Of a DNA stretch of 64,000 nucleotides, positions 1-64,000 are shown one piece after another. The notes under the pieces are model-generated. The model made no database searches. It saw only the letters and a list, made by a program, of their open reading frames with translations, and was not told the origin of the DNA. Made by a program: the position numbers and the translations under genes. The number at the start of each line of letters is the position of its first letter. Position 1 is the first letter of the stretch. The DNA is from Candidatus Gemmiger faecavium (GTDB lineage Bacteria > Bacillota > Clostridia > Oscillospirales > Ruminococcaceae), in NCBI GenBank assembly GCA_019114415.1, contig DXFO01000002.1, forward strand, positions 1 through 64,000. Reading direction: 5' to 3'.

Positions 1-35
1 GATTACTACAATAACCGCAGAATCAAGATAAAACT

Positions 36-76
36 AAAGGGCTTGCCGCCTGCTCTTCACAGACAACAAGCCCTTT
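36..76 (-). terminator. Rho-independent terminator of the rnj-to-ftsH operon
   Basis: A perfect 10-bp inverted repeat (AAAGGGCTTG at 36-45, CAAGCCCTTT at 67-76) with a 21-nt loop. Read on the - strand the stem is followed by AGTTTTATCTT, so it fits the end of the operon whose last gene stops at 216. I see no gene between 77 and 215. Confidence 0.7.
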
Positions 77-215
77 CGGTTGCTTGAACAATTTCTTCAA
101 AAATATTGTCTAACTTTTCGGGGTCACTTCATATCGACCATGCCGGTTTTTGCATATTAAGATTGTCCAAGAATGGGGTGTGATTTTAGGGAACCTCGTC
201 GTTTCGAGGCAAAAC

Positions 216-1283
216 TCAGGCGATCAGGAAGCGATAGATGACCGCCACTGCAATGATCAGCGCACAAATCACAGCGGTAATGGGCGGTGCCCAGCGGATG
301 ATGCGCTCGGCCATGACGTCGTCGGCGCTCTCCTCGCTGTCGTCAGCGTAGCGGCCGCGGCGGCGGGGACGGTCATACTCGTCCTCATCGTCATCGTCGT
401 AGTCATCGTCATAGTCCAGCTCGCCGGTGACTTCCTCCGCATCGAACATGCGGGTGCCCTCGTCGTCATCGTCGTCCTCCTCATCGAGAAGGATGCCCTT
501 ATTGGCATAACGGCGGACGCGGTCCAGTTCGGGATTGCTCTCCGCCTGCGGCGGGGCAAACTGCGCGGTGGGTTCCTCCGCGATCGCTGCCTGGGCGGCG
601 GCCGCCGTGGCGGCGGCTGTGTCCTGCTGCGGGTCGGAATTGGCCACTGCGTTGATCTCACGCTGCTGCTGTTCGGCAGCCTGACGGGCTTCCTCCAGCA
701 CATGGGTCAGCGCTGCTTTGATGTAGGCGCGGTCTCCGCCGCACTCGCTGCAGACCTTGGTGTTTTCCTCATTGGGATGGAAGGCACCGCAGGCGCAGAA
801 CCAGCCCTGCTCGATATCCTGCGGGACACAGATCAGAGCGTCATTGCCGGTGCGCTGCTGCAGCGTCTTGGCAATGGATGCCGGCAAAACCCGGGGCGTC
901 TGAAGGCGGACACGCTTATAGCCGCGCAGATCCACCCCGCGGCCGTTCAGGAACGCGCGGTCCTGCTCGATCTCCACGCTGGAGACCGGCGTATCGCTGA
1001 CATAAACAGCGTCGTCGCTGCCGAACAGATCGCCCGGCTGTGCGTCCAGCTGCTCATAGTAGAAGTCGTCCTCGCACAGCACCTGGCCGGCGGCGTCTTT
1101 ACACTTGAAATGGATCACAAGCCCGGTCAGCGGTTCGGTACCTACGTTCTTGAAGGTCAGGCAGACGGCGACCTCGCCGGTCTCATCACCTTTCAGCAGT
1201 TCCACCCGGACAAACTGGACCGGGCTGCCCGCCGTATAATAGTTGGCACGGGATTGGGCCATCAAAGAGAAATTCTGATCCAT
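216..1283 (-). CDS. Acidic zinc-ribbon protein with C-terminal membrane anchor
   Basis: A 355-residue protein of unknown function. The first ~160 residues look like a soluble beta-rich domain. A zinc ribbon with two CxxC-type knuckles follows (CACG near residue 165, CSECG about 15 residues later). After an Ala/Gln-rich stretch comes a very acidic Asp/Glu/Tyr-rich segment, then a short Arg-rich patch. The last ~20 residues are one hydrophobic helix, so the protein is probably tail-anchored with its bulk in the cytoplasm. It is the last gene of the operon, 75 bp after ftsH. The GGTGAG site upstream of the ATG supports the start. Function cannot be inferred beyond metal binding and membrane attachment. 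Confidence 0.75.
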   Translation of the reverse strand: MDQNFSLMAQSRANYYTAGSPVQFVRVELLKGDETGEVAVCLTFKNVGTEPLTGLVIHFKCKDAAGQVLCEDDFYYEQLDAQPGDLFGSDDAVYVSDTPVSSVEIEQDRAFLNGRGVDLRGYKRVRLQTPRVLPASIAKTLQQRTGNDALICVPQDIEQGWFCACGAFHPNEENTKVCSECGGDRAYIKAALTHVLEEARQAAEQQQREINAVANSDPQQDTAAATAAAAQAAIAEEPTAQFAPPQAESNPELDRVRRYANKGILLDEEDDDDDEGTRMFDAEEVTGELDYDDDYDDDDEDEYDRPRRRGRYADDSEESADDVMAERIIRWAPPITAVICALIIAVAVIYRFLIA

Positions 1284-1358
1284 GCTTCACTCACCTTGCT
1301 TAATTGTTGCTATCTCTGAACAGCGGCAATCAGGGCTCCGCCGCATCGTCATCATCCG

Positions 1359-3410
1359 TTATTCCTGCACCGGGGGTTCCTGGGCGGGAGTCTCCTCCAC
1401 AGGAGTTTCCTGGGGTGCGGGCTCCGCTGCGGGTTCCGGCGTCGTAACGTCCTCATCTTCCTCCTGGTCGAGCTTGCCTTCCATCAGGGCACGGAAGTCA
1501 TCGCCGGAGATTTTCTCTTTCTGCATCAGGACCTGTGCCACTGCGTGCAGCTTATCCATGTGCTCGGACAGGATGCGGCGCGCAGACTCATAGGATTCAT
1601 CCATGATGTCACGGATCTCGTTGTCGATCTCGGAGGCAATAGTCTCGGAATAGCCCTTGCCCTGAGCAAGATCACGGCCCAGGAAAGTCTGGCCGGGGTC
1701 ATTGCCATAGACCACAGGGCCCAGGCGCTCGGAGAAGCCGTAGCGCGTGACCATGGCGCGGGCCAGATCGGTGGCACGTTCCAGGTCGTTGGATGCGCCG
1801 GTGGAGATGTCCTCCAGCACCAGCTGCTCCGCTACACGGCCGCCCAGCAGGCAGACGATGTCCTCGCTCATAGCGGTGCGGGTAACGTAGCTGGGCTCCT
1901 TGTCAGGCAGATACATGGTGTAGCCGCCCGCGGCGCCGCGGGGAATGATGCTGATCTGATGCACGGGATCGTGAGTCGGGCAATAGTAGCCGGTGATCGC
2001 ATGGCCGGCCTCGTGATAGGCGGTCAGGCGCTTTTCCTTGTCGGTCACGACACGGCTCTTCTTTTCGGGACCGGCCACGACCTTGATGGAGGCTTCCTCG
2101 ATCTCGGGTTCGGTGATGGCTTTCTTGCCTTTGCGTGCCGCAAGCAGGGCAGCCTCGTTGACAAGGTTTTCCAGATCCGCGCCGGAGAAGCCCGCCGTGG
2201 ACTGGGCGATGGTCTTGAGGTTGACGTCGGGGCCGAGGGGTTTGTTGCGGGTATGAACGCGCAGGATCTCCTCGCGGCCCTTCACATCGGGCAGGCCGAC
2301 GTAGACCTGACGGTCAAAACGGCCGGGACGCAGCAGCGCCTTATCCAGAATGTCGGCGCGGTTGGTGGCCGCCATGACGATAACGCCGTCGTTGGCGTCA
2401 AAACCGTCCATCTCGACCAGCAGCTGGTTCAGCGTCTGCTCACGTTCGTCGTGACCGCCGCCCAGACCGGTGCCGCGCTGACGGCCCACCGCGTCGATCT
2501 CGTCGATGAAGATGATGCTGGGCATCGTCTTTTTGGCTTTTTCAAACAGGTCGCGCACACGGGATGCACCGACACCGACATACATCTCCACGAAATCGGA
2601 ACCGGAGATGGCGTAGAACGGAACGCCTGCCTCACCTGCGCAGGCGCGGGCCAGAAGGGTCTTACCGGTACCCGGAGGGCCGACCAGCAGCACGCCGTGA
2701 GGGATGCGGGCGCCCAGAGAGTTGAAACGCTCGGGAGCTTTGAGGAACTCAACGACTTCCTCCAGCTCGGCCTTTTCCTCCTCGGCACCGGCCACATCGG
2801 CAAAAGTTGCCTTGCGCTGGCTTTCCTGCTGGTCCTTGACCTTGGCACGGCCCACGTTCATGATGCCGCTGCCGCCTGCGCCGCCGCGGTACATCGAGAT
2901 GAACAGGAATGCCACGCCGCCGATCATGATGACGTACAGAAGCAGCTCCATCCACGGGATGCTCGGCTTGACCGGAGACATGTCGTAGACCATGGGAGCA
3001 TCGGGGTTGGCCTCGTTATACTGCTCAATCAGGCCCTCATCCTTCAAGGTGCTGAGGAAGAAATCGATATAGGGCAGCTTGTAGGTGGCAACGACCGTGC
3101 CGCCGTTCTTGGGGCCGAAATCCTCACCGCCGGAAAGTTCCTCCAGCAGGCCGGTGGCTTCGGTCTGCTGCTGGGCATTTTCGGGCAGGGGCTTCTCCCC
3201 TTCCTTCAGGCTCAGCTCAATGATGCCGGTATTGAGATCCAGCTCAAAGGCGGTGACCTGGTTGTTTTCAAAGTATTCGATCACGTCGGAATAGGCCATG
3301 GTGCTGGTCTGGGTGCCGGACAGAGACGAGTACATCGTCACCATCAGAAGTGCCAGGACCAGAACCACTGCGATCACAATTCCGCCGCTGAAGCGAGGTT
3401 TTTGTTGCAA
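1359..3410 (-). CDS. ftsH: ATP-dependent zinc metalloprotease FtsH
   Basis: Membrane AAA+ protease that extracts and degrades misfolded membrane and short-lived cytosolic proteins. The 683 residues show a first membrane helix (~9-30), an extracytoplasmic domain, a second helix (~152-174), Walker A GPPGTGKT (244-251), Walker B IIFIDE (299-304) and the zinc site HEAGH (466-470). The last ~40 residues are a Glu/Pro-rich tail, a variable part of the family. Translation starts at TTG, with AGGAG eight bases upstream; there is no better ATG. It follows hpt by 43 bp, and tilS-hpt-ftsH is a classic Firmicute gene order. Confidence 0.97.
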
Positions 3411-3453
3411 GAAATCAACTCCTACTCTTGATGCCGGGACGCGGCGTCAAATT

Positions 3454-4008
3454 TTACGCTTTGGTGTAAACTTCGGGTTTCAAAACGCCGACGTACGGCA
3501 GGTTGCGGTACTTTTCGTCATAGTCCAGACCATAGCCCACCACAAACTCATCCGGCACTTCAAAGCCCATGTAATCGGGCTCAATGTCGGCCTTGCGGCG
3601 GCTGGGTTTGGAAAGGATGGAACAGATCTTGACGCTGCGGGGATTGCGCATCTGCAGCATGGGCATCAGGTGGGACAGGGTCACACCGGTATCCAGGATG
3701 TCCTCAACGATCAGGACGTCCTTGCCGGACAGATCCTGATCCAGGTCCTTGACGATCTTGACCAGGCCCGTGGTGGTGGTGTTGGAACCGCCGTAGCTGG
3801 AAACCACCATAAAGTCGATGGCACAGGGAATGGTGATGGCACGCATCAGATCCGCCATGAACACGACCGAACCTTTCAGGATCGAGACAAGCAGAAGTTC
3901 GTGTCCGTCATAGTCGCGGCTGATCTGCGCGCCAAGCTCGCTGATCTTGTCCTGCAGCTGCTGCTGCGACACCAGAATATGATCGATGTCGCGGTTCATA
4001 TCATACAT
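3454..4008 (-). CDS. hpt: Hypoxanthine phosphoribosyltransferase
   Basis: Purine salvage enzyme that joins hypoxanthine or guanine to PRPP, giving IMP or GMP. The 184-residue length is typical. The PRPP-binding loop is clear (VLIVEDILDTGVTL), as is the N-terminal SILKGS motif, and the C-terminal DEFVVGYGLDYDE segment is characteristic of Hpt. The ATG lies 4 bp after the tilS stop, with GGAGG inside the end of tilS, so the two are likely translationally coupled. Confidence 0.96.
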   Translation of the reverse strand: MYDMNRDIDHILVSQQQLQDKISELGAQISRDYDGHELLLVSILKGSVVFMADLMRAITIPCAIDFMVVSSYGGSNTTTTGLVKIVKDLDQDLSGKDVLIVEDILDTGVTLSHLMPMLQMRNPRSVKICSILSKPSRRKADIEPDYMGFEVPDEFVVGYGLDYDEKYRNLPYVGVLKPEVYTKA

Positions 4009-4012
4009 GGAT

Positions 4013-5407
4013 TCAAGCCTCCGTATCCCGCTCAGCGTTTATCACCAGCACCGTCCGGGTGTCGCGTCCGGGCGCAAGGCCCTCGGCAAACCCGCAGCCC
4101 CACAGCCAGACGACTTCACTGCCGTCCGCCAGAAGCGGCATCAACGCCCGTTCCTCCGGTTTCACACCAAGTTCGTTAAACAATTTTTTGAGCGTTTTCC
4201 TGACATGACGCCCCGCCGGACGGAAATCGTCCCCCGGCTGGCGCGTACGCAGCAAAATACTCTTCTGTATTTTATCATAATCTGCGCAACAGTTTAAGTC
4301 TTTTTTGAAAATTGGTTCATTTTTCAGAAATTCTTCATACTTTTGCACGCTGATCTCGATTGTATAGCCCCCCGGCAGGCGGTAAACGCCCGGAAACGCA
4401 GGCTGCGGCGGCACCGGAGGCGGCAGGGCGCCGGGCGGCGCAATGCGGCGCAGCACCCCGTTCTTCACCTTGAAGGTCACATCCTGGGTCAGCTGCAAAG
4501 CTCCGTCCCCTCTCAGGATCAGAAAGCGCAGCAGACTGACGTATTTTTCCTCCGCATCCCGCTCCGGCACGATGAGGCTGTGCAGGGCGGTGGTCAGGAT
4601 GGGGCCGTCGGCTTCCCGCAGGCGCTCCACGTCGTAGCCGTCCTCCAGGGCCGCAGCCTGCAAAAGCGCCGCGGCCTCGGCGGTCAGCCAGTCATCCAGT
4701 TCCTGCATCTGGCGGCAGAACCGTCCGATGGAACGCTCCGCCGCCGAGTTGACGCTGGCCAGTGCCGGCATGGCCCCGTGGCGGATGCGGTTGCGGGCAT
4801 AATCGTCAGTCTCATTGGTGAAGTCCTGTACATAGCTTTGCCCAAGTGCGTCACAGTATGCCGCCGTCTGGGCGCCCGTGATGCAAAGGCAGGGCCGGAC
4901 ATAGACGCCCCGGCGCACCGGAATGCCTGTCATGCCGTGCAATCCTGTCCCCCGTGCCAGCCGGAACAAAAGGGTCTCGGCCTGGTCGGACAGGGTGTGG
5001 GCCGTGGCAATCTTGGCTTCCTCCCGCTGGGCCAGCTCGTCAAACCAGGCGTAACGCAGCCGCCTTGCCCAATCCTCGCTGGCGTGGGGCGGGATGGCAA
5101 CGCCTTCCCGCTCGGCGTCGTAGACAAACAGTTCCACCCCCAAAGAGCGGCAGAACTGCGCCACAAAGCGGGCATCGGCATGAGACTGTTCCCCGCGGAT
5201 GCCGTGATCCACATGGGTGGCCAGCACTTCGATTTTCAGCTGGCGGCGGCACCGGTAAAGAAACAGCAAAAGGGCCATGGAGTCTGCCCCTCCGGAGCAG
5301 GCTGCAATGACCCTGTCGCCGGGCTTGAACAGCCCGCGCTGCCGGCAGAACACCAGCAGGGATTCTTCTGTTTGTTCGATGATCGGATCAACCGTTGAAG
5401 TCGTCAT
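4013..5407 (-). CDS. tilS: tRNA(Ile)-lysidine synthase TilS
   Basis: Modifies C34 of the CAU anticodon of tRNA-Ile to lysidine, using ATP and lysine, so that it reads AUA. The 464-residue protein has the N-type ATP pyrophosphatase P-loop SGGADSM near residue 39, the HVDHGIRG motif, and a C-terminal domain ending with the RPxGR...KLFNELGV segment. The start lies inside the last codons of dnaB (20-bp overlap) with only a weak ribosome site, so translation is probably coupled. hpt follows 4 bp downstream. Confidence 0.95.
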   Translation of the reverse strand: MTTSTVDPIIEQTEESLLVFCRQRGLFKPGDRVIAACSGGADSMALLLFLYRCRRQLKIEVLATHVDHGIRGEQSHADARFVAQFCRSLGVELFVYDAEREGVAIPPHASEDWARRLRYAWFDELAQREEAKIATAHTLSDQAETLLFRLARGTGLHGMTGIPVRRGVYVRPCLCITGAQTAAYCDALGQSYVQDFTNETDDYARNRIRHGAMPALASVNSAAERSIGRFCRQMQELDDWLTAEAAALLQAAALEDGYDVERLREADGPILTTALHSLIVPERDAEEKYVSLLRFLILRGDGALQLTQDVTFKVKNGVLRRIAPPGALPPPVPPQPAFPGVYRLPGGYTIEISVQKYEEFLKNEPIFKKDLNCCADYDKIQKSILLRTRQPGDDFRPAGRHVRKTLKKLFNELGVKPEERALMPLLADGSEVVWLWGCGFAEGLAPGRDTRTVLVINAERDTEA

Positions 5408-6788
5408 GGCTGTAATCCAAGTTCATAAAGCGGGTATGTGCGCCGTCCCAGCCCAGCTTGACCGAAGTCGTCTCGCCGTGACGGTTTTTCGCAACGATAC
5501 ATTCGGCGACATTCTCGTCCGCCTGCTCACCCTCGCCGTTCTGGCTGTTATAGTAGGCAGCGCGGTACAGGAACAGAACCACGTCGGCGTCCTGCTCGAT
5601 AGAACCGGAGTCACGCAGGTCGGAAAGCTGCGGGCGATGGTCGGATCGGCCGCTGGTCTTTTCCGCCGCACGGGACAGCTGAGACAGAGCAATGACGGGA
5701 ACGTTGAGTTCCTTCGCCATGATTTTGAGGTTTCGGGTAATATCACTGATTTCCTGCACGCGGCTCTCGGTGCGCTTGGAGGACTGCATCAGCTGAAGGT
5801 AGTCGATGATGACCAGGCCGATGCGTTCCTTTTTGGGGTCCTGATTAATCTGGCGGATCTTCGCCTTGATCTCCGGCACCGAAATACCCGAGGAGTCGTC
5901 CATATAGATGGGTGCGTCGTACAGCAGGGTGCTGGCCCCTACCAGGTCGTTCCAGTCCGAGTCGTTGAGGCGGCCGGTACGGAAGGTCTGGCTGTCGATA
6001 CCCGCCATACTGGACAGGATACGGTCGGTCAGCTGTTCGCAGGTCATTTCCAAACTGAACACGATGGTCGGCACCTTTTGCAGGCGGGCGACGTTGGTTG
6101 CGATGTTCAGGGCGAAACTGGTTTTGCCCATACCGGGACGAGCTGCCAGGATGACCAAGTCGGAGCGGCCCAGGCCGGTGAGCACGGTATCCAGGTAGGT
6201 GAATCCGGTGGGAATACCGGCGAACTTGTCGCGGTCGGGGCCGCTGAGTTTCTGCAGCGTGGCGATAACGTCCAGGATGGATTCCTTGATCGTCTTGACG
6301 CCGGTCTTGTCCTTGCCGCTGCGGATATCGTAGATCTTCTGCTCCGCGCTCTCCAGCAGCATGTCGGCATCGGATTCCTCCGAAGTCTGCTGCAGGATGG
6401 AGCGGGCGGCTTCGATCAGGCGGCGGGTCTGGTACTTTTCCCGAACGATGCGGATATAGGAATCCACATTGGACAGGGCCGGGACCGTCTCCGCCAGGCG
6501 GGCGATGTAGATCTTGGCGTCGTCCGCCCCCTGGAACGCTTCGTTGTTCGACAGAGCGTCCACCAGAGTGACCACGTCCACGGCCTCATTCTCGGCAAAC
6601 AGTGCCGCCATCTGGGCGTAGACCGCGCGGTTCTGGTCGGAGTAGAACATCTCCGGTTCCAGCTCGGTGATGAGCTGGGTGAGGATGTTCTCATCCATCA
6701 AAGCGGCGCCGAGCACACTCTGCTCCGCCTGCATATTGTAAGGCATCTGGATGCCCAGCCCCGAAAGGCTCAGCTCATTGCCCGGCAT
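5388..6788 (-). CDS. dnaB: Replicative DNA helicase DnaB
   Basis: Hexameric 5'-3' helicase of the replication fork. The 466 residues contain the N-terminal primase-interacting helical domain (YNMQAEQSVLGA near 17), the RecA-like core with Walker A ARPGMGKT (~215), Walker B LVIIDYLQLM, and the QLSR and RPxLSDLRDSGSIEQDAD motifs. No intein is present. A strong AAAGGAGG lies just before the ATG. It follows rplI by 45 bp; gdpP-rplI-dnaB is a conserved Firmicute order. The 3' end overlaps tilS. Confidence 0.97.
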   Translation of the reverse strand: MPGNELSLSGLGIQMPYNMQAEQSVLGAALMDENILTQLITELEPEMFYSDQNRAVYAQMAALFAENEAVDVVTLVDALSNNEAFQGADDAKIYIARLAETVPALSNVDSYIRIVREKYQTRRLIEAARSILQQTSEESDADMLLESAEQKIYDIRSGKDKTGVKTIKESILDVIATLQKLSGPDRDKFAGIPTGFTYLDTVLTGLGRSDLVILAARPGMGKTSFALNIATNVARLQKVPTIVFSLEMTCEQLTDRILSSMAGIDSQTFRTGRLNDSDWNDLVGASTLLYDAPIYMDDSSGISVPEIKAKIRQINQDPKKERIGLVIIDYLQLMQSSKRTESRVQEISDITRNLKIMAKELNVPVIALSQLSRAAEKTSGRSDHRPQLSDLRDSGSIEQDADVVLFLYRAAYYNSQNGEGEQADENVAECIVAKNRHGETTSVKLGWDGAHTRFMNLDYSHDDFNG

Positions 6789-6833
6789 GTGGGCGCCTCC
6801 TTTGATCCGTGTTTGGTGTAAACGTGTTTTGCT

Positions 6834-7280
6834 TTACAGCTCTTCAACTTTGACCTTGAAGTTCGCCGTCACGCCCTGATACAGGCGGACAGTAGCGTCA
6901 TAGCTGCCGAACTCCTTGATGTTGGACTGCATCTCGACCTTTTTCTTGTCCACGTCGGCGCCGATGAGCTTGGACAGGGCGTCGGCCACATCCTTGGAAG
7001 TGACCTTGCCGTACAGCTTGCCGGAAGCGCCGCCCTTGACCTTGACCACAACGGTCTTGTCCTTGATCTTGTCGGCCAGCGCCTGGGCAGCGGCACGGGC
7101 CTCGGCCTCATGGTGGGCCTTGGCTTCCACCTTGGTGCGGGCAACGTTCAGCGCGCCTGCGTCCGCCACGGCGGCAAGGCCCCGCGGGAACAGGAAGTTG
7201 CGGGCGTAGCCGTCCGAAACCTCATGGATCTCGTCCTTTTTGCCGATGTTCTTGACATCCTGTTTGAGAATCACTTTCAT
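6834..7280 (-). CDS. rplI: Ribosomal protein L9
   Basis: Large-subunit protein bL9, which binds 23S rRNA at the base of the L1 stalk. The protein has 148 residues, the normal length. The N-terminal RNA-binding domain with the [14 protein letters not shown] signature (~23-36), the Lys-rich connecting helix and the C-terminal domain are all present. GGAGGGG lies 6 bp before the ATG. It is 12 bp after gdpP. Confidence 0.97.
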
Positions 7281-7292
7281 AGTAACCCCTCC

Positions 7293-9281
7293 TTAATCAT
7301 TGCGTTTTCTAACCGGCACCGCATTGGATGCCGTCTGATTGGCTCGGTAGTTGTCGATTTCCTCGCGGATACGGCGTTCCGCTTCTTCCAGCGTGCAGTC
7401 TTTGAGCTGCGCGCCGGCCATGGTCAGGTGTCCCCCGCCGCCCAGCGGCTCCAGGATCACCTGAACATTCAAAGCTCCCATACTGCGGGCAGAGATATTG
7501 ACGCCGCCGTTTTTGGCCACGGCCACAAAGCTGGCGTCCACGCCCGTGATGGTGAGCAGGTCGTTGGCGGCCATGGGAAGGACCACGTTCATGCCGGGTT
7601 CCAGCTCCTCCGACACCGCCACGGCACAGCCCTTATAAATATAGGCGTCCTCCACGATATGGGCGCGGGCTTCGTACTCTTCCTTGGAGACGTTGAACAG
7701 CAGTTTGGTGTCCGCCGTCTGGGCGCCGCGGCTGCGAAGCCAGGCGGCAGCCTCAAAGGTACGCACGCCCACGTGCAGGGCAAAGCTGCGGGTGTCCAGC
7801 ATGATGCCGGCCAGCAGTGCCTGGGCTTCCATGGGAGTGATATTGCCCTGGGCGGGCATGAACTGCAAAAGTTCGCACACCAGTTCGCTGGCGCTGGAGG
7901 CATAAGGCTCATGATAGAGCAGAATGGGATTGTCGATATGACCTACCGCCATGCGGTGATGGTCGATGACCACGACGCGCTGGCATTTTTCGTAGATCTT
8001 CTGGCTTTCCAAAAGGCGCTTCTGGTAGGTGTCCACCACGATCAGCAGCGTCTTGGGGGTGATGATCTCGTAAGTTTCCTCGGGCTCAATGAAGTTATCG
8101 CCCTCCCCTGCCTTGACAAACAGGTCGATGAGCTGGCCCGCCAGTGTGGCACCTTTATGTACCGTGATGACCGACGGCACGCCGCACATCTTGCACATGC
8201 GAAGCACACCGATGGCCGAACCGATGGCGTCCAGGTCGCTCATGCTGTGGCCCATGATGAGCACGCTGTCGCTCTGGCGGATCTGGTCCTCCAGGGCGTT
8301 GGCAATGATGCGGCTGCGGACATGGCTGCGTTTTTCGACGCCGTGGGAAACGCCGCCGAAAAATTCAAAGCCGTCCAGCGTCTTGACCGCCGCCTGATCG
8401 CCGCCGCGGCCCAGGGCGATATCGATGCTCTCCCGGGCCATTTCCTGACATTCGGCCAGGGTCTTGCCGCCGTGGCCGACGCCGATGGACAGGGTGAGCG
8501 AACCGCCGGGATGCAGGGCGCGGACCTTATCCAGGATGTCAAACCGCCGTTTGATCATGCGGCGGATATGGCGTTCCTCCACCACGGCAATGTAGCGGTT
8601 GTTGGCCACCCGGCGCAGAAAGCCGGTGGTCTGGCCGATGTATTCCTCCAGCAGGCGGTTGATGGCTTCCTGCTCGTGGGCCTGCTCCGAGTCCTTCATA
8701 TCGGTGAAGAGCTCGTCATAGCTGTCGATGACGATGATCATGCAGGCCGGACGGCTGGCGGTGTACTCGTCCAGGGTATCCTTGTAGAAGGTATCGTCCA
8801 CCAGGCAGACGATGCTTGCGCCGTTGGAGGTGGGGCTGGGGCTGGCGTACGCGGTAAAGCGCAGGCCGTTGGCGGTGATGTCCTGCCCGTGGGGACGGGA
8901 ACAGACCGCCATATCCAGCCCGGGCAGCAGCTGTTCCACCGACATCATCACGGCGTCGCTGCCGCCCAGGACATTGTTCTTGAAATAAGAATTATACCAC
9001 AAAACAGAGTTGCCGGACATCAGGAATACCGGCAGCGGAAGCTGGGCCAGAGAATACTGGACCTTGCTGCCGCCGAACACATTGCCGCTCAGATTCTGAG
9101 CAATAAAGGTGCGGATACGCCGGCGGTTGACCAGGATCAGGATCACCGCCGCCGCCAGCACAATGACCGGTGCAAGCAGCCACTGGGGTGCATACAGCGC
9201 CACCGGAACGGCCAGCGCCGCACAGCACAGTACCAGCAGCACCACAATGGCCGCCGTGTCCAGGCGTAACTTGTTTTTCAT
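7293..9281 (-). CDS. gdpP: Cyclic-di-AMP phosphodiesterase GdpP
   Basis: Membrane-bound enzyme that hydrolyses c-di-AMP to pApA, controlling osmolyte and cell-wall homeostasis. The 662 residues show two N-terminal membrane helices (~10-55), a PAS-like region, a degenerate GGDEF domain (an SIGVGHGG stretch in place of a catalytic loop), then a DHH domain (SMSDLDAIGSA, VVIDHHRMA) and a DHHA1 domain (GGGGHLTMAGAQL). All metal-binding residues of the DHH/DHHA1 core are visible. It follows rnj by 60 bp. The order gdpP-rplI-dnaB matches many Bacilli and Clostridia. Confidence 0.95.
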   Translation of the reverse strand: MKNKLRLDTAAIVVLLVLCCAALAVPVALYAPQWLLAPVIVLAAAVILILVNRRRIRTFIAQNLSGNVFGGSKVQYSLAQLPLPVFLMSGNSVLWYNSYFKNNVLGGSDAVMMSVEQLLPGLDMAVCSRPHGQDITANGLRFTAYASPSPTSNGASIVCLVDDTFYKDTLDEYTASRPACMIIVIDSYDELFTDMKDSEQAHEQEAINRLLEEYIGQTTGFLRRVANNRYIAVVEERHIRRMIKRRFDILDKVRALHPGGSLTLSIGVGHGGKTLAECQEMARESIDIALGRGGDQAAVKTLDGFEFFGGVSHGVEKRSHVRSRIIANALEDQIRQSDSVLIMGHSMSDLDAIGSAIGVLRMCKMCGVPSVITVHKGATLAGQLIDLFVKAGEGDNFIEPEETYEIITPKTLLIVVDTYQKRLLESQKIYEKCQRVVVIDHHRMAVGHIDNPILLYHEPYASSASELVCELLQFMPAQGNITPMEAQALLAGIMLDTRSFALHVGVRTFEAAAWLRSRGAQTADTKLLFNVSKEEYEARAHIVEDAYIYKGCAVAVSEELEPGMNVVLPMAANDLLTITGVDASFVAVAKNGGVNISARSMGALNVQVILEPLGGGGHLTMAGAQLKDCTLEEAERRIREEIDNYRANQTASNAVPVRKRND

Positions 9282-9341
9282 CGTACTTCCTCATACGAAT
9301 CCGCCGGGAGAACCTGCTCCCGGGCGGGTCAACGGGTTGAT

Positions 9342-11291
9342 TTACACTTCCATCAGAATGGGCAGGATCATGGGGCTGCGCTTGGTCTTGCGGTAGATAT
9401 AGCTGGAAAGAGCCTCCCGCACGCGGGTCTTGAGGCTGTTCCAGTCGTGAGCACGCTCGGCCAGCGCACGGTCGAGGGCCATTTCTACCTGAGCCCGGGC
9501 GCCGTCCATGAGTTCCTCGCTCTCGCGCACATAGACAAAGCCGCGGGAGACAAGCTCGGGGCCGGCCAGCACCCGGCCGCTGCGTCCGTCGATGGTGACG
9601 GTGACAACGATGATGCCGTCCTCCGACAGGTGGTGACGGTCACGCAGGACAACATTGCCCACATCGCCCACGCCGTAGCCGTCGACCATGACCGCGCCCG
9701 CAGGCACGGTCCCCTCCAGCGTCAGGGAATCCCGGGAAAGGCGCAGGTTCTGGCCGTTCTCCGCAATATAAATGTTCTGCTTGGGGATATAGCCCAGGTT
9801 CTCGGCCGTCTCGGCATGGCGCTTGAGCTGTTTGAACTCGCCGTGCACCGGCAGGAAATACTGAGGGTGCGCCAGGGTGAGCATGAGTTTCTGCTCTTCC
9901 TGGCAGGCATGGCCGGAAACATGGGTGTCGTACATGTTTTCGTAGATGACCTCGGCGCCCAGGGCCAGCAGTCCGTTGACGACCTTGGTGACCGTCTTTT
10001 CGTTGCCGGGGATGGGGCGGGCCGAGATGATGATGAAGTCGCCGGGGCCGACCTTGACGTTGCGGTGGCTGGCCTGGGCCATGCGGGACAGTGCCGAGAG
10101 GGGTTCGCCCTGGCTGCCCGTGGTGATGAGGACGACCTTCTCCGGCGGATACTTGTTGACCTCCTCAATGTCGATCAGGACACGGTCAGGCACATGCAGA
10201 TAACCAAGTTCCTTGGCCATCTCGGTATTGGAGACCATGCTGCGGCCATTCACCGCGACTTTGCGGCCAGACTCGATGGCCAGGTCGATGATCTGCTGGA
10301 CACGGTAAATATTGGACGCAAAAGTCGCCACGATGATGCGCTTGTTCCGCGCCCGGGCAAACAGGCTGCGAACCCCCTCGGCGACGGTCTGTTCCGTGGC
10401 GGTAAAGCCGGGACGCTCGGCGTTGGTGGAATCTGCCAGCAGAGCCAGCACGCCGCGGCGGCCGTACTCGGCAATGGTGGAGAGGTCGGTCACGGCATCC
10501 CCGGAAAGCGGGGTGTAGTCGATCTTGAAGTCGCCGGTATGGATTACGATACCCGCTGGGCACTCGATGGCAAAGGCCAGGGCGTCCGGGATGGAGTGAT
10601 TGACATGGATGGGCTCCACCGTGAAGCAGCCGAGACGGACCTTCTGACGGGGACGGATCTCCACAAAATTGGTGCTGGACGCAAGGCCGTGCTCTTCCAG
10701 CTTGTTGCGGATCAGGCCGATGGTCAGCTTGGCCGCATAGATGGGCACATTGAACTGGCGCAGCAGATAGGGCAGGCTGCCGATGTGGTCCTCGTGGCCG
10801 TGGGTAATGAAGATACCCTTGATGCGGTCCTTGTTTTCCAGTACATAGGTGAAGTCGGGGATGACCAGGTCAACGCCGAACATATCGGTATCAGGGAACA
10901 CCAGACCGCAGTCCACCAGGATCATGTCGCCCTGGCATTCATACAGGGTAATGTTCTTGCCGACTTCGCCCAGACCGCCCAGAGGGCAGATGTGCATGGG
11001 AATGGCAGGGGTATCCGCCTGCACGTTCTGGCCGCGGCGAGCGCGGGGCGCGCGGGTCTGCTGCGCCTGAATCGGCTTGACCGCCTGCTGTGCATTTTTA
11101 GCCGCCTGCTGAGCCGCCGGACGGCGGGGACGCTGCGGACGGGGACGCGGTTTTGCGTTGTTATTCCGGGCGGTCTCTCCCTGCTGTGCAGGAGCGGCAG
11201 CTTTCGCCGCAGGCTGGCGGCGGGGACGGCGCTGGGGTGCGCGCGGATTCTTGTTTTTTTCAGCTTGACGTTTCTCGTTGAATTCTTCCAT
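9342..11291 (-). CDS. rnj: Ribonuclease J with long basic N-terminal extension
   Basis: Metallo-beta-lactamase/beta-CASP ribonuclease with 5'-3' exo- and endonuclease activity, central to mRNA turnover and rRNA maturation in Firmicutes. The catalytic motif ITHGHEDHIG is clear, as are the HTGDFK and SVHGE-like (FLPVHGEF) motifs and the C-terminal domain. I chose the ATG at 11291 because GGAGG (11297-11301) sits 5 bp upstream; a 36-bp longer reading lacks a ribosome site. The protein then has 649 residues. The first ~95 are rich in Pro, Ala, Arg and Gln, with low complexity, and precede the start of the nuclease domain near residue 100. It is the first gene of an eight-gene operon. Confidence 0.94.
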   Translation of the reverse strand: MEEFNEKRQAEKNKNPRAPQRRPRRQPAAKAAAPAQQGETARNNNAKPRPRPQRPRRPAAQQAAKNAQQAVKPIQAQQTRAPRARRGQNVQADTPAIPMHICPLGGLGEVGKNITLYECQGDMILVDCGLVFPDTDMFGVDLVIPDFTYVLENKDRIKGIFITHGHEDHIGSLPYLLRQFNVPIYAAKLTIGLIRNKLEEHGLASSTNFVEIRPRQKVRLGCFTVEPIHVNHSIPDALAFAIECPAGIVIHTGDFKIDYTPLSGDAVTDLSTIAEYGRRGVLALLADSTNAERPGFTATEQTVAEGVRSLFARARNKRIIVATFASNIYRVQQIIDLAIESGRKVAVNGRSMVSNTEMAKELGYLHVPDRVLIDIEEVNKYPPEKVVLITTGSQGEPLSALSRMAQASHRNVKVGPGDFIIISARPIPGNEKTVTKVVNGLLALGAEVIYENMYDTHVSGHACQEEQKLMLTLAHPQYFLPVHGEFKQLKRHAETAENLGYIPKQNIYIAENGQNLRLSRDSLTLEGTVPAGAVMVDGYGVGDVGNVVLRDRHHLSEDGIIVVTVTIDGRSGRVLAGPELVSRGFVYVRESEELMDGARAQVEMALDRALAERAHDWNSLKTRVREALSSYIYRKTKRSPMILPILMEV

Positions 11292-11570
11292 TGAAACCTC
11301 CGTCGGATCGCTCGGCAAAGCCGACATCCACGCCTTTGGCGGATGCCGGACCTTGCGTCAGGTTAAACGTAATGTATTTGTGTCGCGGCTTGGCCGCAGT
11401 ATTCCAAAAATTGGAGACCTGGGGACCCGTTTGTATCGGACGCTGCTGCGCAAAAAATGTGCGCTTCAGGTGCCAAAAATACCGATACCGGGTCTCGTCT
11501 TGGGGCGCGAAAAGCCCGCCTGTTAGGCGCGGCCGGGCCCAGATGCCAGCATAACACGAACATTGCAGAT
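11292..11570 (-). other. Structured 5' leader of the rnj operon
   Basis: About 280 nt between the predicted transcription start (~11570) and the rnj ATG. It has several local hairpins on the - strand, such as GCGCAcattttTTGCGC-like and GCGGCcaaGCCGC arms, and a GCATCC...GGATG stem just before the ribosome site. I recognise no known riboswitch class and see no coding sequence on either strand with a ribosome site. Confidence 0.45.
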
Positions 11571-11576
11571 AAAAAT

Positions 11577-11605
11577 ATTATAATTGCTATTGGATAGCTT
11601 GTCAA
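11577..11605 (-). promoter_or_regulatory. Consensus promoter of the rnj-ftsH operon
   Basis: On the - strand TTGACA (11605-11600), a 17-nt spacer and TATAAT (11582-11577): a perfect sigma-A match. It is divergent from the rnhA promoter about 30 bp away. Confidence 0.85.
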
Positions 11606-11632
11606 TTCTGCAGACAGTGGGATGGCCTGTAC

Positions 11633-11661
11633 TTGCCTGGCGTTGGCAAAGCAGGTATAAT
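11633..11661 (+). promoter_or_regulatory. Promoter of rnhA
   Basis: TTGCCT (11633-11638), a 17-nt spacer and TATAAT (11656-11661). The predicted start near 11668 gives a 50-nt leader before rnhA, probably transcribing mnmA too. Confidence 0.8.
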
Positions 11662-11719
11662 GTCAGAAATGAATGGACTTTTCCAACGCTCAGTATGGAC
11701 AATATAGCAGGAGTTTAGC

Positions 11720-12181
11720 ATGAAACACATCGAAATCTACACCGACGGCGCCTGCAGCGGCAACCCCGGCCCCGGTGGATGGGGCGCAATTTTGCGGTTC
11801 CGCACCGCCGACAAGGTTTATGAAAAAGAGCTTTCCGGCGGCGAGGCCGGTACCACCAACAACCGCATGGAACTGACCGGCCTTCTGGAAGCGCTGCGGC
11901 AGCTGAAAGAGCCCTGTGATATTGATCTGTACTCTGACAGTCAGTATGTCATCAACGGGCTGGAAAAGGGCTGGGCCAAAGGCTGGCGGGCAAGAGGCTG
12001 GAAAAAAGCCGACAAGTCCCCTGCCCTGAACGCCGACCTGTGGGCGCCGCTTCTGACCGAAAGCGAGAAGCACGTCATCCACTATCACTGGCTGAAAGGC
12101 CATGCCGGTCATCCCGAAAACGAGCGCTGCGACCGGCTGGCCGTGGCCCAGAGCAAAAAATACGGCGGCCGCCAGGCCTGA
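11720..12181 (+). CDS. rnhA: Ribonuclease HI
   Basis: Degrades the RNA strand of RNA-DNA hybrids. The 153 residues match bacterial RNase HI in length. They show the [17 protein letters not shown] start motif with the first catalytic Asp, the conserved Glu in TNNRMELTG, the Asp of [12 protein letters not shown] and the C-terminal His/Asp region ([16 protein letters not shown]). A GGAG ribosome site lies just upstream of the ATG. mnmA follows 44 bp downstream. Confidence 0.96.
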
Positions 12182-12225
12182 CGCCGCCTTTGTTCTTTCC
12201 CATTATCTGAAAAGGAGAGTTTGTC

Positions 12226-13287
12226 ATGGATGCCATGGGGTTTAACACCTACGAAAAGCAGGACCGCGTTTTGGTCGGTATGAGCGGCGGTGTCGACTCG
12301 AGCGTCACGGTGCGCATTCTGCAGGAGCAGGGATTTGCGGTACAGGGGGCGGTCATTCGCTTTTCTCCTGCCCACGACGCCGCTGTTGCCTCCGCCAAAG
12401 AAGCCGCCCAGGCCCTGGGCGTGGAAGTGCACGTGATCGATGCCGCCGAAGCCTTTGAGCGGGAGGTCGTCACTCCCTTTTGCCAAAGCTACTGCGAAGG
12501 CCGTACCCCCAACCCCTGCATCCTGTGCAATCCGGCGGTGAAGTTCCGGCTTCTGGCCGAAAAGGCCGACGAGCTTGGCATTTCCTACCTGGCGACGGGA
12601 CACTATGCCCGCATCGAACGCTGCGCCGACGGCGTATGCCGGCTCTGCACGGCGAAAAGCGTGGCCCGGGACCAGAGCTATATGCTCTACCGGTTGGGCC
12701 GGGATATTCTGGACCGGCTGATCCTGCCCCTGGGTGAGTTTGAAAAGGCCGACGTGCGGGAGATCGCCCACGACATTGACCTGCGCTGTGCCGATGCGCC
12801 CGACTCCATGGAGATCTGCTTCATCCCCGACGGGGATTATTCCGCCTTTATCCGCGGCCGGGGCATGGAGCCCAAATCCGGTCGTTTCATCGGCCCTGAC
12901 GGCGAGGACCTTGGCCCCCACCTGGGTGTTGACCACTACACAGTGGGCCAGCGCAAGGGGCTGGGCATCTCCGCCGGGCGGCCGCTGTTTGTGAAGGAAA
13001 TTCTGCCGGAGGGCAACATCCTTCTGGCCGAGAGCGGCGGCGAGTTCAACCGCCGCATCACCGTCGGTTCCATCGTCACTCCCGACGGCCTGCCCCTGCC
13101 CGACGGCGACTATCTGGTCAAGATCCGCAGCGCCGCCAAACCCGTCCCCTGCTCCACCCGTCTGGAGGACGGCGTGCTCATCGTCGATTTCCCCGACCCG
13201 GTCCGCGCCCCGGCTCCCGGCCAGAGCGCTGTATTCTACCGCGACGGGTATGTCATGGGCGGCGGCGTGATCCTTACGGCGGAATAA
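12226..13287 (+). CDS. mnmA: tRNA-specific 2-thiouridylase MnmA
   Basis: Thiolates U34 of tRNA-Lys, -Glu and -Gln, using ATP and a sulfur relay. The 353 residues carry the PP-loop motif MSGGVDSSV (~19-27), the catalytic cysteine in GRTPNPCILCN (~92-102), a second conserved Cys in the DSMEICFIPDG region and the GQRKGLGI motif. AAGGAGAG lies upstream of the ATG. It sits in an apparent rnhA-mnmA transcript. No cysteine desulfurase partner is in the window. Confidence 0.95.
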   Translation: MDAMGFNTYEKQDRVLVGMSGGVDSSVTVRILQEQGFAVQGAVIRFSPAHDAAVASAKEAAQALGVEVHVIDAAEAFEREVVTPFCQSYCEGRTPNPCILCNPAVKFRLLAEKADELGISYLATGHYARIERCADGVCRLCTAKSVARDQSYMLYRLGRDILDRLILPLGEFEKADVREIAHDIDLRCADAPDSMEICFIPDGDYSAFIRGRGMEPKSGRFIGPDGEDLGPHLGVDHYTVGQRKGLGISAGRPLFVKEILPEGNILLAESGGEFNRRITVGSIVTPDGLPLPDGDYLVKIRSAAKPVPCSTRLEDGVLIVDFPDPVRAPAPGQSAVFYRDGYVMGGGVILTAE

Positions 13288-13370
13288 CCTGCCCAAATGC
13301 CTGCCGTGCGGGATGCAACAGCCAAAAGGCACGGCTCCTGTACCTTCCAAAAAAAACGAAATCAGCAAAA

Positions 13371-13406
13371 CCCCGGATTCTCTTAAACCGAGCGTCCGGG
13401 GTTTTA
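13371..13406. terminator. Bidirectional terminator between mnmA and echF
   Basis: Inverted repeat CCCCGGA (13371-13377) and TCCGGGG (13395-13401), followed by TTTTATTAT on the + strand and by TTTTGCTGATTT on the - strand. It separates convergent mnmA and the ech operon. Confidence 0.75.
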
Positions 13407-13433
13407 TTATCGTTATCTGATGCCCGCCGGCAG

Positions 13434-13988
13434 TTACTGCATGGTCAGGCACTTTTTGGGGCAGGAGGATGCGCACAGGCCGCAGCCCACGCACTTTTCC
13501 CCGTCAAGAGTCCAGCTCTTGGCCGCGCGGTCAACGGTAATGGCCTCCTGGGGGCACTTTTTCGCACAGAGGGTACAATAGACACACTTTGATGCGTCAT
13601 TGACCGGCTTTGCACCGGGCTTGGCTGCCTGGGCGGGCTGCTGCGGACGGATAAAGGTCTCGCTGTGTTTGGTCACATCCGGCTGGGTATAGCCCGGGAC
13701 AATGCTCAGGCATTTCTTGGGGCAGACATTGACACAGTTGCCGCACTGCACACAGTCAAACCGGTTGATGGTCCAGGTGCCTGCCTTGCGGTCCACCGTC
13801 AGGGCGCCGGGCGGGCAGCTGCGTGCACACAGACCGCAGCTGATACAATCCTCGATGCAAATGGCCACATGGCCGCGCATCCGGTCAGGATACTGGGCCG
13901 GTTCAATGGGATACCCGGTGGTCACCGGGGCGCTGAACAGGTTTTTGAGCGCCGTCTGCGCAAACGGCAAAAACTTCCATTCCGCCAT
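13434..13988 (-). CDS. echF: Ech hydrogenase iron-sulfur subunit EchF, duplicated form
   Basis: Polyferredoxin subunit expected to pass electrons from ferredoxin into the Ech complex. The 184 residues contain four CxxCxxCxxxC motifs, at roughly 49-59, 79-89, 136-146 and 166-176. Residues ~49-97 and ~136-184 are a tandem duplication: by my hand alignment about half of 49 positions are identical, including the VDR..., CPKKCL and Trp-Thr positions. They are joined by a Pro/Ala/Lys-rich linker. Known EchF proteins usually have two clusters, so this one is longer. It is the last gene of echABCDEF, 6 bp after echE. Confidence 0.9.
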   Translation of the reverse strand: MAEWKFLPFAQTALKNLFSAPVTTGYPIEPAQYPDRMRGHVAICIEDCISCGLCARSCPPGALTVDRKAGTWTINRFDCVQCGNCVNVCPKKCLSIVPGYTQPDVTKHSETFIRPQQPAQAAKPGAKPVNDASKCVYCTLCAKKCPQEAITVDRAAKSWTLDGEKCVGCGLCASSCPKKCLTMQ

Positions 13989-13994
13989 GCTTTC

Positions 13995-15074
13995 TCACCT
14001 CTCGGTACAACTGATGCAGGGATCGATGGTCAAAATCAGCAGCGGCACGTCGGCCAGCTGGCAGCCTTTGAGCATGTCCAGCATGGGCGGGATGTTGCTT
14101 GTGGTAGGCGTGCGCAGGCGGAAGCGTTCCACGAATTTGGTGCCGTTGGCTTTGACGTAATAGATGGCCTCGCCGCGGGGCTGCTCAATGCGCATGAAAT
14201 GCTCTCCGTTGGGGTTGCCCTTGACCGGGACGCTGATGGGACCTTCCGGTATCTTATCCACCGCCTGGCGGATCAGGTTGAAGGACTGGTAGATCTCATT
14301 GATGCGGACCTCACACCGGGCAAAGGAGTCTCCCTCCGTCGCGGTGATGGGTTCAAAGTCCAGGTCATCATAGGCCGCATAGCCCAGCAGGCGGGTATCG
14401 TACGCCACGCCGCTGGCCCGGAGCATGGGGCCGACCGCGCCCATCAGGCGGGCCTGATCGGCTTTGAGAAGACCAAGTCCATGCAGGCGGGTCCCCACCG
14501 ACACATCCCGGAGGAATGCCTCCGCAATGGGACGCAGTTCCTGTTCCATCCCGTTGATGGTATCCACCAGGCGGAGCAGCATGCCGGTATCCATATCCTT
14601 GAGCACGCCGCCCACGCAGTTTACCGAGAAAATGATGCGGCCGCCGGTGGTTGCGTCGAACATATCCAGAATTTTCTCCCGCAGCCGCCAGCACTGCATG
14701 AACAGGCTTTCAAAGCCCATGGCGTCGGCCAGCAGGCCCAGCCAGAGCAGATGGCTGTGAACACGGCTCATCTCCATCCAGATGGTGCGCAGATAGGCCG
14801 CCCGGCGCGGGATCTCGATATTCATGATCTTTTCAAGGCACTGGCAGTAGCCCATGCCGTGACCAAAGCTGCAGATGCCGCAGACACGCTCGGCAATATA
14901 GACGTAGTCCTTATAGTCTTTGGTCTCCACCAGCTTTTCCAGGCCGCGGTGCACAAAGCCGATGCTGGGCACCGCCTTGACAACGACCTCGTCCTCCAGG
15001 ACAAGGTCCAGATGGACCGGTTCGGGCAGCACAGGATGCTGCGGACCGAACGGTACGATACTTTGCTTTGCCAT
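13995..15074 (-). CDS. echE: Ech [NiFe]-hydrogenase large (catalytic) subunit EchE
   Basis: Homologous to the NuoD 49-kDa subunit and holds the NiFe active site. Of the 359 residues, the N-terminal nickel ligands are C65 and C68 in ERVCGICSFGHG, and the C-terminal pair is C353 and C356 in DPCISC. Only three residues (TER) follow the last cysteine. Hydrogenases of the Ech/CooH type are known to lack the cleavable C-terminal tail, which agrees with the absence of a HyaD/HycI-like protease gene here. It needs HypA-F for Ni-Fe-CN-CO assembly; those genes lie divergently at 19-24.7 kb. Confidence 0.95.
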   Translation of the reverse strand: MAKQSIVPFGPQHPVLPEPVHLDLVLEDEVVVKAVPSIGFVHRGLEKLVETKDYKDYVYIAERVCGICSFGHGMGYCQCLEKIMNIEIPRRAAYLRTIWMEMSRVHSHLLWLGLLADAMGFESLFMQCWRLREKILDMFDATTGGRIIFSVNCVGGVLKDMDTGMLLRLVDTINGMEQELRPIAEAFLRDVSVGTRLHGLGLLKADQARLMGAVGPMLRASGVAYDTRLLGYAAYDDLDFEPITATEGDSFARCEVRINEIYQSFNLIRQAVDKIPEGPISVPVKGNPNGEHFMRIEQPRGEAIYYVKANGTKFVERFRLRTPTTSNIPPMLDMLKGCQLADVPLLILTIDPCISCTER

Positions 15075-15080
15075 GTCCGC

Positions 15081-15428
15081 TCACCCTTTCTGCTTAAACG
15101 GCGTTTCCCGCGCGATGCGGTACAGCTTGTCGTGGTAATCCCGGTCGATGCTCTCGATCTTGACGCCGAACAGTTCGGCGGCTTCGTTCTCCTGCAAAAA
15201 TGCTCCGGGGTATACCTGGGTGATGCTGGTGACTTTCTCATCATCCCCCACCGTCAGGCGCAGCGTGCGCATATCATAATCCTTGCCAAAGGAATAGCTC
15301 ATCTCATACCCGTCGGGCACGCGGTTGGCACAGATCTGCACCACGCGCCAGCCATCCATCTTGAACCGGATCACCGCAGGCATGAACTCCGCCATGGTGA
15401 TGGGTTCGATCGTATTCAAATGCTCCAT
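15081..15428 (-). CDS. echD: Ech hydrogenase subunit EchD (NuoC-like)
   Basis: Small soluble subunit of the Ech complex related to the NuoC 30-kDa family. I chose the ATG at 15428 (115 residues, start MEHLNTIEPI) because GGGGAGG lies 10 bp upstream. A start at 15449, overlapping the echC stop, would add seven residues. It contains the characteristic LRLTV...VTSITQVYPGAFLQENEAAELFGV segment, where NuoC-like proteins have PSA..YEREI.DLFGI-type residues. It sits between echC and echE in the canonical order. Confidence 0.88.
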   Translation of the reverse strand: MEHLNTIEPITMAEFMPAVIRFKMDGWRVVQICANRVPDGYEMSYSFGKDYDMRTLRLTVGDDEKVTSITQVYPGAFLQENEAAELFGVKIESIDRDYHDKLYRIARETPFKQKG

Positions 15429-15445
15429 ACGGAACTTTCCTCCCC

Positions 15446-15898
15446 TCATTCGCGTCCGGCGTTCGCCTTTTTGCCGGCGTAGGCTTCGCGCTTCTGCTCC
15501 AGAATTTCCAGAGCCTTGACCACACCGTCAATGATCGCCTGGGGCCGGGCCGCACAGCCCGGCACATAGACGTCCACCGGGATGACGGTATCCACACCGC
15601 CTTTGATGTTGTAGCAGTCCTTGAACACACCGCCGGTGCAGGCGCAGATGCCCACGGCCACAACCACCTTGGGATCGGGCATCTGGCTGTACAGCTGACG
15701 GACAACTTTCTCGCACTGATTGTTGATGCCGCCGGTGATCAGCAGGATATCCGCCTGAAAGGGATCTCCCGTATTGATGATGCCAAAGCGCTCCACGTCG
15801 TAGGTGGGCGTCGTGCAGGCCAAAACTTCGATATCGCACCCGTTGCAGCTGCTGGCGTCATAGTGCAGCAGCCACGGGGACTTTGCCAATTTTGCCAT
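15446..15898 (-). CDS. echC: Ech hydrogenase small subunit EchC (NuoB-like)
   Basis: Carries the proximal 4Fe-4S cluster next to the NiFe site. The 150 residues have the cluster motif SCNGCDIE (C18, C21) plus a cysteine in AVGICACTGG (C85 or C87) and YVPGCAARP (C115), as in NuoB/HycG/EchC proteins. It has strong AAGGAGGGG before the ATG. Its stop region overlaps the possible early start of echD. Confidence 0.94.
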   Translation of the reverse strand: MAKLAKSPWLLHYDASSCNGCDIEVLACTTPTYDVERFGIINTGDPFQADILLITGGINNQCEKVVRQLYSQMPDPKVVVAVGICACTGGVFKDCYNIKGGVDTVIPVDVYVPGCAARPQAIIDGVVKALEILEQKREAYAGKKANAGRE

Positions 15899-15913
15899 AG
15901 TTTGCGCCCCTCC

Positions 15914-16774
15914 TTATCGAATCAGCATGAGGATCAGACCGTTGAGTCCGCCGGTAAGCAGCGTAACGGCCCAGCAGCTGTCCAGCAGCGTGCGCCATTT
16001 GACACGGGCGCTGACGTTGTCCCACAGAATTTCCAGGAAAAACACAAACAGGCAGGCAACAATGGCGATGGGCCAGCTCCACCAGTTTTCATTGATGAAG
16101 AACAAAGCCACGATGCCCAGCATGAGGGTCATCTCGTAATATTCGGCGATGTTCATGATGGCAAAGGTGGGACCGGCCATCTCAGTGGTCAGGCCCTTGA
16201 CCAGTTCCTGATGGGCGTGGTGGCTGGTAGAAAGGTCAAAGGGAGATTTGCGCAGCTTGATCGCCATGACAAAGAAGAAACCGATGAGGAAACCGGGCAT
16301 GGGCAGAATGGTGCTGTACGGCATACTGATGATATCCACCACCTGGAAAGACCCGGTCGCCAGGTAAAAGCCCACTGCCAGAAGCAGCGTCATGGGCTCA
16401 TACGCCATGATCTGGATCATCTCACGGCCGGCGCCCAGCGTGGAAAAAGGCGAGGAATCGCTGGAGGCTGCCATGACCAGGAACATGTCCGCCGTGGAAA
16501 GAATGAACAGGCTCATCAGAATGTCGGCGCCGGCAAACAGCATGGCACCGGCCACCGCCAGAAAGACCAGATAGCTCAGGTTGAGCAGCATCTGCACGCT
16601 GTTGACCGCGATCATCTGTTTGGAAAACAGCTTGATCAGATCATAGAACGGCTGCAGCAACGGCGGGCCCTTGCGGCCCTGCATCCGCGCCGAAATGATC
16701 CGGTCGAAGCCGTCCAACAGCGCCCCCACAAAGGGAGCCAGAACCAGATAGAGTACAACAGATACTACCTGCAT
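15914..16774 (-). CDS. echB: Ech hydrogenase membrane subunit EchB (NuoH-like)
   Basis: Integral membrane subunit that couples the hydrogenase module to the ion-pumping module, homologous to NuoH and HycD. From the ATG at 16774 it has 286 residues and about eight hydrophobic helices. Family features include DRIISARMQGRKGPPLLQP near the N-terminus and the EMAGPTFAIMNIAEYYE loop. The ATG overlaps the echA stop as TAATG with GGGGGTG just upstream, so I prefer it to a start 27 bp earlier. Confidence 0.93.
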   Translation of the reverse strand: MQVVSVVLYLVLAPFVGALLDGFDRIISARMQGRKGPPLLQPFYDLIKLFSKQMIAVNSVQMLLNLSYLVFLAVAGAMLFAGADILMSLFILSTADMFLVMAASSDSSPFSTLGAGREMIQIMAYEPMTLLLAVGFYLATGSFQVVDIISMPYSTILPMPGFLIGFFFVMAIKLRKSPFDLSTSHHAHQELVKGLTTEMAGPTFAIMNIAEYYEMTLMLGIVALFFINENWWSWPIAIVACLFVFFLEILWDNVSARVKWRTLLDSCWAVTLLTGGLNGLILMLIR

Positions 16775-18666
16775 TACACCGCACCCCCTACGATCAGGCA
16801 AAGCATGACGATCAGAACGCCTGCGGCCACGATAACGGCCGGGCGCATCAGTCTGCGCATACCGAATTCAAACCGGAGATACCAGTTGCTCAGGTACAGA
16901 TGTTCCGGCTCGCCGAAGCTGTTTGTAAAATAGGTGTTGTCCCCTTCGTTGATGCCGCCCATATAAATGGGAACATAGTCTCTGTGGGTAGCACGGGTCA
17001 GCAGGAACATCAGCGACGGCACAAAAATTACCGACACCAGCATGATGGCCATGGTGGTCAGGACGCTCATGGACAAAACTTCATGGGCAGAGCCGAACAG
17101 TTCCACGATCATGGGGTCGACCACATAGGTGGAAACCAACGGGAACAGCAGGCACAAAAGCAGCGTAGCCGCCGCATGGATGTACATGGAGAAATACTGG
17201 TCGGGAAGCGTGGCGTCGTGGGCCTTTTCCTTGGTGTGATGCAGGGACACCAGTTTGCTGAGCCACTTGGTCCAGTAAAGCATGGTGGTGGCACTGCCGT
17301 AGGCAAGGAAGATGACCAGCAGGTAGTTATCGGCATCCACAAAGGCCTTGAGGGCGACCCACTTGGAGATCAGCATACCGAAGGGCGCCAGATACATGCC
17401 CGCAATGCCGATCCCCATAATATAGGTCAGGCGGGGCAGGCGCAGCAGCAGGCCGTGCATGCTTTCGATGTCACGGGAGCCCAGGCTGTTTTCGATGGAG
17501 CCCACCGCCTGGAACAGCATGGACTTGCTGACAGAATGGAAGATCATAAGCAGAATGGCCGCCCAGATAGTTTCCTCCGCACCAATGCCCGCACAGGCAA
17601 CGATCAGGCCCAGGTTGGAAATGGTGGAGAACGCCAGCACCTTTTTGCCGTCGTTCTGGGCAATGGCCATCATGCTGGCCGCGATGAAAGTAAAGCCGCC
17701 GATGAATGCCACGGTCATGCCGGTCATGGTGTTGCACAGCGCGGGAGAAAGCCGGATCAGCAGATAGACGCCGGCCTTGACCATGGTGGCGCTATGCAGC
17801 AGAGCGCTGGACGGCGTAGGCGCGACCATGGCGCCCAGAAGCCAGGAGGAAAACGGCAGCTGGGCCGACTTGGTCAGGCCTGCAAATGCCAGCATGATAA
17901 CGGGAATGACTGCCCCGGCGGCAACGACCTCGCCCAGCTGAACGGTGCCCAGGGTACCGGCGGCAACGGCAATGGCGATGGCAAAGCCAAACCCGCCCAG
18001 CAGGTTCATCCACAGGGCGCGGAAGCTGTTGTTGACTGCTTCCTCCGTGCGGGTGTAACCGATGAGCAGGAAGGAGACCACGCTGGTGATCTCCCAGAAG
18101 AAATACATCCAGACAAGGTTTTCCGACAGGACCAGGCCGAACATAGCGGCCAGGAACAAAAACAGCATGGAGAAGAAGAAGCCGCTGCGGTCCTGGTATT
18201 CAGTATGATGATGGTGATAGCCCTGCATGTAGCCCACGGCGTAAATGCAGATCAGACCACCCACAAAGGCTGCGATGATGCACATCAGCATGGCCAGGCA
18301 GTCCACGGCCATATGGCAGGGAGCTTCCACCGGCTGGGTGAGTTCGGACCAGATCACCAGTCCCGTCTGCCCTACCGACAAAAGGATCACCGGATATTTG
18401 CGGTGGCGGATGCTCAGGCAAACGATCAGCACCATCAGAACGACCTCGCCGGCCATCATCAGGTGGTCGATGAGTTCGGTTTCCTGATACAGGGTGACCA
18501 TTTGTCCCCCGCCGCTGAGCCAGGAGATCAACAACGCCAGCGCCAGGACCATTACGCCGCCCGCACCGACGTATACCGCGATCCTGCGTGCCTTGTCTTG
18601 CTTGAGAAACGGGATCAGCACTGCGACCAGCGCAGGCCATAAGATCAGCATCGGAATAACACCCAT
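16774..18666 (-). CDS. echA: Ech hydrogenase antiporter-like subunit EchA (NuoL-like)
   Basis: Large polytopic membrane protein of the NuoL/MrpA/HycC family, the expected proton or sodium translocator of the complex. From the ATG at 18666 (GGGAG 8 bp upstream) it has 630 residues and about 14-16 hydrophobic helices. Conserved family features are a Glu in the FFWEITSVVSFLLIGY helix (NuoL Glu144 region), a Lys in GLTKSAQLPFSSWLLGAM, and the PTPSSALLHSATMVKAGVYL stretch. It is the first gene of the operon. Confidence 0.95.
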   Translation of the reverse strand: MGVIPMLILWPALVAVLIPFLKQDKARRIAVYVGAGGVMVLALALLISWLSGGGQMVTLYQETELIDHLMMAGEVVLMVLIVCLSIRHRKYPVILLSVGQTGLVIWSELTQPVEAPCHMAVDCLAMLMCIIAAFVGGLICIYAVGYMQGYHHHHTEYQDRSGFFFSMLFLFLAAMFGLVLSENLVWMYFFWEITSVVSFLLIGYTRTEEAVNNSFRALWMNLLGGFGFAIAIAVAAGTLGTVQLGEVVAAGAVIPVIMLAFAGLTKSAQLPFSSWLLGAMVAPTPSSALLHSATMVKAGVYLLIRLSPALCNTMTGMTVAFIGGFTFIAASMMAIAQNDGKKVLAFSTISNLGLIVACAGIGAEETIWAAILLMIFHSVSKSMLFQAVGSIENSLGSRDIESMHGLLLRLPRLTYIMGIGIAGMYLAPFGMLISKWVALKAFVDADNYLLVIFLAYGSATTMLYWTKWLSKLVSLHHTKEKAHDATLPDQYFSMYIHAAATLLLCLLFPLVSTYVVDPMIVELFGSAHEVLSMSVLTTMAIMLVSVIFVPSLMFLLTRATHRDYVPIYMGGINEGDNTYFTNSFGEPEHLYLSNWYLRFEFGMRRLMRPAVIVAAGVLIVMLCLIVGGAV

Positions 18667-18719
18667 AAAACAAGCTCCCTTACGGAAAAGAATCATATAA
18701 TATGACGAATCTGCCCTTT

Positions 18720-18748
18720 ATTATATTCCTGCCGTTTCAGAAATACAA
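18720..18748 (-). promoter_or_regulatory. Promoter of the ech operon
   Basis: On the - strand TTGTAT (18748-18743), a 17-nt spacer and TATAAT (18725-18720), giving a ~45-nt leader before echA. Confidence 0.8.
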
Positions 18749-19029
18749 GATACGCCAATCTCCGCATTTGACAGTTGTTCAAGTTTTTGCCTGTACTATT
18801 GTATCCAAGTTCCGACCGAAATTGGGGCCACTGTCAGGAAGTGTTTTCGCTTGCCGCAGATGCATTTATCGCATCCACGACATTTTTGTGTTCAATCTTC
18901 GGCTTTTTCGTCCGGATGTGGACCGGAACGCCTCTATTCGCAGAACGCATGATTTTCCGGTCGGAAATTTGTGAAATTTTTGATAATTTGCCCGCAGCCA
19001 ATCTTTGCCCCGCCCAATGATATGGAATT
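18749..19029. other. ech/hyp divergent intergenic region
   Basis: About 280 bp with lower GC and no supported gene. It contains an inverted repeat with perfect arms TTTCCG/CGGAAA (18954-18967) and a related sequence, TTCCGACCGAAAT, at 18810-18822, which may be regulator sites. The short reading frames here lack ribosome sites. Confidence 0.4.
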
Positions 19030-19058
19030 TTGTCACACGCAGTGATACAATAGGTAAT
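19030..19058 (+). promoter_or_regulatory. Likely promoter of the hyp operon
   Basis: TTGTCA (19030-19035), a 17-nt spacer and GGTAAT (19053-19058). The -10 is weak. A competing TACAAT at 19046-19051 has no -35 at good spacing. Ribosome site GGAGGG follows at 19082-19087. Confidence 0.45.
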
Positions 19059-19094
19059 CAGATTCCAACCATTTCTATCCCGGAGGGAACTTCC

Positions 19095-19439
19095 ATGCAC
19101 GAGCTTTCCATCACACAAAGTATCCTGGATATTTCCCTGCAGGCCGCAGAAAAGCAGAATGCATCACGCATCCGTGTGATCCGCCTGCAGCTGGGGCCCT
19201 TTTGCGGTGTCGTGCCGGAATGCGTGCAGATGTATCTTGATGTGCTGGCCAAAGGGACCATCGCCGAGGGAGCACGCATTGAGGTCATCGAAGTTCCGCT
19301 GCGGGTACAGTGCCTGGACTGCGGCCGCGAAAGCGACATTGACCGAAGGCACATTGAATGCCCGGCGTGCGGGAGCATCCGGCTCAAGCGGCTGTCCGGG
19401 CGGGAATTTCTGGTTGACAGTTTGGAGGTCGATACATAA
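19095..19439 (+). CDS. hypA: Hydrogenase nickel insertion protein HypA
   Basis: Delivers nickel to the hydrogenase large subunit together with HypB. The protein starts MHELSITQ, with the conserved His2 nickel ligand, directly after GGAGGG; a reading frame 30 codons longer lacks a ribosome site. It has 114 residues. The zinc site is formed by CLDC and CPAC in the C-terminal half. It is first of six hyp genes and one base from hypB. Confidence 0.95.
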   Translation: MHELSITQSILDISLQAAEKQNASRIRVIRLQLGPFCGVVPECVQMYLDVLAKGTIAEGARIEVIEVPLRVQCLDCGRESDIDRRHIECPACGSIRLKRLSGREFLVDSLEVDT

Positions 19440-20096
19440 ATGGAGATCAAAGTCCTGCATCAGGTCATGGAATGGAACGAGGATGTCAGCGCCCAGGTGC
19501 GCGAAGTCCTGACCAGCAAAAAAGTATGCATGATCAACGTTATGGGCAGCCCCGGCGCGGGCAAGACCAGCCTGATCACCTCCATGATCGAACGGCTGCG
19601 CGGTGAGTTTGCCGTGGGTGTCATTGAGGGCGACATCACCGGGCAGATCGACGCCGAAAAAATTGCGGCGCTGGGGATTCCCGCCGCACAGCTCAACACC
19701 GACGGCGCCTGCCACATCGAAGCTATGAGCATCCAGCACATCCTGCCCCAGTTCGACCTGGACGCCCTGGACGTGCTGTTTGTGGAGAACATCGGCAACC
19801 TCGTCTGTCCGGCCGAGTTCAACATCGGAGAGGATTTCCGGCTGACCATCCTGAGCGTGCCGGAGGGTGACGACAAGGTTGCAAAGTATCCCCTGATGTT
19901 TACCGACACCGATTGTCTGGCCATCAGCAAGGGGGATATGCTGCCCTATTTTGACTTCGATCTTGACCGTGTGCGGGCAGACTACCGGGGCGTGAATCCC
20001 GAAGGCCCCATGTTCATCGTCTCCAACCGCACCGGTGACGGCCTGGATGCCCTGGCGGAGCATCTGGCCGGGCGCATCCGCGCTGCCCTGGCATGA
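19440..20096 (+). CDS. hypB: Hydrogenase nickel incorporation GTPase HypB
   Basis: GTPase that drives nickel transfer to HypA and the hydrogenase. The 218 residues have Walker A GSPGAGKT (~37-44), EGDITGQIDAEKI, and VENIGNLVCPAEFNIGE with the conserved metal-binding Cys. There is no His-rich nickel storage stretch at the N-terminus, so nickel storage is not expected. Its end overlaps hypF by 4 bp (ATGA). Confidence 0.96.
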   Translation: MEIKVLHQVMEWNEDVSAQVREVLTSKKVCMINVMGSPGAGKTSLITSMIERLRGEFAVGVIEGDITGQIDAEKIAALGIPAAQLNTDGACHIEAMSIQHILPQFDLDALDVLFVENIGNLVCPAEFNIGEDFRLTILSVPEGDDKVAKYPLMFTDTDCLAISKGDMLPYFDFDLDRVRADYRGVNPEGPMFIVSNRTGDGLDALAEHLAGRIRAALA

Positions 20097-22396
20097 GCGG
20101 CAGACGTCGTGTCCGCATCACCGTCAGCGGCATCGTGCAGGGGGTGGGGTTCCGCCCCTTTCTGCACCGGCTGGCCCTTGCTCACAATCTGACGGGCTGG
20201 GTGCGCAATACCTCCTCCGGCGTGGAGCTGGAGCTGGAAGGTACGCCGGAAGCTCTGGATGCCTTTGCCTCCGGGCTGAAAAGCGATGCACCGCCCCTGG
20301 CAGTGGTGGAAGCGGTAGAACTGTTTCCCCTGGCCGGGCTTGCCGGATACCGGGATTTTTCCATCCGGGCCAGCCAGCACAGTGACGGGGCGACGCTGGT
20401 ATCCCCGGACATTGCCCCCTGCCCGGCTTGCCTGCGGGAATTGTACACGCCGGGTGACCGGCGGGAGCGCTACCCGTTCATCAACTGCACCGACTGCGGG
20501 CCAAGGTTTACCATTATCCGTTCCCTGCCCTACGACCGGCCGGGGACTTCCATGTCCGTTTTTTCCATGTGTCCCGATTGTGCCGCCGAGTACGGAGACA
20601 TTTCCACCCGGCGCTACCATGCCCAGCCTGACTGCTGCCCCGTCTGCGGGCCCCGGGCTTTTTATCTGGACGACAAGGGCCGCCCCTTGCGGGGAGACCC
20701 CATTGTCCTGGCCCAGAAAGCCCTGGCCGCAGGCGGGATCCTTGCGGTCAAGGGTGCGGGCGGCATCCATCTTGCCTGCAACGCCCTGGACCCTGCCGCC
20801 GTCGCCCGGCTGCGCCGGCGCAAGCACCGGGAAGAAAAGCCCCTGGCCGTCATGTGCCGGGACCTCTCCGCAGCGGAAAAGCTGTGCTGTCTGAGCGAGG
20901 AGGAATCCCGCCTTTTGCAAAGCCCCCGGCGGCCCATCCTGCTGCTGAAAAAGAACACGGCTGACGAGCACAGCGAATTGAGCGCCAACCGCCGCCTGGG
21001 GGTCATGCTCCCCTACATGCCCCTGCATGTCCTGCTCCTGGACGGCAGCGCCGGTGGCCCGGACACGCTGGTCATGACCAGCGCCAACCTGCCCGGGCGC
21101 CCGGTAATGACCGAAAACGACGAAGCGCTGACGGGATTGCAGGGCATCGCGGATGGCTTCTTGCTCCATGACCGGGACATCGTCAACCGCTGCGACGACT
21201 CGCTGGCAGCGGTGTATAATGGCCGGGAATACTTTTTCCGCCGCAGCCGGGGTTATGCGCCCCAACCGGTCACCACCGGCCCCGAAGTCAGCGGCATTCT
21301 GGCTTTCGGTGCGGAACAGAAAGCCTCCTTTGCCGCCGGGCGGGAGCATCACGCTTTTTTGAGCCAGCACATCGGCGACTTGAAAAATGCCGAGACTCTG
21401 GACCATTACCGCTCCGCCATGCAGACTTATCTGCGGTTATTCCATATTCAGCCGTCGCTGTTGGTCTGTGATCTGCATCCCGATTACTTCTCCACCCGGG
21501 AAACCGAGGAAATTGCCCGGCAGGACAGTTTGCCCCTGCTGCGGGTACAGCACCACTGGGCGCACATGGCCGCCTGCATGGCAGACAACCGTCTGGACGG
21601 TGAGGTCTTTGGCATCATCTGGGACGGCACCGGCCTGGGCAGCGACGGGACCATCTGGGGCGGTGAGTTTCTGGTAGGCGGGCTGCAGGGTTTCCGCCGG
21701 GTCGGGTCCATCCGCCCGGTGCGGCTGCCCGGCGGGGATGCCGCCACAAAAAAAATCGGCCGCATTGCCCTGTCCCTTGCCTGGGACGCAGGGCTTTCCC
21801 CTGACGCTCTGCCCGCCTGCGAAAGCCGTGCACCGCTGCTGGCCATGCTGGAAAAAGGCATCTCCTGTCCCGGGGCAAGCAGCATCGGACGGTTGTTTGA
21901 CGGGGTGTATTCCCTGCTGACCGGGCGTCAGGCTGCCGCATACGACGGTCAGGCTCCCGAACTGCTGGAAGCTCTGGCCGACGAGACCATTCCGGGGCAA
22001 GTCTATCCCCTTGCCTTCTATGAGGAGGATGGCCTGCGCCGGTTTGACACGCGGCCACTGATCCGCGCCGTCTGTGCCGATGCCGCCGCAGGGATTTCCC
22101 CTGCTGCCATTGCCCGCGGCTTTATGGACACGCTTTGCCGGATGGCGGTGGAGCAGTGCCGTGTGCTGAACCCCGGCCGTTTACCCGTGGTGTTGTCCGG
22201 GGGCGTTTTTCTCAATCAATATCTCTTGACCGAAATCACTCGCCTGCTTGAGGATGCGGGATTTTCGGTCTATACCCATTGCCGCGTTTCTCCCGGTGAC
22301 GAAGGGCTCTGCCTGGGTCAGCTGGCGATCGCGGCTGCGCAAAGGAGCGTGGATTCCCATGTGTCTGGCAGTGCCACTGAAAATTGTATCCGTTGA
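20093..22396 (+). CDS. hypF: Carbamoyltransferase HypF
   Basis: Makes the thiocarbamate on HypE from carbamoyl phosphate, the source of the active-site CN ligands. The 767 residues hold an acylphosphatase domain (~5-92, GIVQGVGFRPF), two zinc-finger pairs (C110/C113 with C132/C135, and C160/C163 with C182/C185), a YrdC-like domain (~200-380) and a Kae1-like carbamoyltransferase domain with HHWAHMAACM and VVLSGGVFLNQYL. All modules look intact. Confidence 0.96.
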   Translation: MSGRRRVRITVSGIVQGVGFRPFLHRLALAHNLTGWVRNTSSGVELELEGTPEALDAFASGLKSDAPPLAVVEAVELFPLAGLAGYRDFSIRASQHSDGATLVSPDIAPCPACLRELYTPGDRRERYPFINCTDCGPRFTIIRSLPYDRPGTSMSVFSMCPDCAAEYGDISTRRYHAQPDCCPVCGPRAFYLDDKGRPLRGDPIVLAQKALAAGGILAVKGAGGIHLACNALDPAAVARLRRRKHREEKPLAVMCRDLSAAEKLCCLSEEESRLLQSPRRPILLLKKNTADEHSELSANRRLGVMLPYMPLHVLLLDGSAGGPDTLVMTSANLPGRPVMTENDEALTGLQGIADGFLLHDRDIVNRCDDSLAAVYNGREYFFRRSRGYAPQPVTTGPEVSGILAFGAEQKASFAAGREHHAFLSQHIGDLKNAETLDHYRSAMQTYLRLFHIQPSLLVCDLHPDYFSTRETEEIARQDSLPLLRVQHHWAHMAACMADNRLDGEVFGIIWDGTGLGSDGTIWGGEFLVGGLQGFRRVGSIRPVRLPGGDAATKKIGRIALSLAWDAGLSPDALPACESRAPLLAMLEKGISCPGASSIGRLFDGVYSLLTGRQAAAYDGQAPELLEALADETIPGQVYPLAFYEEDGLRRFDTRPLIRAVCADAAAGISPAAIARGFMDTLCRMAVEQCRVLNPGRLPVVLSGGVFLNQYLLTEITRLLEDAGFSVYTHCRVSPGDEGLCLGQLAIAAAQRSVDSHVSGSATENCIR

Positions 22397-22577
22397 CGGC
22401 AAGCATGCCGTGGGGGAAGCCGCCGGGCTTTCCCAGTCTGTGCGGGTGGATTTTATTCCCGACATCGTCCCCGGCGACTATGTCATGGTCCATGCCGGCT
22501 TTGCCATCCAGAAGCTGACGCAGCAGCAGGCAGAAGAAAACCTTGCCTGCATCCGGGAGGCCATCGATGCTCTTTGA
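22359..22577 (+). CDS. hypC: Hydrogenase assembly chaperone HypC
   Basis: Carries the Fe(CN)2CO unit with HypD and hands it to the large-subunit precursor. The protein starts MCLAVPLKIV, with the essential Cys2, at 22359 behind AAAGGAG. It has 72 residues and includes the typical DYVMVHAGFAIQ segment. It overlaps the end of hypF by 38 bp and hypD by 11 bp, so the operon is tightly packed. Confidence 0.95.
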   Translation: MCLAVPLKIVSVDGKHAVGEAAGLSQSVRVDFIPDIVPGDYVMVHAGFAIQKLTQQQAEENLACIREAIDAL

Positions 22578-23664
22578 AGATACCTTTCGCCGCCCGGAAG
22601 GGTCTGCCCGTCTGTTGGCGGCGATTCATGAACTGACTGAAAAGACCGGTCCCCTGCGCCTGATGGAGATTTGCGGCACCCACACCATGGCCATTGCCAA
22701 GGCCGGGCTGCGCAGTGCACTTGCCCCGGGGGTGCAGCTGCTGTCCGGCCCGGGATGCCCGGTCTGCGTGACACCCGCCGGTGCCATTGACGCCATCTTG
22801 CAGCTTTGCGGCAAGCCCGGTGTTATTCTGGCCAGCTACGGCGATCTGCTGCGGGTCCCCGGCTCGGTGCGGGGTGATACCCTTTTGCGCCGCCGGGCGC
22901 TGGGGGCACAGATCCAGACCGTCTACTCCCCCATGGAAGCCGTGGAATTGGCTGCGCAGCACCCTGATACCGAGGTAGTTTTCCTCGGTGTCGGGTTCGA
23001 GACCACCGCACCGGGTACGGCGGCCTGTATTCTGGAAGCCGCCGACCGGGGCATCTCCAATTTCTCGGTGCTGTGCCTGCTCAAACGGACGGAGCCTGCC
23101 CTGCGGGCGCTGATCGCGGCGTCGGATTTTGCGGTGGACGGTTTCCTCTGTCCCGGACATGTAGCTGCCGTGACCGGGGCGGACGCCTTCGCCTTTTTGC
23201 CGGAGGATTACCGACTGCCCGCCGTGGTGAGCGGGTTTGAAGCCGGAGATATTTTGTACTCCGTCTGGCGGCTGGTCTCCATGCTGAGCGAGGGACGCCC
23301 CGCACTGGAAAACGAATATACCCGGCTGGTAGCACCCGGCGGCAACCCCGCCGCTCTGGCTGCCATCCGTCAGGTATTTGAACCTTGCAGCAGCCTGTGG
23401 CGCGGTCTGGGTGAGATCCCCGGCAGCGGGTATGCACTGCGGCCGGAATACCGGCATTGGGATGCCGTCCAAAAGTTTGGCTTTGCTCCCGGCACCGAGA
23501 CGGAAGTCCCCGGCTGCCGGTGCGGGGATGTGATACGGGGTGTCTGTGACCCGGCCCAGTGCCCGCTGTTCGGGAAAGTCTGCACCCCGGCCGATCCCGT
23601 TGGCCCCTGCATGGTGTCCAGTGAGGGCGCCTGCGCCGCGGCCTGGAAATACCGCAGCCGCTGA
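22567..23664 (+). CDS. hypD: Hydrogenase formation protein HypD
   Basis: Iron-sulfur scaffold where the Fe(CN)2CO group is assembled with HypC and HypE. From the ATG at 22567 (within the end of hypC) it has 365 residues. Conserved segments are MEICGTHTMAIAKAGLR, GPGCPVCVTP, GFETTAPGTA, and a C-terminal cysteine cluster (CRCGDVIRG...CPLFGKVCTP) that binds the 4Fe-4S cluster. Confidence 0.96.
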   Translation: MLFEDTFRRPEGSARLLAAIHELTEKTGPLRLMEICGTHTMAIAKAGLRSALAPGVQLLSGPGCPVCVTPAGAIDAILQLCGKPGVILASYGDLLRVPGSVRGDTLLRRRALGAQIQTVYSPMEAVELAAQHPDTEVVFLGVGFETTAPGTAACILEAADRGISNFSVLCLLKRTEPALRALIAASDFAVDGFLCPGHVAAVTGADAFAFLPEDYRLPAVVSGFEAGDILYSVWRLVSMLSEGRPALENEYTRLVAPGGNPAALAAIRQVFEPCSSLWRGLGEIPGSGYALRPEYRHWDAVQKFGFAPGTETEVPGCRCGDVIRGVCDPAQCPLFGKVCTPADPVGPCMVSSEGACAAAWKYRSR

Positions 23665-23693
23665 CCGTTTTATGCAAGAGAGGAAGATATTCC

Positions 23694-24692
23694 ATGAAAG
23701 AAATCGTCACATTGGATCACGGCAGCGGTGGGCTGCGCACCTCGGAACTGATCGAGCAGGTCCTGCTGCCCGCTTACGGCAACACCGTCCTGAACGAGCT
23801 GGGCGACGGCGCGGTATTGCCTGATCTTGGCGGGCAACCGGTTTTTTCCACCGACAGTTTTGTGGTCACCCCCTGGCGGTTTCCGGGCGGGGACATCGGC
23901 AAACTGGCAGTGTGCGGTACCGTCAACGACATCTGCATGGCGGGCGGCGAGCCGAAATACCTGAGCCTTGCCCTGATTTTGGAGGAAGGCTTTGCCATGG
24001 ACGACCTGCGCGCCATAGTTGCTTCCGCCGCCGAGACAGCCCGGCGGTGCGGGGTCCGCATCGTGACCGGCGACACCAAGGTCGTTGCCCGGGGACAGGC
24101 CGACGGCATCTATATCAACACGGCAGGCATCGGCAGGCTGCGGGCGCCGGGACTGGGGAAATCGGCCATCCGCCCCGGCGACGCGGTCCTTGTGAGCGGC
24201 AGTGTGGGCTGCCACGGTGCGGCGGTCATGATGGCGCGGGGAGACATTCCCTGCGAGGGTACTCTCCTGTCCGACTGCCGCCCCCTGCATGAACTGAGCG
24301 CCGCGGCACTGAACGCGGGCGGTGTGCGTATTTTGCGTGATCCCACCCGCGGGGGCGTGGCAACGACCCTCAACGAATTTGTGGAGGGCGGTCCCCTTTG
24401 CATCGAACTGGACGAGGATGCCATTCCGGTCGAGCCGTCCGTGGCCGCGGCCTGCGATTTGCTGGGCCTTGACCCGCTGTACGCTGCCTGCGAGGGCCGC
24501 ATGCTGGCCGTGGTGGCCCCCGGCCATGCCGAGGCAGTTCTGCAAGCATTGCGCGCGTTGCCGGGGGGCGAGGGTGCCGTGCAAATTGGCCGCGTCACCG
24601 AAACCCGCCCCGGTCAGGTGGTGCTGAATGCCGCCTTCGGCAGCCGCATCCTGGGCAAGCTGACCGGCGCGCAGCTGCCGCGCATCTGCTGA
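23694..24692 (+). CDS. hypE: Hydrogenase expression protein HypE
   Basis: Dehydrates the C-terminal thiocarbamate made by HypF to thiocyanate and donates cyanide. The 332 residues begin with the family signature LDHGSGG, contain the PurM-like ATP-binding core (VSGSVGCHG, RDPTRGGVATTLNE) and end in the obligatory PRIC, with the modified cysteine as the last residue. It is the last gene of hypABFCDE, 29 bp after hypD. Confidence 0.96.
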   Translation: MKEIVTLDHGSGGLRTSELIEQVLLPAYGNTVLNELGDGAVLPDLGGQPVFSTDSFVVTPWRFPGGDIGKLAVCGTVNDICMAGGEPKYLSLALILEEGFAMDDLRAIVASAAETARRCGVRIVTGDTKVVARGQADGIYINTAGIGRLRAPGLGKSAIRPGDAVLVSGSVGCHGAAVMMARGDIPCEGTLLSDCRPLHELSAAALNAGGVRILRDPTRGGVATTLNEFVEGGPLCIELDEDAIPVEPSVAAACDLLGLDPLYAACEGRMLAVVAPGHAEAVLQALRALPGGEGAVQIGRVTETRPGQVVLNAAFGSRILGKLTGAQLPRIC

Positions 24693-24750
24693 AAAGCCAC
24701 GGATAAATCCCGGTCTGTATTACCTTGCCGGGGATACAATCATATAACGA

Positions 24751-24803
24751 AAAGCAGCCTTTCCGACGGCGCGGTGCTCTCGCCCGGAAAGGCTGCTTTT
24801 TTT
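24751..24803. terminator. Strong terminator after hypE, probably bidirectional
   Basis: A perfect 14-bp stem, AAAGCAGCCTTTCC (24751-24764) and GGAAAGGCTGCTTT (24786-24799), followed by TTTT on the + strand; a shorter T run follows on the - strand for the convergent hydrolase operon. Confidence 0.9.
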
Positions 24804-24833
24804 GTTTCAGGCAGTTTTGTACCGGATCGGGGG

Positions 24834-25808
24834 TCAGCCGGTGCTGCTTTCCCCGTCCGGTTCATGGTCATCGCCGAAAAGGCGGCTTTCCAGCCAGTCC
24901 AGTTCCATCTGGAATACTTCCGCGTTGTTGGTTTCGTTGTGCATCTCGTGGCGGCCGCCCTCGTAGATCTCGCAGGTCAGGTCCCGGACGCCTGCATCGC
25001 CCAGCATGGCGTAGACCTCGCGCACACCGGCGCCGTAGTCCCCCACGGGGTCGTCGGTCCCGGCCACCAGCAGGATAGGCAGATCCTTGGGCATTGCCTC
25101 CGCCCACTTTTTGCTGCTGACATGGGTCAGCGCCTGGAGCATATCCCGGTAGGCCGCCGCCGTAAAGGTAAAATTGCAGTCGGGGTCGGCGTCATATTCC
25201 GCCACCACCTGCGGCTCCCGGCTGATCCACGCATTTTTGGATGTTGCATCCGGGAACCGGCTGCAATATCCGGCGACCTGCGACTTGATGAGCACGCGGG
25301 AATGATACCGCGGGCCCGCCACCCCCGCCGCCAACAAGCTAATGGCAAAACCCAAATGGTTCCGCGCCGCAGGGCCTGCCGTTCCGCTCACGATCAGGCA
25401 GCGGATGGTGTCCGGCCAGAACTCGGCATACCAGCGGGCAAAAAAGCTGCCCATGCTGTGTCCGAACAAAACCACCGGCAGTTCCGGCCAGCGGCGGTGG
25501 AGTAGATCGTTCATGGTCTTGAGGTCCGCCAAAATCATCCGCCAGCCGTTTTTATCCGCAAAGTGGCCGTGTTCCTCCGCCGGCACGCTGGCGCCGTGGC
25601 CCAGATGGTCGTTGCCCGCCACCGCATATCCATGTGCGGTAAAAAATTCGATCATGCGGCGGTAGCGTCCGATATACTCACACATGCCGTGGCTGATTTG
25701 AATGACGGCGCGAGGCGGTTCCTCCTTTGGAAGATAGACATACGCCGCAATGGTATGCTGCCCGTCCGCAGACGGGTAGCTGAGTTTTTTACACTGGAGT
25801 TCTTCCAT
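24834..25808 (-). CDS. Alpha/beta hydrolase, lysophospholipase/monoacylglycerol lipase type
   Basis: Predicted cytoplasmic serine hydrolase of the Hydrolase_4 (PldB-like) family. The 324 residues show the GHSMGS nucleophile elbow (~110), a NDHLGHGAS segment, the acid in AGTDDPVGD and the catalytic His in EGGRHEMHNE. The substrate is not evident; family members act on lysophospholipids or monoacylglycerols. It lies 30 bp after pdp and is probably the last gene of the nup operon. The short acidic C-terminal tail is not conserved. Confidence 0.85.
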   Translation of the reverse strand: MEELQCKKLSYPSADGQHTIAAYVYLPKEEPPRAVIQISHGMCEYIGRYRRMIEFFTAHGYAVAGNDHLGHGASVPAEEHGHFADKNGWRMILADLKTMNDLLHRRWPELPVVLFGHSMGSFFARWYAEFWPDTIRCLIVSGTAGPAARNHLGFAISLLAAGVAGPRYHSRVLIKSQVAGYCSRFPDATSKNAWISREPQVVAEYDADPDCNFTFTAAAYRDMLQALTHVSSKKWAEAMPKDLPILLVAGTDDPVGDYGAGVREVYAMLGDAGVRDLTCEIYEGGRHEMHNETNNAEVFQMELDWLESRLFGDDHEPDGESSTG

Positions 25809-25838
25809 ACCGTTGTCCCCTTTCCCTGTGGGAGAGTG

Positions 25839-27161
25839 TCAGAACCGTTCCACGCCGTCCGCCGTGACACGGGCATAAACCAGAGGCGGCAGCTTGGGCG
25901 GCTGGGCATCGATGACCAGGCCGCCGCGATACATTTCCTCGGCCGCGGCAAACAGTGCCGGGTCATCCGCATAGAAGGTGCAGATGGCATCCCCCGACCG
26001 GACCATATCGCCCAGTTTTTTGTGCATGACGATGCCCGCAGCAAAGTCGATAGTATCTTCCTTTTGGATGCGGCCCGCGCCCAGCAGCACGCTGGCGTTG
26101 CCGATCTTCTCCACGTCGTTCTTGACGATATAGCCGTTTTCCCGGGCGGTGATCTTGTAGCTGTACGCCGCCTTGCGCAGCTTATCCGGGTCTTTCACCA
26201 TCTCCACATCGCCGCCCTGAGCCGCAAACATCTGGCAGCATTTGACAAAGGCGGTGCCGTCCTGCAGCGTCCGCTCCGCCATGGCGCGGCATTCGGTCAG
26301 TGTGCCCTTTCCTGCCAGTACCAGCATATTGGAGGCAAGCTGCAGGCAGACCTCGGTCAGGTCGGCCGGGCCTTTGCCCTTGAGCACTGCGATGCTCTCG
26401 GCGATTTCCAGGGAGTTGCCGATATTATGCCCCAAAGGCTTATCCATATCGGTGATGAGCGCCGCCACCTTGCGGCCATGGGCGGTGCCGATGGACACCA
26501 TCAGGCGGGCAAGCTCGATGGCATCGTCCAGATTTTTCATGAAGGCACCGTCACCCATGGTAACATCCAGCAGGATGGCATCCGACCCCGCCGCCAGCTT
26601 TTTGCTCATGATGGAGGAAGCGATGAGCGGGATGCAGCCCACCGTGGCGGTCACATCGCGCAGGGCGTAAAGTTTTTTGTCCGCCACCGCGATCTCGCCG
26701 CTCTGGCCGATGACCGAGATACCGATCTCATTGACCTGGCGGAAAAATTCTTCCTGATTCAGAGCGGTGCGGGTACCGGGGACCGACTCCATCTTATCCA
26801 CGGTGCCGCCGGTATGGCCAAGGCCGCGGCCGCTCATCTTGGCGATTTTAACGCCGCAGGCCGCTACCATGGGAGCGATGACCAGCGTTGTCTTGTCGCC
26901 CACGCCACCCGTGGAGTGTTTGTCTACCTTGACGCCCTGAATGGCCGACAGGTCCACCATATCTCCCGAGTGTGCCATCACTTCGGTCAGGATTGCGGTC
27001 TCCTCGTCGGTCATACCCCGCAGATAAATTGCCATAAGCAGGGCGCTCATCTGGTAGTCGGGGATCTCCCCCGCCACGTAACCGTTGACCGCAAATGCGA
27101 TCTCTTCCCGGGACAGCGTGCCGCCGTCCCGTTTTTTGGCAATGACATCATACATTCTCAT
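25839..27161 (-). CDS. pdp: Pyrimidine-nucleoside phosphorylase
   Basis: Phosphorolyses uridine, thymidine and deoxyuridine to base and (deoxy)ribose 1-phosphate. The 440 residues match the thymidine/pyrimidine phosphorylase family. Visible features are the start MRMYDVIAKKRDG, the phosphate-binding signature KHSTGGVGDKTTL (~80-92), KMSGRGLGHTGGT and the C-terminal FYADDPALF region. It lies downstream of the nupOPQ nucleoside transporter, so imported pyrimidine nucleosides are the likely substrate. Confidence 0.95.
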   Translation of the reverse strand: MRMYDVIAKKRDGGTLSREEIAFAVNGYVAGEIPDYQMSALLMAIYLRGMTDEETAILTEVMAHSGDMVDLSAIQGVKVDKHSTGGVGDKTTLVIAPMVAACGVKIAKMSGRGLGHTGGTVDKMESVPGTRTALNQEEFFRQVNEIGISVIGQSGEIAVADKKLYALRDVTATVGCIPLIASSIMSKKLAAGSDAILLDVTMGDGAFMKNLDDAIELARLMVSIGTAHGRKVAALITDMDKPLGHNIGNSLEIAESIAVLKGKGPADLTEVCLQLASNMLVLAGKGTLTECRAMAERTLQDGTAFVKCCQMFAAQGGDVEMVKDPDKLRKAAYSYKITARENGYIVKNDVEKIGNASVLLGAGRIQKEDTIDFAAGIVMHKKLGDMVRSGDAICTFYADDPALFAAAEEMYRGGLVIDAQPPKLPPLVYARVTADGVERF

Positions 27162-27208
27162 GGATGTTTCTCCTTATGTGGATGCGGCGGATTCGCCGCA
27201 AAAGCGAA

Positions 27209-27257
27209 ACGGAGCCGGCTGCCGCGCCGTGAGACAGCCGCCAGGGCTGGGGCTCCG
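27209..27257 (-). terminator. Hairpin between nupQ and pdp, possible attenuator
   Basis: Inverted repeat CGGAGCC (27210-27216) and GGCTCCG (27251-27257) with an inner GGCTG/CAGCC stem. On the - strand it is followed by TTTCGCTTTT, a broken T run. It could lower transcription into pdp, or simply be a spacer. Confidence 0.35.
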
Positions 27258-27314
27258 GCGTATGGTCACCGACTCCGTTCTGTTTATGATAGTTTTACAC
27301 CTGGGATACGCCGA

Positions 27315-28307
27315 TCAGCGGGAACCCTTGTCGTAGGGGATGCCCTCCGCCTTGGGTGCCTTGGACTTCTTGGAAGTGAAGATCAGGACGATCATGGTGA
27401 CGATATAGGGCAGCATCTGGTACAAGTTGGAAATATCCTTGACGCCCTCAAACTTGGGCAGGAATGCCAGCGAACCGCTGTATGCCGCAATGACCTTAAA
27501 CAGGGCGAAGAAAATCGCCGAGCCCAGAATGGGCAAAGGTTTCCAGTTGCCGAAGATCATGACCGCCAGGGCCAGGAAGCCGTAGCCGCCCACATCGGAG
27601 TTGAAGCCGCTGCCGGCCGCTACCGTGTAGGCCAGACCGCCGATGCCGCCCAAAAAGCCGGAAATCAGCACGCCGGCATAGCGCATACGGTAGACGTTGA
27701 TGCCCACCGAGTCCGCCGCCTGGGGATGCTCACCGCAGGCACGCAGGCGCAGGCCGAAACGGGTCTTGTACAGCACCACGTAGGAGACAATGAGCAGCAC
27801 GATGGCGATGGGGGTGGTGAGGTAGAAATACTTGAAGATCAGGGTATTCCAGAAGGTCTGGCCCTCAACGGGGGCAAGGCCGAAGGTCTCGCGGGTGATG
27901 CGGGCCCAGCTGGGGACCTGAATGGTGGTCAGGCCCTGGCCCTGGATGGCCCAGGTCAGAACGACGGCAAAAGCCGGTGCGAACTGGTTGAGGGCTGTGC
28001 CGCCGATGGTCTGGTCCGCCTTGAGGTTGATGGCCGCAAACGCCAGGAACAGCGAGAAGATCATGCCGCAGGCGCCGGCGATCAGGATGGCGCAGAACAT
28101 GGCAAGCTGGGGATGATCCGGGCCGAAACCGCTCTTGTCAAAGGCCTGCAGCGAGAAGCAGGCAAACAGAGCGCCGATGATCATCATGCCTTCCAGGGCG
28201 ATGTTGATGACGCCGGAATGCTCCGAGAACATGCCGCCCAAAGCGACCAGCAGCAGCGGCACTGCAAAAAGGACCGTCAGACTGATGATGTTTGCAAATA
28301 CGATCAT
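27315..28307 (-). CDS. nupQ: Nucleoside ABC transporter permease NupQ-like
   Basis: Second permease subunit of a BmpA/NupOPQ-type nucleoside importer (branched-chain permease superfamily). The 330 residues form about 8-10 hydrophobic helices, with the [19 protein letters not shown] cytoplasmic loop that contacts the ATPase and a Lys-rich C-terminus. Its start overlaps the nupP stop by 4 bp. Confidence 0.9.
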
Positions 28308-29416
28308 TTCTTTGCCGCCTCCTTCTGCTTACGATTGGCAAACGCCTTGGAAATGACACCGCGCATCAGCAGTGCGAAAGCCGCCAGGTAGATGATGACC
28401 GCAATGACGATGTCGGTGGTTTCGGGGGAATATTCCGGCTGCATGGCGGCGCCGCCCACCTGGATATAGCTGATGAACAGTGCACTGAAAATAACGCCGA
28501 TGGGGTTGGAGTTTGCCAGCAGCGCCACCGGGATACCGTTGAAGCCCATGGCCAGAACGGATTTTTCAATGACGTACTGCACGGTACCGGCCAGGTAGTA
28601 GATACCGCCGCCCAGGCCGGACAGCGCGCCTGCAATGACCATGGAGAGGACAATGTTGCGCTTGGCGTTGATGCCCGCGTACTGGGAAGCATCCCGGTTG
28701 AGGCCGCAGGCTTTGAGCTCGTAGCCGAAGGTCGTCTTTTGCAGCACGACCCAGACCACGATAGCAAACAGGATGGTGATAAGGACGCTGATGTTGATCC
28801 AGCTGGAGTTGCCGAACAGCTTATCCAGACCGCCTTTGGGAATGACAGCGCTGGGGTTTGCAGAGCTGAGCGCGGCGGTACGGTCGGAGTTGGATGCGCC
28901 CCAGGCCGATGCCAGCATGGTGGGCATGTTGGCGATCAAAAGGTTGACCAGGTACATGCCGATCCAGTTGAACATGATGGAGGTAATGACCTCATTGACA
29001 TTGAACAGTGCCTTGAACAGGCCGGGGAAAATACCCCAGATCGCGCCGCCCAGCATGGCAGCCACAAGGCAGACATACCAGGGCATCTGGAACTGAATGG
29101 CACAGACCAGAGCGAAGAAGGTTCCCATGGTGTACTGGCCGGGTGCGCCGATGTTGAACAGGCCCGTCTTGAAGGCAAAGCCGACCGAAAGACCGCACAT
29201 CATGAGGGGCGCGGCCTGGTACAGGACCTTGCCGAACTTGTCCATGCTGGCAATGCCGGTGCCCAGCATGGCAGCCATGCCCTTGGCCGAAGCCTCGGGG
29301 TTGAGGATGACCAGAAGAAGGTATCCCAGCAGCAGGCCGACGACGATGGACAGAAGGCTGGCCAGAACGCCGATCAGCGCCGCATTTTGCGAAAGGGGCT
29401 TTCTGCTTTTTTTCAT
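28304..29416 (-). CDS. nupP: Nucleoside ABC transporter permease NupP-like
   Basis: First permease subunit of the NupOPQ importer. The 370 residues have an N-terminal Lys/Arg-rich tail, about 9-10 hydrophobic helices and the coupling-loop motif [29 protein letters not shown] precedes the ATG, which overlaps the nupO stop by 4 bp, so nupO, nupP and nupQ are translationally coupled. Confidence 0.9.
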
Positions 29417-30951
29417 GCTTTTGCCTCCCCCTGTTTCTTGCCGCCTGCCATATACAGGCCCAGTTCCTGCACCGTGGTCTTGGCGGGATCAAACTCGCCC
29501 ACGATCTCGCCTTCATACATCACGAGGATGCGGTCGGACAGGTTCATTACCTCGTCCAGTTCCAGGCTGACGAGCAGGACTGCACGGCCGGCGTCGCGCT
29601 CGGCCACGAGCTGTTTGTGGATATATTCGATGGCGCCCACGTCCAGGCCGCGGGTGGGCTGGACCGCTACCAGAAGCTGCGGCTCCTTGTCGATTTCACG
29701 GGCGATGATGGCTTTCTGCTGGTTGCCGCCCGACATGCTGCGGGCAATGGTCTCTGTTCCCTGACCGCTGCGCACGTCATACTGACGGATCAGTTTTTCG
29801 GCATATTCCTGGACTTCACCTTTGCGGATAAAGCCATGGTTCTGGAACTGGGGCTGCCAGTAGCGCTGCAGGACCATATTTTCACCCAGGGTATAATCCA
29901 GGACCAGACCGTGTTTGTGGCGGTCCTCCGGAATATGGCTCATGCCGGCCTTGGAACGCTCCCTAATGGAGGCGTCGGTGATGTCCTGGCCGCACAGACG
30001 GATATGACCGCCGGTGGCCTTTTCCAGACCGGTGATGCCGTAGATCAGCTCACTCTGGCCGTTGCCCTCGATACCGGCAACGCAGAGGATCTCCCCTGCA
30101 TGGACCTGGAAGGACACGCCCTTGACGGCGTTATTTTTATGCGCCTTGCTGGGCACCACCAGGTTTTCCACCTCAAGGATGGGCTCGCCGGGCTGGGCGG
30201 GCTTTTTCTCCACGGCAAAGCTGACGTTGCGGCCGACCATCAGGCGGGAAAGTTCCTCCTTGGTGGTGGTAGCAATGTCGACGGTGCCCATGCAGCGGCC
30301 CTTGCGCAGAACGGTGCAGCGGTCCGCTACCGCCATGATCTCATTGAGCTTGTGGGTGATGAACAGGATGCTCTTGCCCTCGGCCTTGAAGCCGCGCATG
30401 ATCTCCATCAGTTCGTCGATCTCCTGGGGCGTGAGGACCGCAGTGGGCTCGTCGAAAATCAGGATGTCGTTATCCCGGTAGAGCATCTTGAGGATCTCGA
30501 CACGCTGCTGCATGCCCACCGAGATGTTCTCCACCAGGGCATCGGCGTCGACGCGCAGGCCGTACTTTTCAGACAGCGCAACGACCTTTTTGCGTGCCTC
30601 ATCCTTGCGGAGGAAGCCGAAGCGGGTCTCCTCCACGCCAAGGATGATATTGTCCAGGACGGTAAAGCATTCCACCAGCTTGAAGTGCTGGTGCACCATG
30701 CCGATGCCCAGGCGGTTGGCATCGTTGGGGTCTTTGATGCGGACCTCCCGCCCGTCCTTTTTGATCACACCTTTTTCCGGCTGGTACAGGCCGAACAGTA
30801 CGCTCATCAGAGTGGACTTGCCCGCTCCGTTTTCACCCAACAGCGCATGGATCTCGCCACGGCGCAGCTGCAAGGTGATGTCATCATTGGCCTTGATTCC
30901 GGGAAATTCCTTTGTGATGTTCAACATCTCAATGACAAAATCCTCTGCCAA
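29413..30951 (-). CDS. nupO: Nucleoside ABC transporter ATP-binding protein NupO-like
   Basis: Two-domain ATPase of the NupOPQ importer. I place the start at TTG 30951, because AAAGGGGG lies 9 bp upstream and the reading frame before it is non-conserved; an ATG at 30927 has no ribosome site. It has 512 residues. The first domain has Walker [11 protein letters not shown] and signature VGMQQRVEI. The second has a degenerate P-loop ([10 protein letters not shown], no Lys) and signature MSGGNQQKA, as is usual for this family. No bmpA-like binding-protein gene lies next to it. Confidence 0.92.
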
Positions 30952-31146
30952 TGGTGCGTTCCCCCTTTCATTTGTATCCTGTGCATACCGTCCGCCCCGT
31001 GCAGCCGGCACAAAGCCGTCGGACTGCCCCGCCGGGCCGCCCAAAACGCCGCAATTTCCGGCGCGGCGCCGCAATTTTTACGGCAGACAACACGGCACCG
31101 CCGGACTTGACCGGCGATGCGGGCAGGATACCATTTAGTTTTTCTT
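30952..31146 (-). other. Long GC-rich leader of the nup operon
   Basis: About 195 nt between the predicted start of transcription and nupO. On the - strand it can form GC-rich hairpins, for example GCCGGtcaagtCCGGC. I recognise no purine or other known riboswitch core and no peptide with a ribosome site. Confidence 0.4.
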
Positions 31147-31152
31147 GGTCTT

Positions 31153-31181
31153 ATTATATTGAATCCCGGCACTTTTTACAA
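31153..31181 (-). promoter_or_regulatory. Promoter of the nup operon
   Basis: On the - strand TTGTAA (31181-31176), a 17-nt spacer and TATAAT (31158-31153). Confidence 0.8.
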
Positions 31182-31274
31182 GGTTTTTCTCCGGATTTTC
31201 GGATACACTGTCAAAAATTACAGAAAAGTCATACTATTGTTGTATGAAAAATCAATACAAACACCGTGCAATTC

Positions 31275-31303
31275 TTGTCACGGCAGATATGCTGTGCTAT
31301 AAT
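31275..31303 (+). promoter_or_regulatory. Promoter of glyQS
   Basis: TTGTCA (31275-31280), a 17-nt spacer and TATAAT (31298-31303). The leader of about 80 nt is too short for a T-box riboswitch. Confidence 0.85.
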
Positions 31304-31391
31304 TTAGGGAAACCGCGCCGCCCGGTGATCCGGGTCACGATCGCGGAAAAACTTTGTGTGGCAGCCAGCCACGCGGGTAAGGAGTAAAAAG

Positions 31392-32813
31392 ATGAAAAAT
31401 TCCGAAAAGACGCTCGACATGATCGTAAACCTGTGCAAAAACCGCGGGTTCATTTACCCCGGAAGCGAAATTTACGGCGGCCTGGCCAACAGCTGGGACT
31501 ACGGCCCCCTGGGCGTTGAGTTCAAAAACAACGTCAAGAAAGCATGGCTGAAGAAGTTCGTGCAGGAAAGCCCCTACAACGTGGGCCTGGACGCCGCCAT
31601 CCTGATGAACCCCCAGACCTGGGTCACCACCGGACATGTGGCCAGCTTTTCGGACCCGCTGCTGGACTGCCGCGCCTGCAAGAGCCGTCACCGCGCCGAC
31701 AAGCTGATCGCCGACTGCGAGCAGGGCAAGGGTGTGGATGTGGACGCCATGACCTTTGACGAGATGGATGCTTTCATCGCCTCCCATGACGAGGTGGTCT
31801 GCCCCGTTTGCGGCAAGCATGACTTTACCCCCATCCGTAAGTTCAACCTGATGTTCAAGACCGCCATCGGCGTTACCGAGGATTCCTCCTCCACCTGCTA
31901 TCTGCGCCCCGAGACCGCCCAGGGCATCTTCGTCAACTTTGCCAACATCCAGCGCACCACCCGCCGCAAGCTGCCTTTCGGCGTCTGCCAGGTGGGCAAG
32001 GCCTTCCGCAACGAGATCACCCCGGGCAACTTCACCTTCCGTACCCGTGAGTTCGAGCAGATGGAGTGCGAGTTCTTCTGCAAGCCCGGCACCGACCTGG
32101 AGTGGTTCGCTTACTGGAAAGATTACTGCACCAACTGGCTGCTGAGCCTGGGCATCAAGCAGGAAAACCTGCGTCTGCGTGACCACGAGGCCGCTGAGCT
32201 GGCTTTCTACTCCCGCGCCACCACCGACATCGAGTATGCCTTCCCGTTCACCGACTGGGGCGAGCTGTGGGGCATTGCCGACCGTACCAACTACGACCTG
32301 GGCCGCCATCAGGAGGCTTCCGGCAAGAGCCTGGAGTACTTCGATCCCGAGACCAACGAGCACTATATCCCTTACGTCATCGAGCCTTCCCTGGGCTGCG
32401 ACCGTGTGGCGCTGGCCTTCCTGTGCGAAGCCTACGACGAGGAGCACCTGGTGGACTCCAAAGGCAAGGAAGATATCCGCACCGTGCTGCACCTGCATCC
32501 CTTCCTGGCTCCCTTCAAGTGCGCCGTCCTGCCCCTGTCCAAGAAGCTGTCCGACAAAGCCATGGAGATCCGCAACGAGCTGGCCAAGGACTTTATGGTC
32601 GACTTCGACGACGCCGGTTCCATCGGCAAGCGCTACCGCCGTCAGGACGAGATCGGCACCCCGCTGTGCGTGACCGTGGACTTCCAGACCGTTGGCGACG
32701 ACAAGACCCCCGCCGACAACTGCGTCACCGTCCGTGACCGCGACACCATGGAGCAGGTCCGTCTGCCCATCTCCGAGCTGAAGGACTACATCGCCAAGAA
32801 AGTGGCGTTCTGA
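31392..32813 (+). CDS. glyQS: Glycyl-tRNA synthetase, single-chain (GlyQS type)
   Basis: Class II synthetase that charges tRNA-Gly. The single-chain dimer form resembles eukaryotic and Mycoplasma/Bacteroidetes enzymes rather than the alpha2beta2 type. From the ATG at 31392 (GGAG 7 bp upstream) it has 473 residues. Motifs include [17 protein letters not shown], the motif 2 loop FRNEITP...[14 protein letters not shown], and motif 3 with [14 protein letters not shown]. The C-terminal anticodon-binding domain is intact. No glyQ/glyS pair is in the window. Confidence 0.96.
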
Positions 32814-32847
32814 TCTGGCAGTCCGGGATATCTTACAAACTGCAAAA

Positions 32848-32880
32848 GGGACACCGTCCGTGTGGACGGTGTCCCTTTTT
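32848..32880. terminator. Terminator of glyQS, probably bidirectional
   Basis: A perfect 12-bp stem, GGGACACCGTCC (32848-32859) and GGACGGTGTCCC (32864-32875), flanked by AAAA on the left and TTTTT on the right. It lies between convergent glyQS and the Crp/Fnr gene. Confidence 0.92.
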
Positions 32881-32901
32881 GTTTGTGTGTACAGACGGGG
32901 T

Positions 32902-33561
32902 TTACTCGGCGATCTGCTCCCGCAGGCGGTCGGCCGAGGGGATCAGGATGCGGCGGCCCTGCAGCCGGATAAGGCCTTCGCCCCGCAGCTCGGTGATGAT
33001 CCGGTTGACACTGTTGCGGGTGGAGATGCCGCAGAACCCGGCGATATCCTCGTAGGAGACAACAAAGTCGATGAGCGTGCCGCCGGGCACCGCACAGCCG
33101 AACTGCTGCGCCATGTTGAGAAGGAACCCGCACACCACGCCCTTTTTACTGTTCATGGCCAGCAGCTGCTGGCTGCGGATGCTCTCGGACCAGCGGCGGC
33201 GGTAGTATTCCTTGACATACTGCTGGAGCCCCGGGTCACGGTTGAGTTCATTCCACAGCTCCACCCGGGGGACCTTATAAAAGGAAGCGCAGTCGCTCTC
33301 CACACGGATATTGAAGGGCGCACTGGTAAAGGCAGAGACTTCGTCCCGCAGCAGCGAAATGATGGACGGGCCTTTGAGATAGGCAATATTGAACTCCCGC
33401 CCGTTTTTCAGGATAATGCTGGTCTTGACGACGCCGTGGGCCAGCACATAGGTAAAGGGCTGGTCAAGGCCGCAGTAGGCCAGATAGGTATGACGAGGGC
33501 GTTCCTCCGGGGTATAGCCCCACGCCTGGAGCCGTTCCAGCAGATACCCGTCGCGGTCCAT
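32902..33561 (-). CDS. Crp/Fnr-family regulator divergent from larA (LarR-like)
   Basis: A 219-residue regulator. The N-terminal ~150 residues match a cyclic-nucleotide-binding-like sensor fold. The C-terminal winged helix is visible as SYEDIAGFCGISTRNSVNRII. No Fnr-type cysteine cluster is present. I chose the ATG at 33561, which follows GGGGAGAGGAAG. In Lactobacillus plantarum the lar genes are controlled by the Crp/Fnr-type LarR encoded divergently, and the arrangement here is the same, so regulation of larA-larD by lactate is a reasonable inference. Confidence 0.85.
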   Translation of the reverse strand: MDRDGYLLERLQAWGYTPEERPRHTYLAYCGLDQPFTYVLAHGVVKTSIILKNGREFNIAYLKGPSIISLLRDEVSAFTSAPFNIRVESDCASFYKVPRVELWNELNRDPGLQQYVKEYYRRRWSESIRSQQLLAMNSKKGVVCGFLLNMAQQFGCAVPGGTLIDFVVSYEDIAGFCGISTRNSVNRIITELRGEGLIRLQGRRILIPSADRLREQIAE

Positions 33562-33595
33562 CTTCCTCTCCCCTTTTCTCTGCAAAGTGTAACAA

Positions 33596-33625
33596 ATGAT
33601 ACCATCTTTTGAGGTAGTTTGTCCA
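33596..33625 (-). promoter_or_regulatory. Promoter of the Crp/Fnr (LarR-like) gene
   Basis: On the - strand TGGACA (33625-33620), an 18-nt spacer and TATCAT (33601-33596). The half-site AGTGTAAC (33586-33593) lies just downstream of the -10. Confidence 0.6.
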
Positions 33626-33633
33626 GATACCCT

Positions 33634-33673
33634 GTGATACACTTCTAACGCCGTTTGAAAAGGCCGCTACAAT
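33634..33673 (+). promoter_or_regulatory. Activator-type promoter of larA
   Basis: A -10 TACAAT (33668-33673) without a recognisable -35 at 16-18 bp. A small palindrome, GTG-ATA-CAC (33634-33642), is centred about 42 bp before the predicted start (~33680), the usual place for a Crp-type activator. Confidence 0.5.
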
Positions 33674-33699
33674 AAGCAAACAAAGGAAGTGTACGTTCC

Positions 33700-34971
33700 A
33701 TGAAAGAGATCCGCCTGCCCTATGACACCGGCACCCAGACGCTCCACATTGAGGAGAAGAATCTGGCCGGTGTTCTGGTTTCCCGTCAGGCTTCCTATCG
33801 TGCCAACAAGAGTGAGGCCGAACTGGTGGAGGAATCCCTGGATCACCCCATCGGCTCCCCCAAGCTGGAGGAACTGGCCAAGGACAAAAAGAACATTGTC
33901 ATTATCAGTTCCGACCACACCCGCCCGGTGCCTTCGGCCATCATCATGCCCATCCTGCTGCGGCGTCTGCGCAGCGCGGCTCCCGATGCCCGCATCCGCA
34001 TTCTGGTGGCGACAGGCTTCCATCGTGCTTCCACCCGTGAGGAGCTAATCGCCAAATACGGTGAGGACATCGTCAACAACGTGGAAATCGTCATGCACGA
34101 TGCCCGCAAGTCTCCCATGGTCAACGTGGGCACCCTGCCCAGCGGCGGCAACTGCCTGATCAACATGGTCGCGGCCAGTGCCGACCTGCTGCTGGCCGAA
34201 GGTTTCATCGAGGCGCACTTCTTTGCCGGGTTCTCCGGCGGACGCAAGGCGGTTCTGCCCGGCATTGCCAGCTACAAGACCATTCAGGCCAACCACTGCG
34301 GCGAATTCATTGCCTCCCCCGACTGCCGCACCGGCAATCTTGACCTCAACCCCATCCACGCCGACATGGTGTTTGCCGCCCGGGCGGCCCGGCTGGCTTT
34401 CATCGTCAACGTTGTCCTTAACGAGGACAAAAAGATCATCGGCTCCTTTGCGGGCGATGTGGAGAAAGCTCATCTGACCGGCTGCGATTTTGTCAGCGAC
34501 CTTGCCCATGTGGACAAGGTCCCCTGCGACATCGCCGTTTCCACCAACGGCGGGTATCCTCTTGACCAGAACGTCTACCAGGCCGTCAAGGGCATGACCG
34601 CCGCCGAAGCCACCGTCCGCGAGGGCGGTGTCATCATCATGGTGGCGGGCTGCCGGGACGGCCACGGCGGACAGGCCTTCTACGAGAACATCGCCAACGC
34701 TGAATCGCCCGAGGCTTTCCTGCATCAGGCCATGGCAACGCCGCGTCTTGAGACAGTCCCCGAACAGTGGACCAGCCAGATCCTGGCGCGCATTCTGGTC
34801 AAATACCACGTGATCCTGGTGTCCGATCTGCTGGACCCCGATATTGCCGCCCATCTGCACATGGAGCTTGCCCCCACCGTTGACGAGGCCCTTGCCCGGG
34901 CCTATGCCCGGATGGGCAGCGACGCCCGTGTGGCGGTCATTCCCGACGGCCTGTCCGTCATCGTACACTGA
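33700..34971 (+). CDS. larA: Nickel-dependent lactate racemase LarA family protein
   Basis: Interconverts D- and L-lactate (or a related 2-hydroxyacid) using a nickel-pincer nucleotide attached to a lysine. The 423 residues show the signatures SSDHTRPVPS, ATGFHRASTREEL with a catalytic His, EAHFFAGFSGGRKAVLPGI with a metal-binding His and the cofactor-linking Lys, and ANHCGEF with a further His. The cofactor genes larB, larC and larE are not in the window. Some LarA homologues act on other hydroxyacids, so the substrate is inferred from the larD-like and larR-like neighbours. Confidence 0.9.
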   Translation: MKEIRLPYDTGTQTLHIEEKNLAGVLVSRQASYRANKSEAELVEESLDHPIGSPKLEELAKDKKNIVIISSDHTRPVPSAIIMPILLRRLRSAAPDARIRILVATGFHRASTREELIAKYGEDIVNNVEIVMHDARKSPMVNVGTLPSGGNCLINMVAASADLLLAEGFIEAHFFAGFSGGRKAVLPGIASYKTIQANHCGEFIASPDCRTGNLDLNPIHADMVFAARAARLAFIVNVVLNEDKKIIGSFAGDVEKAHLTGCDFVSDLAHVDKVPCDIAVSTNGGYPLDQNVYQAVKGMTAAEATVREGGVIIMVAGCRDGHGGQAFYENIANAESPEAFLHQAMATPRLETVPEQWTSQILARILVKYHVILVSDLLDPDIAAHLHMELAPTVDEALARAYARMGSDARVAVIPDGLSVIVH

Positions 34972-34991
34972 GACAGCAGGAGGAGGAAACC

Positions 34992-35702
34992 ATGCTTCAC
35001 AATGTTTTGGCCGAGTTTCTCGGCACGGGATTGATGATCGTTTTCGGCGTCGGCGTTCACTGCGATGAGGTGCTGAAAAGCAGCAAATACCGCGGTTCCG
35101 GTCATCTGTTTGCCATCACCACCTGGGGCTTTGGCATCTCGATCGTTCTGGTCATTTTCGGCGGTGTCTGCCTGAACCCCGCCATGGCCCTGGCCCAGGC
35201 CATTCTGGGCATGATCCCCTGGAGCTGCTTTATCCCCTATTCTCTGGCGGAGATGGCCGGCGCTTTTGTGGGCGCGGTCATCTGCTACATCATGTATGCC
35301 GACCAGTTCAAGGCCAGCGAAAACGAAGTCGATCCCATTGCGGTTCGCAACATCTTTTCCACCAACCCGCCCATCCGGGATCTGCCCCGCAACTATTTTG
35401 TGGAGGCCTTTGCCACCACCGTCTTTCTCAGTGCTATCCTTGCCATGGCCAAGAACTACGAAGCCTGGCTGCCCATCGGCGTAGGCCTGCTGGTCTGGGC
35501 CGTGGGCATGGGCTTTGGCGGCACCACCGGTTTTGCCATGAACCAGGCCCGGGATCTGGGTCCCCGTCTTGCCTACCAGCTGCTGCCCATCGGCAACAAG
35601 GCGGACAACGACTGGAAATACGGCCTGCTTGTTCCCGGCACGGCCCCCTTTGTAGGCGCGATCTGCGCCGCGCTGTTCTGCCGTTTCTTCCTGGGGCTGT
35701 AA
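34992..35702 (+). CDS. larD: MIP-family aquaporin, LarD-like lactic acid channel
   Basis: A 236-residue major intrinsic protein with six hydrophobic helices. The first pore loop has LNPAMAL (normal NPA). The second reads AMNQARDLGPR, so NPA is replaced by NQA while the selectivity Arg is kept. It lies 20 bp after larA, with AGGAGG before the ATG. In L. plantarum the lar operon encodes such a channel for lactic acid; glycerol or water transport remains possible. Confidence 0.85.
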   Translation: MLHNVLAEFLGTGLMIVFGVGVHCDEVLKSSKYRGSGHLFAITTWGFGISIVLVIFGGVCLNPAMALAQAILGMIPWSCFIPYSLAEMAGAFVGAVICYIMYADQFKASENEVDPIAVRNIFSTNPPIRDLPRNYFVEAFATTVFLSAILAMAKNYEAWLPIGVGLLVWAVGMGFGGTTGFAMNQARDLGPRLAYQLLPIGNKADNDWKYGLLVPGTAPFVGAICAALFCRFFLGL

Positions 35703-35731
35703 CGTTACGCCATTTTCTCCCCTTTTGCACC

Positions 35732-35775
35732 ATGGGGCGCCTCCGCCAGATACGGAGACGCCCCATATTTTGTCT
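35732..35775. terminator. Terminator after larD
   Basis: Inverted repeat ATGGGGCGCCTCCG (35732-35745) and CGGAGACGCCCCAT (35753-35766) with one mismatch, followed by ATTTTGTCTTT. It lies between convergent genes. Confidence 0.85.
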
Positions 35776-36288
35776 TTAAGAATAGATGCGGTCGGTATAG
35801 GTGTTGCGGGCTCCCAATACGACCAGCACACAGACCAGCACCGCGCCGGCCAGCGGCACAGGCTGAAAAGCGCCCTCCCCAAGGGCCCGGCCAAAGATTT
35901 TCAGCAGTTCCGGGACGGGAATCAGCGCGATGAAATAGGCAATGCCCATTAAAATGCGATACGGCAAAAGGCGTTGTGCGCCGCGTCCCAATACCGCCCT
36001 TGCAATGGCAGAAAACAGAAGCACTCCGCCGCCGTAAAGGGCAAGGATGGCCCCCACCAGCTGCACGGCCAGGCCTGCCAGACCGCTGAACCCTGCGCCA
36101 GCCATGCCGATGAGCATGGCGTAGCCTTCCACGTCCCCCACGGGGCCGGTGGTTTCGGTGGCCTCACTCCACATGGAGCCTGCCGTATCCAAAAGCAGGC
36201 TGCCGCTGACCAATGCGACGATACCCAGAACCAGCACGATCGCCGCGGGAATCCCCAGTAACAGCAGGGTGTGGTTGGCACGCTTCAT
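35776..36288 (-). CDS. Uncharacterised membrane protein
   Basis: A 170-residue protein with four hydrophobic segments, at about 8-28, 50-75, 76-100 and 140-160. It resembles no family that I can name. The start ATG is preceded by GAGGCGG. It is a single gene between two terminated convergent/divergent neighbours; aminopeptidase M29 diverges from it. Confidence 0.65.
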   Translation of the reverse strand: MKRANHTLLLLGIPAAIVLVLGIVALVSGSLLLDTAGSMWSEATETTGPVGDVEGYAMLIGMAGAGFSGLAGLAVQLVGAILALYGGGVLLFSAIARAVLGRGAQRLLPYRILMGIAYFIALIPVPELLKIFGRALGEGAFQPVPLAGAVLVCVLVVLGARNTYTDRIYS

Positions 36289-36384
36289 ACAAACCGCCTC
36301 CTTCTCTCTTTACCGACAGTATACCGGAAGCAGGCGGCGCCTGCAAGGTTTTCCAGCCATTTACGGCAGAGTGCGGTGTATCAC

Positions 36385-36413
36385 TTTTCTTTTGGCTGGG
36401 TATCGTGTATACT
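36385..36413 (+). promoter_or_regulatory. Promoter of the M29 aminopeptidase gene
   Basis: TTTTCT (36385-36390), a 17-nt spacer and TATACT (36408-36413). The weak -35 lowers confidence. Confidence 0.5.
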
Positions 36414-36473
36414 GGAACCATTCAAACTATCGAACGCCCTGTACAAACACAGGGTATAAAGGAGCGATCAAAT

Positions 36474-37709
36474 ATGGATCAGAAACTTTTGCAGTTGTAT
36501 GCGGACTTTGTGGTCAAAGTCGGCGTCAATGTCCGTCCCCGCCAGAACTTCATCGTGCGCTGCCCCGTCACCATGCCGGAGTTCGCCCACGCCTGTGCCA
36601 AAGCCGGTTACGAGGCCGGTGCCAAGCGGGTCATCGTGCGCTGGGAGGACGAGCGTCTTTCCCGCATTGACATGGAAATGGCTTCCGAGGACGACCTGAA
36701 AGCCATGAAGCCCTACGAGCTGCGCAGCTACCTGGACTACGCCGAGGACCCGGACGGCTGCTGCACCCTGGCCATCCATGCTGCCGACCCCGAGGCTTAC
36801 GCCGGTCTGGATGCGGGCAAGCTGAACCGCGTCAACCTGGCCCGGCGCACCATCCTCAAGCCCTGGCAGGAATACACCATGAACGACCGCGTTCAGTGGT
36901 GCGTGGTCGCCGTGCCTGCTCCCGGCTGGGCGGCCAAGGTGTTCCCCGACCTGCCCCAGGACGAGGCCATGGAAAAGCTGTGGTCCCTGATCTTTGACGT
37001 CTGCCGTGTGACCGGCGGTGATCCGGTGGCCGAGTGGAAAGCCCATGTCGCCAAAACCAAGGCCCGCCGTGACCAGCTCAACGCCTGGCAGCTGGACAGC
37101 GTCCACATGACCAGCAGCAACGGCACCGACCTGACCATCGGCCTGGCGGAGGATGCCACCTGGGAAGGTGCTTCCAGCGTGGCGGAAAACGGCGTCGAGT
37201 TCATTGCCAACGTTCCCACCGAGGAAGTGTTCACTGCACCCCACCGCGACCGCGTGAACGGCGTTGTCTACGGCACCCGCCCCTACGCCTACAACGGCCA
37301 GCTGATCGAGGGCTGGCATGTCACCTTCAAGGACGGCAAGGTGGTGGAGCACGGGGCCGACAAAAACGCCGAACTGCTGGGCGAGCTGCTTTCCACCGAC
37401 GAAAACGCCAACCGCATCGGCGAGATCGCTCTGGTTCCGGCTTCCAGCCCCATCCGCCGCAGCGGCGTGCTGTTCTACAACACTCTGTTTGACGAGAACG
37501 CCGCCTGCCACATTGCCTTCGGCGCGGGCTACCCCACCAACATTGTGGGCGGCCGCGATATGACCCGTGCGCAGCTGATGGAGAAAGGCCTGAACGACTC
37601 CGCCATCCACGAGGACGTGATGGTCGGCGCCGAGGACACCCATGTCACCGGTCTGCGCAAAAACGGCGAGACGGTGGAGATCTTCCAGGGCGGCGAATGG
37701 GCGTTCTGA
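36474..37709 (+). CDS. Aminopeptidase, M29 (thermophilic aminopeptidase T/PepS) family
   Basis: Metallo-aminopeptidase, usually dimeric with cobalt or zinc, that trims N-terminal residues from peptides in the cytoplasm. From the ATG at 36474 (AAAGGAG upstream) it has 411 residues, typical for the family. Conserved segments are SSNGTDLTIGL, the first ligand Glu in VPTEEVFTAP, EIALVPASSPI, a Tyr in FYNTLFDENAACHIAFG and the C-terminal SAIHEDVMVG with further ligands. A reading 261 bp longer covers the promoter and is rejected. Confidence 0.93.
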   Translation: MDQKLLQLYADFVVKVGVNVRPRQNFIVRCPVTMPEFAHACAKAGYEAGAKRVIVRWEDERLSRIDMEMASEDDLKAMKPYELRSYLDYAEDPDGCCTLAIHAADPEAYAGLDAGKLNRVNLARRTILKPWQEYTMNDRVQWCVVAVPAPGWAAKVFPDLPQDEAMEKLWSLIFDVCRVTGGDPVAEWKAHVAKTKARRDQLNAWQLDSVHMTSSNGTDLTIGLAEDATWEGASSVAENGVEFIANVPTEEVFTAPHRDRVNGVVYGTRPYAYNGQLIEGWHVTFKDGKVVEHGADKNAELLGELLSTDENANRIGEIALVPASSPIRRSGVLFYNTLFDENAACHIAFGAGYPTNIVGGRDMTRAQLMEKGLNDSAIHEDVMVGAEDTHVTGLRKNGETVEIFQGGEWAF

Positions 37710-37757
37710 TAAAAGGCGCTTTTGCTCCTTGACGGTTTTCCATCCGGCAAAACAAAC

Positions 37758-37832
37758 AAAGGCCCTGCCTGCTTCGCATGTTGTCCCCTTTCGGGACAGC
37801 ACCGCGAGGCAGGCGGGGCTTTTTGTTTTTCT
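37758..37832 (+). terminator. Terminator after the M29 aminopeptidase
   Basis: A long imperfect stem built from AAAGGCCCTGCCTGC (starting about 37758) and GCAGGCGGGGCTTTTT (37808 onward), with further pairing TCGC/GCGA inside and a small inner hairpin, followed by TTTTTGTTTTTC. Between 37833 and 37999 I see nothing. Confidence 0.8.
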
Positions 37833-37999
37833 TGTTTTCTCTTTATGCGTTTTGTCCGTCTCTTTGCCGGGCAAAGGGCCGTACTGCGTATGCATGACTG
37901 ACTTTTAACGGCAGGCACCTGCCGGGTGTATGGCCACTATCCTCTGTCCTGTACCGGAAGCATGGTCCCGGCATTGTATGCCGGCCCGGCCGGAGTTTT

Positions 38000-38542
38000 T
38001 CACGGATAGAACTGACGGCAAAAGTCCTGGGAAGAAAGCTGCGACTGGAGTTCATCGCTCCATCTTTCCGGCGAGAGCAGCTCCGACAGCGGGCTGCCGA
38101 ACAGGTCCTCCATATCCTTGCGGTCAAAGGAGTAGCTGTTGTCGTCAAAATGGTAGGTGATTCCTGCCAGATTGTCGATCGCCGCCATGGCCGCGGCCGA
38201 ATTATAAATCAAGTCCCGCTGAACTTTTTCTTCCCCTATATGGGAGACCGTATCATGGTAGTTGACTGTCAGAATGCAATTTTCCGAATCGATCTCGTAG
38301 CTTTTGCCAACGTTGCTCAACGGCAGATGTTCAAAAAGGCCGCCCACATTGCTGGCGTTGCCCACGTACGGGAAACGGTAGTCCTCGATCGATGCAATAT
38401 CATGGGTCAGAGCGTCCGTCTGATTCAGGGCATAGGCTTCCTCTTTTCTCTGAATTTCCGGAAGGAGCAAAAATTGAACGGCGCAAAAAAGAAGAATACC
38501 AACGGCAAGCAGAACAAGGATCATTTTGTCTTTTTTATTCAT
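38000..38542 (-). CDS. DUF4825-family membrane-anchored protein
   Basis: A 180-residue protein with one N-terminal membrane helix (~6-26) and an extracytoplasmic domain that fits DUF4825, including the YRFPYVGNASNVGGLFEHLP segment. The function of DUF4825 is unknown; it often occurs next to sensors and regulators. The ATG at 38542 overlaps the end of the preceding gene by 8 bp. It is the last of three genes headed by a PadR regulator. Confidence 0.75.
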   Translation of the reverse strand: MNKKDKMILVLLAVGILLFCAVQFLLLPEIQRKEEAYALNQTDALTHDIASIEDYRFPYVGNASNVGGLFEHLPLSNVGKSYEIDSENCILTVNYHDTVSHIGEEKVQRDLIYNSAAAMAAIDNLAGITYHFDDNSYSFDRKDMEDLFGSPLSELLSPERWSDELQSQLSSQDFCRQFYP

Positions 38543-39200
38543 CCTCCCCACCCTTTCTGTTTTTTGTCAGGAGCCTGGAAAAGCTGCCGAAAGTGAGCGG
38601 AACAAAAATCGTAAGCAACGGCAGATAGAACCGCATGGCAACGCTCGCCATTTCATACGGGCCGCTGATGGACACCGGCCTGCCGAACCAGAGATTGCTC
38701 CCGAACGTCACCGCCGCCATCATTCCGGCCGACACCAAAAAGAAAAGCCCCCAGATCACCCACACCAGTTTTCTGCGACGTTCACTTGCCGTTACCGAGA
38801 GAACAGCCACACCGTTCACCGGATGATATTTCATCCAGGCATAAGCGCATCCCGCCGCAAGGACAAGAATACCCCCGACATAGCTGAGAAACGCCGGGCC
38901 CACAAAGAGAAGGGGCAGAGAAAAGATCCAGAACAGCACGCAGTTCAGCAGCACCGACTGCATACATTCCATGCGATACGTTCCCACATCGGTCAGCTGG
39001 TTTCCGTCGATCAAAAAGTCCACGGCAGGCAGGCTTTCCTTGGCCTTCTGGGTCGCACTTTCGGCATCCATGCCCTGCGCCATCAGGTCATCCCGCTTTG
39101 CCATCATATTGCTGACGATCTCTTCTTTCAGGTCCTGGATTTCCGGGGTCAATGGCTGATGCCGGAACAGGCCGTCCACATAGTTTTGCAGATCCGTCAC
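38535..39200 (-). CDS. Permease-prefix/HAAS-type membrane protein
   Basis: A 221-residue protein. The first ~65 residues are a helical domain (LQNYVDGLFRH... EIQDLKEEIVSNM) like the permease prefix domain and the related HAAS sensor, which is typically paired with PadR regulators. Four hydrophobic helices follow. I chose GTG 39200, which overlaps the padR stop as GTGA with GGAGG 9 bp upstream. Likely a membrane sensor or regulator for the PadR protein (inference from pairing). Confidence 0.75.
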   Translation of the reverse strand: MTDLQNYVDGLFRHQPLTPEIQDLKEEIVSNMMAKRDDLMAQGMDAESATQKAKESLPAVDFLIDGNQLTDVGTYRMECMQSVLLNCVLFWIFSLPLLFVGPAFLSYVGGILVLAAGCAYAWMKYHPVNGVAVLSVTASERRRKLVWVIWGLFFLVSAGMMAAVTFGSNLWFGRPVSISGPYEMASVAMRFYLPLLTIFVPLTFGSFSRLLTKNRKGGEDE

Positions 39201-39544
39201 GTTGTTGCACCTCCTTGAAGAAGCATCGTAATGATTTTTTGTGCGTGCAGCCACTCGGCAAGAGCCTGTTCATAGGCAGCAACACCGCTCTGTGTGATAT
39301 GGTAATATTTGCGCCGTCCGCCCTGAGACTGGTCCCCCCAATAACTGACAATGTGACCTTGTTTTTCCAGGCGCTTCAGGCTGGTATACAAAGACGGTTC
39401 CTTCAGTTCATATTCATGCTGGCTGTTTACCGACACCGCCTTCATGATTTCATAGCCGTAGTTATCCCCATCTTTCAGGATTTTCAAAATAATGGTATCG
39501 ATATGGCCACGGATCAAATCGCTGTTGATATCTCGCTCCGGCAT
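39197..39544 (-). CDS. PadR-family transcriptional regulator
   Basis: A small winged-helix repressor of 115 residues. Conserved features are the IILKILKDGDNYGYEIMKAV start, EPSLYTSLKRLEKQGHI recognition helix region and SQGGRRKYYHITQSG wing. GGAGG lies 8 bp before the ATG at 39544; upstream Mets lie in or beyond the promoter. Such regulators usually repress their own operon, here the three-gene unit down to the DUF4825 gene. Confidence 0.92.
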   Translation of the reverse strand: MPERDINSDLIRGHIDTIILKILKDGDNYGYEIMKAVSVNSQHEYELKEPSLYTSLKRLEKQGHIVSYWGDQSQGGRRKYYHITQSGVAAYEQALAEWLHAQKIITMLLQGGATT

Positions 39545-39563
39545 CCTGTCCACCTCCATCTGT

Positions 39564-39592
39564 ATCATATCGCATATTACTATGTGTGTCAA
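39564..39592 (-). promoter_or_regulatory. Promoter of the padR operon
   Basis: On the - strand TTGACA (39592-39587), a 17-nt spacer and TATGAT (39569-39564). ATATT...AATAT arms spanning the -35/-10 spacer may be an operator. Confidence 0.8.
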
Positions 39593-39620
39593 TATACCTT
39601 GTCACAAATTATTTTGGGGC

Positions 39621-39657
39621 AAAAAACAAAACCCCCGCCGCAATGCGGCAGGGGTTT
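39621..39657 (-). terminator. Terminator of the tRNA-Ser gene
   Basis: On the - strand a strong hairpin with AACCCCTGCCGC and GCGGCGGGGGTT arms (one mismatch) followed by TTGTTTTTT. It starts right after the encoded CCA end of the tRNA. Confidence 0.9.
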
Positions 39658-39658
39658 G

Positions 39659-39750
39659 TGGCGGAAAGAAAGGGATTCGAACCCTTGAGGGCTTTAGGGG
39701 CCCTACACGATTTCCAGTCGTGCGCCTTAGACCAGCTCAGCCATCTTTCC
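39659..39750 (-). tRNA. tRNA-Ser (anticodon GGA)
   Basis: A class II tRNA with a long variable arm. The acceptor arms GGAAAGA and TCTTTCC pair, with discriminator G at 39662. The anticodon loop CTGGAAA sits on an ACGA/TCGT stem and gives anticodon GGA (reads UCC/UCU). The T-loop GGTTCGAATCC is intact. CCA is encoded (39661-39659). Confidence 0.97.
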
Positions 39751-39787
39751 ATATCAGTCTGGCGACTAGCGCCAAACTGCGTATTGT

Positions 39788-39816
39788 ATTATAGCAAGAC
39801 TTCCCTCTGCTGTCAA
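39788..39816 (-). promoter_or_regulatory. Consensus promoter of tRNA-Ser
   Basis: On the - strand TTGACA (39816-39811), a 17-nt spacer and TATAAT (39793-39788): a perfect sigma-A match, as expected for a stable RNA gene. Confidence 0.92.
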
Positions 39817-39858
39817 TAGCTTTTTTGCAAAAAACAACATTTTTTATGGAATTGCTTT

Positions 39859-40434
39859 TTACAGCCCTTCCAGCGTCACAACCGGCCAGCCCAAAAGCCG
39901 GGCTGCACCATGGTCGTGCGTGACCAGCAGGGCGTCCCGTCCCGCCGTGTGACGAGCCACGGCAGCGGCGGCATCCCCCACCAGGGCGTCGTCCATGCCG
40001 GTGAACGGTTCATCCATAAGCAGGATCTCCGCCTCACGGCAAAGCAGCGCCCGCAGCAGTGCGGCACGGCGCTTTTGGCCGCCGGACAACCGGCTGACCG
40101 GCTGGGAGAGGTCGGCGTCCGTAAAGCCAAGACAGCGGAGTTCTTCCGTCGCCTGCTCCCGGGTCACACCGTGTCCGGTCAGGCAGATGTTATCCGCCGC
40201 CGTGAGCTGGGGGCAAAGCCGGTCCTCCTGAAAGACAGCGGCGACATTGCGGCCGGAGAGGCCTTCTATCCTGCCGGAATCCGGCTGTTCCAAGCCCATC
40301 AGGATGCGCAGCAGGGTGGTTTTCCCCTGCCCCGACGGCCCCATCAGAACCACAGGCCCGTCAACGCAGAGATCCAGCCCCCGCAGCACCTGCTTTTCTC
40401 CAAAGGCCTTGCAAAGCCCGGTGATACGGATCAT
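39859..40434 (-). CDS. ABC transporter ATP-binding protein, nitrate/sulfonate/taurine type
   Basis: ATPase of an importer, 191 residues, slightly short for the family. Walker A is GPSGQGKT, Walker B LLMDEPF and the signature LSGGQKRRAAL; an H-loop His is in LLVTHDHG. The ATG at 40434 overlaps the permease stop by 4 bp with GGAGG 7 bp upstream. It works with the permease and lipoprotein encoded just before it. The substrate is unknown. Confidence 0.88.
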   Translation of the reverse strand: MIRITGLCKAFGEKQVLRGLDLCVDGPVVLMGPSGQGKTTLLRILMGLEQPDSGRIEGLSGRNVAAVFQEDRLCPQLTAADNICLTGHGVTREQATEELRCLGFTDADLSQPVSRLSGGQKRRAALLRALLCREAEILLMDEPFTGMDDALVGDAAAAVARHTAGRDALLVTHDHGAARLLGWPVVTLEGL

Positions 40435-41213
40435 GCGCTCACCTCCCCGCAAAGGCGTTCTTTCCAGGCACGCAGCAGTCTGGCCGCGCCTGCCGACAGC
40501 AGCGCCGACAGCAGGACAATGACCAGCGTCCAGGCAAAGACATCCGGCGTGGTCAGGGTGATCTTGGCACGGTAGAGCGCATCACCCACCGAGTGATCGG
40601 GCAGGCCGATAACCTCAGCGGAGACACCGCTTTTCCAGCACATGCCCATGGCGGCAGCACAGCTTTCGGAAAAGGCCGGAAACACACCGGGCAGCCAGAT
40701 ATAGCGCAGCCGCTGGGCCGGCGTCAGACGGTAGACCCGGGCCATCTCCAGAAGCTGCGGGTCGGTATCCGCAATGCCGCCCGCAACACCGGCATAGACC
40801 ACCGGCAAGACATGGGTAAAGCTGACCACCACCGAAAGGTTATCGCTGCGCACCCACAGCAGTGCCAGAATGACAAAGCTGGCCACCGGCATGGCCCGGA
40901 TCAGCTGCATGAGGGGCGCAAACAGTGTCCCCACGATGCGCCATCTTGCCCCTGCCGCCGCCAACGCGGTGCCGCAGACAACGGCCAGTACAAAGCCCGC
41001 CAGGATGCGCAGGGAGCTGAACGCAATGCGGTACCAGAACTCTGCCGTGGGCAGAAGCCGGGCCAGAGCCTGCAGGGTCCCCAGCGGCGTGGTCAAAAAC
41101 AGTCCCCCATGGCCCAGTGCCATGGCGGCCAGCTGCCAGACGATCACCCAAAACGCCACGGCGCCTGCCGTTTGCAGCAGGCGCCTCCGGCGGGAAAGCT
41201 CAGGCTTCCGCAT
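40431..41213 (-). CDS. ABC transporter permease, nitrate/sulfonate/taurine type
   Basis: A 260-residue membrane protein with about six hydrophobic helices and the binding-protein-dependent permease loop (VYRLTPAQRLRYIWLPGVFPAF, an EAA-type motif). The start is uncertain: ATG 41213 overlaps the lipoprotein gene by 14 bp, and ATG 41228 is also possible; neither has a strong ribosome site, so coupling is likely. Confidence 0.88.
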   Translation of the reverse strand: MRKPELSRRRRLLQTAGAVAFWVIVWQLAAMALGHGGLFLTTPLGTLQALARLLPTAEFWYRIAFSSLRILAGFVLAVVCGTALAAAGARWRIVGTLFAPLMQLIRAMPVASFVILALLWVRSDNLSVVVSFTHVLPVVYAGVAGGIADTDPQLLEMARVYRLTPAQRLRYIWLPGVFPAFSESCAAAMGMCWKSGVSAEVIGLPDHSVGDALYRAKITLTTPDVFAWTLVIVLLSALLSAGAARLLRAWKERLCGEVSA

Positions 41214-42249
41214 TGTAATAGAAAGCATCGTCCGGCATCGCGCCGCCCACACTGGAGGGATCGGCGTCATACAGGACCTGGAAGTAATTGGTCAGGTCGG
41301 TCTTCATCTCGCTGCCTGTCTCGAACACGATATTGCACTCGGGCAGGGCCTTCTGGGCCAGGGCCGCTTTGGCAACGATGCCGTACTCCTCGCACAGGGC
41401 GGCAGTTCCTTCCAGATCGGTGTTGGCCGCTTCCACGCTGGCCTTGTAGCCATCCATGAAAGCAGCAAAGGCATCAGGGTCGCGCTCAATGGCGTCGGTA
41501 CGCACCACCAGGACGCCGGTGACCAGCTTGCTGCCCGCAACGGCTTCCCACTCGGTGTTCATGTCCAGCGCCACGCGCAGGCCTTCCACCTGGGAAAGCG
41601 CGCTGGTGACAAAGGGCTGGGGCAGCATGGCAATGGTGCCGCGCCCGGCCTGCAGCTGGGACAGAGCCTCGGTGGCTTCGCTGAAATACTCAATGGTAAC
41701 GTCGGTGTCCGGATCAAGGCCGTTCTGCTCCAGCACGTAGCGCAGCACGTACTCCGGGGTGGTCCCCTTGCCCGTGGTCAGGATAGTCTGGCCTTTCAGG
41801 TCCGCCACCGACTGAACGGTGTCCCCCTGCTCCAGAATATACAGGACACCCAGCGTGTTGATGCAGGCCACCTGAACGGCGCCCTCGGTACGCTGGTAGA
41901 GCGTGGCTGCCAGGTTGGCCGGCACGGCGGCGGCGTCAATGTCGCCCTTGACCAGCAACGGCACGATCTCGTCGGCGGCTCCGTACATGGTGAACTCGTA
42001 CTCGCCGGTAGCCTCGCTGTCAGAGATCAGGTTGCACAGACCCATGGTGGTGGGGCCTTTCAGGCCTGCCACCCGCAGGGAAGCCGCGGACGTTTCGGGC
42101 GTTTGTTCCGCCGGGGCCGCAGTCTCAACGGGGGTGGTTTCCGCCGTCGCCGCAGAACTGCTCTGGGAAGAATCAGACGTGCCGCACGCTGCCAGTGCAG
42201 CGCACATGACCAATGCCGTGAAACCGGCAGCCAACCGTTTGAGTATCAT
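41200..42249 (-). CDS. ABC transporter substrate-binding lipoprotein (NMT1/SsuA-like)
   Basis: Extracellular ligand-binding lipoprotein, 349 residues from the ATG at 42249 (AAGGAGGAG upstream). A signal peptide ends in a lipobox AALAAC|G near residue 22. A Ser/Thr/Ala/Glu-rich linker follows, then a two-lobed periplasmic-binding-type domain with GDIDAAAVPANLA and GKGTTPEYVLRYVLEQNGL, typical of NMT1/SsuA/TauA-like proteins. Such proteins bind nitrate, sulfonates, thiamine precursors or similar; sequence alone does not decide. The divergent Crp/Fnr gene may control it. Confidence 0.88.
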   Translation of the reverse strand: MILKRLAAGFTALVMCAALAACGTSDSSQSSSAATAETTPVETAAPAEQTPETSAASLRVAGLKGPTTMGLCNLISDSEATGEYEFTMYGAADEIVPLLVKGDIDAAAVPANLAATLYQRTEGAVQVACINTLGVLYILEQGDTVQSVADLKGQTILTTGKGTTPEYVLRYVLEQNGLDPDTDVTIEYFSEATEALSQLQAGRGTIAMLPQPFVTSALSQVEGLRVALDMNTEWEAVAGSKLVTGVLVVRTDAIERDPDAFAAFMDGYKASVEAANTDLEGTAALCEEYGIVAKAALAQKALPECNIVFETGSEMKTDLTNYFQVLYDADPSSVGGAMPDDAFYYNAEA

Positions 42250-42352
42250 TTGTAAAACTCCTCCTTCTGTATCGGCAGAGCGCGGACGGTTCCCTCCATG
42301 CCGTGTCCTGCCGTAAAAAACGCGCCGGCAGGACGGCAAAACGCCGCCCTGC

Positions 42353-42381
42353 TTGAATTCGCTTTCTTACTATACTATAAT
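42353..42381 (+). promoter_or_regulatory. Promoter of the second Crp/Fnr gene
   Basis: TTGAAT (42353-42358), a 17-nt spacer and TATAAT (42376-42381). The predicted start of the divergent ABC operon must overlap this region; candidate TATAGT boxes on the - strand lack a good -35. Confidence 0.8.
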
Positions 42382-42441
42382 GAAAACAAAATTTCCGTTG
42401 CCGGCGCAACATGACGCCGTCACGGGTGAGGAGGCTCCCCT

Positions 42442-43155
42442 TTGGATCTGCGGCCCTATTATGACACGCTGCGCGCCACGTCGCTGCTGCAGAATATGCG
42501 CGACGACGAGCTTGACAGCATGATGCAGTGTTTCCGTCCCCGGGTGCGGCGCTATGAAAAAGGGGAGTTTCTGCTTTTGGCCGGGTATGAAAACCATGAA
42601 GTGGGTATTGTGCTGGAAGGCTCCATCACTGCTTTCAAAAACACGCCCGACGGTTCCAGTGTTGCCATCACCCATATGGGGCCTGCGGGGTTGTTCGGGG
42701 ACGTGCTGTCCGGGTCCAGCCTGCGCAGCCCGGTGAGCGTGATGGCCGACACTGATTGTCTGGCCGCCTACCTGCCCTATCAGAAAATCATTCACCCCTG
42801 CGCCAATCTGCATGAGTCCCACTACCAGCTTTTGCAGAATCTGGTCACCACCATCAGCAACAAATATTTTGCCCTGGACCGCCGGGTGGAACTGCTGATC
42901 TGCAAAAGCCTGCGGGCACGCATCTGCATCTGGCTGCTGGACGAGGCCGAGCGTGCCGGAAGCAGCACCTTCTCGGTCTCTCTGACCCGGGCCGGCCTGG
43001 CCGAATACCTCAACTGCGACCGCAGCGCCCTGAGCCGCGAGCTGGGACGCATGCAGCAGGAGGGCCTGATTGAGACTTACCGGGGCAGTTTCAAAATTCT
43101 GGACGCCGACCGCCTGCGGGCGCAGTATCAGGAAGGGAAGATCAATCACGCATGA
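42442..43155 (+). CDS. Crp/Fnr-family transcriptional regulator
   Basis: A 237-residue regulator. Residues ~15-125 form a cyclic-nucleotide-binding-like fold (GEFLLLAGYENHEVGIVLEG), then a dimer helix and a winged helix (TRAGLAEYLNCDRSALSRELGRM). There is no Fnr-type 4Fe-4S cysteine set. It starts at TTG with GAGGAGG 8 bp upstream. It is divergent from the ABC importer and co-transcribed with a glycosyltransferase whose ATG overlaps its stop, so it may control either. Confidence 0.88.
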   Translation: MDLRPYYDTLRATSLLQNMRDDELDSMMQCFRPRVRRYEKGEFLLLAGYENHEVGIVLEGSITAFKNTPDGSSVAITHMGPAGLFGDVLSGSSLRSPVSVMADTDCLAAYLPYQKIIHPCANLHESHYQLLQNLVTTISNKYFALDRRVELLICKSLRARICIWLLDEAERAGSSTFSVSLTRAGLAEYLNCDRSALSRELGRMQQEGLIETYRGSFKILDADRLRAQYQEGKINHA

Positions 43156-44123
43156 AAAATCATAAGAACCAGCCGATCCTGTATATCGTCATTCCCTGCT
43201 ACAACGAGCAGGAAGTTCTGCCCATCACCGCGCCCCTGTTCCTTCAGAAGATCCAGCAGCTGGCCGGGGCGGGCAGCATCAGCCCCGACAGCCGCATCCT
43301 GTTTGTCAATGACGGCTCCAAGGACAAAACCTGGGAGATCATCTGTGATCTGGCAAAGAGCGACCCGCACTATCTGGGCATCAGCCAGAGCCGCAACCGC
43401 GGTCACCAGAACGCCGTTCTGGCCGGGTTGATGGAGGCACGCGACCGCTGCGACATTACCATTTCCATCGACTGCGACGGGCAGGACGACATCAACGCCA
43501 TGGACAAGATGGTGGAAGCCTACCACGACGGCTGCGAGGTGGTGTACGGCGTGCGCAGCAGCCGCCAGACCGACACCTTTTTCAAGCGTTTTACCGCCGA
43601 GAGCTTTTACAAGCTGCTCAATGCCATGGGGGCAGAGGTCGTCTTTAACCATGCGGACTACCGCCTGATGAGCGCCCGTGTCCTTAAAGAATTTTCCAAC
43701 TTCAAGGAAGTCAATCTGTTTTTGCGGGGTATGGTGCCGCTGGTGGGCTTCAAGAGCACCAGCGTTGCTTACGAGCGTCACGAGCGTCTGGCCGGAGAAA
43801 GCCACTATCCCCTGTCCAAAATGCTGGCCCTGGCCTTTGACGGCATTACCAGCCTTTCGGTCAAGCCCATCCGCCTGATCACCGGGTTCGGCGTGGTGGT
43901 GGCGCTCATCAGCTTTATCGGTGTGATCTGGGCGGTCATCCAGGCCATCCTGGGCCACACGGTGTCCGGCTGGGCCAGCACGACCAGCATCATCTGCTTT
44001 GTATCGGGCGTTCAGCTCATCTGCCTGGGCGTCATCGGTGAGTATATCGGCAAGATCTACATGGAGACAAAAGCCCGGCCGCGCTACATCATCAGCGAGC
44101 GCACCTGGGACGAGGAGGAATAA
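43152..44123 (+). CDS. GT2 glycosyltransferase, GtrB/DPM1-like, membrane-anchored
   Basis: Predicted polyprenyl-phosphate sugar transferase, 323 residues. The catalytic domain has the VIPCYNEQEVLP start, the nucleotide-binding FVNDGSKDKT, the SIDCDGQDDI metal site and NHADYRLM. Two hydrophobic helices near the C-terminus (~240-262 and ~275-300) anchor it to the membrane, as in GtrB/CsbB. No flippase or partner GtrC is adjacent. It overlaps the Crp/Fnr gene by 4 bp; a flavin reductase-like gene follows after 2 bp. Confidence 0.9.
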   Translation: MKNHKNQPILYIVIPCYNEQEVLPITAPLFLQKIQQLAGAGSISPDSRILFVNDGSKDKTWEIICDLAKSDPHYLGISQSRNRGHQNAVLAGLMEARDRCDITISIDCDGQDDINAMDKMVEAYHDGCEVVYGVRSSRQTDTFFKRFTAESFYKLLNAMGAEVVFNHADYRLMSARVLKEFSNFKEVNLFLRGMVPLVGFKSTSVAYERHERLAGESHYPLSKMLALAFDGITSLSVKPIRLITGFGVVVALISFIGVIWAVIQAILGHTVSGWASTTSIICFVSGVQLICLGVIGEYIGKIYMETKARPRYIISERTWDEEE

Positions 44124-44125
44124 AG

Positions 44126-44704
44126 ATGGCCCGTCAGGTATGGAAAGGTTCCACCCTGCTCAATCCCGAGCCGCCGGTTCTGGTAAGCTGCGGCCCTGCG
44201 GAAAAGCCCAATCTCATCACGGTGGGCTGGTGCGGCACCATCTGCACCCAGCCGCCCATGGTCAGCATCAGCGTCCGGCCGGAGCGGTACAGCCACGGCC
44301 TGATCTGTGACAGCGGCGAGTTCGTCATCAACCTGCCCACCGAAAGCCTGACCCGCGCCGTGGACTGGTGCGGCGTCAAGAGCGGCCGGGATGTGGACAA
44401 GTTTGAGGCTATGAAGCTCTCTGCCCTGCCCGCCGCCAAGGTCGGCACCGTTCTTTTGGAGCACAGTCCCGTCAATCTGGAATGCAAAGTGACCCAGCGC
44501 ATCCCCCTGGGCAGCCACGATCTGTTTTTGGCGGAAGTGGTGGCCGTGGACGTGGACGAAAGCCTGCTGGATGAAACCGGACGGCTGTGTCTCAACCGCG
44601 CCAAACTGATCGTCTATTCCCACGGGGATTATCTGGCCCTGGGCCGCCGCCTGGGCAAGTTCGGATACAGCGTACGCAAAAAGCCCCGCCGCACGGGAAA
44701 ATAA
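44126..44704 (+). CDS. Flavin reductase-like (FMN-binding split barrel) protein
   Basis: A 192-residue protein of the flavin reductase-like family that binds FMN. The typical core segments NLITVGWCGTICTQPPMVSISVRP, SGEFVINLPTE and LECKVTQRIPLGSHDLFLAEV are present. Such proteins reduce flavin or act as small flavoenzymes; the substrate cannot be deduced. It is the last gene of the Crp/Fnr-GT2 transcript, with GAGGAGG at the end of the GT2 gene as ribosome site. Confidence 0.88.
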   Translation: MARQVWKGSTLLNPEPPVLVSCGPAEKPNLITVGWCGTICTQPPMVSISVRPERYSHGLICDSGEFVINLPTESLTRAVDWCGVKSGRDVDKFEAMKLSALPAAKVGTVLLEHSPVNLECKVTQRIPLGSHDLFLAEVVAVDVDESLLDETGRLCLNRAKLIVYSHGDYLALGRRLGKFGYSVRKKPRRTGK

Positions 44705-44740
44705 GCCGCCGGTTTAAAGCCGTATACAGGGCTTTGCCGG

Positions 44741-44870
44741 GAAGCGCAAGCGTCGCCGTGGGCGCTGCAAGGAAGCAAGGGTTCTGCCGGGACCGGAATG
44801 AATCGGTAGCCCCCGGCCCAAAGTGTCAGCGGATAATTACACAGCCTTGTTCGCGGTTAGAATCACTCAG
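44741..44870 (+). repeat. Possible degenerate copy of the short inverted-repeat element
   Basis: Part of the 330-bp gap between two convergent genes. It shares several short blocks with the clear copies: GGTTCTGC followed by a loosely similar stretch (from about 44773), CCCCGGCCCAAAG (about 44812-44824) and GGTTAGAAT (about 44855). No terminal inverted repeat is left. The rest of the gap holds a palindromic terminator and nothing else that I can see. Confidence 0.3.
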
Positions 44871-44874
44871 AAAA

Positions 44875-44920
44875 GCCTGTGCCTTTTCAGAATATTCTGA
44901 AAAGGCACAGGCCTTATTGT
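44875..44920. terminator. Perfect 38-bp palindrome between convergent genes
   Basis: A perfect palindrome, 19 bp per arm with no loop (44875-44912), starting GCCTGTGCCTTTTCAGAAT. CTTATTGTTATATTTT follows on the + strand. It lies between the flavin reductase-like gene and the convergent GltD-like gene, so a bidirectional terminator is the likeliest role. Confidence 0.75.
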
Positions 44921-45034
44921 TATATTTTACGCTTTACAGGTTTGCGTGTGTTGCTTTTGAGGGTACACCCGCCTGCTCCCTAAAACGAGTCCATCGTTTT
45001 GGGGATGTGTTCCGCGCGGAAAATAAGCGGCGGG

Positions 45035-46314
45035 TCAGTTGCCCTCCTCGATTTTGGCCACCGGCACATTGGCGTATTCGTCCGGCGGATCAAGGGGCAG
45101 TTTCTGCATGTACTCGTGCATGGCTTCGGCAACTTTTTTGCTGTATGCCACCGCCTCGACGACGGTGCGTGCGCCTTTGACCGCATCTCCCGAAGCAAAG
45201 ACGCCGGGCATGGTGGTACGGCCCACTTCGTCGGTCACAAACAGTCCCCGCTGGTTGATCTGGATCTGTTTTTCGCTGTCCGAAATGGTGGTGCGGGGAC
45301 CCTGGCTGATGGAGACGATGACGCTGTCCGCGGGATAGAGCATCTCCGTACCGGGCAGATCATTCAGGGTGCCGTCCTCCGTCTCCTCAAGATCCCGCAG
45401 GACCACGCCCCGGTCAGTGATCTCCACCGGCTTTTTGTTATACAAAAACTCCACGCCCTCCAGCTTGGCGTAGCTGGTCTCATAATCGCTGGCGGCCACT
45501 TTTTTGGTCACCGAAACGCAGGTCACATGGCGGGTACCGTGGCGGATGGCTGTACGTGCCACATCCATGGCCGCATTGCCCGCGCCGATGATGACCACAC
45601 GGTTGCCCAGATGATAGACATCCGGGTTTTGCAGGTAGTTGATGGCGTAATGCACATGGCCCAGGCTCTCTCCTTTGATATGCAGGGTATTGGGCCGCCA
45701 GACGCCGGTGCCGATGAAAATCGCCTTGTAGCCGTCGCGGAAAAGGTCCTCCAGTTTGAGGGCCTGTCCGATGTCGGTATTGGGACGGACCTTGATGTCC
45801 TTGAGGCGCAGGTGGCGGTATTCAAAGTCGTCCAGCACGCTTTTGGGAAGGCGGAATTCGGGAATGCCATAGCGCAGGACGCCGCCGATCTTATCGTGCG
45901 CTTCAAAGATGGTGACGTCGTACCCGTAGCGCGCCAGAATGACCGCGATGGTCAGACCCGCCGGGCCGGAACCGATGATGGCGGCCCGCTTGCCGTTGGG
46001 CTTTGCAGGCCCATGGACCATCTGGGAGGCATAGGTGGAGGAAATGTAATTCTCAATGACCGAAAAATGCACCGGAGAACCCTTGATGCCGCGGACACAA
46101 TGGCCCTCGCACTGATTTTCGTGATTGCAGACCAGGCTGCACACAGTGGTAAGAGGGTTGTTCTCAAACAGCATCCGCCCTGCCTCATTGAGTTTATTGT
46201 CTTTGAGCAGGCGGATGACTTCCGGGATGTTGGTGTGGATGGGACAGCCCTCCTGGCAGCGTGGTTTTTGCAGCCCAGGCAGAGATTTGCCTCATCCATA
46301 ACGTGCAGCGCCAT
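45035..46314 (-). pseudogene. GltD/NfnB-like NAD(P)-FAD oxidoreductase with a one-base frameshift
   Basis: Homologue of the glutamate synthase small subunit and related NADPH-dependent flavoproteins (SudA/NfnB type). The main frame (45035-46174 and upstream) has QCEGHC, the FAD motif IIGSGPAGLT, KIGGVLRYGIPEFRLP, the NAD(P) motif IIGAGNAAMD and the C-terminal GDAVKGARTVVEA. The N-terminus begins in another frame at ATG 46314 behind AAAGGGGAAG and reads MALHVMDEANLCLGCKN; the family continuation RCQEGCPIHTNIPEV is in the main frame. One base is missing near 46261-46270 (CCACGC for expected CCCACGC on the - strand). Restored, it would have ~426 residues and the full N-terminal Cys cluster. A sequencing error, a real mutation, or -1 slippage at C-AAA-AAC would all explain it. 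Confidence 0.85.
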
Positions 46315-46334
46315 ACAATTCTTCCCCTTTCCGC

Positions 46335-46487
46335 GCGGTTCCATCAGAAAACAAGCCCCTAATTCGGGAGCAAAGCGGCCGCTGCCGCCCCCCTTGTTTT
46401 GGGATGTTCCTTGCGCCCTTCGCACAGATTTTGCAGATTCAGATTGCATCAAAGTTGCAGACCTCTGCAAGGTTTGTCCATAACTCT
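46335..46487 (-). repeat. Short inverted-repeat element, copy C
   Basis: Diverged third copy, in reverse orientation, filling the gap between tmcAL and the GltD-like gene. Its right end (46335-46358) matches the reverse complement of the other copies' CTTTGTTTTCTTATGGAACCGC at about 20 of 23 positions. CAAAGCGGC-CGCTGCCG (about 46371) matches the interior of copy A, and the far end near 46460-46487 resembles the left end. Confidence 0.6.
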
Positions 46488-46492
46488 TTTTT

Positions 46493-47680
46493 TTATAATA
46501 ACACCGGTTTTGCGGTGAACGCAAGTCCCGCCGGCATGGTATGGACCCTGCAAAGCGCTGAAAAATCCACAAAATCGCTGTGCAGCCTGCTCAGCGCGGC
46601 GGATTCATCGGAAAGGCGGCTGAGTTCCGCCAGAGAGGTGGAGGCCGGGATCGCCGCATAGCGCAGCGTCCCCAAAGCGGCACGGCGCGCCCCCAGCACG
46701 TGCAGCCAGGGCGGCTGTTCCGGTACCTGTTCGGCTGTGACATTCATGGCTGCATCCAGCACCAGGCGGCGCAGACGGGCGTGAGGATAGCGCTTGGTTT
46801 TGAGCAGCGTATACAGGTCCTCTACATCCGCAGCTTTGCGGATGGCGGCATACAGACGGTTTTCCAGACCTTCCGAAAGGCCCCGCAGACCGGCCAGTTC
46901 CTCCGGTGTGCGGCAGCGCAGCCGGGACAGAACGGCGATGGAAAACTTCTGCATATCGGAGAGTTCTCCCCTGTCGACGGACTCCCGGTACAGAAGAGCC
47001 GCCCGGGATGGGACGTAGTCCTCCACTGCGGCAAGGCCCTGACCGGCGGCAAGCTCCCGGAGCTTGCTGGCCGACGCGATTTTGCGGCCCATGACTTCCC
47101 CGGTCCGGTCGTCATTATGCCCCGCCCCTACCCGGGGCAGCGGCAGAGGTTTCAGATGGCTGCCCTGGCGCAGAATGGCTTTGCAGTATTCCACGCCGAG
47201 GATATTGTTCGGCTGCTGGAGGAACTCTCCCATGCCGGGCACCAGCTGCTCCGCGGCGGCGGCTCTGGCTGCCGCAAAGGACATGCCCTTCCCCATCAGA
47301 CCGGACAGGCGCCGGGACAGTTCCGGGCTGTCCACCAGCTCCGCCGCACGCATCAACAGATCAGCGTCCGGGTTCTCGGCGCCAAAGGCAAGGGTATCAC
47401 ACCCCAGCGCCGTCAGCTGCGCTACCCCCGCCGCGGCAAAACCTTCCGCGCCCAGGCAGGCATAAGGTGCAGGCAGGCCCAGCACGATATCCGCCCCCGC
47501 GGCCAGGGCCGCTTCCGTCCGGACGCGGCTGGGCAAAATCGGGATGCCGCCCCGCTGGGTGGCACCGTCGCTCATGCAGACAGCGATTTTGCCGATCCCC
47601 TTTGCCCGCAGCATCCGGAACTGCTCCGCATGGCCGTTATGGAAAGGATCGTACTCGGCAATAATGCCCGCAAACTCCAT
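46493..47680 (-). CDS. tmcAL: tRNA(Met) cytidine acetate ligase TmcAL
   Basis: Acetylates C34 of elongator tRNA-Met from acetate and ATP. The 395 residues start MEFAGIIAEYDPFHNGH at ATG 47680, with AGGAGGTG upstream. The nucleotidyltransferase HNGH motif is intact, and a second conserved region reads RGGIPIL where relatives have QRGEPAI. The location beside acetate kinase, divergent from it, is common in clostridia. Confidence 0.92.
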   Translation of the reverse strand: MEFAGIIAEYDPFHNGHAEQFRMLRAKGIGKIAVCMSDGATQRGGIPILPSRVRTEAALAAGADIVLGLPAPYACLGAEGFAAAGVAQLTALGCDTLAFGAENPDADLLMRAAELVDSPELSRRLSGLMGKGMSFAAARAAAAEQLVPGMGEFLQQPNNILGVEYCKAILRQGSHLKPLPLPRVGAGHNDDRTGEVMGRKIASASKLRELAAGQGLAAVEDYVPSRAALLYRESVDRGELSDMQKFSIAVLSRLRCRTPEELAGLRGLSEGLENRLYAAIRKAADVEDLYTLLKTKRYPHARLRRLVLDAAMNVTAEQVPEQPPWLHVLGARRAALGTLRYAAIPASTSLAELSRLSDESAALSRLHSDFVDFSALCRVHTMPAGLAFTAKPVLL

Positions 47681-47732
47681 AGAAACACCTCCTGTTATGC
47701 GCAAAATATGCACCAGTGCGCCAATTTGCTTC

Positions 47733-47761
47733 TTGAAATGGATTTGCTTCCATTATATAAT
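47733..47761 (+). promoter_or_regulatory. Promoter of ackA
   Basis: TTGAAA (47733-47738), a 17-nt spacer and TATAAT (47756-47761), followed by AAGGAGG before the ATG. Confidence 0.88.
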
Positions 47762-47815
47762 AAAATAGTAATGTGCAAAAGGGGGTTGCCCCCGTATTAA
47801 GGAGGATTACCAAGT

Positions 47816-49027
47816 ATGAAAGTCCTGGTCATCAACTGCGGCTCATCCAGCTTGAAGTATCAGCTCATCGACATGGACGGCGAGAAAGTCCTGTGCAAAG
47901 GTCTGTGCGAGCGTATCGGCATGGAAAGCAGCATGATCACCCATGAAGCCAACGGCGAGAAAAAGACCACTCCCGCCATCTTCCCCACCCATACCGAGGC
48001 CTTTACCGAACTGGTCAAGAAGATGACCACCGGCGAAGGCAAGGTCATCGACAGCGTTGCTGAGATCGATGCCATCGGCCACCGCGTTGTCCACGGCGGC
48101 GAGAAGTTCAAGCAGAGCTGCCTGATCACCCCCGAGGTCGTTCAGGCCATCCGCGACCTGAGCCCTCTCGCTCCGCTGCATAACCCCGCAGCCATTCTTG
48201 GCATCGAGGCTTCCTACAAGGTCTTTGGCGAGGACAAGCCCAATGTTGCTGTGTTCGACACCGCGTTCCACAGCACCATGCCGCCGAAGGCCTATATGTA
48301 CGCCATCCCCTACGAATACTACGAGAAGTACGGCGTCCGCCGCTACGGCTTCCACGGCACCAGCCACAAGTACGTCAGCCACCGTGCTGCCGAGTTCCTG
48401 GAAGAGCCCATTGAGCGCCTGAAGCTCATCACCTGCCATCTGGGCAACGGTTCTTCCATCGCCGCGGTCGACCAGGGCAAGGTCGTCGATACCTCCATGG
48501 GCATGACCCCGCTGGCCGGTCTGATGATGGGCACCCGCTGCGGTGACCTGGACCCCTCCGTGGTCAACTACCTGAAATACAACCTGGAGATCACCGGCCA
48601 TCAGCTGGATGAGATCCTGAACAAGAAGTCCGGCCTGCTGGGCATCTCCGGTGTTTCCAGCGACAAGCGCGACGTCGAGGCTGCCGCCAAGGAAGGCAAC
48701 CAGCGCGCACAGCTGGCCAGCGACATGCTGAACTACCAGATCAAGAAAACCATCGGCAGCTACATTGCAGCCATGGGCGGCGTTGACGCCATCTGCTTCA
48801 CCGGCGGTATCGGCGAGCACGACGCGGACTCCCGCGCCAAAATCTGCCACCACATGGACTGGCTGGGCATCCGTGTCGACACCGACAAGAACCGTGATGC
48901 TCACAAGCAGAAATCCGACGTGGTCGAGATCACTGCCTGGGGTGCCCGTGTCCGCACCCTGGTCATCGAGACCAACGAAGAGCTGATGATCGCCCGCGAT
49001 ACCCGCGAAGTCATCGAAGGCAAGTAA
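47816..49027 (+). CDS. ackA: Acetate kinase
   Basis: Interconverts acetate plus ATP with acetyl phosphate plus ADP; in fermentation it yields ATP and acetate, or activates external acetate. The 403 residues carry the family signatures VLVINCGSSSLKYQL (start), HRVVHGGEKF, the catalytic VFDTAFHSTMP, RRYGFHGTSHKYV and CHLGNGSSIAAV. No phosphate acetyltransferase gene is in the window. Codon use is that of a highly expressed gene. Confidence 0.97.
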   Translation: MKVLVINCGSSSLKYQLIDMDGEKVLCKGLCERIGMESSMITHEANGEKKTTPAIFPTHTEAFTELVKKMTTGEGKVIDSVAEIDAIGHRVVHGGEKFKQSCLITPEVVQAIRDLSPLAPLHNPAAILGIEASYKVFGEDKPNVAVFDTAFHSTMPPKAYMYAIPYEYYEKYGVRRYGFHGTSHKYVSHRAAEFLEEPIERLKLITCHLGNGSSIAAVDQGKVVDTSMGMTPLAGLMMGTRCGDLDPSVVNYLKYNLEITGHQLDEILNKKSGLLGISGVSSDKRDVEAAAKEGNQRAQLASDMLNYQIKKTIGSYIAAMGGVDAICFTGGIGEHDADSRAKICHHMDWLGIRVDTDKNRDAHKQKSDVVEITAWGARVRTLVIETNEELMIARDTREVIEGK

Positions 49028-49057
49028 GCCAGCCGTTTGATTCTACACGCCCCGCAC

Positions 49058-49240
49058 AAAGCGCGAGCGACATAAGAAAACAAAGGTTCTGCAAGAACTG
49101 CGAAGCATCGCAAAACCGCTGCAAGGCGGCAGATGCAAGGCAGAGGGCCTTGTGCTCCTGTATGGAACACAAGGCCCGATAACACGGCAGATGCCGCTTT
49201 GCAGTCAGAGTTTTGCGGCTTTGTTTTCTTATGGAACCGC
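49058..49240 (+). repeat. Short inverted-repeat element, copy A
   Basis: The longest clear copy. Perfect 15-bp inverted repeats CATAAGAAAACAAAG (49071-49085) and CTTTGTTTTCTTATG (49219-49233) enclose 133 bp. Inner hairpins include CGCAAAAC/GTTTTGCG, GGGCCTTGTG/CACAAGGCCC (about 49145-49176) and CGGCAgaTGCCG. The outer flanks AAAGCGC.AGC (left) and GAACCGC (right) are shared with copy B. It lies between ackA and a kinase-like gene. Confidence 0.75.
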
Positions 49241-49287
49241 GCAAACAGCGGGGCGCGTTTTGTATCCATCCGGGGAGGGGATCTGAT

Positions 49288-49791
49288 TTGAAGCGTCTGA
49301 TCATGGTAAACGGAACCATGGGTGTGGGCAAGACCTCCACCTGCCGTGCGCTGCTGCCGTTGGTGGAACCTGCCGCCTTTCTGGACGGCGACTGGTGCTG
49401 GACCATGTCCCCTTTCATTGTGAACGACGAGACCAAGGCCATGGTACTGGATAACATCGCCTGTCTGCTCAACCGGTTTCTGGCTTGCAGCCAGTATCAG
49501 ACGGTGATTTTTTGCTGGGTCATGCAGCAGCAGGAAATTCTGGACGAGGTATTGCGCCGGCTTTCCCTGGAAGATGTGGCGGTATCCGTTTTCACCCTGA
49601 CCGCCACCGAGGAGGCCCTGCGGGCAAGGCTGGGTTCGGACATTGCCGCCGGGGTCCGGCAGCCGGATGTTCTGGAGCGAAGCTGCGCCTACCTTCCCCT
49701 GTACCAAGGAATGGACACCATCTCCCTGGATGTGAGCGGCCTTACCCCGCAGCAGGCAGCACAATGGATCGCGGAACACGCGCCGTTCTGA
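49288..49791 (+). CDS. Small P-loop kinase-like protein
   Basis: A 167-residue protein starting at TTG 49288, with GGAGGGG 9 bp upstream. It has Walker A GTMGVGKTS (~9-17), an LDGDW segment resembling the substrate site of small nucleotide/shikimate-type kinases, and LERSCAYLPLYQ near the end. The fold is probably P-loop kinase; the substrate is unknown. It lies downstream of ackA and repeat copy A and before a strong terminator. Confidence 0.75.
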   Translation: MKRLIMVNGTMGVGKTSTCRALLPLVEPAAFLDGDWCWTMSPFIVNDETKAMVLDNIACLLNRFLACSQYQTVIFCWVMQQQEILDEVLRRLSLEDVAVSVFTLTATEEALRARLGSDIAAGVRQPDVLERSCAYLPLYQGMDTISLDVSGLTPQQAAQWIAEHAPF

Positions 49792-49816
49792 CCCGCCGCC
49801 CATTCAATTGCCAATC

Positions 49817-49884
49817 AAAAAGCCGGGACATCGTATCTTCGCACACCCCCTGACAGGGGCGCGGAGACGATGTCCCGGCTTTTT
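49817..49884. terminator. Strong bidirectional terminator
   Basis: A perfect 18-bp stem, AAAAAGCCGGGACATCGT (49817-49834) and ACGATGTCCCGGCTTTTT (49867-49884), with an inner CCCCtgacaGGGG hairpin. It separates the convergent kinase-like and mazF genes. Confidence 0.93.
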
Positions 49885-49921
49885 GCCGTTCTTGTTGATT
49901 GCGTTTATGCGGGGGTGTTTC

Positions 49922-50293
49922 TCACTGGCTTTGGAGGCCATTTTGTGCCGAAAGCCCCATGGAGACCTCCAATGCTTCGTCCACGCGGCGCATATCGTCC
50001 GGAGGAATGCAGCCCGCCTTTTCCCGCAGGCGGCGCTTATCCAGCGTTCGGATCTGCTCGGTCAGGATGATGCTGTCCTTGGCCAGGCCGCAGCGATCGG
50101 CACGCACGCCGATATGGGTGGGCAAACGGTTTTTATCCTGACGGGAGGTGATCGCCGCGGCGATCACGGTGGGACTGTGCCGGTTGCCGATGTCGTTCTG
50201 AACGATAAGTACCGGCCGCACTCCCCCCTGCTCCGAGCCCACAACGGGGCTGAGATCGGCGTAGAAAACTTCTCCCCTGTGTACTTCCATCAT
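49922..50293 (-). CDS. Type II toxin, MazF/PemK family endoribonuclease
   Basis: A 123-residue protein of the MazF/NdoA (EndoA) family, a sequence-specific mRNA interferase. Motifs RGEVFYADLSPVVGSEQGGVRPVLIVQND, TVIAAAITS and ILTEQIRTLDKRRL are all typical. The start ATG 50293 lies 6 bp after GGAGG; a second ATG follows at once. No MazE-like antitoxin precedes it: the upstream gene is an acyltransferase, and only a promoter-sized gap of 73 bp lies between. Confidence 0.92.
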   Translation of the reverse strand: MMEVHRGEVFYADLSPVVGSEQGGVRPVLIVQNDIGNRHSPTVIAAAITSRQDKNRLPTHIGVRADRCGLAKDSIILTEQIRTLDKRRLREKAGCIPPDDMRRVDEALEVSMGLSAQNGLQSQ

Positions 50294-50332
50294 GCGGTGC
50301 CTCCCTGTACTGTGATGCAAATTTCTTTGCTA

Positions 50333-50361
50333 ATAGTATAAGCAGGAAGGCACGTCTTCAA
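50333..50361 (-). promoter_or_regulatory. Promoter of the mazF-like gene
   Basis: On the - strand TTGAAG (50361-50356), a 17-nt spacer and TACTAT (50338-50333). It begins just after the acyltransferase stop, so mazF is probably transcribed alone. Confidence 0.65.
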
Positions 50362-50366
50362 TCACT

Positions 50367-51488
50367 TTACGAAAACATTTTGCCAAGTCCGGCTGCCAGC
50401 TCGTCTCCTTTGCGGCAGAGCGCGGCAAACAGGCGGGTATTTTCCAGTGGACGAATGAGCAGCCGGGTACGGATCAGATCGATCACGGTACAGCCAACAA
50501 AAACGCCGGCAATAACAAACAGCGCATACCACGCCGAACCAGGATGCTGTGCCGAATCAAAAACGCCGTTCCACAAAATCCCCATCACTGCCGGGGTCTG
50601 ATGGATGATATAAACGCCCAATGTTGCGGAGGACACGGTATTGATTGCCCGCACGCTGCCCAGGGGCAGATTTTTGAAAAAGAAGAAGAAGGCCAGCGCA
50701 CAGAACAGATTGGGCGCACAGCACAGTGCCGTGCGGTAGTATTCCAGATACTGCATGGGCTTGCCGCCGACGCCCTGCCACAGAGCCGTCCCCCGCAGAA
50801 CCGTCAGCGCTACGGTAAAAAGCAGGGCCAGAAACGCCGCCCGGCGTTTTTGAAGAAACCGGGAGAGGGCGTTGTCCGGGTAAAGGCGCAGATACCCTAC
50901 CAGGAGATACTCATACGCAAAGGTCCAGAGCACATCGGAGAATACGCCGTCCTCGGCAAAGAGAGTGGAATACCCAACCAGCAGCACACCGAACACCACC
51001 AGCAGGCCCCGCAGCGTCTGACGGGTGGCTGTGCGCAGCACCAGGTTGAGCACCGGGGCAAGCAGCAGCAACACCACGTAGGCCGCCACAAACCAGAGCT
51101 GTTTGGTGCTGACCGGGAACATCGCCCAGCGCAGCGTGCCGAGCCCGACATCGCTGCCCGGCGCAAAGAAGCACAGTACCGTCAGCGGCACCGTGTACAG
51201 CCAAAGGCTGAGCCACAGGTTGAGCACCCGCCGGGTGTGAAAGGGTTGTCCGCACAGAAACCAGGCGCCGATCATGACAAAAATGCTGCATCCGATGCGG
51301 GAACCTGCCCCCAACAGGGCAAAAAACAGTGCATGGGGCAAGGTATCGTACACCGCGGCGCCGCTCTGCCCCGCGTAATGGTCCGCAATGATGAACAGCA
51401 TACAGACAATGCGCAGCAGTTCCAGACCGCTCTGCCGCCCGCCGGTCTTTTGCGCCGTTTGCGGGCGCTGCAAAACCGCAGTAGCCAT
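50367..51488 (-). CDS. Membrane acyltransferase, acyltransferase-3 family
   Basis: A 373-residue polytopic protein with about ten hydrophobic helices. The N-terminal GLELLRIVCMLFIIADHY stretch, with its His, is the active-site region of acyltransferase-3/OafA/WecH-like proteins. It probably adds an acetyl or similar group to a surface polysaccharide or lipid. The ATG overlaps the acpS stop by one base (TAATG), behind AAAGGAGGGG. Confidence 0.88.
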   Translation of the reverse strand: MATAVLQRPQTAQKTGGRQSGLELLRIVCMLFIIADHYAGQSGAAVYDTLPHALFFALLGAGSRIGCSIFVMIGAWFLCGQPFHTRRVLNLWLSLWLYTVPLTVLCFFAPGSDVGLGTLRWAMFPVSTKQLWFVAAYVVLLLLAPVLNLVLRTATRQTLRGLLVVFGVLLVGYSTLFAEDGVFSDVLWTFAYEYLLVGYLRLYPDNALSRFLQKRRAAFLALLFTVALTVLRGTALWQGVGGKPMQYLEYYRTALCCAPNLFCALAFFFFFKNLPLGSVRAINTVSSATLGVYIIHQTPAVMGILWNGVFDSAQHPGSAWYALFVIAGVFVGCTVIDLIRTRLLIRPLENTRLFAALCRKGDELAAGLGKMFS

Positions 51489-51877
51489 TATGCCCCTCCT
51501 TTCTCGTTTTGCTCAAGGATGGCAAAGGCACAGGCCAGCCCTGCCTCATGGGTAAGGGAAAGATGGGCGGTCACCCGGTTCTGCTGCGCCCAGGCAGCGG
51601 CTTTGCCTTCCAGGGCATAGCAGGGCGCCCCCGACGGCGCACGCAGCACGCCGATCTCCCCCAGAGCAAATCCGCCCAGGCCAGTGCCGCAGGCTTTCAG
51701 AAAGGCTTCTTTGGCGGCGAAGTTTGCCGCTGCCGTCTCCGCCCGCGCCTTGCCGTTGCGGGCAAGGATCAGTTCCCGCTCTCTGGCGGAAAAGACCCGG
51801 TCCAGAAACACTTCCCGCTGTATACTTTTTTCCATCCGTGACACTTCGCACAGATCTGTTCCAATGCCCAATATCAA
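51488..51877 (-). CDS. acpS: Holo-[acyl-carrier-protein] synthase
   Basis: Transfers 4'-phosphopantetheine from CoA to acyl carrier protein. I place the start at TTG 51877 (129 residues), because GGAGG lies 8 bp upstream and the family start ILGIGTDLCEV follows at once. Motifs GIGTDLCEVSRM and FAAKEAFLKACGTGLGG bind metal and CoA. Longer readings run into the repeat element upstream and have no ribosome site. Confidence 0.93.
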   Translation of the reverse strand: MILGIGTDLCEVSRMEKSIQREVFLDRVFSARERELILARNGKARAETAAANFAAKEAFLKACGTGLGGFALGEIGVLRAPSGAPCYALEGKAAAWAQQNRVTAHLSLTHEAGLACAFAILEQNEKGGA

Positions 51878-51898
51878 GGTGTTTTCCTCCCCCGGCCC

Positions 51899-52006
51899 AA
51901 AGCGCAGGCAGCATAAGAAAATGGAGGTTCTGCAAGAACTGCTCTGCATCGCAAAATCGCCGCGTTGCAGTTAGAATTCTGCAGCTTTGTTTTCTTATGG
52001 AACCGC
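51899..52006 (+). repeat. Short inverted-repeat element, copy B
   Basis: A 108-bp copy. Left arm CATAAGAAAATGGAG (51912-51926) and right arm CTTTGTTTTCTTATG (51985-51999) match at 12 of 15 pairs. Shared with copy A are GGTTCTGCAAGAACTGC, GCATCGCAAAA, TTGCAGT.AGA and the flanks AAAGCGC.AGC and GAACCGC. It lacks the ~75-bp interior of copy A. It lies 22 bp upstream of the acpS start, in the opposite orientation. Confidence 0.75.
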
Positions 52007-52365
52007 TTCAGAACCGGCATGTTTTTCCGACATTATTATATGTATTGTACCATGCCGCCGTCGGAAAAGATACCCCCGACGGCGCAGTCTGATCCGTCCG
52101 GGCGGACGGCCAAAAGACCTCCGTTTCTTTTTGACCCTTGTTCGATGTTTTTTGACGAACCGCCGGCTGTTTTCCCGATTTTTGGTATCCCGGCACGATT
52201 GGAGACGAAAATGTGTGAGGGATTTCACACAACTTCAAAGGACTACCCCAGAATTGCCCCAAAACTTTCACAAACAACTCCTATAATCGCCCATAGAATC
52301 GTATTGGCAGGCCGGCGGACAAGTGTCTTGCCGGCCGTCAAATTGAGAAAAGGAGTGAATGTGCT
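52007..52365. other. Divergent intergenic region before the Gld-like operon
   Basis: About 360 bp without a supported gene. It holds TATAAT at 52282-52287 on the + strand, with no good -35, and a stable leader hairpin GGCCGGC (52310-52316)/GCCGGCC (52330-52336) with inner GACA/TGTC pairing and no T run. A TATAAT on the - strand (52041-52036) could serve acpS. Confidence 0.4.
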
Positions 52366-53553
52366 TTGATCGAAGTCAGTCACCTGACAAAGCGCTACGG
52401 CAATCACTGCGCGGTGGACGATATCAGTTTCACCGTGGATGACGGCTGTATCTACGGTCTGCTGGGACCCAATGGTGCGGGCAAGTCCACCACCATGAAC
52501 GTTATCACCGGCTATCTGTCGGCCACCAGCGGTACCGTCAAGATCGACGGCCACGATATTATGGAAGAGCCCCGGGAGGCGAAATCCTGCATCGGCTACC
52601 TGCCCGAGCAGCCTCCCCTTTATGTGGATATGACAGTACGGGAGTACCTGATGTTCGTTGCCGAGCTCAAGGGCGTGCGCCCCAAAGCGGCCCGCCTGGA
52701 AAGCATTGAACTGGCTTCCGGCCGCACCGGTCTGGAAAACATGCAGAACCGTCTGATCCGCAACCTGTCCAAAGGCTACCGTCAGCGCGTGGGGATCGCC
52801 GCAACGCTTTTGGGCGACCCCAAAGTCATTATTCTGGACGAACCTACCGTCGGTCTGGACCCTGCCCAGATGATCGAGATCCGTTCCCTGATCCATGACC
52901 TGAGCAAGACCCACACCGTCATTCTGTCCAGCCACATCCTGAGCGAGGTGCAGGCAGTCTGTGACCAGGTCCTTATCATCGCCCACGGAAAGCTGGTCGC
53001 ACAAGGCACCCCCGAGGAACTGGCCGGACGTCTTGCGGCCCGGGGCGTCATCGCCGCGACGGCGCTGGGCGGCCGCGATTCCGTTCTGAACGCGCTGAAC
53101 CAGATCGACGGGCTGGCCAACATCCAGATCACCGCCGAAAAAGGCAACGAGGTCAGCTTTACCGCATCCAGCGAGGCCGGTTCCGACCTGCGTGCCGCCC
53201 TGTCCAAGGCTCTGGCTGACGCAGGCTGCCCGGTTCTTTCCCTGACCGGCCAGACCATGAGTCTGGAGGATGTCTTTTTGCAGTTGACCGAAACTGTCCC
53301 CGAGGCTGTTTCGGACCAGACGGAAGCACCTGCCGGGGATCGTTCTACGGAAGTCTCCGGAGATGGAGCCGATTCCGTAAAAGAACCTGACGCTTCTGCC
53401 CCGGCGGAGAGCGACACCGGTTCGTCCGGTCAGGGCGAGGTTGCTGCCGCCTCGCCGGAGGACCGCAAACCGGACAATGACGGAACGGATTCCTGTTCCG
53501 AAAGTACCACAGAGAAATCCGACGCTGCGGAAAAGGAGGGTGAGGAGTCTTGA
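52366..53553 (+). CDS. ABC transporter ATPase, GldA/CcmA-like, with acidic tail
   Basis: A 395-residue ATPase, starting at TTG with AAGGAG 10 bp upstream. The N-terminal ABC domain (~1-230) has Walker A GPNGAGKST, signature NLSKGYRQRVGIA and Walker B VIILDEPTVGLDP. After a regulatory-type domain (~230-310) comes a tail of ~85 residues, rich in Asp, Glu, Ser and Ala, with no counterpart in ordinary GldA-like ATPases. Its stop overlaps the permease start (TTGA). It powers the permease and auxiliary proteins that follow. Confidence 0.9.
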   Translation: MIEVSHLTKRYGNHCAVDDISFTVDDGCIYGLLGPNGAGKSTTMNVITGYLSATSGTVKIDGHDIMEEPREAKSCIGYLPEQPPLYVDMTVREYLMFVAELKGVRPKAARLESIELASGRTGLENMQNRLIRNLSKGYRQRVGIAATLLGDPKVIILDEPTVGLDPAQMIEIRSLIHDLSKTHTVILSSHILSEVQAVCDQVLIIAHGKLVAQGTPEELAGRLAARGVIAATALGGRDSVLNALNQIDGLANIQITAEKGNEVSFTASSEAGSDLRAALSKALADAGCPVLSLTGQTMSLEDVFLQLTETVPEAVSDQTEAPAGDRSTEVSGDGADSVKEPDASAPAESDTGSSGQGEVAAASPEDRKPDNDGTDSCSESTTEKSDAAEKEGEES

Positions 53554-54413
53554 AAGCCATCTTCAAGCGTGAGGTAAAGAGCTACTTTACCAGCATGATC
53601 GGCTATGTGGTGGTTGCCGCCATCTTTGCCTTTATCTCGCTGTACTATACGGCAAACAACCTGATCTATGCGTCGCCGGATTTTGCAACTTCCCTTTACT
53701 CCACCTCCCTGGTCATGCTCTTTGTGCTGCCCGCTTTGTCCATGCGCAGCTTTGCCGACGAGCGCCGCAACAAGACCGACCAGCTGCTTTTGACCAGCCC
53801 CGTGGGGATTCCCTCCATCGTACTGGGGAAATACCTTGCCCAGATCGCGGTGTTTGGCCTGCCGGTGGCCCTGGCCTGTGTGATGCCGCTGATCCTGAGT
53901 CTGTTCGGCTCGGTGTCCTTTGTGAGCTGCTATGCAGCGCTGTTCGGGTATTTTCTGGTGGGTGCTTCCTGCATTGCCGTGGGCACCTGGATCTCGGCCC
54001 TGACGGAAAACCAGATCATCTCCTATCTAGCCACCTTTGGCGCGCTGCTGGTCTGCTATATGATCAACAGCATCCAGACTCTGTTCACCAGCGGCAATAC
54101 CATGGCGTTCATCGCCTTTTGCATCATTCTGGCCGTGGTCTCGGTTCTGATCGGGCTTTTGTGCAAAAACGTCACCATCGGCAGCGCCGTTTTCTGCATC
54201 GGCGCCGTGGCTCTGGTACTGCTGTTCAAGCTGCGCCCGGCCTGGCTGCTCACCGCCTTCAATCAGGCGCTGGATGCCCTGGCACTGTTTGATCCCTTCA
54301 TCGATTTTGTGGGCGGTATGTTCACCCTTTCGGGTGTGATCTACTACCTTTCCGTGATCGCGTTGTTCCTTTTTCTGACCGGGCAGGCGCTGGAACGCCG
54401 CCGCTGGAACTGA
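53550..54413 (+). CDS. ABC-2 permease, GldF-like
   Basis: A 287-residue membrane protein with about six hydrophobic helices. It begins FKREVKSYFTSMIGYVV, a signature of GldF/ABC-2 type permeases. It starts at a TTG that overlaps the ATPase stop by 4 bp. It forms the membrane channel of the GldA-GldF-GldG-like system; the transported substrate is unknown. Confidence 0.88.
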   Translation: MKAIFKREVKSYFTSMIGYVVVAAIFAFISLYYTANNLIYASPDFATSLYSTSLVMLFVLPALSMRSFADERRNKTDQLLLTSPVGIPSIVLGKYLAQIAVFGLPVALACVMPLILSLFGSVSFVSCYAALFGYFLVGASCIAVGTWISALTENQIISYLATFGALLVCYMINSIQTLFTSGNTMAFIAFCIILAVVSVLIGLLCKNVTIGSAVFCIGAVALVLLFKLRPAWLLTAFNQALDALALFDPFIDFVGGMFTLSGVIYYLSVIALFLFLTGQALERRRWN

Positions 54414-54435
54414 GGCAAAGGAGGGACTTCGCAAG

Positions 54436-55899
54436 ATGAAACTGTTTCACAAGAAAAACGCTTCCGACCGGCCCGAGCCTACCGCGGAACAGAAAGCCGG
54501 CAGCGTGCGTGTGCTGAAAAACGGCGCCTATGCAACGGCAATTACCGTGATCGTTCTGGTCGCGGTGATCCTAATCAATCTTGTGGTGAGCGCACTGCCC
54601 ACCAAATACACCGAGCTGGATATTTCTTCCTCGGGGCTGTTCACACTGAGCGACACCACCAAAACCATGCTTGCTGCTCTGGATCAGGATGTGACCGCCT
54701 ATTATCTGGCCGAAACCGGAAACGAGGATTCCAACATCACCCGTATTCTGGACCGCTATGCCGGTGAGAGCAGCCATTTCAGCTGGCAGCAGCGGGACCC
54801 GGCCCTCTTCCCCACCTTTGCACAGCAGTACGGTGCGGAGGATGCATCCAGTTCCAGCGTGATCCTGGTCTGTGGGGAAAACTCCACCGTCGTGGACTAC
54901 TATGACATGTACGAGACGGATTACTCCGATTACTATACCACCGGTTCCTACTCGCTGAATTTTTCCGCCGAGTCTGCTTTGACCAGCGGCATCTCCCGGG
55001 TGACCAGCGACAGCTCCTATGTGCTGTACCAGATGACCGGCCACGGCGAGACGGAACTGGCCGGCGATTTCACCGAGACCCTGGAAAACGCCAACGTGAC
55101 GGTGGAAAGCCTGAATCTGCTTTCTGCCGGCGAGATCCCGGAGGATGCTTCGGTCATTCTCATCAACGCGCCGCAGGTGGATTATACCGGCGACAGCATT
55201 GACCTTCTGCGCAGCTACCTGGAGAACGGCGGCAAGCTGCTGGTCACCAGCGGCCTGGAGTACGACACGCCCAACCTGGACGCCCTGCTGGCAGAGTACG
55301 GCATGACCCGGCAGTCCGGCCTGGTGATCGAGAACGATCCCAACTACTACGCCTACCGGTATTCCTCCACCTACCTGCTGCCCACCATCCTATCCAACTC
55401 CATCACCTCGGGCATGACCAGCGGCATGTACGTCTTTACCCCGGTGGCACAGGGCATCCTGACCGACACCGAAAACGAGGACGTCACCTACACCAACCTG
55501 CTGTCCACCAGTGTGGATTCCTACGCCATGCAGGACTACGCCACCGCAGAGACTGCCTACCAGAGTGACGACGACCCGGTCGGCCCCTTCTATCTCGCGG
55601 TTGCCGCCGAGAGCGAGTCCACCGGCGCACAGATCGTCTGGATCAACTGCGCCAACATCTTCATTTCCGAGATCGATCAGATGGTGTCGGGCGGCAACTC
55701 CCAGTTCCTGGGCAGTATCGTGAACTGGCTCAACGGTGAGGAAAACGCCGTTGTCATCGACGCCAAGAGCATGAACGCCGCCTACCTGACGGTACCTTCC
55801 ACCGCAGTCACAGGGCTGGGCCTGCTGTTTGTGATCGTCTTGCCCATTGCCTGCATCGTTGTCGGCGTCGCGGTCTTTATCCTGCGCCGCCGCAGATGA
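54436..55899 (+). CDS. GldG-like ABC auxiliary protein
   Basis: A 487-residue protein with an N-terminal membrane helix (~33-58), a long extracytoplasmic domain of the ABC-transporter auxiliary (GldG/IFT52-like) type beginning near YTELDISSSGLFTLSDTTK, and a C-terminal membrane helix followed by a basic tail. GGAGGG lies upstream of the ATG. In gliding Bacteroidetes the homologue is part of the motility machine, but in Firmicutes the role is unknown. Confidence 0.85.
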   Translation: MKLFHKKNASDRPEPTAEQKAGSVRVLKNGAYATAITVIVLVAVILINLVVSALPTKYTELDISSSGLFTLSDTTKTMLAALDQDVTAYYLAETGNEDSNITRILDRYAGESSHFSWQQRDPALFPTFAQQYGAEDASSSSVILVCGENSTVVDYYDMYETDYSDYYTTGSYSLNFSAESALTSGISRVTSDSSYVLYQMTGHGETELAGDFTETLENANVTVESLNLLSAGEIPEDASVILINAPQVDYTGDSIDLLRSYLENGGKLLVTSGLEYDTPNLDALLAEYGMTRQSGLVIENDPNYYAYRYSSTYLLPTILSNSITSGMTSGMYVFTPVAQGILTDTENEDVTYTNLLSTSVDSYAMQDYATAETAYQSDDDPVGPFYLAVAAESESTGAQIVWINCANIFISEIDQMVSGGNSQFLGSIVNWLNGEENAVVIDAKSMNAAYLTVPSTAVTGLGLLFVIVLPIACIVVGVAVFILRRRR

Positions 55900-55933
55900 G
55901 CCCGGCCCCGTGTACAGCCAAGGAGGCACTTGC

Positions 55934-56908
55934 ATGAACAAAAAGAAACTTCTCCCTCTCTGTATCCTGGCGGGCATCGTTGTGGTGCTGGCACTGATCC
56001 TGGCGATGCTGACTTTGTTCGGCGGCGATGCCGAGGAGGATGCCGGCATCCCGCTGTTCAGTATATCCGCCGACGCACTGGACACCATTGCCTATCAGGA
56101 CGGCGACACCGACGTTGCCCTGACCAAAGGTGATGACGGGGTCTGGACGCTGGACAGCGATACCCTGCTGCCCATTGACCAGACGGTGGTGGAGGAACTG
56201 GCCGCCAACATCACCGGCATGACCGCTCTTCGGGAGCTGGGCGACGACGCCGATGTGGATTCCATGGGCTTTGCAACGCCGGAGATGAGCATTTCCTTCA
56301 CTTCCGGGTCCGACAGCTATACCCTGACCGTGGGCGATCAGAACAGCATGACCAATTCCTATTACGCCCGGCTGGGCGATGACGGTCCTGTATACACCGT
56401 CTCCATCTCCGATCTGTCCTCCCTGTGCAAGACGCCCAAGCAGCTTTACCAGGCACAGGACATCACCGAGATCGAGTCCAGCGACGTTACCGCCATGACG
56501 CTGGACACCGGCAGCGAGACGCTCTCGTTCACTTTGACCGACGAGACATGGGTCCTCGACAGCGATCCGGAGTATGAACTGGATCAGGACAAGGTCAAGC
56601 GGATGGTCAACACCATCTGCTCGCTGGAGTCCGACTGGAGCATCACCCATCCCGGCAGCGACAGCGAATACGGTCTGGACACGCCCAATGCCATCGTGAC
56701 CGTCACCGCCGAGGACGGCAGTACCGTCCGTTGTGTGTTCGGCACCACATCGGCGGAGGACTCGGAGGTCGCCTATATGACGGCATCCACCGCGGACGGC
56801 ATGGTATATGAGATCAACAGCAATCACCTGACCGCTTTTGCCTACACCAAAGACACCTTGAAGGCGGAGACCCCTGAAACGGCGGAGGAATCTTCCGACA
56901 GCGAGTAA
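55934..56908 (+). CDS. DUF4340-family membrane-anchored protein
   Basis: A 324-residue protein from the ATG at 55934 (AGGAGG upstream). One N-terminal membrane helix (~7-28) precedes a repetitive beta-rich extracytoplasmic region typical of DUF4340 (two related halves, with WTLDSD and WVLDSD at similar places), then an acidic C-terminus. DUF4340 genes regularly follow gldG-like genes, so it is likely part of the same surface-exposed complex. Function unknown. Confidence 0.85.
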   Translation: MNKKKLLPLCILAGIVVVLALILAMLTLFGGDAEEDAGIPLFSISADALDTIAYQDGDTDVALTKGDDGVWTLDSDTLLPIDQTVVEELAANITGMTALRELGDDADVDSMGFATPEMSISFTSGSDSYTLTVGDQNSMTNSYYARLGDDGPVYTVSISDLSSLCKTPKQLYQAQDITEIESSDVTAMTLDTGSETLSFTLTDETWVLDSDPEYELDQDKVKRMVNTICSLESDWSITHPGSDSEYGLDTPNAIVTVTAEDGSTVRCVFGTTSAEDSEVAYMTASTADGMVYEINSNHLTAFAYTKDTLKAETPETAEESSDSE

Positions 56909-56941
56909 GGTTCCGTCCCCTGCTCCGTGCAAACCTGACAA

Positions 56942-56990
56942 AACACGCCCCCGTATGGAACACAGTGAGCGTTCTGTGCGGGGGCGTGTT
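56942..56990 (+). terminator. Terminator of the Gld-like operon
   Basis: A perfect 12-bp stem, AACACGCCCCCG (56942-56953) and CGGGGGCGTGTT (56979-56990), with a partly paired loop, then GTATACTCTT, a weak T run. Confidence 0.7.
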
Positions 56991-57009
56991 GTATACTCTT
57001 ATGCAAAAG

Positions 57010-57057
57010 CGGCACAGCGGCCGGGAAGATTGTGCGCTCTTCCCGGCCGCCGTGCCG
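57010..57057 (-). terminator. Terminator of the [FeFe] hydrogenase gene
   Basis: A perfect 12-bp stem, CGGCCGGGAAGA (57018-57029) and TCTTCCCGGCCG (57038-57049), extended by GGCAC/GTGCC. On the - strand CTTTTGC follows. Confidence 0.75.
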
Positions 57058-57098
57058 TGCTATGGGATCGTCGGTTCCGGACACAGCCGGACGACGGA

Positions 57099-58622
57099 TC
57101 AATATTTCAGATAGTCCAGAGTGTCCTTGTACTCGGTGTCGAGGGCAGACTGCTTGGAGGCCTGTGCCTTGTACTTGGAAAGCATTGCTGCACTCTTGGC
57201 CGGGTCCGCGATGGTGCCCGCACCGGCAATACAGCCGCCCGGGCAGGCCATGCCTTCCAGCAGGTAACCATTGTACTTGCCGGCCTTGGCCATCATCATC
57301 ATCTTGCGGCACTCTGCCAGGCCCTGGGCAGAAGCGACCTTGATCTCACGGTCAGGATCGATTTTGTGGATGGCATTGACGACTGCCTGGGCAACGCCGC
57401 CGGACACCGCGAAGCCACGGCCGTCACCGCTGGCATCGTCGAAGGTATCGTTGGCATCGTCGGGCAGAGAAGCGAAGTCAACGCCCTTGGCCTCGAACAT
57501 GCCCATCAGTTCCTCGAAGGTGAGGACGAAGTCGACCTCACTGCGGACGCTGTGGCGGCTGGCCTCCAGCTTCTTGGCAGAGCAGGGACCGACAAAGCAG
57601 ATACGGACATTCTTGTCCGAACGCTTGATGAGACGGGCGGTCAGGACCATGGGAGTCATGGTCATGCTGATGCACTCCGCATACTGCGGGAACAGCTTCT
57701 TGGCCATAACGCTCCATGCCGGGCAGCAGGAGGTGCCCATGAAGGGGATCTTTTCGGGGACTTCCTTCATGAAGTCATTGGCTTCGTCGATGGTGCACAG
57801 GTCGGCGCCGACGGCAACTTCGGACACACCGGAGAAGCCCAGCTGCTGCATGGCGACACGCAGCTTGGCGGGGGTCAGGCCGGGGAACTGGTTGACGAAG
57901 GCCGGAGCAACGATGGCGATGACACGGTCGCCGCGCTTGATGGCCTGGATGAGCTGGAAGATCTGGCCCTTGTCCACGATGGCGCCGAAGGGGCAGTTGA
58001 CCAGGCACATGCCGCAGGATACGCACTTGTCGTAATCGATCTCGGCACGGCCGTACTGGTCGGAGTGGATGGCATCCATGCCGCAGGCCTTGGCGCAGGG
58101 ACGCTCCACCTTGACGATGGCATTGTACGGGCAGGTGCTGACGCAGCGGCCGCACTTGATGCACAGGCTCTGGTCGATGTGGCTGCGGCCGTTACGGAAG
58201 CTGATCGCCTTTTTGGGGCAGACTTCCTGGCAGGGATGAGCAAGGCAGCCCTGGCACATGGAGGTGACCTTGATGACCTTTTCGGGGCACTTGTTGCAGG
58301 CGAACTTGATGACATTGATCAGCGGCGGCTCATAGTACTTGTCCGCGATCATGCTATGCTCCAGATCCTCCGAAGCGGGAACGCTCTCGTCCAGCGGACG
58401 CAGAGAAAGTCCCATGGCAAGACGGATACGCTCGGAGACGATCGCCCTCTCCAGGAAGATGCTGCTGCGCAGCTGGCCAACTTCGCCGGGGATGATCTTA
58501 TAGGGCAGGTCGCGCATATGCTTGGCGTAATCCGCATACTCGCCGCCTTCATAGGACATGCGCGCAACTTCGGTAAACACCTTGCGGCGAATGTCCGTGA
58601 CAGGGGTGTAAATGCCTCTCAT
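57099..58622 (-). CDS. [FeFe]-hydrogenase, group B-like, monomeric
   Basis: Probable ferredoxin-dependent hydrogen-evolving or sensing enzyme, 507 residues. An N-terminal region with several cysteine motifs (CNKC, CQGC, CIKCGRCVSTC near 154-164, CVSCGMCLVNC near 200-210) is expected to bind 4Fe-4S clusters. The H-cluster signatures are P1 TSCCPAW (~298), P2 GPCSAKKLEA (~345) and P3 MACPGGC (~457). P2 beginning GPC with AKK rather than MPC is as in group B enzymes. Maturases HydE/F/G are not in the window. It has its own promoter and terminator, so it is a single-gene unit. Confidence 0.9.
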   Translation of the reverse strand: MRGIYTPVTDIRRKVFTEVARMSYEGGEYADYAKHMRDLPYKIIPGEVGQLRSSIFLERAIVSERIRLAMGLSLRPLDESVPASEDLEHSMIADKYYEPPLINVIKFACNKCPEKVIKVTSMCQGCLAHPCQEVCPKKAISFRNGRSHIDQSLCIKCGRCVSTCPYNAIVKVERPCAKACGMDAIHSDQYGRAEIDYDKCVSCGMCLVNCPFGAIVDKGQIFQLIQAIKRGDRVIAIVAPAFVNQFPGLTPAKLRVAMQQLGFSGVSEVAVGADLCTIDEANDFMKEVPEKIPFMGTSCCPAWSVMAKKLFPQYAECISMTMTPMVLTARLIKRSDKNVRICFVGPCSAKKLEASRHSVRSEVDFVLTFEELMGMFEAKGVDFASLPDDANDTFDDASGDGRGFAVSGGVAQAVVNAIHKIDPDREIKVASAQGLAECRKMMMMAKAGKYNGYLLEGMACPGGCIAGAGTIADPAKSAAMLSKYKAQASKQSALDTEYKDTLDYLKY

Positions 58623-58709
58623 CTTGATAGCTCCTTACAGCATGAATTTATGGGGGACCACCGCCCACGTCTTCCAACACGCCGGGCCGCAACGCAGTCT
58701 CCTGTTAAA

Positions 58710-58738
58710 ATATTACCAAGAAACCACCCGTTTTACAA
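58710..58738 (-). promoter_or_regulatory. Promoter of the [FeFe] hydrogenase gene
   Basis: On the - strand TTGTAA (58738-58733), a 17-nt spacer and TAATAT (58715-58710). The leader is ~80 nt. The stretch 58739-58902 shows no gene and no clear terminator for the helicase. Confidence 0.65.
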
Positions 58739-58902
58739 GGCCCTGCCCACAGAAAATTGCAAAATTTCCGGATTTTTACCTTTGCTTTTTCGCTTTGATG
58801 TGCTGTTTTTGGCAGGGCTGCATCCAGGGCTGTTCCTGATTCAGACATTCCTCCCGGAGGTTTCAGCGTACGCACAGGAAAAACAGCTTATGGGCTTTCG
58901 GT

Positions 58903-61320
58903 TTACGGCTGTGAAGGCTTCTCTGTTTCTTCCGGGCCGGCATCGGGGTTGTTCGTCTGCCAGAACTTTTCCAGAGCTGTGTGCAGCACATTGCAGTCAT
59001 ATACCGGGGTAAAGTGGGACCAGTGAGGCGGCATGAGACGGCGGTAATCCCACATGGAAAAGCGGTCGTCAATCAGCAGCACCACGCCCCTGTCCTGCGG
59101 GGTGCGGATGACCCGGCCCGCAGCCTGGAGGACCTTGTTCATACCGGGATAGCGGTAGGCATAGTCAAAGCCGCTGCCCCGGGTGCGTTCAAAATAATCC
59201 CGCAGCTGTTCCTGACGGGCGCCCACCTGGGGCAGGCCGGGTCCCACCACCGCCGCACCGATAAGGCGGCTGCCCGCCAGGTCCACCCCTTCCCCGAACA
59301 CGCCGCCCAGCACCGCAAAGGCCAGCAGGGTCTCGTCGGGATCGGGGGCGAACCGGGCCAGGAATTCCTCCCGCCCGGCTTCGTCCAGAGCGCTCTGCTG
59401 GACAAGCACCGGGATATTCGGATACTTTTCCTCAAAGACGGCGCGCACCTTGTCCAGATACTGATAGCTGGGGAAAAAGGCAATGTAATTGCCCGTCCTC
59501 GCTCCTGTCATTTCGGCCAGATAGTCGGCGATCTGCGTGCAGGCGGCTTCCCGGTCACGGTAGCGGGTGCTGACATTGCAGGCACAGTACAGGGCAAAGT
59601 TTCCCTGCGGGAAGGGACTTTTCAGCGCCACCGCGCGGGCATCGGGCAGGCCGCACAGATCCTTGTAGTAGGAAGGCGGTGCCAGCGTGGCAGAAAACAG
59701 CACCGCCGCACGGCCCAGGGCAAAGTTCTGCTGCAAAAAGGCACTGGGGTCCAGGCAGAGCTGGGTCAGCCGGACATCACTGCCGAAGGCCGTGGCCTGT
59801 AACACAAAATGGTCGTCAAAGGTCTCCGCCACCCGCAGCCAGGCCCGCACGTCAAAATAAAGCTGCAGCAGGACGGCGTGGGTCTCGTCAGGGGTGCGGT
59901 GCTCGTCCAGCCAGGCTTCCAGCGGTTCACACAGCCGGTTGAGAATCCGGTCCAGCTCCTCATCCCGGTTGGGGCGAATCAGCGTTTTGGCACTGCCGCC
60001 CTCCTCCTCACAGCGGTGACGCCATTCCAGCAGGGCATTGTTTACTTTCTGGATGGCGGTTTTAAGGCGGCTTTTGCCCTTTCCCAGCAGCTTTTTGACC
60101 GAGGTGAACTCACTTTTCAAAAGCGACTCGGTGTGCATGTCCCGGGCGCGGTCGGGCAGGTTATGAGCCTCGTCAATGAGGAAGAGGTAATCCCCCGCCG
60201 ACTCAAAAAAGCGCTTGAGGCTGACCACAGGGTCGAACAGATAATTATAGTCCCCGATGATGACGTCGCACCACAGACTCAGGTCCAGCCCCATCTCAAA
60301 AGGACAGACGGTGTGTTTGCGGGCGGCATCGGTGAGGGTCTGAGCCGTCAGGGTATCGGCATCCAGCGTTTCCCACAGGGCATCCTTGATGCGGTCAAAG
60401 TAGCCGTTGGCATAGGGGCAGGCTTCCGGGGTGCATTCGTGGCTTTCGGTCAGGCAGATCTTGTCCTTGGCGGTTAGGGTGATGCTGCGCAGCGTAAGCC
60501 CCGGGTTTGCCTCATGCAGGGCGGCGATAGCATTCTCCGCCGCGGCACGGGTGGTCCCGCGTGCCGTCAGGTAAAAGACAGGGCCGCCCTCCCCCATAGC
60601 CTTTAAGGCCGGAAACAGCACACTGATGGTCTTGCCGATGCCGGTAGGTGCCTGGCACAGCAGCTGCCCGCCCTGGGCGCAGGTCTGGTACACAGCCGAC
60701 AGCATGGCCTTTTGGCCGGGGCGATAGTCCGCAAAGGGAAAGCGCATGGCGGCAAGGCTGCCGGTGCGTTGGGCTTTCCACCGGGCGGCACGCTGTGCCC
60801 AGGGGGCGTACTGTTCCAGCAGGCCGGTCACGATCTCCTCCAGCTGCTGCCGGGTGTAATCATGGGAAAAGCGCAGGGTCAGTTCCTCGTCAATCTGGTA
60901 ATAGGTCAGCTGGACCCGCACGGCGGCAAGATCGTTCTGCGTGGCGTAGATATAGGCGTAGACCTGTCCCTGCGCCCAGTGTTCGGGGGACTGTTTCCCC
61001 GTGATGGAGGCTGATGGTAACGCCGTGGTCTTGATCTCGTCCACGGTGGTCACGCCGTCCGGGGCGGTAAAGATGCCGTCGGCACGGCCCTCGATGGTAT
61101 AGTCCACCTGGGCGGCAACGGTATGGTAACACAAAAACACCTCGGCTTTGTAGTCGGGGTGTTCTGCTGTGGCGGCGCGCTGTAATTTACGGTGCAGGCG
61201 TGCGCCCTCGTTTGCACGGTCAAAGCCGGTGAAACGGTTATCGATGCTGCCGCGGCGGAGCAAAAACTCCACCAGCTGCCGCACCGGCAATGTCAGAGAC
61301 AGTGCTTGCTGCTGTTCCAA
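58903..61320 (-). CDS. XPD/DinG-like Fe-S helicase with PD-(D/E)xK-like N-terminus
   Basis: An 805-residue superfamily 2 helicase. Residues ~60-100 look like a PD-(D/E)xK nuclease core (GRADGIF...VDEIKTT). Walker A is APTGIGKT (224-231). Four cysteines, C289, C296, C301 and C339, sit where XPD-type helicases bind a 4Fe-4S cluster. DEAH is at 383-386. The C-terminal helicase half contains GVFGEGVDLAG and QAAGRVIRTPQDRG. Likely DNA repair. It is 27 bp after a PRK06851-like ATPase gene. Confidence 0.88.
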   Translation of the reverse strand: MEQQQALSLTLPVRQLVEFLLRRGSIDNRFTGFDRANEGARLHRKLQRAATAEHPDYKAEVFLCYHTVAAQVDYTIEGRADGIFTAPDGVTTVDEIKTTALPSASITGKQSPEHWAQGQVYAYIYATQNDLAAVRVQLTYYQIDEELTLRFSHDYTRQQLEEIVTGLLEQYAPWAQRAARWKAQRTGSLAAMRFPFADYRPGQKAMLSAVYQTCAQGGQLLCQAPTGIGKTISVLFPALKAMGEGGPVFYLTARGTTRAAAENAIAALHEANPGLTLRSITLTAKDKICLTESHECTPEACPYANGYFDRIKDALWETLDADTLTAQTLTDAARKHTVCPFEMGLDLSLWCDVIIGDYNYLFDPVVSLKRFFESAGDYLFLIDEAHNLPDRARDMHTESLLKSEFTSVKKLLGKGKSRLKTAIQKVNNALLEWRHRCEEEGGSAKTLIRPNRDEELDRILNRLCEPLEAWLDEHRTPDETHAVLLQLYFDVRAWLRVAETFDDHFVLQATAFGSDVRLTQLCLDPSAFLQQNFALGRAAVLFSATLAPPSYYKDLCGLPDARAVALKSPFPQGNFALYCACNVSTRYRDREAACTQIADYLAEMTGARTGNYIAFFPSYQYLDKVRAVFEEKYPNIPVLVQQSALDEAGREEFLARFAPDPDETLLAFAVLGGVFGEGVDLAGSRLIGAAVVGPGLPQVGARQEQLRDYFERTRGSGFDYAYRYPGMNKVLQAAGRVIRTPQDRGVVLLIDDRFSMWDYRRLMPPHWSHFTPVYDCNVLHTALEKFWQTNNPDAGPEETEKPSQP

Positions 61321-61347
61321 TGCCGTTTCCCTGCCTTTCCGGTTTTG

Positions 61348-62448
61348 TCATTCCTGGGGTTCTTTTTCAAAAAGTTCCTGCTCCTGCCGGGCGCGGATGG
61401 CGTCTACCTTGCCAAAATCCGTGGCACGGATATAGTGCTTTTCCAGTTCGTCATGGATGCGCTTGGCTTCCGTCTGGGTCTGGCAGGTGCGGTCGATGAG
61501 CTGGGAGGCGATCCGCTTCTGGTATTGCAGAGGTCCCCGCCGGGCCGCCAGCATTCTGCCGTTCATAAAGCGGGCCGCATGAATGTTCTTCTGCCTCGCA
61601 AAGTTCATGGGATGCCAGGAATTGGAGGTCAGCACCGCAAGGCGCAGTTCCGGCAGGATCAGATGGTCGATCTTTCGCTGGTCGGAGGCACAGCGGCAGA
61701 CGTAGGCCTCGTAGCCGGCCTGACGTGCACGGTCGGCCAGCAATTTCAGCATACGGGCGGACGCGGCACCGTAGGCGTCGTGGATCACATAAATGGTATC
61801 CGCCGCCTTTGCCGCGGTGTGGGAAAAGACGGTGATGCCGCCGGGCGTGGGCGCGCTGAGCAGCCGAATGCGCTGAGTCCCGGCCTTGCGGCCTGCGCGG
61901 CAGGGCATCAGGCGGGTGGCCAGACGGGATGTAAAGCGGTCCAGCTTTTCGGTGTCGAGAGTCTGGGCCGCATACTGGCGGCGGCGCTGCAAAAGGCCGC
62001 AGGCCAGCGCAAAGTCGGCGGCGGCACGCTGCAATAGTTCGCTGTTCTGTCTGCCCAGGGCCAGGACCTCGGCACTGTGCTCTTCCAGATAGTCATTGTC
62101 CAGGGTATCGTAAAAGCTGACCACCCGTTCCGCCGCGCCGGGATATTTGCAGTCCAGGGTATGGGGCGCGGTGGCGTCAAGATAGAGGGTGCCGTCGGGC
62201 AGGCGCACACCGTCCAGGCTGTCGGCATCGCTGGAGCAGTGGAGCTGCTCGATCACAGAACCGGCGGGCGCGCAGGACGCAGCCCTCTCCCCCATGCGGC
62301 GCATGAAAGTCGACTTGCCACAGCCGGGTCCTGCCTTTATGAGACGCGGACGGGCGCCGGGCTCCGCGGCGGCTTGGGCAAACCAGCCGGAGAAACCGGA
62401 GGGAGCGAGTGCACCGAGGAAGAAATCCAAAACAGGCGTATTTTCCAT
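61348..62448 (-). CDS. PRK06851-like P-loop ATPase
   Basis: A 366-residue protein from the ATG at 62448 (AAGGAGG upstream). Walker A GPGCGKSTFMRRM (~40) is followed by HCSSDADSLDGVRLPDGTLYLDATAPHTLDCKYPGA, a stretch I associate with the PRK06851 family of uncharacterised ATPases. A second half, after ~185, resembles another NTPase lobe (APTPGGITVFS) without a full Walker A. Function unknown; the neighbours suggest a DNA-related task. Confidence 0.8.
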   Translation of the reverse strand: MENTPVLDFFLGALAPSGFSGWFAQAAAEPGARPRLIKAGPGCGKSTFMRRMGERAASCAPAGSVIEQLHCSSDADSLDGVRLPDGTLYLDATAPHTLDCKYPGAAERVVSFYDTLDNDYLEEHSAEVLALGRQNSELLQRAAADFALACGLLQRRRQYAAQTLDTEKLDRFTSRLATRLMPCRAGRKAGTQRIRLLSAPTPGGITVFSHTAAKAADTIYVIHDAYGAASARMLKLLADRARQAGYEAYVCRCASDQRKIDHLILPELRLAVLTSNSWHPMNFARQKNIHAARFMNGRMLAARRGPLQYQKRIASQLIDRTCQTQTEAKRIHDELEKHYIRATDFGKVDAIRARQEQELFEKEPQE

Positions 62449-62533
62449 AGAAAGGGCCTCCTTTACGGTCAAAACACGGGATACGTCCCATGGTATGCGC
62501 AAAAAGTCCGCCGTGTCACTGCCCTGACAGGCA

Positions 62534-62580
62534 CAAGCCGCCCGCCGCCTGAGCCAATCGGCACGGCAGCGGGCGGCTTG
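62534..62580 (-). terminator. Stable hairpin directly after the uracil-DNA glycosylase gene
   Basis: A perfect 12-bp inverted repeat, CAAGCCGCCCGC (62534-62545) and GCGGGCGGCTTG (62569-62580), 3 bp beyond the udg stop. On the - strand no T run follows, so it may protect mRNA ends rather than stop transcription. Confidence 0.4.
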
Positions 62581-62583
62581 CAG

Positions 62584-63162
62584 TTACTCTCCGTCGGGAT
62601 AGGTGTGGTCGCAGACCTCGTGGATCTTGTCGCGGAGGGCGACAAAATCCCCAAAGGCCAGCGGCTTATTGTTAGGGTTGCGCAAAAGGGCCGCCGGATG
62701 CAAAGTCGCCATGAACAGCGTCCCCTGTTTATCAAAGAATTTACCGTGGTCTTTGGTGACCGACAGCTTGGGGTCGATCATCTGCTGGGCAGAAATACGG
62801 CCCAGGCAAACCACGATCTTGGGCCGGAGAATGCGGAACTGTTCCCGCAGCCAGGGCATGCAGGCGGCGGATTCCTCCGGCAGAGGGTCCCGGTTCTGGG
62901 GCGGACGGCACTTGACGATGTTGGCGATAAAAATATTTTTATCCCGGCTCAGGCCGATGGCTTCCAGATAGCTGTCCAGCAGCTTGCCGCTGCGGCCCAC
63001 AAAGGGCAGGCCCTGTTCATCCTCATTGGCGCCGGGGCCTTCCCCGATGAACATGACCTCGGCATCGGCAACGCCCTGGCCGAACACCACGTTCTGCCGT
63101 GTCTCGCACAGGCCGCACCGGCGGCAGGCCAGGCATTCCTGTTTCAGGGTTTCAAAATCCAT
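62584..63162 (-). CDS. Uracil-DNA glycosylase, family 4 (Fe-S)
   Basis: Removes uracil from DNA. From the ATG at 63162 (GAGGAAG upstream) it has 192 residues, usual for family 4. The features are an N-terminal Cys pair ([10 protein letters not shown]), active-site [17 protein letters not shown], a further cysteine in the [13 protein letters not shown] stretch and the C-terminal HPAALLRNP motif. Cysteines at both ends fit a 4Fe-4S cluster. It follows the U32 peptidase gene by 29 bp. Confidence 0.93.
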
Positions 63163-63191
63163 GGTACTTCCTCGCAGTCTTTGCATGCGGC

Positions 63192-64000
63192 TCAGCAGTC
63201 GGTGCAGGAAAAGGTGGTATCGGCGTTGGGGTCGGCCACCTCATCGGGGCTGGGCTTTTTTGGCGCGCGCAGCAGCGTGTAGGGCATGAGTTCCTTCTCG
63301 CAGGGGATGGTATAGCGCATCATGGGATGCGGGGTGGCATTGACCTCCTCCCCTGCCTCGTTTTTGATCCACTGGGGCGTGATGGGCACCACCGTGCCGT
63401 CGGGCTGCAAGGCTTCCAGGGTGTCACCCAGGAAGAAGCGGCCCCGCTGGGTGCAGCTGGCAATACCGTTTTCCCAGGAGTCCACCGTGCCGATGAAATC
63501 CCAGTCCCGCACATAGGTGTGGGAGGGGGTCTGAAGCGCCTGCTCCTTGCCGAAGTAGAATCCCGGGGAGTAGTGGCGGTGGCTGGTGCGGCCCAGCTCA
63601 TCGATGACATCGTCGGGCAGTTCAAAGTTGTCCGACATGGGGTCCTTGAGGTAGGCATCCAGAGCGCGGCGGTAGGCGCTGGTGACCGACGCCACATAGT
63701 AGAAGGTCTTGGCCCGGCCCTCGATCTTGAGGGAGTCAATGCCCGCCTTGCAGATCAGGTCAATAAAGGGTGCGGTGCACAGGTCGTTGGCGTTGAGGAT
63801 ATAGCTGCCGCTGTCCGTCTCCCCGATCTCCATATACTGCCCGGGACGGCGTTCCTCCACCAGGTAGTATTTCCAGCGGCAGGGCTGGGCGCACTCGCCC
63901 CGGTTGCCGCTGCGGCCGGTCATATAGCTGGACAGCAGGCAGCGCCCCGAGACGCTCATGCACATGGCGCCGTGGACAAAGGCTTCCAGCTCCAGTTCGG
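63192..64000 (-). CDS. U32-family peptidase/tRNA hydroxylation-type protein, 5' part outside window
   Basis: C-terminal ~269 residues of a U32 protein; the reading frame is open to the window edge ([18 protein letters not shown]), so the start is missing. The U32 signature [16 protein letters not shown] and [11 protein letters not shown] are intact, with metal/Fe-S-type cysteines, and the C-terminal domain that distinguishes the RlhA/TrhP-like branch continues to a Cys-rich end (FSCTDC). Members act in RNA hydroxylation or as collagenase-like peptidases; which one cannot be settled here. Confidence 0.9.

Follow-up and report, generated by a model that had tools for sequence, protein, structure and literature searches.

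Short, gene-less repeats in Candidatus Gemmiger faecavium belong to a mobile family that occurs in several genera, has a conserved, covarying fold and is enriched in the loops of terminator-like hairpins. The arms of the terminators that it splits are predicted to pair again around it. We consider the family to be, probably, a non-autonomous element of the miniature inverted-repeat (MITE-like) type that is moved in trans by a hairpin-recognising enzyme and inserts into hairpin loops with little or no duplication. The location in terminator loops is the new point.

The window analysed here is a stretch of 64,000 nucleotides. A first-pass annotation, made from its letters alone, had proposed a short repeat family with at least three copies in the window; the family is real and copies A, B and C are all members, with limits that had to be redrawn. 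Copy A had been ended at 49240 and copy B at 52006, each 3 nt short, and copy C had been placed at 46335-46487, whereas comparison with the sister species G008 ends its inserted piece at about 46418. The copies are as follows:

49058..49243, forward strand: copy A, the full-length element of 186 bp, predicted to form one branched hairpin; profile match at E 4e-61; missing in G008.
51899..52009, forward strand: copy B, the same element with its middle deleted; profile match in two pieces, E 3e-12 and 1e-10; missing in G008.
About 46330..46418, reverse strand: copy C, a diverged short copy of 84-89 bp, its junction ambiguous by a few bases; right part matching the profile at E 9.5e-6; missing in G008.

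Copies A and B are 78% identical over 82 nt and 90% over 48 nt. Copy C, which starts at about 46330/46335 in the alignment with G008, is diverged on its left side; it lies upstream of a pyridine-nucleotide oxidoreductase gene. Allowing at most three mismatches, TTTTCTTATGGAACC occurs five times in the window (0.92 expected by shuffling, and no shuffle reached five) and GGTTCTGCAAGAACTGC three times (0.11 expected), each list including one chance-like three-mismatch match outside the three copies. A search of the window with a profile built from 49 family copies returned, besides A, B and C, nothing below E 0.1 except reverse-complement matches within A and B. The similarity is not confined to the arms, as mean column identity across the 49-copy alignment is 86%. 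The commonest form is about 186 bp long, within an overall range of roughly 60-290 bp. Open reading frames overlapping the element are of chance size and give it no coding capacity, in keeping with the gene-less repeat first described, and the copies examined sit between genes, as judged from the called flanking genes.

Nor is the family confined to the window, and neither outcome that the first-pass annotation had named as refuting it, a genome with these copies alone or a similarity lost outside the arms, is seen. Across its own genome, 37 places match copy A at E ≤ 0.003 (adjacent pieces merged by hand, some of them mere fragments), and the element was found in 19 of 35 Gemmiger genomes, its own included. 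Four further genera of the same family carry it at 68-88% identity, with good support; this spread to other genera had escaped the first-pass annotation, which had suggested looking for many intergenic copies in the genome and its relatives. No element match was found among 50,697 phage and 72,556 plasmid records, and the right-end 19-mer had no match in viral contigs. A left-end 17-mer did occur in 12 viral stretches, matches that look like chance (best profile score 4.9 bits). Open-access literature searches gave no paper on the repeat among the matches listed, which for several searches were the top part of the list.

All three copies in the window are absent from the matching sites of G008, which indicates that the element moves. 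At the site of copy B, G008 has 44 bp in place of 152 bp. Such empty sites, which the first-pass annotation had named as a test, were also found at two loci outside the window. The best junction comes from a filled locus (L106) and its empty counterpart (L237), whose flanks are 98% identical, and a further locus (L091) is filled in one genome and empty in three relatives, the sequence of another locus, L233, stopping short of that site. In the L096/L106 pair absence is seen with diverged junctions, and the L065/L100 pair was left out as an empty site for its short local identity. The target-site duplication for which a search had been proposed did not emerge clearly: the junction repeat is 0-1 nt at L106/L237 and about 0-3 nt at copy C. 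Among the 57 copies with ends fitting our script patterns, the signals were weak, with 5-mer direct repeats in 4 copies against 0.78 by permutation and 2-mers at one offset in 14 against 7.1 (the best of 256 tests, z 3.3). As some short end repeats exceed permutation, some sites may carry a short duplication.

In folding predictions the entire element forms one branched hairpin. The inverted arms of copy A, CATAAGAAAACAAAG and CTTTGTTTTCTTATG, lie just inside the element ends and pair at 15 of 15 positions, the perfect fold-back that had been reported. Inverted repeats had been described at the ends; they are present there, but the quasi-palindrome is the whole element, copy A matching its own reverse complement across profile positions 14-180. 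In the conserved single-strand fold that is predicted, a long stem closes a structure with one long hairpin and two small side hairpins, an architecture that may resemble that of retron RNAs. Its outer stem is imperfect, and outer stems differ between genera. Compensatory base changes, which had been proposed as a check on the arms, are frequent: double changes affect 32 of 63 pairs (12.3 when shuffled) and, in a set from five genera, 46 of 69 pairs (31.3 when shuffled).

Copy A lies inside the loop of the terminator of ackA, and the same terminator is intact in G008. The parts of this locus are:

47816..49027, forward strand: ackA, the acetate kinase gene whose terminator hosts copy A (Pfam PF00871, E 3.9e-155).
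49048..49055, forward strand: left arm of the ackA terminator, a perfect 8-bp arm cut off by copy A.
49248..49255, forward strand: right arm of the same terminator, with TTTT downstream at 49258-49261; it pairs again with the left arm in the predicted fold of the filled site.

This position, to which the first-pass annotation makes no reference, recurs across the family. Perfect arms 8 bp or longer enclose 16 of 75 copies, compared with 0.68 by permutation and a largest value of 4 in 300 permutations. In three other genera, arms of at least 7 bp were found around 8 of 18 copies (0.89 expected), a test with uneven handling in that L284 was entered and L270, L275, L280, L289, L290, L294 and L295 were not, these being the same copies as L137, L125 and L118, partial copies or insert-bearing copies; L277, with no end pattern, was left out. 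Flanks of 76 copies pair with a mean of -15.5 kcal/mol, against -12.5 kcal/mol when permuted (s.d. of permuted means 0.37), and in all 18 copies folded the prediction has the split arms re-paired. The strict 8-bp test is failed by 59 of the 75 copies, B and C included; the site of copy B is not a clear terminator, and the empty site of copy C has no hairpin by eye.

In the reading that we prefer, an enzyme acting in trans would recognise hairpins and not base sequence. It would direct insertion mainly to intrinsic terminators, among the hairpins whose loops serve as targets, and also to intergenic sites of other kinds, 5' leaders among them. The element being a hairpin in its own right, its folding would bring the split arms together again, so that the filled, re-closed terminator could still stop transcription and the insertion would presumably do the cell little harm.

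Candidates for such an enzyme were sought among the 35 Gemmiger genomes. Y1 (RAYT) transposases are found in 9 of 19 genomes with the element and 8 of 16 without it, and IS1182 transposases in 1 of the 19 and 5 of the 16, respectively, with no association in either case. On this lack of association we rejected a Y1/REP-type mover and, together with the ends of one full-length IS1182 copy, which are unlike those of the element, an IS1182-type mover. We also rejected an autonomous copy, as nearly all matched ends in G008 (12 of 13) and G044 (6 of 7) are accompanied by another end no more than 300 bp away; the two that stand alone are two-mismatch matches, one of which belongs to a known 125-bp copy. 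No long copy with element ends was found in G008 or G044, and fragmented genomes could hide one; lone ends at 15 places in seven of these appeared by eye to be short forms, half copies, remnants or chance. The earlier suggestion of a MITE moved by a transposase encoded elsewhere thus stands as regards its MITE-like character, with many copies, empty sites and compensatory changes, whereas no transposase with matching ends was found.

A conserved fold that covaries strongly could also belong to a regulatory RNA, such as a leader, an attenuator or part of a terminator, retained for its effect on adjoining genes. Some copies do lie in 5' leaders close to start codons, and G-U pairs (74) outnumber A-C mismatches (49) in the set of mixed genera. 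In the 49-copy set, however, G-U pairs (69) have no such lead over A-C mismatches (84), and no Rfam family matches at its cut-off: with Rfam 15, a tRNA was the sole match in the window, and every match of six loci at E ≤ 5 fell under the family cut-off. Orthologous sites of close relatives are without the element, gene contexts are mixed (n = 72, with E the element: 26 >E>, 19 <E>, 16 <E<, 7 >E< and 4 undecided) and there is no clear strand bias, which together make a functional leader or attenuator RNA highly unlikely. The function once suggested for the repeat, an RNA processing or termination signal, finds no support either, as terminators exist without the element and copies occupy other intergenic sites in mixed orientation.

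Selection could produce the same pattern from random intergenic insertion if insertions were lost where they disrupted a promoter or a terminator stem and survived in loops. The copies examined are indeed intergenic, and a hairpin placed in a loop leaves the stem foldable, but far more harmless positions exist outside loops than within them. Of 22,410 intergenic positions sampled, just 2.4% pass the strict 8-bp test, a baseline that is too high since its loci contain elements and were not masked, compared with 21% of copies; we regard this explanation as improbable. Somewhat stronger, yet still unlikely, is an element borne by RNA or single-stranded DNA, in which the folded transcript or strand moves by reverse transcriptase or HUH-type chemistry instead of a duplex being cut out by a DDE transposase. 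The best junction with little or no target duplication and the conserved single-strand fold with its long closing stem agree with this, and target loops are single-stranded in both RNA and extruded DNA. Against it, Y1 transposases show no association with the element. More tentatively than the MITE-like reading that we prefer, and with considerable doubt, the family might be a mobile nucleic acid of a new, hairpin-into-hairpin class. Its conserved single-strand fold, a branched one, would travel by means of an enzyme or as RNA or single-stranded DNA and insert almost bluntly into terminator loops that still close, and its outermost stem, which changes by genus, may have been taken from the arms of the last host hairpin.

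Several known systems share parts of this description. Group IIC introns also target terminator hairpins, but their insertion point lies after the hairpin and they carry a ribozyme, whereas the element inserts in the loop and has no ribozyme or intron match in Rfam. REP/BIME elements, associated with RAYT transposases, are likewise palindromic, intergenic and hairpin-linked, and REPs themselves serve as targets for some insertion sequences; they are 20-40 bp long with a GTAG tag, whereas the element has 186 bp, no GTAG tag that we could see and no associated Y1 transposase. Rickettsia palindromic elements are mobile palindromes of about 150 bp found largely within genes, in frame, whereas the palindromes here are intergenic. 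Bacterial MITEs are described in PMC10969869, which also mentions the Rickettsia elements, as short, gene-less repeats with inverted ends, many copies and internal size variants. The element resembles them in being short, gene-less, dispersed in many copies and mobile, with terminal inverted repeats and size variants; it departs from usual MITEs in having no clear target duplication, no parent found, a far more elaborate conserved fold and a terminator-loop position.

The nearest precedent is IS1272, which with TnSha1 (IS1182 family) enters DNA hairpins, several of them terminators, without sequence specificity or target duplication, according to PMC4923244 and PMC5678879. As portrayed there, those elements are autonomous or composite and delete part or all of the target stem-loop on insertion. 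Terminator entry is thus common to both, and a good part of our copies likewise occupy a hairpin target with no clear duplication, but the element leaves both arms in place and has neither matching ends nor an associated IS1182 transposase.

Few mobile elements are known to be able to reside in a regulatory signal and leave its fold intact. In this family a structural target, the terminator loop, and a split stem predicted to re-form recur across several genera in which the outer stems differ, raising the questions of how a transposition machinery recognises a hairpin instead of a sequence and whether terminator loops may offer a safe harbour for inserted DNA.

The first-pass annotation had assigned three stretches of the window to one repeat family, and family-profile matches together with shared ends bear this out:

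49058-49243: copy A, a full member of 186 bp
51899-52009: copy B, ends as in copy A, middle missing
about 46330/46335-46418, minus strand: copy C, a diverged short copy with limits taken from comparison with the sister species

The right part of copy C matches the family profile (E 9.5e-6), and its extension to 46487 was too generous, as the inserted piece stops at ~46418 in the sister-species comparison. Chance likeness of the copies is excluded, since pattern counts for the repeat in the window exceed those in shuffled sequence and copies are numerous genome-wide: 37 places in the organism's own genome (2.55 Mb, 75 contigs) match at E <= 0.003, counted after joining adjacent pieces by hand and including some that are fragments only.

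Other features of the window lie nearby. In an oxidoreductase ORF (45035-46174) the Fer4_20 domain is matched from profile position 61 onward, its beginning seemingly missing. Upstream of the ORF (46174-46312) a stop interrupts the frame, reflecting either a disrupted reading frame in the gene or misassembly. A PemK/MazF-like toxin-family gene occupies 49922-50320 (PF02452, E 3.5e-34). A strong, element-free inverted repeat at 49816-49885 (27-nt arms, 89% complementary, 16 nt between) reads as a terminator.

The element moves. None of copies A, B and C is present at the matching places in the sister-species genome G008, whose flanks are 81-87% identical, providing empty sites of the kind that the annotation had proposed to look for. 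The empty-site junctions of A and C are in doubt by only a few bases; the copy B site measures 152 bp in the window versus 44 bp in G008, a divergence too great for an exact junction. In a pair of close genomes with 98% identical flanks, the copy at locus L106 is missing from L237, with nothing lost and at most 1 base repeated. The copy at L091 is missing from all three relatives whose sequence spans the site, and each empty site has a terminator hairpin (two of the three were folded; the contig of a fourth relative stops before the site). Two copies with 98.9% identity, L003 and L007, stand at unrelated places of the organism's own genome. One site shared by two species holds 188-bp and 285-bp forms of the same copy, upstream of what we take to be gltX.

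The element was found in 19 of 35 genomes of the genus, its own included (E <= 1e-5), and across the family in 10 of 297 genomes representing 6 of 126 genera, again including its own (E <= 1e-3); none of the 12 genomes examined from other families in the order matched. Copies in genera g57, g60, g28 and g96 are 68-88% identical to copy A, and a g57 copy used as query picked up between three and nine pieces per genome in these four genera. The match in genus g38 spans 24 bases only and was not recovered with the g57 copy. By record names, the exact 19-base right end occurs in 45 stretches from Gemmiger, Subdoligranulum, Ruthenibacterium, Faecalibacterium and uncultured Clostridia or Oscillospiraceae. 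Phage and plasmid collections yielded no element match and viral contigs no right-end 19-mer; a 17-mer was matched in 12 viral stretches, apparently by chance.

Compensatory changes in the arms, which the annotation had named as a check, are plentiful. The outer stem comprises about seven pairs and a single bulged base, and is followed inward, from the alignment read by eye, by a likely tandem G-A step; next come a stem, CATAAGAAAACAAAG / CTTTGTTTTCTTATG, two small left-side hairpins and a long hairpin to the tip. Among 49 aligned copies, which are related, 92.0% of cells pair and both partners have changed in 32 of 63 pairs; shuffling gave 12.3 such pairs, and none of 500 shuffles equalled the observed count. 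Opening the second side hairpin leaves the result much as it was (31 of 61 pairs, 92.7% of cells). For 24 sequences from five genera, likewise related and with the structure predicted from the same alignment, both-side changes affect 46 of 69 pairs versus 31.3 shuffled (0 of 500 as high) and the covariation score is 0.425 versus 0.177, with 36.9-46.1% of cells paired when slid; on a measure of further pair types, 17 of 500 shuffles matched it. In the 49-copy set A-C mismatches occur as often as G-U pairs (84 and 69 cells), an argument against selection acting on one RNA strand; G-U exceeds A-C, 74 to 49, in the mixed-genus set, for which the fold was picked for that strand.

The outer stem varies between genera, with GCGCG, GCCCCTC, GCCGCAC and GCGGTGGT types. 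It also varies within one genome, G093 (L272, L282, L286, L288, L291, L292), as fully paired GGTGAG/CTCACC or as GGTGAG/CGAACC. In long forms of about 285-290 bp (L016, L079, L101, L108, L119, L135, L142), ~100 extra bases of small hairpins extend the tip of the long hairpin. An insert that includes shared stretches, among them GGGC.CATCTG and GCCCCACTGGGGC, occupies this position in the g60 copies L294 and L295; the long form may therefore be older than the shorter one. Very short forms of roughly 45-90 bp (L027, L029, L183, L186, L188, L189, L190, L191) retain the outer stems and little else, as if the hairpin had been shortened from its tip by deletions; several stand directly before a ribosome-binding site.

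Copy A lies between the arms of the terminator of the acetate kinase gene ackA (left arm 49048-49055, right arm 49248-49255, TTTT at 49258), which in G008 is intact, with a 12-pair stem, a GCAC loop and a T tract after it. For 76 copies, flanking 30-mers paired with their own partners at a mean of -15.5 kcal/mol versus -12.5 when permuted (sd of the permuted mean 0.37), exceeding the control 5% quantile in 17 copies and the 1% quantile in 10. When a perfect stem had to begin within 12 nt of both element ends, 18 of 75 copies had one of 7 bp or more (1.9 on average and 7 at most under permutation) and 16 had one of 8 bp or more (0.68 on average and 4 at most; 300 permutations each). An 8-bp stem occurred at 2.4% of the 22,410 intergenic positions sampled; as elements were left unmasked, this baseline is an overestimate. 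In g57, g28 and g60, 8 of 18 copies passed the 7-bp test versus 0.89 permuted (largest 5 of 2000). The arms vary between sites and are present without the element at the empty sites examined, and hence belong to the target. Because the element closes on itself, the fold predicted for the filled transcript reunites the separated arms, restoring at least 75% of the arm pairs, in all 18 of the 75 copies that have stems of 7 bp or more.

Terminators are not the only sites. The strict 8-bp test was failed by 59 of 75 copies, some with weaker arms, and other copies are found in 5' leaders, with a TATAAT-like box on one side and the start codon on the other, judged from flanks by eye and gene calls. 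Copy C is of this kind, with no hairpin seen by eye at its empty site. Gene calls around 72 copies reveal varied arrangements: >E> in 26, <E> in 19, <E< in 16 and >E< in 7, with an undecided side in the other 4. Separately, L265:362-481 resembles a ribosomal protein L10 leader (41 bits, just below the cut-off of 44) and is unrelated to the element.

We infer that a hairpin-recognising enzyme acting in trans would insert the element into hairpin loops elsewhere; at the junction that is best resolved (L106/L237), 0-1 nt are repeated. The junction of copy C permits a duplication of about 0-3 nt. Alignment of 57 copies by their ends reveals no predominant duplication, but some short repeats are more frequent than under permutation (highest z 3.3 among 256 tests), and 5-mer repeats at the ends number 4 versus 0.78 permuted; part of the sites may carry a short target duplication. 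The element agrees with the MITE suggested in the annotation in its size, in its number of copies and in carrying no genes, whereas no clear duplication and no parent element were found. G008 and G044, both near-complete, show no long copy with element ends, since a partner lies within 300 bp of 12 of 13 and 6 of 7 matched ends, respectively. As movers, we rejected Y1 transposases, which occur about as often with the element (9 of 19 genomes) as in its absence (8 of 16), and IS1182 transposases (1 of 19 and 5 of 16).

The nearest way of working is that of the staphylococcal IS1272 and TnSha1 of the IS1182 family, which enter hairpins, terminators included, without duplication and delete the stem-loop partly or wholly (PMC4923244, PMC5678879). 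The element falls outside this group because the target stem is kept, IS1182 transposase shows no association with it and its ends differ; those of the sole full-length IS1182 copy are AAGGGGCTGTCGG. Among the matches listed from the open-access literature, no paper dealt with this repeat. That it stands for a new class is a tentative and rather doubtful proposition. Collectively, our results describe a real, mobile family of palindromic elements, for which we found no name, in Gemmiger and some related genera, with terminator loops as one preferred home.
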